Position numbers and translations under genes: made by a program
Notes under the pieces: generated by a model
Databases searched by the model: none
What the model was told of the DNA's origin: nothing
The model's input: only the letters and a program-made list of their open reading frames with translations
Shown: positions 1-36,507 of the stretch, one piece after another
Position numbering within the stretch: the first letter of the stretch is position 1
Layout: every line of letters begins with the position of its first letter
Assembly: GCA_944323115.1 (NCBI GenBank)
Contig: CALURG010000081.1
Coordinates: forward strand, 1-36,507
Source of the DNA: Candidatus Gastranaerophilales bacterium
GTDB lineage: Bacteria; Cyanobacteriota; Vampirovibrionia; Gastranaerophilales; Gastranaerophilaceae
Direction of reading: 5' to 3'
DNA length: 36,507 bases

Positions 1-59
1 ATAAAACTGAGTAAATTTTCTCCAAATGCTAAAAAGCTCTAATGCATACGCTTCGCCCA

Positions 60-78
60 ACAGGGGGATACCCCCTGT
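60..78. repeat. Short GC-rich perfect hairpin
   Basis: ACAGGGGG and CCCCCTGT form a perfect 8-bp stem around the loop ATA. It is strikingly GC-rich in a very AT-rich stretch. Nearby, around 129-148, lies another GC-rich segment containing GGGCGGAGCCC. Both resemble small palindromic dispersed repeats rather than coding sequence. No U-tract follows, so this is not a convincing terminator. Confidence 0.5.
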
Positions 79-163
79 AACCCCCATTAGAATATCGCAC
101 AGAATCTTTGTATAACATAATTCAAAACGGGGTTCGGGGCGGAGCCCTGATGTGATTTCGGTT

Positions 164-257
164 AGAGATTTTTAAATGAAGGAATAAAAATTTACCGTAC
201 CGAATTTGACATTTTGTGAGTGAACGGAAATTTTTGTTTCTGAATTTTAAAATCTCT
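164..257. repeat. Imperfect inverted repeat in the gene-free left end
   Basis: The arms 164-198 and 224-257 are imperfect reverse complements of about 34 bases. Both begin with AGAGATTTT when read inward, and the spacer is about 25 bases. Together with the perfect inverted repeat at 287-335 this makes 1-350 a palindrome-rich segment with no believable gene. A minus-strand reading frame crosses it (122-337), but its composition follows the repeats and it has no recognisable domain. A MITE-like or other dispersed element is possible; no transposase or target duplication was identified. Confidence 0.45.
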
Positions 258-286
258 TTTGAAAGCGTATGTTTCTCTTTCTTTGA

Positions 287-335
287 GTTACTTTCTTTCT
301 CTTTGCTCACGCAACACAAAGAGAAAGAAAGTAAC
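287..335. repeat. Perfect 19-bp inverted repeat
   Basis: The arms 287-305 (GTTACTTTC...CTCTTTG) and 317-335 are perfect reverse complements of 19 bases around an 11-base loop. A transcript from either strand would form a very stable stem. It is purine/pyrimidine-skewed and not followed by a U-tract, so it looks like a dispersed palindromic repeat rather than a terminator. The remaining sequence up to about 450 is AT-rich with nothing I can identify. Confidence 0.65.
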
Positions 336-449
336 ATAAAAATAAAAATTACGTTTTAAAAACAAAAAACTCTTTTTTACATAATAAGTATTATCAATAC
401 ATCATTAAACAATAATTTTGTTTAAACGAAAGTGCTCATTTAATTATTA

Positions 450-598
450 AATGTAAACAAATGTAAACATGAGTTTGATATTGCCTAAAACCCAGTCCTA
501 ATGCCTAATAGGATAGGATAGGTGAGACTGGATTATAATTGTAGCAATCTTTTTGACTATTAGAACTTTATAAAAGTATAAATAACAAGTTAGAAAGG
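450..598 (+). promoter_or_regulatory. Upstream element, copy A (related to 7097-7262)
   Basis: This upstream region can be aligned with the one in front of the unknown gene at 7283. Shared landmarks in order are TGTAAACAAATGTAAA (452-467), GCCTAAAAC (483-491), TAATGCCTAATAG (499-511), a 5-base tandem pattern of the GGATA type, TAGCAAT (542-548) and GAAAGG (593-598). The last is the ribosome-binding site, nine bases before the ATG at 608. TATAAT at 534-539 is a possible -10 box. TAAA (464-467), then 15 bases, then GCCTAAAA is an alternative promoter-like arrangement. The function is unknown. Confidence 0.5.
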
Positions 599-607
599 TT
601 GGTAGAA

Positions 608-979
608 ATGGGAATTACAGGAGTTGCAGGAAAAGTTGTTAATTATGTTATGAAAAATCCTAAAAAAACGGCTGCATTGGCAGCGGGTGGAGTAGGCATT
701 GCTGCATTAATAGGGTACAAAGTAGCAACTACAACTCGAAAACAGGCAAATGATCAGATTAATCATATGCTTTTGATGAATCCAATGTTAAACCCTCTCG
801 GATGGTTTCAGCATTTAGTGAATCCGGGTAAAACAGAGGCGGGTACGCTGGACAATCCTTTTATTAAGCTTATAGTTGATAAAAATAACAAGGAGTATCA
901 GGAATATTACGATAATCTTTCTCATGCTGATAAAATTAAAGAGTTCTACAAAAACGGAGGACGAGGCTTTCTTGGATAA
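608..979 (+). CDS. Small hypothetical membrane-anchored protein (123 aa)
   Basis: I do not recognise this gene. A TTG at 599 extends the frame, but the ATG at 608 has GAAAGG nine bases upstream and is preferred. The N-terminus carries a basic stretch (NPKKT) and then a glycine/alanine-rich hydrophobic segment at about residues 21-40, compatible with one membrane helix. Basic and polar sequence follows. The C-terminal third is charged (KEYQEYYDNLSHADKIKEF) and probably helical. No enzyme motif is visible. A good terminator follows at once, so it looks monocistronic. Its upstream region is shared with the unknown gene at 7283, which has a similar N-terminal layout, and the two may belong to one lineage-specific family of surface or envelope proteins. 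Confidence 0.7.
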   Translation: MGITGVAGKVVNYVMKNPKKTAALAAGGVGIAALIGYKVATTTRKQANDQINHMLLMNPMLNPLGWFQHLVNPGKTEAGTLDNPFIKLIVDKNNKEYQEYYDNLSHADKIKEFYKNGGRGFLG

Positions 980-995
980 TCTGATATAAATTTTT

Positions 996-1025
996 AAGGC
1001 TGTAAATTTATTTTGCAGCCTTTTT
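996..1025 (+). terminator. Intrinsic terminator after the 608-979 gene
   Basis: AAGGCTG (996-1002) pairs with CAGCCTT (1016-1022), followed by a run of T to 1025. It lies 17 bases after the stop codon and has the usual form of a rho-independent terminator on the plus strand. Confidence 0.75.
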
Positions 1026-1030
1026 GTATG

Positions 1031-1104
1031 CGGTAAAATAAAAAGGGCAATGATAATCACTGCCCGTGTCTGGAATTAAGAATAGTTGGAAGTATGAAAA
1101 AGAT
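1031..1104 (-). ncRNA. Putative small RNA, copy 1 (paired with 19025-19098)
   Basis: Read on the minus strand, TATAAT (1116-1111) would be a -10 box with transcription starting near 1104. The transcript ends at a hairpin (1065-1045, 9-bp stem with one A.C mismatch, loop of 3) followed directly by TTTTTATTTTA. That is a textbook intrinsic terminator in this orientation only. The same sequence, almost unchanged, occurs at 19025-19098. There is no open reading frame of useful size inside it. The exact 5' end is uncertain because no strong -35 is visible. A conserved block at 1141-1159 lies at the same distance upstream in both copies. Confidence 0.5.
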
Positions 1105-1160
1105 TTATTGATTATATTTAACGTAAAATATAATTTGGAGACAATTAGCCATCTTTCTAC
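1041..1160. repeat. Dispersed repeat of about 120 bp, copy 1
   Basis: 1041-1130 is nearly identical to 19035-19124, and 1141-1159 is identical to 19135-19153. The roughly ten bases in between differ, but the spacing is the same. Weaker similarity continues to about 1183. From 1184 to 1377 I see only AT-rich sequence with no gene. Confidence 0.8.
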
Positions 1161-1377
1161 TTTTTGTACACCGGTTGGGTAGTATGTGTTGATTTAGATT
1201 GTTTGATTTGATTTACATTAGCTGTAATAGTTTGACACTTCTATGGTATCAACAAAAGCTATTTTATTATGCATTCTTTTAAAAATTACAAATATATGAT
1301 ATTATTATCTTAGTTTAATATAGCAAAATTATTATTTTATATGAATTAAATAAAAACGATTCAAAAAATAAATAAAT

Positions 1378-1411
1378 TTGACCCAAATATACTTACGACA
1401 GGTATATTTGG
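1378..1411 (+). promoter_or_regulatory. Perfect palindrome overlapping a possible rny promoter
   Basis: CCAAATATAC (1383-1392) and GTATATTTGG (1402-1411) are perfect 10-bp inverted repeats around a 9-base spacer. TTGACC (1378-1383) resembles a -35 box running into the left arm. TATATT at 1403-1408 in the right arm is a possible -10, although the spacing of 19 is long. The palindrome could be a repressor operator or, if transcription starts further upstream, a stem in the 5' leader of rny. Confidence 0.5.
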
Positions 1412-1454
1412 ATATGTGTATATATAGAAAAAGAGGTACAGGACAATCGATACA

Positions 1455-2975
1455 ATGAATTTATTAATTGCACTATTGGTTATTGCCCTTATTGTTGTTA
1501 CCGGAGCTTTTCTGGTGTTACTTAAAAAGAAAAAAACAGTGCAAAATCTTTATGAAAGTATTTCAAAAGAAAGCTCTGAAAAAGAAAATCTTTTGAAAAA
1601 AGAAGCAATGATTCAAGCAAAAGAAGCTTTGCATAATGAGCGTGAAAAATTTGATGATGAAGTCAGAGAACGTCGTCAGGATTTGCAAAGACAGGAATCA
1701 AAGCTTGCAAAAAAAGAAGATATGCTTGAAGACAAAATTCAAGAAGCTGAAGAAAAATCTTATCAGGCACAGAAAAAAATGGATGAACTTCTTGAAAAAG
1801 AAGATTATCTTGCTGATTTGATTGCAAAACAAATCGAAGAAACCGAAAAAATTGCAGGAATGTCTAGAGAAGAAGCGAGACACATGCTTTTAGAACAGTT
1901 GAAACAGGATTTGCAGCAGGAACAAATGCAGCTGATAAAAGAAAACGAAGCTAAAATCAGAGAAACTGCAAAACAAACTGCACAAGAAATCCTGTCTACC
2001 ACAATGCAAAGATGTGCAATAGATCAAGTTGTGGAATCAACTGTGTCAGTAGTTAATCTTCCTTCTGATGAGATGAAAGGCCGTATTATTGGTCGTGAGG
2101 GCCGTAATATCAGGACGCTCGAAACACTTACCGGTGTTGATTTGATTATCGATGATACTCCTGAAGCTGTAGTGCTTTCGAGTTTTGACCCTGTAAGAAG
2201 AGAAATTGCAAAAGTTGCATTGGAAAAACTTATCTCTGACGGAAGAATTCACCCTGTGAGAATCGAGGAAATGGTCGAAAAAGCACAGGAAGAAATTGAA
2301 GAAAAAATTAAAAAAGAAGGTGAAAATGCCGCTGTTGATATGGGTGTTTTGAACCTTCATAAAGAGCTAATCAAAACATTGGGACGATTATATTACAGAA
2401 CAAGCTACGGTCAAAATGTTTTGAAACACTCACTGGAAGTCGGACATATTGCAGGAATGCTGGCTGCCGAACTTGGTGCCAATGTTCAGATTGCAAAACG
2501 TGCCGGACTTTTGCATGACATAGGCAAAGCAGTCGACCAGACTCAAGACGGAACACACATTGAGCTTGGTGTTGAGCTTGCCCGTCGTTATGGTGAAAAA
2601 GAAGAAGTTATTCATGCTATCGAAGCTCACCATGATGATGTTACAGCGAATACGATTGAAGCAGTTTTGGTAAAACTTGCGGATGCTATATCAGCCGGAC
2701 GTCCCGGTTCAAGACGTGATACTCTTGAAATTTACATCAAAAGACTCAATAAAATTGAAGAAATTGCCTCAAGTTATGAGGGAATCAAACAGTCTTTTGC
2801 GGTACAGGCGGGTCGTGAGGTTAGGATTATTGTCCAGCCTGACATGTTCGATGATTTGGCAAGTGCAAAGTTAGCCCGTGATATTGCTAAGCGTATTGAA
2901 GAAGAACTCGATTATCCGGGTCAAATTAGAGTTACCGTTGTTCGAGAAATCAGAACGACAGAAATCGCAAAATAA
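1455..2975 (+). CDS. rny: Ribonuclease Y
   Basis: This is a membrane-anchored endoribonuclease that starts mRNA decay in many bacteria. The 506-residue length is typical. An N-terminal membrane helix (about 2-23) leads into a long charged coiled coil (about 30-190). A KH RNA-binding domain follows, with [15 protein letters not shown] at 209-223. The HD phosphohydrolase domain has the HD pair at H354-D355 ([10 protein letters not shown]) and a further AHHDD motif. The ATG at 1455 gives the complete membrane helix; an AGG lies about 12 bases upstream, a rather loose ribosome-binding site. The next gene is a ymdB homologue, the same neighbour as in Bacillus subtilis. A perfect palindrome lies at the probable promoter. 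Confidence 0.97.
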
Positions 2976-3147
2976 CATAATTTGGCTTTGATATTCGTCT
3001 GAAAATCTGTTGTTGCAGGCTTGATTCAGCAGCATATTCAAAATACATCTGTCTGAGTTTGTTAGTTTACAGGTGTTATTGCAAGACTTTGTTTGGCTTT
3101 GTCGAAACCGGTTTGACAACAGGTTAACAAAAACAATAGGCAAAAAT

Positions 3148-3969
3148 ATGACAGGCAATATTAAAGTATTATTCATAGGAGATATTGTAGGACGTCCGGG
3201 ACGTAATGCTGTCAAGCATTATCTGGACGCCCTGCACTCTTGTGAAGAACAAAAATATGATTTTGTTATAGCCAATGTCGAAAATGCATCACATGGCTTT
3301 GGTTTAACAGAAAAAAATCACAATGAGCTTGCTTCGTATGGTATAGATTGTTTTACTTCGGGAAATCATATCTGGGATAAGAAAGATATTTACGCCTACA
3401 TAAACAATTCTGACAGGCTAATCAGGCCTATGAATTATCCTAAAGGTACTTATGGGGTAGGTTATAGAATTTTTGATGTAAAAAATACAAAGATAGCCGT
3501 AATGAGTATGCTCGGACGTACTTTTATGAATCCCGTTGATTCTCCGTGGGAAATTATTGAAAATGAAATTGAAAAAATAAAAGCACAGGCCCCGATTGTG
3601 ATTATAGATTTTCATGCGGAGGCTACTGCCGAAAAAATATGCTTTGCAAAATTTTGTTCCGAATACAAAGTCAGTGCAGTTTTTGGTACACACACACATG
3701 TACAGACTGCTGACGAAAAAATTATAAATGACTATACAGCCTATATTACGGATGCCGGTTTTTGCGGTGCTTATGATTCCGTTATCGGTATGGGGTATGA
3801 AGGTTCTCTAAAACGCTTAAAAACAAGTATCCCGGAACGTTTTGACGTGGATGAAAATTCAGTTTTAGAATTCAACGCAGTTAGTATTGGCTTTGATGCC
3901 GTTTCAGGGCAAGCTCAAAGCATAGAAAGAATTAAATTGATAAAAGATTACAGTGAGGTAAAAGAATGA
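3148..3969 (+). CDS. ymdB: YmdB-family metallophosphoesterase (cyclic nucleotide phosphodiesterase)
   Basis: The YmdB/TIGR00282 family consists of calcineurin-like phosphodiesterases. The B. subtilis member hydrolyses cyclic nucleotides and influences biofilm and motility decisions. Metal-binding signatures are in order: GDIVGRPGR (D12), VENASHG (E45, N46), GNHIWD (N73, H74), DFHAEAT (H156) and GTHTHVQTAD (H182, H184). A GTG at 3073 would extend the frame, but the ATG at 3148 has AGG seven bases upstream and starts exactly where the family begins (IKVLFIGDIVG). It follows rny after 172 bases without a clear terminator and is followed 15 bases later by another phosphoesterase, so an RNA-turnover operon is likely. 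Length is 273 residues, normal for the family. Confidence 0.93.
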   Translation: MTGNIKVLFIGDIVGRPGRNAVKHYLDALHSCEEQKYDFVIANVENASHGFGLTEKNHNELASYGIDCFTSGNHIWDKKDIYAYINNSDRLIRPMNYPKGTYGVGYRIFDVKNTKIAVMSMLGRTFMNPVDSPWEIIENEIEKIKAQAPIVIIDFHAEATAEKICFAKFCSEYKVSAVFGTHTHVQTADEKIINDYTAYITDAGFCGAYDSVIGMGYEGSLKRLKTSIPERFDVDENSVLEFNAVSIGFDAVSGQAQSIERIKLIKDYSEVKE

Positions 3970-3984
3970 TGAAAGGATAGAAAG

Positions 3985-4851
3985 GTGAAAGTCGATTTAC
4001 ACATTCACACAACCTATTCAGACGGTGTTTTTTCGCCTGAAAAGATTGTGGATACTGCTATTGAAGCAGGTTTGAATGCTATCGCAATTACTGACCATGA
4101 CAATGTCCTGGCGTATCCGATAGCGGTGAACTATGCCCAAAAGCTTGCAAAAGACACAAACTCAAAAGCCATTGAAGTTTTGCCGGGTGTGGAAATTAAC
4201 ACGATATATAAAGATGTGGAAATTCATATTCTCGGGTATTTTATGAACCGTGATGATGCTGATTTTCAGTCAATGTTAAAGTCACAACAAAAAGCACGTA
4301 TAGAACAAACGGAAGAAATTATTCACCTTTTGAACAAAAAAGAAGGTATTCATATAACACTTGAAAAATTGGAAAGTCTTGTAGCCGAAGGCGGAAGTAT
4401 CGGGCGTCCGCATATTGCAAAAGCTATTACTCTTGCAGGCGGCACGAACAGTGTCATGGAGGCTTACAATAAATACATAAACAATGATTCTGAGGTTTAT
4501 GTACAGAGAAAAACGATTTCTCCTCACGAAGCTATTGAAATAATTTATGATGCAGGAGGAATACCCGTGTTTGCCCATCCTTTTGACGTTGAAGATGCGG
4601 AGAATTTGATTAAGGAATTCATGCATTACGGCTTGAGAGGGGTTGAGGCATATCACAGAAAACACTCTCCCGCAATGGTCGAATATTATTCTACGATTGC
4701 AGAAAAGAACGGGCTGATTATCACGGGCGGTTCTGATTTTCATGCACCGAATCCGAACAACGGACAGATTATTTTGGGCAAAAATTTTGTACCTGATTGG
4801 ATATATGACAAGCTTATGAAAGAAAAAAAACAGCTTGATATGGCAAGGTAG
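3985..4851 (+). CDS. PHP-domain phosphoesterase (TrpH/YciV, RNase AM-like)
   Basis: This PHP-superfamily metal-dependent phosphoesterase of 288 residues resembles the TrpH/YciV group. E. coli YciV (RNase AM) is a 5'-3' exonuclease that trims short RNAs and pre-rRNA ends. The metal ligands appear in order: DLHIHTTYSDG (H6, H8, D13), TDHD (D37, H38), GVEINT (E70), H81, GRPHIA (H143), FAHPFD (H198) and GGSDFHA (D251, H253). The start is GTG at 3985, placed eight bases after GAAAGG, and the protein begins at the first PHP strand. It follows ymdB by only 15 bases. With rny and ymdB it forms a cluster of three phosphodiesterases. The true substrate (RNA or a small nucleotide) cannot be read from the sequence. 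Confidence 0.88.
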   Translation: MKVDLHIHTTYSDGVFSPEKIVDTAIEAGLNAIAITDHDNVLAYPIAVNYAQKLAKDTNSKAIEVLPGVEINTIYKDVEIHILGYFMNRDDADFQSMLKSQQKARIEQTEEIIHLLNKKEGIHITLEKLESLVAEGGSIGRPHIAKAITLAGGTNSVMEAYNKYINNDSEVYVQRKTISPHEAIEIIYDAGGIPVFAHPFDVEDAENLIKEFMHYGLRGVEAYHRKHSPAMVEYYSTIAEKNGLIITGGSDFHAPNPNNGQIILGKNFVPDWIYDKLMKEKKQLDMAR

Positions 4852-4946
4852 CGGAATTTTTTGCAAAAATGATTTGTATAAACTCTTAACCGGTTTTTGA
4901 TATTAAAAACTATTTGTCATAACATCTTTTAAACAGAGAGATTTTT

Positions 4947-5588
4947 ATGAAAAAACTTAAAGCTTTCAATATGGTAGAAATAATGATTGTAATTTGTCTG
5001 TTAATTACAACGGTGATACTTTGTATTCCGACAATATTCAACAATTCCAAACAGGCAAAAATAATTTCCGCATGGAAAAAAAGCTATGCGGAGATGCAGT
5101 CAAACTTTGAAGTTTTTAATGTCAGCGACAGAAACAAAGTTGAAGCTGTCTGCCAAAGCAGAGAAATTAAAGAAAAAGAGAAAGAAATTTTTAAAATAAT
5201 CAGTCCTTACTTAAATGTCGATTTAAATAAAAATACTTCTTCTTTGAAATTTTATCATTACAAATTTAAAAACAATGCACAGGTTTCTATGCAGTCCATT
5301 GTTTTTACGAGATTTTTTGCTTTTCAAGAAGGCGGAAGTATTGTCGGGTTTAAGTGGCTGGATTGCAATTGCAGCAGTACAAAACCTTGTGCAACAGTTT
5401 TGTTTGATATGAACGGAACACAAAAACCGAACAGAATAGGCAAAGACATTTTTGCAATTTATATTTATAAAAATCAAATTGAAGCATTTGGCTCAAAACT
5501 TTCAAATGAAGAACTGCAAAGAGACTGCAACAGCCACTCAAGCGGGATGAACTGTTCCGAATACTATTTAAGAGGAGGAAGGTTCTAA
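4947..5588 (+). CDS. Type IV pilin-like / pseudopilin protein
   Basis: A 213-residue protein with a class III prepilin N-terminus: short basic leader MKKLKA, then F7 as first mature residue (A|F site instead of the usual G|F), glutamate at mature position 5 (E11) and a hydrophobic helix to about residue 28. Such proteins are processed by a prepilin peptidase and assembled into pili or a type II secretion pseudopilus. The C-terminal half contains D154-x-NGxxxPNxxGxD167, which also occurs in the pilin at 24251, and several cysteines (C140, C142, C148, C194, C203) that could form disulphides. ATG 4947 is supported by GAGAG upstream. The last 55 bases of shared sequence recur inverted downstream of recF. 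No pilus assembly genes are nearby. Confidence 0.8.
   Translation: MKKLKAFNMVEIMIVICLLITTVILCIPTIFNNSKQAKIISAWKKSYAEMQSNFEVFNVSDRNKVEAVCQSREIKEKEKEIFKIISPYLNVDLNKNTSSLKFYHYKFKNNAQVSMQSIVFTRFFAFQEGGSIVGFKWLDCNCSSTKPCATVLFDMNGTQKPNRIGKDIFAIYIYKNQIEAFGSKLSNEELQRDCNSHSSGMNCSEYYLRGGRF
5500..5554. repeat. 55-bp inverted repeat, left arm
   Basis: This segment inside the 3' end of the pilin-like gene is the exact reverse complement of 6971-7025. The two arms flank recF, about 1.4 kb apart. Similarity continues outward in the right arm with third-position changes only plus one deleted base (see the remnant at 6938-7036). Confidence 0.9.
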
Positions 5589-5696
5589 AATATATAGTGC
5601 TGCTTCTCCTGTACAAAAGGCTATCTTTGCTGTTGGCCTGAAATGATGTGAACATGTTTTTGATTTGGAAGTTGTTATCTTGAGGAGTTATACGTT

Positions 5697-5720
5697 ATCC
5701 TGAGTGGAAACTCGAAGGAT
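5697..5720. repeat. Degenerate palindromic intergenic repeat
   Basis: ATCCTGAGTGG...CTCGAAGGAT resembles the palindromic intergenic repeat seen at 35999-36085 (ATCCTGAA...TTCAGGAT). A second partial match (TTATCTTGAGG) lies just before it at about 5675. The rest of 5589-5790 holds no gene. Confidence 0.4.
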
Positions 5721-5789
5721 TTTTAAATATGAGTATTGATACCAATAATTTATCGGTAATATCCCTGATATTTTGTGTATAGATTTAGA

Positions 5790-5805
5790 TGATATAATAT
5801 TTTTA
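5790..5805 (+). promoter_or_regulatory. Extended -10 promoter giving a leaderless recF mRNA
   Basis: TGATATAAT (5790-5798) is a perfect extended -10 element (TGnTATAAT). The recF ATG begins seven bases after it, where transcription should start. No Shine-Dalgarno sequence precedes the ATG and no good -35 is visible, as expected when an extended -10 suffices. recF mRNA is therefore predicted to be leaderless. Confidence 0.6.
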
Positions 5806-6935
5806 TGTTTATTGAGTCTGTTGAGCTTAAGAATTACAGAAATTATGAAGATTTGTCTCTCAATTTCACTTCAGATAAAGTTTTGTTGATAGGGAAAAAC
5901 GCACAGGGAAAAACAAATCTTCTTGAATCACTTTATTACACATCGTCGCTTCACAGCAACAGAGCAAAGTCAGACTCCGAGTTGATATTGTGGGGAAAAG
6001 ATTTTACCAGAATCAAAACTGTTATCAACAAAAATGATTTGGAAAAAGAACTTGAAATTATTATAAACCCGCCCAAAAGAAAAGAACTGAAAGTAAACGG
6101 AGTAAAAAAGAACAAATCTTCAGAATTTTGTACAAATCTTTCTATAGTTTCTTTTTCCGTAAACGACCTATTGCTGCTAAGAGGTGTGCCTGACGACAGA
6201 AGAGATTGGCTGGATATGGCAATAAGCCAGATTTATCCTGCATATTCAGACAGAGTTTTAAAATATAATAAAATACGAATACAAAAAAACAATTATCTAA
6301 AAGAAATAAAAGGCAATATCCACGCTGATACATCTTTGCTTGATGTATTTAACACCCAGCTTTCCGTGTGCGGGAGCAACATAATACTCTTGCGGCTGAA
6401 ATTTTTGAAAGAAATGCAGAAAAAAGCAATGGAGAAACATCTGCAAATTGCACAGGAAGAAATTTTGACAACGAGTTATAACTCTACAATCTGCGGCGAT
6501 ATTGATTTTTCAGGTGAACAAAATTTCACGGCAGAAGACATTGTGCAGCAGTTTGAAAACAAACTTTCAGAAAAGAAGTTGGAAGAAATTATACGGGGAC
6601 AGTCTATTGCAGGCCCGCACAGAGATGATGTTTCGTTTTTCATAAACGGAATAGAAGCAAAAAAGTTTGCCTCACAGGGGCAGCAAAGGACAATTGTTTT
6701 GAGTTTCAAACTTGCCGAACTGGAACTTATCAAAGAAAAAATACAAGACACACCTGTTCTTTTGCTGGATGATGTTCTGGCAGAACTCGACAAAATCAGG
6801 CAAAACTATCTGCTCAACGCAATAGGCCCGAATACCCAGACTATTATTACTTCCGTAGACACCCTTCACTTTGACAAGGAATACTTAAAGGACGTTGAAA
6901 TATTTAAAATTTCGGAAGGAAAGCTTGTTTTGTAA
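5805..6935 (+). CDS. recF: DNA replication and repair protein RecF
   Basis: RecF is an SMC-like ATPase that helps load RecA on gapped DNA, with RecO and RecR, in the cytoplasm. Length is 376 residues, typical. The Walker A motif is GKNAQGKT (30-37), preceded by the family start IESVELKNYRNYEDL. SIAGPHRDD, the ABC-like signature region SQGQQRT and Walker B LLLDDVLAELD follow in the C-terminal half. It stands alone here, not beside dnaA/dnaN. It is flanked by inverted copies of a pilin-gene 3' end. The start ATG sits directly at the predicted transcription start, with no ribosome-binding site. Confidence 0.97.
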   Translation: MFIESVELKNYRNYEDLSLNFTSDKVLLIGKNAQGKTNLLESLYYTSSLHSNRAKSDSELILWGKDFTRIKTVINKNDLEKELEIIINPPKRKELKVNGVKKNKSSEFCTNLSIVSFSVNDLLLLRGVPDDRRDWLDMAISQIYPAYSDRVLKYNKIRIQKNNYLKEIKGNIHADTSLLDVFNTQLSVCGSNIILLRLKFLKEMQKKAMEKHLQIAQEEILTTSYNSTICGDIDFSGEQNFTAEDIVQQFENKLSEKKLEEIIRGQSIAGPHRDDVSFFINGIEAKKFASQGQQRTIVLSFKLAELELIKEKIQDTPVLLLDDVLAELDKIRQNYLLNAIGPNTQTIITSVDTLHFDKEYLKDVEIFKISEGKLVL

Positions 6936-6937
6936 TT

Positions 6938-7036
6938 TTAAAATCTACCGCCTCTAAGATAATACTCGAGCAGTTCATCCCGCTTGAGTGGCTGTTGCAG
7001 TCTCTTTGCAGTTCTTCATTTGAAAATTTTTGAATC
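6938..7036 (-). pseudogene. Remnant of a pilin-like gene (3' end)
   Basis: Read on the minus strand this matches the last 30 or so codons of the pilin-like gene at 4947, up to and including the stop codon (6940-6938). 55 bases (7025-6971) are identical. In the final ten or so codons the two copies differ almost only at synonymous positions (for example TGT/TGC, GAA/GAG, TAC/TAT, TTC/TTT), but one base is missing after the conserved cysteine, so the frame is broken. Upstream, homology ends near 7036 and a stop codon is reached without a start. It is a degraded paralogue fragment, not a gene. Confidence 0.8.
6971..7025. repeat. 55-bp inverted repeat, right arm
   Basis: Exact reverse complement of 5500-5554, within the pilin-gene remnant. 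Recombination between the arms would invert the recF segment. Confidence 0.9.
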
Positions 7037-7096
7037 GGAAAGGTTTTTTGGTTTTGTCTCGGAGTTACAAATAGTGTTTGTAATATTATTCACATT

Positions 7097-7262
7097 ACAA
7101 TTGTAAACAAATGTAAATATGAATTTTTTAGGCTTTCAAAATGCCTGAAACTCAATAATAATGTCTAATAGCATAGCATGGCGTGGCGAAATTCGAGATG
7201 TAGCTTGGCATTTAGCAATTTCTTCTTTTTTACGGTTTTAAATTAAATGTAGGTAAAAACTA
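7097..7262 (+). promoter_or_regulatory. Upstream element, copy B (related to 450-598)
   Basis: The same series of landmarks as at 450-598 appears here: TGTAAACAAATGTAAA (7102-7117), GCCTGAAACTCA (from 7143), TAATGTCTAATAG (7159-7171), a tandem GCATA/GCATG/GCGTG pattern (from about 7171), TAGCAAT (around 7214) and GAAAGG shortly before the start codon. Relative to copy A there are about ten extra bases between the first two landmarks. The gap between the pilin remnant and this element holds nothing else that I recognise. Confidence 0.5.
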
Positions 7263-7282
7263 GTATTAGAAAGGTATTTTAA

Positions 7283-8173
7283 ATGATTCAGAATGTTGGT
7301 GTGAATGATACAGCAGGATTGTATAAAATCCAAAATGGAGTATCTGGAAAATCATCCGGTTTGAGTGAGAAGAAAAAATTAAACAAAACTGAAAAAGTCG
7401 TGCTTGCAGGTCTTTCAGCATTAGGTGCAATTGCAGTAGGTCTTGTTGCAGTAAAAAAACATAAGGCAAAAATGTTTAAGAAAGCTGAACAAGAAGCTGA
7501 AGAGCTCTATAGACAAATGACACAGCGAGAAAAAGCCATAAATGAAGCAGAAAAAATTAATAAATCTACAGAGTTTTCTCCGGAAAAAATTGACAAGCTC
7601 GTACAAAATGGGAAAATAAAACCTGATGCATGGTCACCCAAAGATATGAAACATTATTATGAAAATCTTGAAAATGTTGATATGTTAATAAAAGAAGGAA
7701 AAATTCCTGAAGAAGCTCGTAATTGGAAAGTACAAGGCGACAAGTTAGTTAAAAAATTAGAAAATGGCGGCGAAGAATATTACTTAAGAACCCCTGACAG
7801 AAAAAACATAATTGCTCATGTCAAAAAAATTGATAACAATCAATATTTTGTCGGCGAAAATATAAAAGGAAAAATTGTTTTAAGAGAAGTAGAAATCCCG
7901 TCTTTTGGGAAATGTACTGATGTCAAATTTAATGATGGCGGATTTAGACTTCCTGTCTTGGAATTTACCAAAGGAAAAGATAAATATCGCATAGTTCTAC
8001 ATGATAATAGGACGAGTATTATTAAAAACGGAACAAATCTGGGTGATAAACTTTCAGTGTTAATAGCTGAAAATAATCCTAATAATATGCAACAGATAAG
8101 TGATCTTGGATCTGAAATGCGCAATATTGAAGTTGATTTTAATCAGATGTTAAATTTTATAGGTCGTCTTTAA
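7283..8173 (+). CDS. Hypothetical membrane-anchored protein (296 aa)
   Basis: I do not recognise this gene. ATG 7283 is preceded by GAAAGG at good spacing. The N-terminus is polar (about 1-38), then comes a hydrophobic alanine/glycine-rich segment (about 39-58) followed by basic residues (KKHKAKMFKK), suggesting a single membrane anchor. A charged, probably coiled-coil stretch follows (about 65-95). The remaining 200 residues look soluble and mixed alpha/beta. No enzyme motif or known domain is evident. The upstream region is related to that of the gene at 608, which has the same order of short polar start, hydrophobic segment and charged tail. It ends at a strong bidirectional terminator shared with rpmE. 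Confidence 0.7.
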   Translation: MIQNVGVNDTAGLYKIQNGVSGKSSGLSEKKKLNKTEKVVLAGLSALGAIAVGLVAVKKHKAKMFKKAEQEAEELYRQMTQREKAINEAEKINKSTEFSPEKIDKLVQNGKIKPDAWSPKDMKHYYENLENVDMLIKEGKIPEEARNWKVQGDKLVKKLENGGEEYYLRTPDRKNIIAHVKKIDNNQYFVGENIKGKIVLREVEIPSFGKCTDVKFNDGGFRLPVLEFTKGKDKYRIVLHDNRTSIIKNGTNLGDKLSVLIAENNPNNMQQISDLGSEMRNIEVDFNQMLNFIGRL

Positions 8174-8206
8174 TCTGCAAAAACAATAAAAGACAACTCC
8201 ATATAC

Positions 8207-8236
8207 AACACCCGCTTGATTTTTCAAGCGGGTGTT
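8207..8236. terminator. Bidirectional terminator between 7283 gene and rpmE
   Basis: AACACCCGCTTGA (8207-8219) and TCAAGCGGGTGTT (8224-8236) form a perfect 13-bp stem with a TTTT loop between two convergent genes. The following tracts are only partly T-rich (ATTGTTAAT on plus), but the stem is strong and well placed for both genes. Confidence 0.8.
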
Positions 8237-8278
8237 ATTGTTAATGATCTCTCAAAACTGTTAATCCAAAGAAAAAAA

Positions 8279-8479
8279 CTATTTTTGTTCGTATCTTTTT
8301 TTGAATCTTTCAACTCTGCCTTCAGTATCCATGATTTTTTGGTTACCTGTGTAGAACGGATGACATTTGTTGCAAATTTCAACAGTGATGTTTTCTTCAA
8401 TTGATCCGGTTTCAATTTCGTTTCCGCAAACGCATTTGATTTTCATTTTTTTATATTCCGGATGGATGTCTTTTTTCAT
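8279..8479 (-). CDS. rpmE: 50S ribosomal protein L31 (zinc type)
   Basis: L31 is a small protein of the large ribosomal subunit. The 66-residue product begins [11 protein letters not shown] and carries the zinc-ligand cysteines CVCGN and [10 protein letters not shown], so it is the cysteine-containing C+ form. Two upstream in-frame ATGs exist (8497, 8488), but AAGGGA lies nine bases before the ATG at 8479, and this start matches the family N-terminus. It is divergent from proS and convergent with the unknown gene at 7283. Confidence 0.95.
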
Positions 8480-8552
8480 TGTTTTCATTCCCTTCATAAG
8501 ATTTTATCATTTAATAAAATTCTAGACCGCTGAAAAATTATTATCAAGACTT

Positions 8553-8581
8553 TTGTGGTAACATTAAAGAAAATGTAATAT
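8553..8581 (+). promoter_or_regulatory. Possible proS promoter
   Basis: TTGTGG (8553-8558), a 17-base spacer and TAATAT (8576-8581) make a plausible sigma-70-type promoter in the space between rpmE and proS. Transcription would start close to the GGG at 8587-8589 that may act as ribosome-binding site, which weakens the call. Confidence 0.35.
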
Positions 8582-8599
8582 AAAAAGGGTTCGTGCACT

Positions 8600-10369
8600 A
8601 TGAAAATGTCAAAATTGTTTGTCCAAACTTTGAGAGAATTCCCCTCAGATGCGGAAGTAATAAGCCATAAACTGCTTGTCAGAGCAGGATATATAAGAAA
8701 ACTCGCTCAAGGCGTCTACAACTATCTGCCTTTGATGTGGAGAGTTTTGAAAAAAGTTGAAAATATAGTTAGAGAAGAAATGGATGCAGCCGGTGCACAG
8801 GAGATGCTTATGCCTTTTGTACAGCCGGAAGAACTCTGGCAGGAGTCAGGCAGATGGAATGTGTACGGAAAAGAATTGATGAGGCTCAAAGACAGGCATG
8901 GACGAGGCATGTGTCTCGGGCCGACACATGAAGAGGTTATCACCTCAGTTGCCAGAGAGGGTATAAAATCATACAAACAATTGCCTGTAAACCTTTATCA
9001 AATTCAGTCAAAATTTCGTGATGAAGTCCGACCCCGCTACGGACTTTTGAGAGGCCGTGAGTTTATCATGAAAGACGCATACAGTTTTGACTCTTCACAA
9101 GAAGGACTTGAAAAATCTTACAAAATTATGGCTGATGCGTATTACAAAATATTTGAACGCTGCGGCCTTGAGACAAAAGCAGTACAGTCGGATTCCGGTG
9201 CTATAGGCGGTGCTGTTTCTCATGAATATATGGTTTTAATCGATGACAATGAAAACAATGCGGGAGAAAACGATGTGTTCTTCTGCAAAAATAAATCCTG
9301 CGGTTATGCGGCAAATGCAAACCACGCTGTTTCAGTACTTGAGCCAGCAGAAGTTGACGGTGTAAAATTCGGTTTTAATGAATTTAAAAAAGTCGATACT
9401 CCGAATACAACTACAATAGAAGAATTGGCAGAATTTTTGAAGGTTCCACCTACCGTTATTTTAAAATCAATGATTTATGTTGCAGACAACAAAATAGTCA
9501 TGGCTTTAATCAGGGCTGACAAAACTTTTGAAGAAACAAAAGTCATGAATGCAGTCAAAGCAAACGAAATCAGAAGTGCCGCTCCTGCGGAACTCGAGGC
9601 AATTTTTGGTGCAAGCAAAGGTTTTGTAGGGCCGAAAGATATTGAAAAAGTAAAAATACCGGAAGAATATGAAGGCGAAAAAATCACTGTTGTTGCTGAT
9701 TTGACAGCACAGGAGATGAAAAACTTTGTCATAGGTGCAAATGAAACAGACAAACACTTTACGGGTGCAAATTGGTCTGATTTGAATACACCAATATTTG
9801 CAGACATAAGACTGGTCGAAGCAGGTGAAAAATGTCCGGATTGCGGTGAGCCTTTGTTTGTTACAAAAGGTATTGAGGTCGGTAATATTTTCCAGCTCGG
9901 TACGAAATATTCAAAAGCAATGAATGCCGTATACCTCGATGAAAACGGTAAAACACAGCCGTTTATTATGGGTTGTTACGGTATAGGTATTTCAAGAACC
10001 GCTGCGGCAGCGGTAGAACGCCACCATGATGAACACGGTATCAAATGGCCTATTGCCATTGCACCTTACCATGTAGATGTTGTGCCCGTGAATATTCAAG
10101 ATGAATTGCAGATGAAGGTTGCACAAGAAATTTATGAAAAACTTTTGGGTGCAAAAGTTGAGGCTGTGCTGGATGACAGAGACGAAAGGGCAGGAGTAAA
10201 ATTTAAAGATGCCGATTTGATAGGTTTCCCGTTCAGAATTACTGTCGGAAAAACTATTGCAGACGGTCTTGTTGAGTTTAAGGTAAGAGAAACTTCTGAA
10301 GTGTTTACTCTAAAACCCGAAGAAGCTGTTTCAAAAATAGTGGAATACGTAAAACCTTACATAAAATAA
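8600..10369 (+). CDS. proS: Prolyl-tRNA synthetase (bacterial type)
   Basis: It charges tRNA(Pro) with proline, using ATP. The 589 residues and domain order are those of bacterial ProRS: class II core with motif 2 (FRDEVRPRYGLLRGREFIMKD), an inserted editing domain (about 220-400) between motifs 2 and 3, motif 3 (GCYGIGISRT) and a C-terminal anticodon-binding domain (HVDVVPVNIQDE onward). A CPDCGEP pair precedes motif 3. ATG 8600 is used; a second ATG two codons later cannot be excluded. It stands alone between rpmE and a sigma factor gene on the other strand. Confidence 0.97.
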   Translation: MKMSKLFVQTLREFPSDAEVISHKLLVRAGYIRKLAQGVYNYLPLMWRVLKKVENIVREEMDAAGAQEMLMPFVQPEELWQESGRWNVYGKELMRLKDRHGRGMCLGPTHEEVITSVAREGIKSYKQLPVNLYQIQSKFRDEVRPRYGLLRGREFIMKDAYSFDSSQEGLEKSYKIMADAYYKIFERCGLETKAVQSDSGAIGGAVSHEYMVLIDDNENNAGENDVFFCKNKSCGYAANANHAVSVLEPAEVDGVKFGFNEFKKVDTPNTTTIEELAEFLKVPPTVILKSMIYVADNKIVMALIRADKTFEETKVMNAVKANEIRSAAPAELEAIFGASKGFVGPKDIEKVKIPEEYEGEKITVVADLTAQEMKNFVIGANETDKHFTGANWSDLNTPIFADIRLVEAGEKCPDCGEPLFVTKGIEVGNIFQLGTKYSKAMNAVYLDENGKTQPFIMGCYGIGISRTAAAAVERHHDEHGIKWPIAIAPYHVDVVPVNIQDELQMKVAQEIYEKLLGAKVEAVLDDRDERAGVKFKDADLIGFPFRITVGKTIADGLVEFKVRETSEVFTLKPEEAVSKIVEYVKPYIK

Positions 10370-10376
10370 TCCGATA

Positions 10377-10406
10377 TTTTTGTTGTCAGAAATATTTCAA
10401 CAAAAA
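10377..10406. terminator. Weak bidirectional hairpin between proS and sigma gene
   Basis: TTTTTGTTG (10377-10385) and CAACAAAAA (10398-10406) are perfect 9-bp inverted repeats between convergent genes. The stem is AT-rich, so termination would depend on the flanking A/T runs. Confidence 0.45.
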
Positions 10407-10437
10407 ACACAGGAAAAAATAAGAAGCCTTATACAAT

Positions 10438-11076
10438 CTAAGTTAAGTTGTTTTTTTCAAGCTCTTTTCTTATTTTGTTTAAGCCTGACTGGATAATTCT
10501 TGAAATTCTGGACGGAGAAATATCAAAGTCCTCTGACAATTCTCTGAGTTTTTTGTCTTTAAAAAACTTTGCTTCAATGAGTTCGTTCTCTCTTTGGGGA
10601 AGTTTTTTCATCGCTTCTTTTATTGCATTGCTCATTTCGTTAAAGACAATTAATTCTTCCGGTGTGCGTGTATTGTCTTTTATCTGAGTAGGATTGTCGG
10701 CTTCCGCCATTTCATCAATAGAGAGAATAGTTTTGTAAACCGCTTCTCTAAAATCATTTACGTCGTTTTGAGACAATGAAGCTTCTTTTTTTGTTTTTTG
10801 CGAGTACCATTTATATCTTCTGCGTACTTCATTTCTTATAGCCCATTTTATGGCAGTTGCAATATAAGAATTGTTGTATTTTGAAATATCTGCTGATACA
10901 CAAAAATGATGAACAACTTGTGTACCTATATTTACAAGTTCGGAATAATCAATCAAATAAGAGGAAGAAAGCTTTTTAAACTCAATTTTGGCAATAGTTT
11001 CAATAAGCTCATTGTATTCCTTAAGACTTTTTCTTATAGCCGCTTTTGTCTGAGTATCCAATTTTACCTGTAACAA
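10438..11076 (-). CDS. Alternative RNA polymerase sigma factor (sigma-70 family)
   Basis: A 212-residue sigma-70 family protein with region 2 (YSELVNIGTQVVHHF ... YIATAIKWAIRNEVRRRYKW, about 44-108) and a C-terminal region 4 with helix-turn-helix (LRELSEDFDISPSRISRIIQ, about 178-197). Region 3 is short or missing, so it lies between group 3 (FliA/SigB-like) and shorter types. It would direct RNA polymerase to a special set of promoters. The start is TTG at 11076, with AGGT about eight bases upstream; no ATG is available. No anti-sigma gene is adjacent. It is divergently transcribed from a cell-wall hydrolase that may be a target. Confidence 0.85.
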   Translation of the reverse strand: MLQVKLDTQTKAAIRKSLKEYNELIETIAKIEFKKLSSSYLIDYSELVNIGTQVVHHFCVSADISKYNNSYIATAIKWAIRNEVRRRYKWYSQKTKKEASLSQNDVNDFREAVYKTILSIDEMAEADNPTQIKDNTRTPEELIVFNEMSNAIKEAMKKLPQRENELIEAKFFKDKKLRELSEDFDISPSRISRIIQSGLNKIRKELEKNNLT

Positions 11077-11160
11077 CTTTTTGACCTGCCTTATAAAATA
11101 ATTTTAAATTAAAAAATCAAAACTGTAAAACAATTATAAACTTTTGTAATTTTTATAAAA

Positions 11161-11187
11161 CAAATCGTCAAGAAAAATTGCCTAAAA
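11161..11187 (+). promoter_or_regulatory. Possible alternative-sigma promoter of the hydrolase gene
   Basis: CAAA (11161-11164), 15 bases, then GCCTAAAA (11180-11187) resembles the FliA-type layout TAAA-N15-GCCGATAA. The same ATTGCCTAAAA, 15 bases after TAAA, is found at 464-490 upstream of the 608 gene. Transcription would begin shortly before the AAGGAG at 11202-11207. The match is partial and other promoters are possible. Confidence 0.3.
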
Positions 11188-11214
11188 TTTTTTTAAATAT
11201 TAAGGAGTGTTGTT

Positions 11215-13227
11215 GTGCGAATTTCAGAAAATAACAGTAATATATATAAAAATTTTTCTAAAAAACAGAAAAATACACATATAATAAATGCATCGAAACT
11301 TTCCGGCTCGGTGAAAAGTGCTGTAAAAAAAGCAAAAACCTGTGCAATAGCGGCTTTGTTTTTACTTCCGACACTGGGCATTGTAAAAAACTGCACAAAC
11401 CAAAATAACAACACTCAAGATGTTACGGCTCCGGCTGATACAGAATACAGACAAAATTACCTTGATATAGGCCAAAGAAGTTTTTATTCAGTCCAAAAAG
11501 GAGACAACCCCGAAAAAATAGCCAGAAAGTTTAATGTTTCTACAAGAAGACTTTTGTTTGAAAATGGTCTTTCCGGAAAAGATTATATTCATCCCGGCGA
11601 TACTCTTCTAATTCCTGAATCGTACACAGTAAAAGACATAAAAAACCTCAAAGATGTTTCAAAGCTAACCGGACTGACAAAAGAATTTCTTGAAGATTTG
11701 TGTAGTATAGAGAAAGTTTATTCCGAAGTATATCTTGACAGAAACAACAACAAAACCATAGGTGTCGGGCACCTCGTAAAACCGCATGAAACGGAAAAAT
11801 TTGCAGATAAAACACTTTCGAAAAAAGAAATATTCTCCTTGCTTGCACAGGATTTGGTGAATTTTGAGATGGATTTAAAAACAGTGATTAACGAATCTTC
11901 TCTTGAAAAAATGCCTGTTAAACTTAGAGAATCAGTAATAGATTTGGCTTTTAACAAAGGAATAGGTGCAATTTCAGGTAACAAAGTATTGTGTGATGCT
12001 TTAAACAACGATGATTATGCAAAAGCTGTTTCTCACTTAAATCAGGATTATTCTGTTGTTGTCAATGCAAAAGGCGAAAAAATCAAAAAACCTGCAAGCG
12101 GCCTGAGCAAAAGACGTTTGTTTGATATAAAAAATGCCTGTGCAATATTTGAAGGAAAAATTCCTGATGAAGTATTAAAATCCGCCGAAAATGTTTATCA
12201 AAGAGGACTTGTTTATATGTCTCAAGAAAGAGACAGAGGAGAAATTCCTCAAAAAGCATATGAAAATGTTCTTGCGGAATACAAAAATCTTGCATATATC
12301 TGGTTTGACGGTGCATTTGGTGAGCCGTTAAAAAATACAAAAGAAAACGAAAAAACAAACACTGCTGAAAACCCAAAAGTACAGAGCCAAAATCCGGATA
12401 AAATGTCGACAAAAATACGGACAGAAGGGAAAAAAACAGAGTGGACAGTCAGTTCATTGTACGAAGACTGGCAGAAAAACGCTCAGGCCAAAAAACGCAC
12501 GGTAAAAAGACCTCTTCCTGAAATTGATGAAAACGGCAATATCAAAGCTTTTGTCAAAATATATGAACCGGCATCAAAGGGTGATTTGAACAATAAAATA
12601 TTTATAATAAATCCCGGACACGGCGGTGCTGTCAATCACAACGGCAATTTGAATTTTGATCCGGGTACAAGCAATGCCGTAATGGACTCAAAAAACAAAA
12701 ATTTGGAAACAAATAATTTTATCGGTAACGGCGGTGTCGCTCTTGAAGAGTGGGTGGTAAATCAGAGAATTGCGGATGAACTGGTTAAAAAAATTACAAA
12801 TGCCGGAGCAAAAGTTATATATGTACAAGGCTCTGTATACAGTGCAATGGACGCTATAAGAGACATTCAAAAGGAATACAACATAGACATGATACTCAGT
12901 CTTCACAGCAATTCTATCGGTGCTAAAAGAGGTCTGCATATAATCAGCAATAAAAGAAACGGTGTTGACAAAGAAGACAGAGAACTTGCAAAAACTCTTG
13001 TCAAAAAATTTAATGAGCACAGCTGGTTTAGAGGAATTACAAACCACAAATCACAATCACTCGGTGTACTGTCAGTCAGTCCCGAAGAAACTTCATCAGT
13101 ACCGGGTGTTCTGATTGAAACAGGAAATTTAAAAAACGAAAAAGATGTGGCAAATCTTAATTCTTCAAAATTTAAAAGTGAAATGATAGAACTAATTTTT
13201 GAAGGCATAAAAGATTATTTGAAATAA
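11215..13227 (+). CDS. LysM / lysozyme-like / N-acetylmuramoyl-L-alanine amidase fusion
   Basis: A 670-residue peptidoglycan hydrolase. GTG 11215 has AAGGAG seven bases upstream. After a basic start there is a hydrophobic segment (about 43-57), probably a signal anchor. A LysM peptidoglycan-binding domain follows (about 90-134, YSVQKGDNPEKIARKF...HPGDTLLIP). Residues 155-315 resemble phage T4-type lysozyme (GH24): E166, D175 and T181 of TIGVGH match its catalytic E-D-T, and GLSKRRLFD matches its C-terminal motif. After a polar linker, residues 460-668 form an Amidase_3 domain with zinc ligands H469 (NPGHGG), E511 or E512 and H564 (SLHSNS), and catalytic E635 (LIETGNL). It should cut both glycan and peptide linkages. 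It is divergent from the sigma factor and convergent with lipA. Confidence 0.88.
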   Translation: MRISENNSNIYKNFSKKQKNTHIINASKLSGSVKSAVKKAKTCAIAALFLLPTLGIVKNCTNQNNNTQDVTAPADTEYRQNYLDIGQRSFYSVQKGDNPEKIARKFNVSTRRLLFENGLSGKDYIHPGDTLLIPESYTVKDIKNLKDVSKLTGLTKEFLEDLCSIEKVYSEVYLDRNNNKTIGVGHLVKPHETEKFADKTLSKKEIFSLLAQDLVNFEMDLKTVINESSLEKMPVKLRESVIDLAFNKGIGAISGNKVLCDALNNDDYAKAVSHLNQDYSVVVNAKGEKIKKPASGLSKRRLFDIKNACAIFEGKIPDEVLKSAENVYQRGLVYMSQERDRGEIPQKAYENVLAEYKNLAYIWFDGAFGEPLKNTKENEKTNTAENPKVQSQNPDKMSTKIRTEGKKTEWTVSSLYEDWQKNAQAKKRTVKRPLPEIDENGNIKAFVKIYEPASKGDLNNKIFIINPGHGGAVNHNGNLNFDPGTSNAVMDSKNKNLETNNFIGNGGVALEEWVVNQRIADELVKKITNAGAKVIYVQGSVYSAMDAIRDIQKEYNIDMILSLHSNSIGAKRGLHIISNKRNGVDKEDRELAKTLVKKFNEHSWFRGITNHKSQSLGVLSVSPEETSSVPGVLIETGNLKNEKDVANLNSSKFKSEMIELIFEGIKDYLK

Positions 13228-13229
13228 AT

Positions 13230-14087
13230 CTACACGCTTTCAAAAGTTTCAAATGCTCTGTAAGAGCTTCTGACAAGACCTGATGCTACAATGTGTTCTA
13301 TCCCTGCTTTTTGTGCCAGATTTTTAACGGTGTTAAAATCGTCTTCTGTATAGTATTTTTCAACTTCAAGATGTTTTTTGGAAGGCTGCATGTACTGGCC
13401 GACCGTAACTATGTCACAGTTTATCGCTTTGAGGTCTTTAAACGTTTCATACAACTCGTCAAATGTCTCACCCAGCCCGACCATAAGACCGGTTTTTGTA
13501 ACCATTTTTTTGTCACGTTCTTTTATGTGTTTTAAAAAATTAAGCGAACGTTCATAATTTGCGAGAGGTCTCGCTTTGGGGTATAGTCTTTTTACTGTTT
13601 CAACATTGTGATTGAAAACATCCGGCTTTGCGTCGACAACTATATCGATTAAATCTTCAATTCCTTCAAAATCAGGGGTTAAAACTTCCATTTTTATCTC
13701 AGGAACAAGTTTTCGTGTTTCAACTATTACTTGTGAAAAAATATCAGCACCTTGCAAAGGCAAATCATCACGTGTAACTGAAGTTATCACTGCATATTTC
13801 AATCCCAGTTCTTTTATTGCTTGAGCGACTTTGAGGGGTTCTGTTTTGTCTAAAGGTTCCGGTTTTCCTCCTGAAATATTGCAAAATCTGCAATTTCTTG
13901 TACAAATATTTCCCAGAATCAAAAAAGTAGCGGTATTTTTTGCATAACACTCAGCTTTGTTTGGGCATCTAGCCGCTTCGCACACGGTATTTAGGCACTT
14001 GTTTTTCAAAATTGAACGCACAAGCTTTGTTTTTTCCGTGTCTATTATTCCTCTTTTGAGGTAATCCGGTAATCTTTTTCTTTCCAT
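13230..14087 (-). CDS. lipA: Lipoyl synthase
   Basis: This radical SAM enzyme inserts two sulphurs into octanoyl groups on lipoyl domains of 2-oxoacid dehydrogenases or the glycine cleavage H protein. The auxiliary 4Fe-4S cluster motif is C36-x4-C41-x5-C47 and the radical SAM cluster is C62-x3-C66-x2-C69 (CTRNCRFC). The C-terminal RSSYRA supplies the serine ligand of the auxiliary cluster. At 285 residues it is of normal length. The ATG at 14087 lies 15 bases after the stop codon of the glycosyltransferase gene, without a clear ribosome-binding site, so translation may be coupled. No lipB or lplA is adjacent. Its 3' end is only two bases from the convergent hydrolase gene. Confidence 0.95.
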   Translation of the reverse strand: MERKRLPDYLKRGIIDTEKTKLVRSILKNKCLNTVCEAARCPNKAECYAKNTATFLILGNICTRNCRFCNISGGKPEPLDKTEPLKVAQAIKELGLKYAVITSVTRDDLPLQGADIFSQVIVETRKLVPEIKMEVLTPDFEGIEDLIDIVVDAKPDVFNHNVETVKRLYPKARPLANYERSLNFLKHIKERDKKMVTKTGLMVGLGETFDELYETFKDLKAINCDIVTVGQYMQPSKKHLEVEKYYTEDDFNTVKNLAQKAGIEHIVASGLVRSSYRAFETFESV

Positions 14088-14102
14088 ATTTTTTATTGAC
14101 TA

Positions 14103-14795
14103 CTAATCTGTAAATCTGAAGCGGACAAGTGCAATCAATGCATGAATTCCATCTTTCCAGGTGATTTTTTTACCTTCATCATATTCTCTTCCATAGTACG
14201 AAATCGGAAGTTCATAAAGTCTGGCTTTCTTTTTAAGCATTTTTGCCGTAATTTCGGGTTCAAAATCAAATCTGTCGGATTTAATTTGTATGTCTTTTAA
14301 GAAACTTGCACGGAAAGCTTTATAACAGGTTTCCATATCTGTAAGTGTTGCTCCGTAAAGGATATTTGTGGTAAATGTCAGAAGTTTGTTGCCGAGAAGA
14401 TGAGTGAACATAAAAGAACGTGAAGGCTTTGCACCCGTCAGTCTGGAGCCGTAAACTACATCAGCTTTGTCTTCGATTATGAGTTTAATGAGTTCCTGGT
14501 AATCTTCAGGGTCATATTCCAAATCAGCGTCTTGTATAACCATTATGTCGCCTGATATGTGAGACATGGCTGTTCTGATTGCTGCACCTTTTCCTTTATT
14601 TTTGTCGTGATAATAGATATTATATTTGTCTTCAAGGGTTTTCAGGTGTTCTCTTGTTCCGTCCTGTGACATATCATCAACCAGTATAATCTCTTTTTCC
14701 AAACCGCAAAATGAGGCCTTTTCCACTTTTTCAAGTATTTTATCAATAGTGTTTATTTCATTATAGACAGGTATTACAATACTTATTTTATCCAT
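14103..14795 (-). CDS. Family 2 glycosyltransferase (DPM1-like)
   Basis: A 230-residue GT-A fold glycosyltransferase. The start ISIVIPVYNE, the LVDDMSQDGT motif (39-47) and the metal-binding QDADLEYDPEDY (D89-x-D91) are those of polyprenyl-phosphate or dolichyl-phosphate mannosyl/glucosyltransferases, as is GSRLTG further on. No C-terminal membrane helices are seen, so it is the soluble DPM1-like type acting at the inner membrane face. It probably transfers a sugar from a nucleotide donor to a lipid carrier, but the substrate cannot be told. ATG 14795 has AGAGG just upstream. It shares a transcript with lipA. Confidence 0.85.
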   Translation of the reverse strand: MDKISIVIPVYNEINTIDKILEKVEKASFCGLEKEIILVDDMSQDGTREHLKTLEDKYNIYYHDKNKGKGAAIRTAMSHISGDIMVIQDADLEYDPEDYQELIKLIIEDKADVVYGSRLTGAKPSRSFMFTHLLGNKLLTFTTNILYGATLTDMETCYKAFRASFLKDIQIKSDRFDFEPEITAKMLKKKARLYELPISYYGREYDEGKKITWKDGIHALIALVRFRFTD

Positions 14796-14820
14796 ATCCT
14801 CTGTGTTACCTTTCTGTTAT

Positions 14821-14848
14821 TTATCAATTATAAAAAATATTGTATAAT
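14821..14848 (+). promoter_or_regulatory. Promoter of the GAF/HD-GYP operon
   Basis: TTATCA (14821-14826), a 16-base spacer and TATAAT (14843-14848) lie between divergent genes. Transcription would start near 14855, followed by TAAGGG at 14865-14870, six bases before the ATG at 14877. Confidence 0.5.
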
Positions 14849-14876
14849 TAAAAAGAGAAGATGTTAAGGGTTATAA

Positions 14877-16628
14877 ATGGAAGATTTTATAAAATCGGTT
14901 TGTATTGAAGATATAAACAAAGCAAAAGAGACTATGTTTTCGCTCTTTAAGGCGTTAGAAACCGCAAGTGTCGGCAGTCTTTCAGCAAAAGCTGAAATGA
15001 TACACAATACTTTTTTGCAAAATAAATCTTATGAATATATTGCACAAAATCTTTCGTTGCTTGCTGTTTTAAAATATAAAGCGGATAAAAAGAATTATAA
15101 AATAGCACTCAATATGCTGGATGATGCAAAGTTTCTGGCAGAGAATTCTCAAAACAAAAATGCAATAAAAACAAACTTTTTCTGCTGGGGATATATTTAT
15201 TTTTCAGAAAAAAATTATTCTCAGGCTCTTTCTGTTTTGAAACAAGCAAAAAATATACCTTCGGACAATTCCGTGATAAATATTAAAATCATGGACTTGA
15301 TTAGCAGAATTGAGTCTATGAACATTGACAAAGATACAATAAGTGCCGATACGGATATTGAAAAACCCCTTGTCGCTTTGCTGAATGTTGCAAGGACGCT
15401 TGCTGCGGAGACCAGTTTGGAGCTGCTGCTTAAAACGGTTGCACAGGAAATAAAGAAAGTGCTTTCGGCTGACAGATGTTCCGTATTTTTGCTGGATAAA
15501 AAAAATAACGAACTTGTTTCCAAAGTCGCTCTCGGAATGGGTACTCAAGAAATCAGATTCCCTGCAAATACAGGCCTTGCCGGTTATGTTGTACAGTATG
15601 GCGAGATTATAAACATAAAAGATGCATACAGCGATTCAAGATTCAATCAAGATATTGATAAGGAAACGGGATACAAAACCAAAACTATCTTGTGTATGCC
15701 GATTTGGAATATGAAACACGAAATTCTCGGAGTTTTTCAGGTATTAAACAAACAAAACGGTACATTTACAAAAGAAGATGAAGAAGTGCTCATTGCAATA
15801 GGTTCAAGTGCCGGGATTGCTATAGAAAACGCAAGACTGTTCGAGTCGCAACAGTTGATGATTGACCAGCAAAAAGAGCTTTTTAAAAGCTTCATAGATA
15901 CACTGGCTGCATCTATAGATGCAAGAGACAAAATTACAGCCGGTCATTCGAACAGGGTAAAAATGTATTCGGAACTCATCTGTGATTCTATGAATACGGA
16001 TGAAAAAACAAAAGCCAATATTATACACGCAGCAATACTTCATGATATAGGAAAGATAGGAATAAAAGACTCAGTGCTCCAAAAAAACGGAAAACTCACT
16101 GATGATGAATATAAGCATATTCAAGAACACGTAAAAATCACCTATGACATATTAAACAAGGTTTATATTTCCGAAGAATTCAAAGAAGTTGCGGAAATAG
16201 CTTCCAGCCACCACGAAAAATACGACGGTACAGGATATTTCAGAAAGCTTAAAGGAGAAGAAATCCATTTTGGCGGAAGGGTGCTGGCTGTGAGTGATGT
16301 CTTTGACGCTATTACCTCAAAAAGACATTACCGTGATAAAATGCCTATAAAAAATGCTTTGGATATTATAAAATCAGGAAGCTGGCAGCATTTTGACGGA
16401 AATATAGTGGATTCTTTTTTCAAAATACACTTGGACAAGCTTGTAAATGTATTTTTGAGTGAAGTTGATTCAGTGTTGTATAATGAACAGGACAAAGAAA
16501 CTCTTTCTCGTTATGATTTGAATGATTTGTATGAAATATTGAGCAAAAATGAAGAAGAAATAACGGAAGAAGAGAAATCTCTTGTGGAATTGTTTAACAA
16601 ATACTACAATTGCAAAGCCGGCAATTAG
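14877..16628 (+). CDS. GAF and HD-GYP domain protein (cyclic di-nucleotide phosphodiesterase)
   Basis: A 583-residue signalling protein without membrane segments. Residues 1-145 are helical with TPR-like features, 165-322 are a GAF sensor domain (SADRCSVFLLD, FPANTGLAGYV, LCMPIW), and 335-525 are an HD-GYP phosphodiesterase domain. The catalytic HD pair is H389-D390 (LHDIGKIG). The GYP motif reads HHEKYDGTGYF (445-455), with phenylalanine in place of the usual proline, and FGGRVLAVSDVFDAITSKRHYR follows as expected. HD-GYP proteins generally break down cyclic di-GMP; activity here is inferred. No GGDEF partner is in the window. It heads an operon with a TPR protein and a response regulator. 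The C-terminus is glutamate-rich. Confidence 0.9.
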   Translation: MEDFIKSVCIEDINKAKETMFSLFKALETASVGSLSAKAEMIHNTFLQNKSYEYIAQNLSLLAVLKYKADKKNYKIALNMLDDAKFLAENSQNKNAIKTNFFCWGYIYFSEKNYSQALSVLKQAKNIPSDNSVINIKIMDLISRIESMNIDKDTISADTDIEKPLVALLNVARTLAAETSLELLLKTVAQEIKKVLSADRCSVFLLDKKNNELVSKVALGMGTQEIRFPANTGLAGYVVQYGEIINIKDAYSDSRFNQDIDKETGYKTKTILCMPIWNMKHEILGVFQVLNKQNGTFTKEDEEVLIAIGSSAGIAIENARLFESQQLMIDQQKELFKSFIDTLAASIDARDKITAGHSNRVKMYSELICDSMNTDEKTKANIIHAAILHDIGKIGIKDSVLQKNGKLTDDEYKHIQEHVKITYDILNKVYISEEFKEVAEIASSHHEKYDGTGYFRKLKGEEIHFGGRVLAVSDVFDAITSKRHYRDKMPIKNALDIIKSGSWQHFDGNIVDSFFKIHLDKLVNVFLSEVDSVLYNEQDKETLSRYDLNDLYEILSKNEEEITEEEKSLVELFNKYYNCKAGN

Positions 16629-16660
16629 CTTTGTGTGCAAATAAAATTAAGGAATATTCT

Positions 16661-18253
16661 ATGATAAAAAAATCTATATTAACAACGGCAGTATTGTTAT
16701 CTTTTGCGGGATGTACGGCGTTTGCTCTCCCCAGCAACAATGATATTGTAAAAACACCGGTATCAACGTTTAATAAAGAAAACTTGAAACTGATAAAAAG
16801 TAATGAGATTACAAATGATTTTTTGAAAATCATCACGTTCTCTCAAGGTGCTGCTTCTTCTGTTGAAAATAATCTCAAAATAGATTATTCAAAAAAATAC
16901 AATGAGGCAAATGAAAAATATACACAAGGAAACATAACATCTGCTTACAAGGATTACAAAACTATAATATCAGCGACAACAACAGATGATTTTGTAAATC
17001 TAGGGCTTGCATATAAATTTGCGAATATGGGGCTGTTCTCGCTTGCTCAAGAAGCAATCAACAATATCCAAGACAGAGAACTTTACAACACTCAAATACA
17101 GTTGATTAAATCAAAACTGTTTCCTCAAGTTGTTTTGTCTTATGATGACGAAATTCAGCTTGCACAAAATTATACTGAAATTTATTACAATAATTTGGCC
17201 TTTGAGGTTGCAAGAGATATGGTCAAAATAGACAGGTTTAAACGCTCTGATTATGCCCACTATATACTTTCTCAGGCTTATTACAATATTAAAGAGTATA
17301 ACAAAGCAATAAATGAAATAAACAGAGCTCTGTCGATAAACCCTGAAAATGCAAATTACATAAAATACAAAGCTCAAATTTTCTGTGAAACAAACAAACT
17401 TTCTGATGCGGTTAAGCTTTTGGACAGTATTCTTGAGGAAAATGTAAATATCTTTGACTACAGAAACGATGTTGAAGGACTCAGATATTATACACTCGCA
17501 AAAGCGGCAAAAGACAGAGAAAAATCAAAATACTACCTGGCTGAGTATTTTATAAAAGCCGGCGATATAAAAAGAGCGATAAAAGAATTAAACCAAAACA
17601 TATCTAACGACAAAAAAGCTTATCGTTCAATGACTTTGTTGGCAGACATATATTTTAAGCAGAAAAAGCTTCCGGAGTCTATGGATTTGTATGAAAAGGC
17701 TTATAAAATCAAGAAAAACAATCCGGATACTCTAACCGGCATCGCAAATATGTATATGTATAAAAACGATTACAGAAATGCACTTGATTTTTATTTAAAA
17801 GCGGCCAAAAAAGACAAAAAAAATCCGGAACTGCTTATCAATGCTTCTCTTTGCTACAAAAAACTCAATATGACTGACAAGTCCATTGAGTATGCAAACA
17901 AAGCACTTCAAAGTGAAAATGTAAGTGCTCAGGTTTATTATACAGCTTCTAAAGTAAATGAAATAAAAAATATCCAATATTTAAAAAAGGCGGTTTCTTT
18001 AAATCCAATGTTTACTGATGCCTGGATTGGTCTTGCGGATATTGCTATTTTGAACAATCGTATTGATCTTGCAAAAACATACTTAAAGCCTGTTAAATAT
18101 ATAGGCAAGCAAAATGACAAGTACTATTATTATTCCGGCTTGATAAATAAAAAACAGGGTAACAAAGATGCAGCTGTATCAAATTTTAAAAAAGCACTTG
18201 AGATAAATCCTTTGTTTATCGAAGCAACAAATGAATTGAACAGCGAATTGTAA
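16661..18253 (+). CDS. Exported TPR-repeat protein, possible lipoprotein
   Basis: A 530-residue protein with an N-terminal signal sequence (MIKKSILTTAVLLSFAGC). The cysteine after FAG could be lipidated (imperfect lipobox), or signal peptidase I could cut after TAFA. The remainder is a long series of tetratricopeptide repeats (clear ones around YNKAINEINRALSINPENA, SMDLYEKAYKIKKNNPDT, ALDFYLKAAKKDKKNPEL and AVSNFKKALEINPLF), a scaffold for protein contacts outside the membrane. An upstream TTG at 16610 extends the frame into the preceding gene; ATG 16661 has TAAGGA seven bases upstream. It follows the HD-GYP gene by 32 bases and precedes the response regulator by 14. Specific partners are unknown. 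Confidence 0.82.
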   Translation: MIKKSILTTAVLLSFAGCTAFALPSNNDIVKTPVSTFNKENLKLIKSNEITNDFLKIITFSQGAASSVENNLKIDYSKKYNEANEKYTQGNITSAYKDYKTIISATTTDDFVNLGLAYKFANMGLFSLAQEAINNIQDRELYNTQIQLIKSKLFPQVVLSYDDEIQLAQNYTEIYYNNLAFEVARDMVKIDRFKRSDYAHYILSQAYYNIKEYNKAINEINRALSINPENANYIKYKAQIFCETNKLSDAVKLLDSILEENVNIFDYRNDVEGLRYYTLAKAAKDREKSKYYLAEYFIKAGDIKRAIKELNQNISNDKKAYRSMTLLADIYFKQKKLPESMDLYEKAYKIKKNNPDTLTGIANMYMYKNDYRNALDFYLKAAKKDKKNPELLINASLCYKKLNMTDKSIEYANKALQSENVSAQVYYTASKVNEIKNIQYLKKAVSLNPMFTDAWIGLADIAILNNRIDLAKTYLKPVKYIGKQNDKYYYYSGLINKKQGNKDAAVSNFKKALEINPLFIEATNELNSEL

Positions 18254-18267
18254 ATTCGGGAATTTTT

Positions 18268-18969
18268 ATGACAAAAACAAATATACTTATAGTCGAAGAT
18301 CATGCTCTTACACGATTCGGGTTGAAAACCGCATTTTCGATAATGCCGGAGAATAAAGCTGCCGATTATGTCGGAAAAATTTTTGAAGCACCAAATGCAA
18401 AAAAATGTTTTGAAATAATAGAAAAAGAAAAAATCAATGTTGTTATTATGGACTTGGGCCTGCCTGACATAAACGGAATTGAAGCAACTAAGATTATAAA
18501 ATCAAAGCATCCGTCTGTTAAAGTTGTAGTTTTGTCCTCTCATGAAAAAGAAGAAGATGTGATAAAAGCTATCAAAGCAGGTGCTTGTGCATATTGTACA
18601 AAAGATGTTGACCAGGACAAACTTGTTGATATCGTGGCATCTGTGGTAAAAGGTGCGGCTTGGTTCGACCCGAAGATTGCACAATATGTCCTAAACGCCG
18701 CTGCATCACCGTCGGAAATCAAGGCAGCGGAGGAAATCGTAGTTGAACAAAAAAGTGAAGATTCAAAAAATACTGATTTCAATCTGACTTCCAGAGAAAA
18801 ACAGGTCTTAAAACTTATTGTTGACGGGCAGACAAATTCTGAAATATCAAAAAATCTTGATTTGAGTGTAAATACGGTGAAAGCACATGTCTGCAATATT
18901 TTGCAGAAGTTGTCCGTGAATGACAGAACGCAAGCTGCGATAAAAGCGATAAAATGTAATATATTCTAA
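18268..18969 (+). CDS. NarL/FixJ-type response regulator
   Basis: A 233-residue two-component regulator. The receiver domain (about 1-125) has E10-D11, phosphoacceptor D62 (VVIMDLGLPDING), S90 and K112 (YCTKD). After a linker of about 45 residues comes a LuxR-type helix-turn-helix (172-225, LTSREKQVLKLI ... SVNTVKAHVCNILQKL). It should bind DNA when phosphorylated. ATG 18268 has GGG seven bases upstream and lies 14 bases after the TPR gene, so the three genes are one operon. No histidine kinase is in the window; the kinase must be elsewhere or the regulator works without one. The second copy of the putative small RNA lies just downstream on the other strand. Confidence 0.92.
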   Translation: MTKTNILIVEDHALTRFGLKTAFSIMPENKAADYVGKIFEAPNAKKCFEIIEKEKINVVIMDLGLPDINGIEATKIIKSKHPSVKVVVLSSHEKEEDVIKAIKAGACAYCTKDVDQDKLVDIVASVVKGAAWFDPKIAQYVLNAAASPSEIKAAEEIVVEQKSEDSKNTDFNLTSREKQVLKLIVDGQTNSEISKNLDLSVNTVKAHVCNILQKLSVNDRTQAAIKAIKCNIF

Positions 18970-19024
18970 ATCTGCCGGAAAATCGGCCCTGTTTTCTTTT
19001 TGAGTATTGCATGCAAAAAAATAT

Positions 19025-19098
19025 TTTTAAAAAATAAAGGGCAATGACAATCATTGCCCGTGTCTGGAATTAAGAATAGTTGGAAGTATGAAAAAGAT
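19025..19098 (-). ncRNA. Putative small RNA, copy 2 (paired with 1031-1104)
   Basis: On the minus strand TATAAT (19110-19105) could be a -10 box, with transcription starting near 19098. The end is a perfect 9-bp hairpin (19059-19039, loop of 3) followed by TTTATTTTTTAAA, an intrinsic terminator. The stem position that is an A.C mismatch in copy 1 is an A-T pair here, so the structure holds. TTGAAA at 19135-19130 may serve as -35, with a 19-base spacer. The space between the response regulator (18969) and ftsY (19255) holds no protein gene. Confidence 0.5.
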
Positions 19099-19153
19099 TT
19101 ATTGATTATATTTAACGAAAAATAAGCCTTTTCAACAATTAGCCATCTTTCTA
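19035..19153. repeat. Dispersed repeat of about 120 bp, copy 2
   Basis: Near-identical to 1041-1159, including the outer block 19135-19153 (ACAATTAGCCATCTTTCTA) at exactly the same distance from the rest. The two copies sit 18 kb apart in the same orientation, each downstream of a plus-strand gene. Confidence 0.8.
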
Positions 19154-19221
19154 TTATTTGAACTACAATCGGGTAAACAATAATAGCCTTAGTGTATCAA
19201 AGACAGTACCGTCGTAGTAGT

Positions 19222-19254
19222 TTTTATAACAACACACTGCTTGTAGTTATAAAA
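19222..19254 (-). terminator. AT-rich inverted repeat directly after ftsY
   Basis: TTTTATAAC (19222-19230) and GTTATAAAA (19246-19254) are perfect inverted repeats that touch the ftsY stop codon. It could act as a weak terminator or a 3' stabilising stem for ftsY mRNA. The stem is almost all A/T, so this is tentative. Confidence 0.35.
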
Positions 19255-20244
19255 TTAGCCAAAAAGAGCTTTGACAAACTCCCCTGCGTCAAAGTTTTTC
19301 AGATCTTCCATCTTTTCACCGACACCGATTAGCTTGACAGGCAGCTTCATTTCTTTGGCTATTGCAATGATAATTCCGCCTTTAGCCGAACCGTCAAGCT
19401 TTGTCAGTGCTACAGATGTAAGGTTTACACATTCAGTAAATACCTTTGCCTGTGACAATCCGTTTTGCCCCGTGTTTGCGTCCAGTACAAGGATTGATTC
19501 CCTTAGTGCGTCCGGTGCGTTTTTGTCGATAACATTTTTTATTTTTGACAATTCTTGCATCAAATTGTGTTTGTTTTGCAGCCTGCCTGCTGTATCGACA
19601 AGGATTACGTCATAATTTTCGTTTTTGGCTTTTTTTATTGCATCAAAAACAACTGATGCAGGGTCGGCTCCGTCATTTCTTATTATGTCTGCTCCGGCTC
19701 TTTTGCTCCAAATGTCAAGCTGCTCTTCTGCTGCTGCACGGAACGTATCACCGGCAGCAACCAAAACTTTTTTACCTTGCAGCTTAAAACGATTTGCCAG
19801 TTTGCCAATCAGCGTAGTTTTTCCGGCACCGTTTACGCCTACAATAAAATAGATATTTAATTCGTTGTCTTTATAGTTTAAAATGTTTGCTCCGGCGGAT
19901 TGAAGTATGGAAGAAAATTCATTTTGCAGATATTCTTTAACTTGAGAAGGTTTCAAGTTGTTTTGTTTTCTAAGTTTGTCCACAATTGATGAAGCCGTAT
20001 TTACGCCCAAGTCTGCTTTTATCAACAGTTCTTCCATATCATCAAGAATAAATTCGTCAAACACTTCTTCCTGTTCAACATGTTTAACAACATTCCCCAC
20101 AAGAGATTCGCTTGTTTTTTCAATGGTTTTTTTTAAAGACTCAAAAGTGAGAGAAAAAATGTTTTTCTTTTCAACATTTGTTTCTTTTTCAGGGATTGTT
20201 TGTTCCCGATTGTTTTCATCTTTTTTCTTAAAAAAATCAAACAT
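19255..20244 (-). CDS. ftsY: Signal recognition particle receptor FtsY
   Basis: This SRP-family GTPase docks ribosomes carrying membrane proteins to the Sec translocon at the inner membrane. 329 residues, with a short charged N-terminal region (no long acidic A domain), the helical N domain (about 60-120) and the G domain: GVNGAGKTTLIGKL (136-149), AGDTFRAAA, DTAGRL and TKLDGSAKGG. ATG 20244 is four bases after the nusB stop codon and has no clear ribosome-binding site, which suggests translational coupling to nusB. Confidence 0.97.
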   Translation of the reverse strand: MFDFFKKKDENNREQTIPEKETNVEKKNIFSLTFESLKKTIEKTSESLVGNVVKHVEQEEVFDEFILDDMEELLIKADLGVNTASSIVDKLRKQNNLKPSQVKEYLQNEFSSILQSAGANILNYKDNELNIYFIVGVNGAGKTTLIGKLANRFKLQGKKVLVAAGDTFRAAAEEQLDIWSKRAGADIIRNDGADPASVVFDAIKKAKNENYDVILVDTAGRLQNKHNLMQELSKIKNVIDKNAPDALRESILVLDANTGQNGLSQAKVFTECVNLTSVALTKLDGSAKGGIIIAIAKEMKLPVKLIGVGEKMEDLKNFDAGEFVKALFG

Positions 20245-20248
20245 AGAT

Positions 20249-20923
20249 TTATGCTTTTTCTTTGTCTCTTGCTTTTTTCTCGTCTACGACTTTTCCCAAT
20301 ATACCATTGATAAATGATGCAGAGTCGTCAGTAGAATATTTTTTTGCAAGTTCCAGTGCTTCATCTATAATAACTTTTACGGGAACACCGTCAATAAAAA
20401 GCAATTCTGAAATAGCAATTCTTAGTATATCTTTGTCTATTTTTACAAGACGTTCAATATCCCAGCCTTTTGCAAATTTTTTAATGAATGAATCTATTTC
20501 TTCACCGTGTTCTTTGTAGGTATTTGCAATTTTTAGGACATAATTTTTGACTTCACCGGTATGCTCAAGTGCTGTCATTTCTGCTATTTCAAGGGCAAGA
20601 ACAACTTTTTCGCAAATACCGAGAAGTTCATCCAATTTGTTTTTTAAATCCGAAGTCATAGGCAAAGGTACGGGAACATTTTTTGCCTGCAAAGGTCTTT
20701 GCAGATTCACAGGACTGTCGGATTCGTAGTTTTCAACAAATTCTTTCATTGCATTGATTGAGCCTACGGAAAGTTTCAACTCATCAATAGAACTGTTGGT
20801 CAGTGTCCGGACAGACTTTAGAATAATATCTTCAAATTCTGTTTGGTTATATTGGGTAATTTTTTTATCAAATTGTGAAAATAAAATAAGTGCCAGTTCT
20901 CTTGCAGCTCTTCTTGCTTGCAT
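20249..20923 (-). CDS. nusB: Transcription antitermination factor NusB
   Basis: NusB joins NusE (S10) on boxA of nascent rRNA to allow antitermination. The protein starts MQARRAARELALILFSQ, the usual NusB start, and ends with the family signature SASFINGILGKVVDE. At 224 residues it is longer than the 140-150 of many bacteria; the extra part lies in the middle (about 25-100) and gives the long form that I recall in cyanobacteria. The frame opens further upstream (20953), but the ATG at 20923 has AAGGAAA about eight bases before it. It precedes ftsY in one operon. Confidence 0.93.
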   Translation of the reverse strand: MQARRAARELALILFSQFDKKITQYNQTEFEDIILKSVRTLTNSSIDELKLSVGSINAMKEFVENYESDSPVNLQRPLQAKNVPVPLPMTSDLKNKLDELLGICEKVVLALEIAEMTALEHTGEVKNYVLKIANTYKEHGEEIDSFIKKFAKGWDIERLVKIDKDILRIAISELLFIDGVPVKVIIDEALELAKKYSTDDSASFINGILGKVVDEKKARDKEKA

Positions 20924-21003
20924 TGATGTTTCCTTTTTTATTCTTATCCACAATTATTATAGACAGAAAAAAAACAATTTAAAAGTTCAAATTTTGAATT
21001 TAT

Positions 21004-21032
21004 TTGCAAGATAATCATTATTTATATAAAAT
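21004..21032 (+). promoter_or_regulatory. Possible promoter for the WecG/TagA-type gene
   Basis: TTGCAA (21004-21009), 17 bases, then TAAAAT (21026-21031 or 21027-21032). Transcription would start about 21039, four bases or so before the ATG at 21043, giving a leaderless or nearly leaderless mRNA. No ribosome-binding site is seen. Confidence 0.4.
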
Positions 21033-21042
21033 AAAATACATC

Positions 21043-21795
21043 ATGGAATGTATGCAAAGGAAAAAAGAGCCGGTTTTAGGCTTTGGGGTTGATTTATATA
21101 CTTTTGAAGATTCTCTTCAGTTTGTTCATCAGTGTCTGAAAGAGAATAAAGGTATGCACATAGTTACAATAAATCCTGAGATGATTGCACTCGGCAGGAA
21201 AAATGATGAATTCGGCAGAGTTATTAATGAGGCAGATCTTGTCATCCCTGACGGTGTCGGAGTAAAACTTGCACTTAAAATTAAGGGTATAAATCAAGAA
21301 AATATACCCGGTATTGAATTTTCTAAGAAGCTTATGTCAATCTGTGAACTTGAAGGTTTTACAATAGGGTTGCTCGGAGCAAAGGAAGAAGTTGTTCAAC
21401 AAGCCGCAAAAAAACTCCGGGAAGAACATGAAAATTTAAATATTACTTATATAAGAAACGGCTATTTTGACGAACAAGAAGAGGATATTATACTGCAAGA
21501 ACTCAAAGCAATTGCTCCAAGAGTTGTTTTTGTGGCATTGGGAGCACCAAAGCAGGAACTTTTTATTTCAAAAATAAAAAGCGAAATGCCGTCTACTGTT
21601 TTTATAGGTGTTGGCGGAAGTTTTGATGTTTGGTCAGGTATTGTGAAAAGAGCACCGGAATGGTGGCAGAAATTGGGTTTGGAGTGGTTGTACAGAACTT
21701 TAAAAGAACCCGCAAGATTTAAGAGAATTTTTCCGGCTTTGCCATTGTTTTTGGTTCGGGTTATAATAGAATCAATACGTGAGAAACTTGGTTAA
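21043..21795 (+). CDS. WecG/TagA/CpsF family glycosyltransferase
   Basis: These enzymes (GT26) transfer N-acetylmannosamine or its uronic acid to a lipid-linked sugar for wall teichoic acid, enterobacterial common antigen or capsule precursors. Family motifs: HIVTINPEMI, DLVIPDGVGV, ALGAPKQEL and the C-terminal RAPEWWQKLGLEWLYRTLKEPARFKR. Starts at 21043 (MECMQRKK) or 21052 (MQRKKEP) are both possible; 21004 is too early because the sequence before 21043 is AT-rich spacer. The length from 21043 is 250 residues, normal for the family. It is divergent from nusB and runs into ftsE with six bases between, so it may be in the same transcript as ftsEX. Confidence 0.88.
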   Translation: MECMQRKKEPVLGFGVDLYTFEDSLQFVHQCLKENKGMHIVTINPEMIALGRKNDEFGRVINEADLVIPDGVGVKLALKIKGINQENIPGIEFSKKLMSICELEGFTIGLLGAKEEVVQQAAKKLREEHENLNITYIRNGYFDEQEEDIILQELKAIAPRVVFVALGAPKQELFISKIKSEMPSTVFIGVGGSFDVWSGIVKRAPEWWQKLGLEWLYRTLKEPARFKRIFPALPLFLVRVIIESIREKLG

Positions 21796-21801
21796 GGAAG
21801 T

Positions 21802-22476
21802 ATGATACAGCTCAGAGGTGTAACAAAAAGATACAAAAACAACTACGCACTCAAGAATGTTAATCTTGATATAATGTCCGGCGAGTTTGTTTTTATTACA
21901 GGTTCTTCAGGTGCCGGAAAGTCGACACTGATGAAGCTTTTGTACAAGGAAGAAACACCGACAACAGGCAGTGTTATGATTGGCGGTATAAATATTGCGA
22001 ATCTTCCTTCGGAAAAAGTTCCGAATCTCAGACGTTGTATGGGGATTGTTTTTCAGGATTACAAACTTCTTCAAAATATGAGTGTCTATGACAACTGTTC
22101 GTATGTAATCAGAACACTCGGTATGAGTTCAAAAGAAATAGAGGCTCGTGTGACAGGTGCTTTGAAAGTGGTGGGTCTTGTCGATAAGATGAAAGCAAAA
22201 CCTTCCGAGCTCTCCGGAGGCGAGCAGCAAAGAGTATCCATTGCAAGAGCAATTGTAAACGGCCCGCCGCTGCTTATTGCAGACGAACCAACCGGAAACC
22301 TTGACCCCAAAAACTCAATGGAAATCATGCAGATTTTGGAGCAGATTAACCAAAAAGGCATTACCGTTTTGGTTTCTACTCATGACCACGCAATGGTTGA
22401 TTATTTCAGAAAAAGGGTTTTAACTCTTGATAACGGGCAAATAATTAGAGATGTCCAGGCCGGTACGTACGAATAA
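21802..22476 (+). CDS. ftsE: Cell division ATP-binding protein FtsE
   Basis: ATPase of the FtsEX complex, which couples division to activation of peptidoglycan hydrolases. 224 residues with Walker A GSSGAGKST, signature LSGGEQQRV, Walker B LLIADEPTGNLDP and switch STHDHAMV. AAGGAAG overlaps the stop codon of the gene before and serves as ribosome-binding site. ftsX follows after 18 bases. Confidence 0.96.
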   Translation: MIQLRGVTKRYKNNYALKNVNLDIMSGEFVFITGSSGAGKSTLMKLLYKEETPTTGSVMIGGINIANLPSEKVPNLRRCMGIVFQDYKLLQNMSVYDNCSYVIRTLGMSSKEIEARVTGALKVVGLVDKMKAKPSELSGGEQQRVSIARAIVNGPPLLIADEPTGNLDPKNSMEIMQILEQINQKGITVLVSTHDHAMVDYFRKRVLTLDNGQIIRDVQAGTYE

Positions 22477-22494
22477 AAAGAGTGATATTGAACT

Positions 22495-23406
22495 ATGACT
22501 GATTCAACAAGAAACAGAATAAAGAAAAAAGTAAAAGCCCATATACCGAAAGATTGGCTCAAAGAACTTAGAATCGTTTACAGAATCTCTATTGAAGCCA
22601 TATACGGTATAAAAAGAACAGGCTGGATAAATCTTGCTATTGTTGCAATAATTTTTGCTATTTTGACTATATTTGGAGCTTTTTTAAGAACATCAATTTC
22701 CATACCGTCTTTTATCGATGCTTTGGGCAATGCTTTGGAAATTTCGGTTTATATAAAATCTGATGCAAATACAAATGAAGTTGCAAAAGAAATCAAAAAA
22801 TTAGAACATGTGGAACGTGTAAAAATTATCCCGAAAGAAAAATCTTGGGCGGATATGAAAAGAGAGTTTGATGTTGCAAACATGGACAACCCTCTGCCCG
22901 ATACTTTGCACGTAAAAGTGGATAAACCTGAAAATATTACAGTTGTTTTTAACAAAATTAAAACAGAAAAAGGTGTTGAAGATTTAAATTATGCTCAAGA
23001 CATTGCTAAAAAAATGCAAACAGTCAACAATGTTGCACACTCCACGACACTTTTAACAATGGTTGTTGTTGCTGTTTTGACAATTACAATTATATACAAC
23101 ACGATTCAGCTTGTTATTCAATCAAGAAAAGAAGAGATTGAAATCATGAGGCTTATGGGTGTCAGCAACTGGTATATAAAAATACCTTTGATTTTGCAAG
23201 GAGCAATTTATGGCTTTTTAGGTGCATTTTTATCTTTATTCCCGCTTAATGCTTGGAATAATATAATTTTAAAAGCACATGAATTTGCAACGGTTCCTTC
23301 TCCTATACTTGCCAACAATATAGTAACGCTGGTATTATTTATAGTAGCAGTCGGATTTGCTGCCGGCGGAAGTTTACTTTCAATTAAGAAACACTTACAG
23401 GTATAA
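22495..23406 (+). CDS. ftsX: Cell division protein FtsX
   Basis: Membrane partner of FtsE, 303 residues. Four membrane helices are visible: about 43-67, then after the extracellular loop about 182-205, 225-250 and 272-295. The loop (about 75-170, with PDTLHVKVDKPENI) is where FtsX contacts hydrolase activators in other bacteria. The cytoplasmic motif RKEEIEIMRLMGVSNWYI is typical. Its gene ends four bases before the HDOD gene start, so the three are one transcript. The LysM/lysozyme/amidase protein in this window is a conceivable but unproven target. Confidence 0.95.
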   Translation: MTDSTRNRIKKKVKAHIPKDWLKELRIVYRISIEAIYGIKRTGWINLAIVAIIFAILTIFGAFLRTSISIPSFIDALGNALEISVYIKSDANTNEVAKEIKKLEHVERVKIIPKEKSWADMKREFDVANMDNPLPDTLHVKVDKPENITVVFNKIKTEKGVEDLNYAQDIAKKMQTVNNVAHSTTLLTMVVVAVLTITIIYNTIQLVIQSRKEEIEIMRLMGVSNWYIKIPLILQGAIYGFLGAFLSLFPLNAWNNIILKAHEFATVPSPILANNIVTLVLFIVAVGFAAGGSLLSIKKHLQV

Positions 23407-23410
23407 AATT

Positions 23411-24214
23411 ATGAGCAATATCGATACAACTAAACTGTTAGAACAAATAAAAGAATTACCGGCAATGCCGAATGTTATAGTAAAAGCACTCGGTATCATA
23501 AAAGACGATATGTCCGGAACGAAAGAACTGTCAGATATCATGGCATATGACCAGGCATTGACTTCGCAGGTGCTGAAACTGGTAAATTCTGCATATTACG
23601 GATTTGCACAGGAAATTACATCGGTGAACAAAGCTCTTGCACTGCTTGGTATGACACAGACCAGAAATATAATTATTGCAGTTGCTATGAAACCCATGCT
23701 TACCTCTCAAGGCGGAAGAGATATGTGGAAGCACTCCCTGAGATGCGGTGTAGCGGCTGAGTATCTTGCTGAAAAAACAGGTATTGTTGACACGGCAGAT
23801 GCTTTTACAATCGGTTTTTTGCACGATATAGGCAAAATACTTTTGAACATTGCTGATACAATGACTTATCAAAAAGTCAGAACTATGGTGAAAAACGGTC
23901 AGGACATTATTGATGCGGAAAACGAAATGTTTGAAACAAACCATGCCGATCTGGGATTTTTGCTTGCAAAGAAATGGAAGCTATCAGTACTTTTGGCAAA
24001 TTGTATAAAATATCACCATGACCCAATGTCATCATCTATGTCTCAAGTTAGTACACTTGCATATTTGGCAAACAAAATATCTCATGATGAACCGGATTTG
24101 TTTGATGAAGAAATGGTCAAAGAACAACTTGGTTTGGAAGTCAGCCAAATAATGACGTATAGAGATGAAATACAGGAAAAAAGCAATGTATTATTCTCGA
24201 CATTAAATGCATAA
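23411..24214 (+). CDS. HDOD domain signalling protein
   Basis: A 267-residue protein made of one HDOD domain (about 14-215) and a short tail. PAMPNV and LVNSAYYGF at the start, then FLHDIGKILLN (H138-D139), E172 with NHADLGFLLAKKW, and YHHDP (201-205) are the family signatures. The HD pair is kept here, although HDOD proteins are usually thought to lack phosphohydrolase activity and to work as regulatory scaffolds. The frame opens at 23357 inside ftsX, but ATG 23411 starts just after the ftsX stop codon, with AGG about ten bases upstream. Linkage to ftsEX suggests a role tied to division or wall synthesis, which is inference only. Confidence 0.88.
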   Translation: MSNIDTTKLLEQIKELPAMPNVIVKALGIIKDDMSGTKELSDIMAYDQALTSQVLKLVNSAYYGFAQEITSVNKALALLGMTQTRNIIIAVAMKPMLTSQGGRDMWKHSLRCGVAAEYLAEKTGIVDTADAFTIGFLHDIGKILLNIADTMTYQKVRTMVKNGQDIIDAENEMFETNHADLGFLLAKKWKLSVLLANCIKYHHDPMSSSMSQVSTLAYLANKISHDEPDLFDEEMVKEQLGLEVSQIMTYRDEIQEKSNVLFSTLNA

Positions 24215-24250
24215 TTACTTAAAAATTACGAGAACAGAGAGGATTTTAAG

Positions 24251-24892
24251 ATGAATAAAAAATCTGCATTCACATTGGCTGAAGCACTTCTGGCATTAAC
24301 AATGATTGGGGTAATTGCAGCAATGACGATACCCGGTCTTAGAGAATATTCTCAAGAGCTTGAATATGTTGCATCCGCAAAGAAATCTTATTCTGTTGCT
24401 CAGGCTGCTACTACTACACTGGAGGCGACTTATGGTGATTCAAAATGGTGGAATTGGAGCAGTACAAAACAGGTAAATGACAGATACAAAACTGTTATGA
24501 ACCAAGCTGATTTTGACTATTCATATGATATTACATATTTGGACGGACAAGCTTTTGAAACGGTAAGCAATACAAACTGGTTTCAAACTACTGACGGCAT
24601 GATTTGGAGAACAAAAACGTATACAAACACAAAGGGTGCCTATGGGGCAATTTATGTGGATACAAACGGTGAAAACCTTCCAAATGTTGTAGGCGTCGAT
24701 GTTATGGGGTTTGTTGTGACAAACGATGGCGTGTATCCTTTTGATGACGGCTTGCATGATGACAATTCAGAATGGGGTTGCACTTATTACGTAATCCAAA
24801 AGGGCAAGATGCCTTGGATTAATAATCCTGCGTATACCAGCTGTGCGAATGCATCTAATGAGTTGAAAGCATCTGCCGGCTCTAAACCATAA
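24251..24892 (+). CDS. Type IV pilin-like / pseudopilin protein
   Basis: A 213-residue protein with prepilin N-terminus: MNKKSA then F7 (A|F cleavage), glutamate at mature position 5 (E11) and a hydrophobic helix to about residue 29 that ends in a proline. The C-terminal domain has D137-x-NGxxxPNxxGxD150, shared with the pilin at 4947, and two cysteines (C177, C198). The middle is rich in Trp and Tyr (SKWWNWS). GAGAGGATTTTAAG precedes the ATG. It stands between the HDOD gene and a ROK kinase without assembly genes, which suggests scattered minor pilins or pseudopilins served by one machine elsewhere. Confidence 0.8.
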   Translation: MNKKSAFTLAEALLALTMIGVIAAMTIPGLREYSQELEYVASAKKSYSVAQAATTTLEATYGDSKWWNWSSTKQVNDRYKTVMNQADFDYSYDITYLDGQAFETVSNTNWFQTTDGMIWRTKTYTNTKGAYGAIYVDTNGENLPNVVGVDVMGFVVTNDGVYPFDDGLHDDNSEWGCTYYVIQKGKMPWINNPAYTSCANASNELKASAGSKP

Positions 24893-25048
24893 TATTTGTT
24901 ATGCTTTTTTAGCAGGCTAATATTTTGTGAATTAGGCTGTAGAATATTTAGTGTTTTATCGTTTCAAACAGTTATTTAATGTTTGATGTTAGTTTTGCTC
25001 GTGATATTATAGTTTTGGTAGTTAGTCCAGATATACGGGAATTTAAAA

Positions 25049-26008
25049 ATGTTTGAAAAATACAGAGTCGGAGTAGATATTGGCGGAACAAACGTAAAAA
25101 TTGCACTTGTTGACAAAAAAGGAGAGATTTCTCATCCAAAAACTGTTCCCACACGTGCCGAGATGGGATATGAATACACTGTCAGCAATATTACACAGTG
25201 CATAAAGGATTTGTTGGCTGAAGCTAAGCTTTCAACAAATGATATTGAAGGCATCGGTTTTGGTTTTCCGGGACAGATTGACTGTGACAAAGGAATAGTC
25301 AGAATTTTACCGAATATTCCCGGCTGGATAGACGTTCCTATAGCAGAAATTATGCAAAAAGAGTTTAATGTGCCGGTAAAAGTTGACAATGATGTACGTT
25401 GTATGGCACTTGCCGAGTTAAACTACGGTGCAGGCAAAGGCTGCAAAAATCTTATTTGTATAACTGTTGGGACAGGTATTGGTTCCGGCCTTGTTATTAA
25501 CGGAAAACTTGTGAGAGGAGCCAGCAATGCCGCCGGTGAAATAGGGCACATAAAAATGGAGATGCACAACGGCCACCTCTGCGGCTGCGGTGATACGGGA
25601 TGTTTTGAGGCTTATGTCTCAGGTCCGTCAATTGTTGCTATGGCAAAAGATTATGTAAAAGGCGGAAAAAGTGCAAAGTTTAGAGAAATAGCCGGTTCTA
25701 CTGCTGCTATTACTCCTGCTATTGTTTGTCAGGCTGCACAGCAGGGAGATGTTGTGGCTAAGAAAATTTTTGAAAGGATGGGTGAATATTTAGGAATAGG
25801 TTTGGCCAGTGTCGTGAACCTTCTAAACCCTGAAAAAATTGTTGTTGGCGGAGGGGTTGCCGATGCCGGAACTATTCTTTTTGATCCTTTAAGAAAAACA
25901 TTGAAAGACAGAGCAATGCCTATCCAGGCAGATGCAGTTGAAGTCGTTCCTGCTCAACTGGGCAATACGGCCGGTTTGATAGGGGCAAGCCTTTTGATAG
26001 ACAATTAA
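25049..26008 (+). CDS. ROK-family sugar kinase (glucokinase-like)
   Basis: The 319 residues match ROK-family glucokinases, which phosphorylate glucose or related hexoses with ATP in the cytoplasm. The ATP-binding start is GVDIGGTNVKIALVD (8-22), the catalytic aspartate is D115 (VDNDVRCMALAE), and sugar and zinc contacts are E164, H167 (GEIGHI) with C178, C180 and C185 of CGCGDTGCFE. No DNA-binding N-terminus is present, so it is a kinase and not a ROK repressor. GGGA lies about eleven bases before the ATG. Substrate choice between glucose, N-acetylglucosamine or N-acetylmannosamine is not settled by the sequence. The 156 bases before it hold nothing I recognise. Confidence 0.88.
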   Translation: MFEKYRVGVDIGGTNVKIALVDKKGEISHPKTVPTRAEMGYEYTVSNITQCIKDLLAEAKLSTNDIEGIGFGFPGQIDCDKGIVRILPNIPGWIDVPIAEIMQKEFNVPVKVDNDVRCMALAELNYGAGKGCKNLICITVGTGIGSGLVINGKLVRGASNAAGEIGHIKMEMHNGHLCGCGDTGCFEAYVSGPSIVAMAKDYVKGGKSAKFREIAGSTAAITPAIVCQAAQQGDVVAKKIFERMGEYLGIGLASVVNLLNPEKIVVGGGVADAGTILFDPLRKTLKDRAMPIQADAVEVVPAQLGNTAGLIGASLLIDN

Positions 26009-26036
26009 TTTGGCTTTTTAACTTTATTAATTTTCT

Positions 26037-26066
26037 TTGATTAATGAAAAATCATCATGTTACAAT
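26037..26066 (+). promoter_or_regulatory. holA promoter giving a leaderless mRNA
   Basis: TTGATT (26037-26042), an 18-base spacer and TACAAT (26061-26066) with TGT before it (TGTTACAAT, an extended -10). The ATG at 26073 begins seven bases downstream, where transcription should start. No ribosome-binding site is present. Confidence 0.6.
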
Positions 26067-26072
26067 GTAATT

Positions 26073-27044
26073 ATGCTGTATTTTTTCTATGGACAGGAAG
26101 AATTTTTGATTGAACTTGAGCTTCAAAAGCTTAAGTCAAAAGTTGTGGACAAAGCATTTGCAGCAACAAATTGCCGAATGTATGACAATCCTAAATTTCA
26201 AGAGCTGGTTGATATATTGCGTACACCGTCTTTGATGTTCGGAAATGTATTTGCTGTTATAAATTGTAAGAAATATTTTTTTGATATAAAAGGGAAAATT
26301 AATTTTGACGATAAAGAACTTAAAGAGATTGAAGCATGCATCCAAACTATGCCGGAAACTTTGCATATAGCTTTTGTTTGTGAGATTGACAGAGATTCAA
26401 CAAAAAAAATAGATACAAGAAGAAAATTGTATAAAATTTTGGATAAATATGCACAATCAAAAGAATTTCCAGAATTTAAATCTTACCAAAAAGAACTTGC
26501 TTCCTGGATTCAAAAACAATCAAAGTCAAAGGATATTTTTCTGTCATCAGATGTAACACAATTTTTGATAGAAAGACTAGGTACAAATCTCAGGGTTATC
26601 AACAATGAACTGGACAAGTTGAAATTGGCGATATATCCTGTTAAAGCGGTAAAAAAAGAAGACATAAAAAATGTTTGCAACTCTTCGGAAGATATTTTTG
26701 TTTTAACTGATTATATTTTAAACGGGGAAAAGGATAAAGCCATACTCGAGTTTCAAAAACTGTGTACAAACAAGCATTATCTTGAAATACTTGCGGTGTT
26801 GCAAACAAATTTTTCAAGATTTGCGAGTATAAAAGTAGATTCTGTCAACAAAACACCTATGGAAATTGCTTCAAAACACCATTTATCGGAATTTATCGTG
26901 AAAAAACAACTGGAAAAATTGAAAAAAATACAGATGGATAGGATAACAGAAATCAGAAAAAATCTTATGGAAGCAGAATACAGAGTGAAAACAGGAGAAA
27001 TGGCTTTTTATGAACTGCCTGTTGAGTTGGCTCTGCTGTCTTAG
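26073..27044 (+). CDS. holA: DNA polymerase III subunit delta
   Basis: The delta subunit of the clamp loader opens the beta sliding clamp. The 323 residues begin MLYFFYGQEEFLIELELQKLK, the usual HolA start (YG-E-x-x-L), and the C-terminal domain has the KKQLEKLKKIQMDRITEI...GEMAFYELP pattern. An earlier frame start (26037) overlaps the -35 box and is rejected. holB follows 35 bases later, so both clamp-loader subunits are expressed together. The match is by pattern and context; sequence conservation in this family is low. Confidence 0.88.
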   Translation: MLYFFYGQEEFLIELELQKLKSKVVDKAFAATNCRMYDNPKFQELVDILRTPSLMFGNVFAVINCKKYFFDIKGKINFDDKELKEIEACIQTMPETLHIAFVCEIDRDSTKKIDTRRKLYKILDKYAQSKEFPEFKSYQKELASWIQKQSKSKDIFLSSDVTQFLIERLGTNLRVINNELDKLKLAIYPVKAVKKEDIKNVCNSSEDIFVLTDYILNGEKDKAILEFQKLCTNKHYLEILAVLQTNFSRFASIKVDSVNKTPMEIASKHHLSEFIVKKQLEKLKKIQMDRITEIRKNLMEAEYRVKTGEMAFYELPVELALLS

Positions 27045-27079
27045 GAATTATAAAAAATTTAAAGAGAACAATAAGCAAA

Positions 27080-28024
27080 ATGTTTCATCCGATTTTTAAG
27101 AGAAAATTTGAATATTTTACAAACTACTTTGAGGCGGCGTTAAAAAACCAAAAGCATAGCTTCCCTCAATCATTAGTCTTGTATGGGCAGGATATTTTTG
27201 CACAGTATTACCTTGCAATGGAAATTTCTAGACAGCTAAACTGTCTGAAAGACGGGGATTATAACTGCGATTGCTTAAACTGTAACTGGATAAGAAACAA
27301 TCAGCATCCCGCAATGATGACAATTTCTAAAAATGACAACAAACCGTCTGATGATACATCAACCAAAGTTATTTCAATAAAACAAACTCTGATGATAAAT
27401 AACAGCCTGATAAATTCATCTGATTATTACAGAGTGTTTATTTTTTGTGACTCGCAAATATCAAAACCCTCACAAAGTTTTGAAAAAAATATTAAAGATT
27501 TTTGTGAACTCAGGTTTAAATTTCCGCAAGAAGACTGGCAGCCACTGCCTTTAAACAGAGAAGTGCTGATAGAAGCATCGGCAAATTCTCTTTTGAAGTC
27601 AATTGAAGAGCCGCCTGAACGCACTCTTTTTATTTTTTTGACGGAAGACAAAGAAGATATCATAGAGACGATAATTTCTCGTTCACAGTGTTTTTATATT
27701 CCTTCTTTCAACAAAGAAAATTACGAAACGGAATATATAAATTTTGTTTTTGAACAATATCCCTGTATGAAAAAGACGGATATTATCAATATTGCAGAAT
27801 CATTGTTAAATACGATGCAGGAAAATGATTTGAAAACTGAATACGTTTTGGATTGTATGGAATTTTATCTTGTTGATATGATAAAAAGAAATCTCGACAA
27901 CAAACTTTTGGTTCAAAAAATAAAAAAAGATATTTTAAAGATTCAACATGCAAAAAAACAAGCGAATGCTTACATAAAACCGCAGCTTATTATAGAAAAT
28001 CTGCTTTTTTCATTTTGTGTATAA
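27080..28024 (+). CDS. holB: DNA polymerase III subunit delta'
   Basis: The stator of the clamp loader, 314 residues. It has FPQSLVLYGQ in the place of the P-loop without a GKT motif (delta' often does not bind ATP), a four-cysteine zinc module (C-x7-C-x-C-x2-C, CLKDGDYNCDCLNC), ASANSLLKSIEEPPERTLFIFLT and the SRSQCF motif (usually SRCQ) whose arginine contacts the ATP site of a neighbouring subunit. The insertion around LINSSDYYRVFIFCD...EDWQPLPLN is longer than in E. coli. It follows holA and ends before a strong bidirectional terminator. Confidence 0.9.
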   Translation: MFHPIFKRKFEYFTNYFEAALKNQKHSFPQSLVLYGQDIFAQYYLAMEISRQLNCLKDGDYNCDCLNCNWIRNNQHPAMMTISKNDNKPSDDTSTKVISIKQTLMINNSLINSSDYYRVFIFCDSQISKPSQSFEKNIKDFCELRFKFPQEDWQPLPLNREVLIEASANSLLKSIEEPPERTLFIFLTEDKEDIIETIISRSQCFYIPSFNKENYETEYINFVFEQYPCMKKTDIINIAESLLNTMQENDLKTEYVLDCMEFYLVDMIKRNLDNKLLVQKIKKDILKIQHAKKQANAYIKPQLIIENLLFSFCV

Positions 28025-28055
28025 TTTTTAAATTAAAAGTTATTTTTTTATACAA

Positions 28056-28084
28056 AAAAGCTTTCCTTGTAAAGGAAAGCTTTT
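28056..28084. terminator. Bidirectional terminator between holB and tsf
   Basis: AAAAGCTTTCCTT (28056-28068) and AAGGAAAGCTTTT (28072-28084) form a perfect 13-bp stem with a 3-base loop, flanked by A/T runs on both sides, between two convergent genes. Confidence 0.85.
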
Positions 28085-28107
28085 GTTAACTGCAAAATTT
28101 TAATTGG

Positions 28108-28980
28108 TTATTTGCCTGCCATTTGGCTTGCTACTTCTTCAGCAAAATTGTCTTGTCTTTTTTCAAGACCTTCACCGAGTACGTAACGGACAAAAGATTT
28201 TACTTGCAATTTGCCTTCAATCAATTGAGCAACTGTTTGGTCAGGATTTTTAACAAACGGTTGTTCAAGAAGACATCTTGAAGCCATAAGTTTGTTGATT
28301 CTGCCTTCAACAATTTTTGCTCTGATATTTTCAGGTTTCTTGGCAAGGTCTTCTTTTCCCATTTCGATTCTTGTTTCTTCATCGATAACGGATTGAGGAA
28401 TTTCTTCTCTTGAAACAAATTCCGGAGCATTAGAAGCAATGTGCAAGCAGATATCTTTTTCCATAACTTCATCAGCTTTGTCTGTATTTAACAATACACC
28501 GATTTTACCGTTGTGAATGTATGTAGCGGGATTGCCTTCAACAAGTTCAAATCTTCTTACTGTAATTTTTTCACCTATAGTAGCAATTTTTTCTTTGATG
28601 ATATCTTCGATTTTTTTGCCGCATCCGCACACTGTGCAAGTAGAAGCAAGCAATTCTTCAACAGAAGCAGGTTTTATTGCTACAATTTGTTTTGCAAGAT
28701 TTGAAACGAGTTCTTTGAATTCATCATTTTTTGCAACGAAGTCTGTTTCACAGTTTACTTCGATAATTGCACCTGTGCTTCCTTCAACATAAGAACCGAT
28801 TAAACCTTCAGCAGCGATTCTGCCCATTTTCTTTTCAGCGGAAGCAATACCTTTTTGTCTTAGGTATTCCATTGCTTTTTCCATATCACCATTGTTTTCA
28901 GTCAAAGCTTTTTTTGCATCGAGAATACCGGCACCGGTTTTTTCTCTAAGCTCTTTTACCATAGCAGCAGTTACTGTCAT
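28108..28980 (-). CDS. tsf: Elongation factor Ts
   Basis: Nucleotide exchange factor for EF-Tu. 290 residues, starting MTVTAAMVKELREKTGAG with the DAKKAL motif and the EF-Tu-contacting CETDFVAKN. Two core subdomains and the C-terminal module follow. A small cluster of cysteines (C115, C118, C120, in CTVCGCGKK) lies in the first core subdomain, where I recall none in well-studied EF-Ts proteins. GAGAGGAT precedes the ATG. It is downstream of rpsB with a terminator and a 165-base spacer in between. Confidence 0.97.
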   Translation of the reverse strand: MTVTAAMVKELREKTGAGILDAKKALTENNGDMEKAMEYLRQKGIASAEKKMGRIAAEGLIGSYVEGSTGAIIEVNCETDFVAKNDEFKELVSNLAKQIVAIKPASVEELLASTCTVCGCGKKIEDIIKEKIATIGEKITVRRFELVEGNPATYIHNGKIGVLLNTDKADEVMEKDICLHIASNAPEFVSREEIPQSVIDEETRIEMGKEDLAKKPENIRAKIVEGRINKLMASRCLLEQPFVKNPDQTVAQLIEGKLQVKSFVRYVLGEGLEKRQDNFAEEVASQMAGK

Positions 28981-29061
28981 AATTTTATCCTCTCTGTTTG
29001 TTTTTAATTTTAATGTTACCTTGAAATTGTTTCAGGTCTAACCAACACTCAAGAAATACTT

Positions 29062-29095
29062 TTCTCTCCGGTAATATGCCGAAACAAATTCAGCA
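29062..29095 (-). promoter_or_regulatory. rpsB-tsf spacer: shared motif and palindromic repeat
   Basis: TTCTCTCCGG (29062-29071) recurs in the rpsB leader at 29979-29988. Beside it, TGCCGAAACAAATTCAGCA (29077-29095) is a degenerate version of the palindromic repeat at 36060-36078. No promoter is clear. Confidence 0.35.
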
Positions 29096-29105
29096 TAATA
29101 ACTAG

Positions 29106-29138
29106 AAAAAGCAGGCAGGATAACCCGGCCTGCTTTTT
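29106..29138 (-). terminator. Intrinsic terminator after rpsB
   Basis: AAAAAGCAGGC (29106-29116) and GCCTGCTTTTT (29128-29138) form an 11-bp stem. On the minus strand the stem ends in TTTTT directly after rpsB, so many rpsB transcripts should stop here. tsf then depends on read-through or its own promoter. Confidence 0.8.
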
Positions 29139-29145
29139 AAATCAT

Positions 29146-29937
29146 TTAAGCTTCAGCCGGAGCTTCTTCTTTTGCTTCTTCAGCGGGAGTTTCTGTAACG
29201 CCTGCATCTTCAGCTTTAATTGTTTCAGCTTTAGCTCCTACAGCTTTGTTTTCTCTTAACTGTTTGCCTTCAAGAACGGCATCAGCAAGTTTTGAAGCAA
29301 TAAGTTTTATTGAACGAATTGCATCATCATTGCCCGGAATGATGTAATCAATTCCGTCCGGATTTGCGTTTGTATCAGCAAGACAAATTACTGGAATGTG
29401 CAATTTGTTAGCTTCTGCAATAGCAATATCTTCTTTTTTCTGGTCAACAACAAAGATAATATCAGGCATACCACGCATTTCTTTGATACCGCCTAATGTT
29501 TTTGACAATTTTTCGAGTTTTTTAGTCAATTGAACAACTTCTTTTTTCGGAAGTTTTTCAATATGACCTGAGTTTACAAACTCTTCAAGCTCTCTTAATT
29601 TGTTGACTCTGCCTCTTATTGTTTCAAAGTTAGTCAACAAACCGCCAAGCCATCTTCTGTTGATATAATACATTCCGCATCTTTGTGCTTCTTGTGCAAC
29701 TACTTCTGTAGCTTGTTTTTTTGTACCTACAAAAAGTACGTTTTTGCCTCTTGCTGCAAATTCTTTTACAATTTCGTATGCTTCATCCAATTTGTCAGAA
29801 GTTTTTCTCAAATCTAAAACATAGATTCCGTTTCTTGCACCGTAGATATACGGTTTCATTTTGGGGTTCCATCTTTGAGTCTGGTGTCCAAAGTGTACAC
29901 CTGCTTCAAGTAAATCAATCATTGATGCTACCGGCAT
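29146..29937 (-). CDS. rpsB: 30S ribosomal protein S2
   Basis: Small-subunit ribosomal protein. 263 residues, with [27 protein letters not shown] at the start, [10 protein letters not shown] and [12 protein letters not shown] motifs. The C-terminus has an acidic alanine/glutamate-rich tail of about 25 residues. The frame opens at 29967, but ATG 29937 has AAGGAGA six bases upstream. The order rpoC2-rpsB-tsf is as in red-algal plastid genomes as I remember them. Confidence 0.97.
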
Positions 29938-30053
29938 CGTTTTCTCCTTTTCTATGGGCTTTAACATACTAGGAAGGGTTCTCTCCGGAAATTGTCTCCG
30001 GCCCCGACTGGTTCCGTCTAAAGTCCGATTACTGTACTACAATAAAAATTATA
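29938..30053 (-). promoter_or_regulatory. rpsB promoter and 5' leader
   Basis: On the minus strand TATAAT (30053-30048) would start transcription near 30041, leaving a leader of about 104 bases before rpsB. The leader contains a small CCGGA/TCCGG hairpin (about 29999-29984) and the repeated CCGGAGA. An S2-binding autoregulatory leader is possible; I do not recognise a named family. Confidence 0.4.
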
Positions 30054-30160
30054 ACCCAAACAAAATATAAAAAAACTCCGATAGTTTTTGCTATTTATAT
30101 TGCTTAACAATATCGATTATTTTAATGTTTTTATTCTTTAAAAAATATTCTTATATATAC

Positions 30161-30191
30161 AAAAAACGCCTCTTAAAAAGAGGCGTTTTTT
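30161..30191 (-). terminator. Intrinsic terminator after rpoC2
   Basis: AAAAAACGCCTCTT (30161-30174) and AAGAGGCGTTTTTT (30178-30191) form a perfect 14-bp stem with a 3-base loop, followed on the minus strand by T-rich sequence, 14 bases after the rpoC2 stop codon. It separates the rpo operon from rpsB. Confidence 0.88.
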
Positions 30192-30204
30192 TATTTTGAA
30201 TAAA

Positions 30205-33200
30205 TTATTCATCAATTGTGAAATCAGGAGCACCGAACATACCTTCAATTTCTTCCAATATAGCGGAAGGTTTGCGGGCATTGTTCTTTTGTGCGGCTCT
30301 TCTTTGAGCTTCTTTGTCCTTCTCTTCGGAAGCGTGAGTCAAGTGGTAGTAACCTGTACCGGCAGGAATCAATCTACCGATGATTACGTTTTCCTTAAGA
30401 CCTCTCAACATATCTTTCTTGCCGTCTACAGCTGCTTCTGTCAGGATTCTTGTAGTTTCCTGGAATGAAGCTGCTGAGATGAAGCTTTCTGTATTCAAAG
30501 AAGCCTTTGTGATACCGAGAAGCACAGGTTCATATGTAGCAGGCTGGCCTCCTGTTTCTTCTACCGCTTTGTTTTCTATTTCCAATGATTGAATTTCTAC
30601 CAGTTCACCGGGAAGAAGTTTTGTATCACCGGATTCTACGACTTTAACTTTCTTAGTCATTTGACGAACAATGATTTCAACGTGCTTGTCAGCAATTTCT
30701 ACACCTTGTGAGCGGTAAACTCTCTGTACTTCGTCTACAAGGTACTGCTGAGCAGCTTCAATACCGTTCAATCTGATAACATCGTGCGGGTTCAACGGAC
30801 CGCTGGTCAAAGGCTGGCCAACATGGATTTTTTGTTTGTCCTGAACAATGATGTTTGAATCAATTGGATATTTGATTTCTGTTCTGCCATTTTCGTTTAC
30901 GAGATAAAGTCTCGGTACATCGTCTTCGATTTCGATTTCAGCAACTGCATCAAATTCTGCAAGTATAGCTGAATCTTTCGGTTTACGACCTTCAAGAAGT
31001 TCTTCAACTCTCGGAAGACCCTGAACGATGTCACCTGTTTTTTGTCTTTCAAATACAAGGTTTGCAAGCATATCGCCTCTGAGTACAAGAGAACCGGATT
31101 CTACCTGCAACATTGTACCGGGACTGATTAAGTACGGACGTCCGATACGAACGGTTACTGAATCTTTGCCCGCAGCAACAATTTTACCTGAAGTCGGTGA
31201 TGTTTCTCCGCTTTCTGAAATTACTCCGTCGCGTCTTACAAAGTCGCCTTCTTTAACAACAGGTTTTGTTTTGAGCTTTATTGTTTGTTCAACATTGTCA
31301 GAAATCAAGAGTAATCTTCTCAGATCTTCTTTGTCTGATTTTATGCTTGCAATACCGTCGTTAACGGCAAGTACCTGAGTTTTTGCAACAGGCTCTTTCG
31401 GTGCAATAGTCTGGCCGTCTTCAACAAGCAATTCTGTTTGAAGAGAAGATTTATTTGTACCTTCAACTTCACGTCTTACAATCAATGTTTCAAGTACAAC
31501 AACCTTTAATGCATTGTCTTTTGTCATTTCAACCATACCTTTTAAATGGCTCAAATAACCTTGCATTTGAAGAACAAGACTTGTTCTTGTCAAAGTAGCA
31601 CCGTCAAGGTTTCTTACTCTCGCACCGTCTTTATACTGAAGCTGTGTAACAGGAACGATGCTGATAGCTTCATCTGTACTTTCAAATTCAATACTTACTG
31701 ATTTGGGTTTGATATCAAACTGTTGTACCGGTCTGATAAGTATTTGTACAGGTTTATTAGCAATAGCATCTTCGTCCAGAGAAGTTACATCTATTTCTTC
31801 ATCAAGATCATCTATTTCTAAATTGTCGTTGTCAGACTCTAAAATTGTAACAATTGAAGTTTGTTTAGCTTTTATTTTTCCTGCAATAACAGTGCCGGCT
31901 TCAACAACTTCGCCTTCTTCAACTTTGAGGTCGCCGATTGAATCCAATGTGTGGATTTCACCGGGTCTTACAACAACTTCGTGAATAATATCATTGAATT
32001 CTTTGATTTCGACAATACCGTCAATGTGGGTATAAAGGTCTTTTACAACTTCCGTACCGGCAGTAACAAATGTATTGTTTTCAACCATTTTCAATGTAAC
32101 ATCTTTACTGATTTGATGTACTTCTTCAGGGATAAAGATAACGGAACCTGGTTTTGTGATAATTTGGTTGTCATCAACTTCAATACCCTGATATCTGATT
32201 TCACCTGATGAAGAAACTGCATATTCGTCATCAATCAGCTCTGCTATAATCATTCCGTTTTCAACAGAAGTATCAGCAGGAGATTTTACAATATATTTTT
32301 CACCTGTTGATTCAACTGTCCAGAATTGTTCTTTCTTTGTTGTTTCAAAAGTCGCATTTGAAGGGGCAATTGAAGCAATTACAATTGTCAATTCTTTACC
32401 TTGAACAATTTTCTTAATCTTTTTGCCTTCAAATTTAACTTCTTCCACTACCAGATTTTCACCAACTCTAACTTCACCGCCGTGTTCAGAAGAGATGTGA
32501 GTTTCTGCAAGTTTTTCACCGGTTTTGATTTTTTGGCCGTCTTTAACAAGAATTTTTGAACCGCCGGGCAGGTTATAAACGTCACCGCCTAATACCCATA
32601 CAATACCGTTTTTGTTTGCAGTTCTTGAAACGTTGCCCTGTCTGTCTTTCTTTTCATCGGCAACAAAATCTTCAAAGAATACTTCACCTGACAAATCAGA
32701 GTTGATATCTTTTGTAGCTTTTTCTGTCAAACGGCTGCCGTCTCCCGATGAAGCCGGTTCAAACTCTGCTATCTGGTCGCCTTTTTTGAGTTTCATTCCG
32801 TTTACGACAAACATTTTTGCACCTGTCGGAATGTGGTATTTTCTGGTCATTTTGGCACCTTTAACTTCAAGGTCGCCTTCTTGAATATTGACCTGAACAA
32901 TATCACCGTGACGTGTTCTCATTTCTTTTGTTTTAAGTTTTGAGACAACTTCACCGTCAATATCGGCATCAATATGCTTCATAGCACCTGAACCTTTGAA
33001 TACACCGCCTGTGTGGAATGTTCTCATTGTAAGCTGTGTACCGGGTTCACCGATTGACTGAGCGGCAATAATACCGATTGCTTCACCAACATCAACCATT
33101 TTTTGTGTGGTCATTGCCCAGCCGTAGCATTTGCGGCATACACCGTATTCCAAAGCACAGGTCAATGCTGAACGGACTTTGAGTTCATGAATTTCAATAG

Positions 33201-34044
33201 AATCGATTTTCTTAATGTCTTCTCTGTCCATTGTTGTACCGGCTTTTACAAGCACATTGCCGTCAGCATCTTTAATATCTTCAGCTATTGTTCTTCCTAA
33301 AAGTCTGTCTTTTAGAGGAACAACAATTTTTTCACCATCACGAATATCAGTCATTGTGATTGATTTTGTCGTGTGGCAGTCATCTTCTCTAATGATTACA
33401 TCCTGTGCTACGTCAACAAGACGTCTTGTTAAGTAACCTGAGTCAGCTGTTTTCAACGCTGTATCTACAAGACCTTTACGTGCACCGTATGAGGAGATGA
33501 TGTATTCAGTAACTGACAAACCTTCTTTAAAGTTTGATTTAATCGGCAAGTCGATGATTTGTCCCTGTGCGTCTGCCATCAAACCACGCATACCTACAAG
33601 CTGTGATACCTGTGATAAGTTACCTCTTGCACCTGAGAAAGCCATCATGTATACCGGATTCAGTCTGTCAAAGTTTTCAACTACCTGTTCTGTTAACTTA
33701 GCTGTTGTTTCAGACCAAGTGTCGATAACTTTTGTATATCTTTCTACTTCCGTAATTTCACCTTTTAAATAACGGTTTGTAGATTTGTCAATTTCTGCTT
33801 CTGCTTCGGCCAAAAGTTCTTTTTTCTCAGGCGGTACACTCAAATCGCTGATTGAAATTGTTGTGCCTGACAATGTTGCATACTTATAGCCTAAGTTTTT
33901 CAAGCTGTTTGCTAGGCTTGCTGCTTTAGAACCGCCGTACTCAAGATATACCTGAGCGAGAAGGTTGTTCAATGCTTTTTTGTTCATTACTTGGTTAATG
34001 AACTCCATTGTTTTTTTATGATGTTGTTGAAGTAATGTATCCAT
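30205..34044 (-). CDS. rpoC2: RNA polymerase subunit beta'' (cyanobacterial RpoC2)
   Basis: C-terminal half of the split beta' subunit, 1279 residues. The start MDTLLQQHHKKTMEFINQVMNK corresponds to the secondary-channel region. The bridge helix is about 188-220 (RKGLVDTALKTADSGYLTRRL). The second zinc site is C223, C296, C303 and C306 (ALEYGVCRKCYGW). The trigger loop begins at SIGEPGTQLTMRTFHTGG (330-347) and is interrupted by an insertion of about 650 residues rich in sandwich-barrel hybrid motif-like beta repeats. It resumes near 1005 with QGLPRVEELLEGRKPK. Such an SI3 insertion and the gene split are marks of the cyanobacterial lineage. AGGGAAG precedes the ATG at some distance. Confidence 0.97.
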   Translation of the reverse strand: MDTLLQQHHKKTMEFINQVMNKKALNNLLAQVYLEYGGSKAASLANSLKNLGYKYATLSGTTISISDLSVPPEKKELLAEAEAEIDKSTNRYLKGEITEVERYTKVIDTWSETTAKLTEQVVENFDRLNPVYMMAFSGARGNLSQVSQLVGMRGLMADAQGQIIDLPIKSNFKEGLSVTEYIISSYGARKGLVDTALKTADSGYLTRRLVDVAQDVIIREDDCHTTKSITMTDIRDGEKIVVPLKDRLLGRTIAEDIKDADGNVLVKAGTTMDREDIKKIDSIEIHELKVRSALTCALEYGVCRKCYGWAMTTQKMVDVGEAIGIIAAQSIGEPGTQLTMRTFHTGGVFKGSGAMKHIDADIDGEVVSKLKTKEMRTRHGDIVQVNIQEGDLEVKGAKMTRKYHIPTGAKMFVVNGMKLKKGDQIAEFEPASSGDGSRLTEKATKDINSDLSGEVFFEDFVADEKKDRQGNVSRTANKNGIVWVLGGDVYNLPGGSKILVKDGQKIKTGEKLAETHISSEHGGEVRVGENLVVEEVKFEGKKIKKIVQGKELTIVIASIAPSNATFETTKKEQFWTVESTGEKYIVKSPADTSVENGMIIAELIDDEYAVSSSGEIRYQGIEVDDNQIITKPGSVIFIPEEVHQISKDVTLKMVENNTFVTAGTEVVKDLYTHIDGIVEIKEFNDIIHEVVVRPGEIHTLDSIGDLKVEEGEVVEAGTVIAGKIKAKQTSIVTILESDNDNLEIDDLDEEIDVTSLDEDAIANKPVQILIRPVQQFDIKPKSVSIEFESTDEAISIVPVTQLQYKDGARVRNLDGATLTRTSLVLQMQGYLSHLKGMVEMTKDNALKVVVLETLIVRREVEGTNKSSLQTELLVEDGQTIAPKEPVAKTQVLAVNDGIASIKSDKEDLRRLLLISDNVEQTIKLKTKPVVKEGDFVRRDGVISESGETSPTSGKIVAAGKDSVTVRIGRPYLISPGTMLQVESGSLVLRGDMLANLVFERQKTGDIVQGLPRVEELLEGRKPKDSAILAEFDAVAEIEIEDDVPRLYLVNENGRTEIKYPIDSNIIVQDKQKIHVGQPLTSGPLNPHDVIRLNGIEAAQQYLVDEVQRVYRSQGVEIADKHVEIIVRQMTKKVKVVESGDTKLLPGELVEIQSLEIENKAVEETGGQPATYEPVLLGITKASLNTESFISAASFQETTRILTEAAVDGKKDMLRGLKENVIIGRLIPAGTGYYHLTHASEEKDKEAQRRAAQKNNARKPSAILEEIEGMFGAPDFTIDE

Positions 34045-34156
34045 ATTTTCTTTTCTTCCCTTAGTTTGTTATGTACTTCTGAGGAGTTTGTGTTGTTTGG
34101 TTTTGTCTTGAAATACTGACTACCACTCAAAAAGATATTTAATCTTTTTTCGGCTG

Positions 34157-34191
34157 AGTGCCGGAGTAACGTCCGGCTACGCATAGGCACT
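34157..34191. repeat. Nested palindrome in the rpoC1-rpoC2 spacer
   Basis: The 186-base spacer 34045-34230 contains AGTGCC (34157-34162) pairing with GGCACT (34186-34191) and, nested in it, GCCGGA (34160-34165) with TCCGGC (34172-34177). The surrounding 34150-34250 is clearly more GC-rich than the flanking genes. The structure could be a dispersed repeat or an RNA processing site. A short minus-strand frame here (33987-34208) is not a believable gene. Confidence 0.5.
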
Positions 34192-34230
34192 GGGTTCGTT
34201 TCACTCACACGGCGTGCCTGTCAGATTTCG

Positions 34231-35952
<1,722 letters not shown>

Positions 35953-35998
35953 TTATCTCCTTATTTTTATTATTCTTGATTAAGTTTTATTTTATTTG

Positions 35999-36085
35999 TC
36001 ATCCTGAACTCGTTTCAGGATCTTTCCAAATTAGAAGATATTATTCAAAATTGGACAGATGCCGAAACAAGTTCGGCATGACAAT
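35999..36085. repeat. Palindromic dispersed repeat in the rpoB-rpoC1 spacer
   Basis: Two hairpins: ATCCTGAA (36001-36008) with TTCAGGAT (36014-36021), and TGCCGAA (36060-36066) with TTCGGCA (36072-36078). The outer ends TGTCATCC and GGCATGACA are also near-complementary, so the whole of about 85 bases can fold as one large palindrome. It is the kind of intergenic repeat that encodes HPELVSGS in one frame and is common in several bacterial groups. Related degenerate pieces lie at 5697-5720 and 29077-29095. Confidence 0.7.
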
Positions 36086-36092
36086 CCAAAAT

Positions 36093-36507
<415 letters not shown>

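Follow-up and report, generated by a model that had tools for sequence, protein, structure and literature searches.

The window, the whole stretch of 36,507 nucleotides that was analysed, comes from the 1.88-Mb draft genome of a Candidatus Gastranaerophilales bacterium. The order belongs, according to the taxonomy file, to Candidatus Melainabacteria, which are non-photosynthetic relatives of cyanobacteria and common in the gut. In the window, two ORFs make up RNA polymerase beta' (30205-35949, with Rpb1 domains 1-3 and 3-5), and such a split gene, typical of cyanobacteria, fits this placement. Two similar intergenic elements, both on the minus strand, are found at 1034-1159 (copy 1) and 19028-19153 (copy 2), where the original prediction had located them from the letters alone. 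They share 90% identity over 126 nt (E 3.4e-43), which is far above chance. The same genome holds a third, more diverged member (G000:C79:13436-13513) and relatives carry one to five copies, so that a family of two members, as it was conceived at the outset, is too narrow.

The two elements are composed of the same parts. A putative activator-type site occupies 1142-1159 in copy 1 and 19136-19153 in copy 2; its sequence, TAGAAAGATGGCTAATTG, obtained by direct reading and own-genome match, is identical in the two copies and departs by two mismatches from the consensus, TASCCRNNYGGSTA followed by ATTG. The -10 box TATAAT lies at 1111-1116 in copy 1, with no recognisable -35 box, and, by comparison, at 19105-19110 in copy 2. 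A 19-nt block, TAGAAAGATGGCTAATTGT, is identical in both copies and stands at an equal distance upstream, as predicted: in each, 25 nt separate its terminal TAATTG from TATAAT. Then comes a 32-nt core (1072-1103 and 19066-19097), identical in the two copies in the alignment and also delimited by comparison in copy 1 and by pattern search in copy 2, at which the RNA is predicted to begin. Each element ends in an intrinsic terminator identified by folding, at 1034-1065 in copy 1 (hairpin 1065-1045, T-run 1044-1034) and at 19028-19059 in copy 2 (hairpin 19059-19039, T-run 19038-19028), with a 9-bp hairpin and a 3-nt loop before the T-run. The succession of TATAAT, conserved unstructured stretch and hairpin with U-tract described for each copy is thus present in both.

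Each of the predicted 82-nt RNAs has a folding energy of -14.1 kcal/mol, to which only the hairpin contributes (z of -5.1 and -3.7, respectively, relative to shuffles). In these folds the core is unpaired in both copies and no 5' stem-loop is predicted; in folds of 129-130 nt, which include the promoter sequence, the core is partly paired. One stem position that differs between the copies had been read as a mismatch in copy 1 that keeps the fold. The fold is kept, but the supposed mismatch is a G-U wobble in the RNA, against A-U in copy 2, and both stems are fully paired. A coding role was set aside by eye, since, read in the RNA sense, the core has no ATG, GTG or TTG, and the alignment has no codon-like variation.

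The neighbours of the elements form several groups when contexts are compared. In the window's genus the element lies, by our own reading of the sequences, close to kdsC-like and sugar-phosphate-isomerase-like genes, and elsewhere close to aspartate kinase or peptidyl-tRNA hydrolase-like genes. Copy 1 is adjoined by an RNase Y gene, a relative of which adjoins the element or is found close by in four other loci (L157, L163, L166 and L171). Copy 2 is flanked by an ftsY-like gene (SRP54 GTPase domain) and by a gene for a response regulator of the NarL/LuxR type (18268-18969, plus strand, convergent with copy 2; Pfam Response_reg and GerE); neither of these two adjoining genes reappears in the other contexts compared, while the third gene upstream of copy 2 is the immediate neighbour of an element in L065, L124, L152 and L169. 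In 124 of 189 contexts the next gene downstream is convergent, and in 39 of the 189 an ORF in the same direction begins within 150 nt downstream, so that the element is mostly free-standing; a cis-acting leader or riboswitch was rejected on gene orientation. Two copies lie 3 kb apart in genome G018 (L036, 4922-5132 and 7884-8094), with the same core and terminator, and are likely the product of a recent duplication.

Distribution and conserved parts of the family

Blastn matched 71 of 99 genomes, the own one included: 58 of the 60 from the window's family, here f1 (the misses being G025 and G052), 12 of the 22 from the rest of the order, among which G074 matched weakly, and one of the 17 from the rest of the class, also weakly. 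When 289 genomes of the class were searched with the core pattern, allowing three mismatches, 191 matched, each at least 90% complete; these are all 188 genomes of f1 and three of the five from the rest of the order, with no match in the 96 class genomes outside the order. A draw of 117 genomes from the phylum gave matches in 48, all in f1, and none in the 69 genomes outside it. The number of copies per genome ranges from one to five, G205 having the maximum. Another family of the order, f3, appears to lack the RNA, as judged from ten genomes, where nothing was found beyond the weak blastn match of G074 and where the model search gave nothing convincing. An exact-pattern scan of the GTDB collection returned at least 112 stretches; the named matches among the 80 listed are to Candidatus Gastranaerophilales, Candidatus Scatousia, entries labelled cyanobacterium and one bin labelled Acinetobacter, which is taken to be mislabelled.

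Throughout the family the succession of parts is the same. The palindromic site comes first, then TATAAT, in most cases at a distance of exactly 25 nt, then the 32-nt core and last the intrinsic terminator. The consensus of the core is TCTTTTTCATACTTCCA[A/G]CTATTCTTAATTCC. In 225 partly redundant locus records (1.66 Mb), matches to it fall into two groups, with 226 at zero to two mismatches and three at five to seven (one with an altered 3' part, two with an inserted base), none at eight, and the background starting at nine. The elements unique in sequence number 206, of which 109 come from the blastn-found set, and 105 of these 109 are within one mismatch of the A form of the core. When columns were counted on 106 of the 109, leaving out three with more than two mismatches, 29 of the 32 positions were invariant and two differed in one copy each; the single freely varying position carries A in 54 copies and G in 52, and an A immediately precedes the core in 100% of them. 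These values are an upper estimate of conservation, since blastn favours similar copies, and the 112 GTDB stretches came from an exact pattern. The phylum search, in which up to three mismatches were allowed, listed nearly only exact cores, with five copies altered in the last two bases. Most of the families sampled within the order thus have the core in near-invariant form.

Copies with changed last bases of the core are found at G171:C4, G185:C6, G159:C5, G159:C12 and G201:C7, and in L110 the promoter looks decayed. All of these may be pseudogenes, or those with altered cores may reflect a looser 3' edge of the core.

The promoter was surveyed in 199 elements with 90 nt of upstream sequence. 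TATAAT is perfect in 144 of them, has one mismatch in 45 and two in 10, and the gap from the -10 box to the core is 3-7 nt in 166. The upstream site is present with at most one mismatch to GG[GC]TAATTG in 122 of the 199, compared with none of 199 mononucleotide-shuffled sequences; among the 189 elements having the site at three mismatches or fewer, 145 place it exactly 25 nt from the -10 box. In full, the site comprises a palindrome of 14 bp, TASCCRNNYGGSTA, with ATTG after it; the palindrome's centre would fall near -48, and it presumably resembles a NarL-type site. Because no -35 box is recognisable in the promoters, an activator is the natural inference. In 2.8 Mb of partly redundant loci, the site (two mismatches or fewer) is combined with a -10 box at 24-26 nt in 131 places that have the core and in two that lack it; the reversed motif gave 0 occurrences there and six other spacings gave 5. 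The palindrome by itself precedes histidine kinase genes (HisKA and HATPase_c), near the centre of the locus, in three of 21 loci without the sRNA (L320, L322 and L329); in nine of the 21 the locus centre is inside an ORF. This arrangement hints at two-component control of the sRNA and suggests that the sRNA and sensor kinases could share one regulator. The response regulator encoded at 18268-18969 is a possible representative of the class of the activator, named here by class only.

At the 3' end, it is the structure that is conserved. A hairpin with a folding energy of -6 or lower and a T-run is found in 201 of 204 elements, two of the 206 with short downstream sequence having been left out, as against 7 of 204 mononucleotide-shuffled ones, and the hairpins are of 172 distinct sequences. 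Turnover of the terminator sequence is also directly visible in the alignment of 71 copies, and turnover with maintenance of the structure argues for selection for a transcript end. On this MAFFT alignment of 71 copies RNAalifold placed no common pair, as the hairpins differ in position and length and are consequently not aligned column by column. The covariance model built from 71 of the 96 listed reference copies (R1) is thus sequence-only, and it is because this alignment gave no pair that we argue for a kept structure from independent folding and not from a count of pairs. A model search of relatives had been proposed along with the original prediction: the family is indeed present in relatives, but R1 contains no base pairs and found nothing convincing in the 18 genomes without a strong blastn match (best E 0.003 over 26 positions).

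Complementarity between the core and messenger RNAs

Pairing of the core with start regions depends on the null model chosen. With mononucleotide shuffles, 430 of 2580 starts paired at -14 or lower compared with 270 ± 60 expected, and none of 40 shuffles did as well; a smaller set of 643 starts gave no start-site pairing signal with the same kind of shuffle. This preference disappeared under dinucleotide shuffles once five genes overlapping an element had been removed: for the remaining 2575 genes, 24 shuffles gave z -0.74 for the region -17 to +17 and +0.33 for -34 to -1, and 11 of 80 shuffles were as good or better. In the region +1 to +34, the 2575 genes have 77 sites with an energy not above -14 kcal/mol compared with 52 ± 10, above all 24 dinucleotide shuffles and with a mean z of -2.3, a weak and modest sign of pairing. 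Of 145 gene clusters, 6 have a z below -2 (5.2 expected); one cluster of 6 reaches z -4.2, past the 5% point of the shuffle minima (-3.9), with a mean energy of only -10.5.

No conserved near-perfect complement of either half of the core (18-mers) is found among the matches listed. Totals of 18-mer complements, own copies included and G010 apart, are 1.0-3.2 times those of the backwards control, and genomes lacking the RNA give similar figures (20 against 8 in G061, 17 against 6 in G067); a further search returned small numbers only. The excess in G010 was rejected, 45 of its 66 matches belonging to an unrelated interspersed repeat. This repeat, which contains AGTTGACAATATGAAAAA, is present in L258 and L260 and at another 43 sites in G010, in several cases at the end of a contig, and is probably a mobile element that has nothing to do with the sRNA.

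A narrower version of pairing, in which the seed would block translation of exported and envelope proteins, starts from the core itself, where CUUUUUCAU complements AUG-AAA-AAG (Met-Lys-Lys) and is followed by ACUUCC, which is anti-Shine-Dalgarno-like. Among 20,000 dinucleotide-shuffled cores, 4.3% have a loose complement of an AUG-AAA-AAG-type start and 0.12% have both parts in order. Genes starting with Met-Lys-Lys (n = 132) pair better than in any of 80 dinucleotide shuffles, and signal-peptide-like genes (n = 336) better than in all but one of the 80; the latter make up 23% of the top 100 pairing genes as opposed to 12.5%, a share reached by none of the 80 shuffles. In G070, which had no part in suggesting this version apart from the 10-kb sRNA locus L100 (an overlap of about 0.7 kb), none of 100 shuffles was as good for 13 Met-Lys-Lys starts and three of 100 for signal-peptide genes. 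Against these figures, both the juxtaposition in the core and the signal-peptide bias were noticed after the fact, and enrichment is not clear in the top 50 pairing genes (10 of 80 shuffles) or in the top 40 of G070 (0.17 versus 0.13, 19 of 100 shuffles). Moreover, the bias is found in G083, which lacks the RNA: the difference between signal-peptide and other genes is matched by two of 100 shuffles, and the top-40 share, 0.23 versus 0.10, by one of 100. Although G083 is an imperfect control, its start windows having a G+C content of 0.46 compared with 0.27-0.30, the bias is thus a property of the sequence and no proof of selected targets. The complement of AUG-AAA-AAG beside ACUUCC, having been noticed after the fact, is kept as a lead only, and we regard blocking of exported-protein translation as rather unlikely.

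Two ORFs of the window (4947-5588 and 24251-24892) encode prepilin-like N-termini, MVEIMIVICLL and FTLAEALLALTMIGVIAAMT, without a Pfam match, and a loosely similar motif is present in 26 of the 2575 genes of the loci studied. For these 26 genes, 8 of 80 shuffles paired as well as the core. The Hfq model PF17209 matched none of 30 genomes; it recovered Hfq in 5 of 14 named genomes in a control search, and a divergent Hfq may escape it.

Comparison with known small RNAs and proposed mode of action

Rfam release 15 gave no match at the gathering cut-off in the window, and the weak matches near copy 1 are far from it (SorY, 19.7 bits for a cut-off of 111; snoZ155, 18.3 for 43), which bears out the statement that the sequence belongs to no named RNA family. 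Pieces of 15 letters of the element sequence had no match in the papers searched, and none of the papers found there, judged from titles and abstract openings, describes a small RNA in Melainabacteria, Gastranaerophilales or Vampirovibrionia. By the layout of their sequence signals, the elements are free-standing genes with their own promoter and intrinsic terminator, as is general for trans-acting sRNAs. Enterobacterial sibling sRNAs of the OmrA/OmrB type are Hfq-dependent, have a conserved shared seed at the 5' end and a 3' terminator, and are under two-component control; the new family is like them in the predicted 5' seed shared by siblings and the 3' terminator, the comparison of sequence being that of the Rfam scan.

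The nearest RNA in kind, by analogy, is Yfr1 of cyanobacteria, in which two stem-loops surround an unpaired stretch carrying ACUCCUCACAC (PMC2190773); Yfr10 and Yfr2 are also described in cyanobacteria (PMC6778093). The new RNA resembles Yfr1 and Yfr10 in being short, with a 3' GC hairpin and U-tail (here in 201 of 204) and an ultraconserved unpaired motif, and in being almost universal in its own group, and they come from a sister lineage (PMC2190773, PMC6778093). It differs from Yfr1 by the 5' stem-loop, which is not predicted in the 82-nt RNA, where the 32-nt core comes first, and by the motif, CTCCTCAC being found in none of the 206 elements (PMC2190773). The nearest in logic, again by analogy, would be LhrC1-5 of Listeria, which is present in several copies, depends on LisRK and carries CU-rich pairing sites, with a cell-wall protein mRNA as target (PMC4132741). 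Sibling copies in one genome and pyrimidine-rich pairing sites, putative in the new RNA, are common to both families, and while the promoters of LhrC1-5 depend on a two-component system, the new family has a palindrome at fixed spacing that also stands before histidine kinase genes in three of 21 loci. What sets LhrC apart is its three CU-rich sites, of which one lies in a stem-loop and another in the terminator (PMC4132741).

From these signals, and with strong comparative support as transcription units, the elements very probably constitute an apparently undescribed small-RNA gene family of a known kind, and the "conserved RNA with its own regulatory site" of the original prediction is well matched by a near-invariant core, a structure-keeping terminator and an upstream palindrome at fixed spacing. 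The comparisons establish the family, its invariance, the arrangement of promoter, core and terminator, and its distribution; transcription, the activator and pairing as mode of action are what we infer from sequence. Transcription of each element would proceed along the minus strand, and its promoter, which has a -10 box but lacks a -35 box, would be turned on by a dimeric activator that occupies the palindrome roughly 48 bp ahead of the start site. An RNA of about 65-80 nt would run from the core, or a few bases before it, to the hairpin and U-tract; because its 5' end is predicted at or just before the core, this RNA would consist of a single-stranded seed with a terminator behind it. The core would pair in trans with mRNAs as a 5' seed, the hairpin would both terminate and protect the RNA, and the several near-identical copies would function as siblings. 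That the family acts in this way, as an activator-controlled sRNA pairing in trans through its 5' core, seems to us probable.

An RNA that acts without pairing, the core being a single-stranded site for a conserved RNA-binding protein, which the RNA might sequester, or for a structural partner, would explain why the core barely varies across families, as an invariant protein would lock the sequence, and is in keeping with complementarity that could not show targets. However, a non-repetitive stretch of 32 unpaired nucleotides is long for a single protein to bind, and the sole freely variable position alternates between A and G, both of which pair with U; we hold this reading to be quite unlikely. 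Far less credit is due to a non-coding, MITE-like mobile repeat that would carry a promoter and a terminator incidentally. The gene neighbourhood does differ between copies, and just outside copy 1 lies a direct repeat of 9 bp (minus strand, TACAAAAAG, 1168-1160 and 1028-1020), which could be a target-site duplication. Its upstream half, however, falls within the A-rich sequence that commonly precedes the site, and in the stretch examined of L006 the downstream half is present without the upstream one; the repeat is possibly an insertion trace or a chance occurrence in A-rich sequence. The longest word common to the flanks of copy 2 is 6 bp. Many copies with target-site duplications had been named as the mark of a mobile repeat, but genomes contain only one to five, an exact 29-mer has no match in viral contigs, several groups of elements have common neighbours and conservation is restricted to the functional parts, all of which makes this origin very improbable. 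A conserved DNA site, serving for example replication or chromosome organisation, would account for 32 nearly invariant intergenic base pairs, but would need neither the -10 box before them nor the structure-keeping terminator after them that nearly all copies possess, and appears the most improbable of all.

Within the favoured reading, pairing in trans by an activator-controlled sRNA, a bolder form can be formulated: an Hfq-independent, two-component-controlled global regulator, whose core is frozen by the need to pair simultaneously with the Shine-Dalgarno, AUG and Lys-Lys parts of many exported-protein mRNAs. We consider it unlikely. If it were true, the family would be the first order-wide regulatory RNA of Melainabacteria, an envelope-stress sRNA parallel but unrelated to Yfr1 and LhrC. 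With an unpaired 32-nt core that hardly changes and a promoter layout of its own, the family can serve directly as a probe in metatranscriptomes and is well suited to asking what holds a single-stranded RNA sequence invariant for so long.
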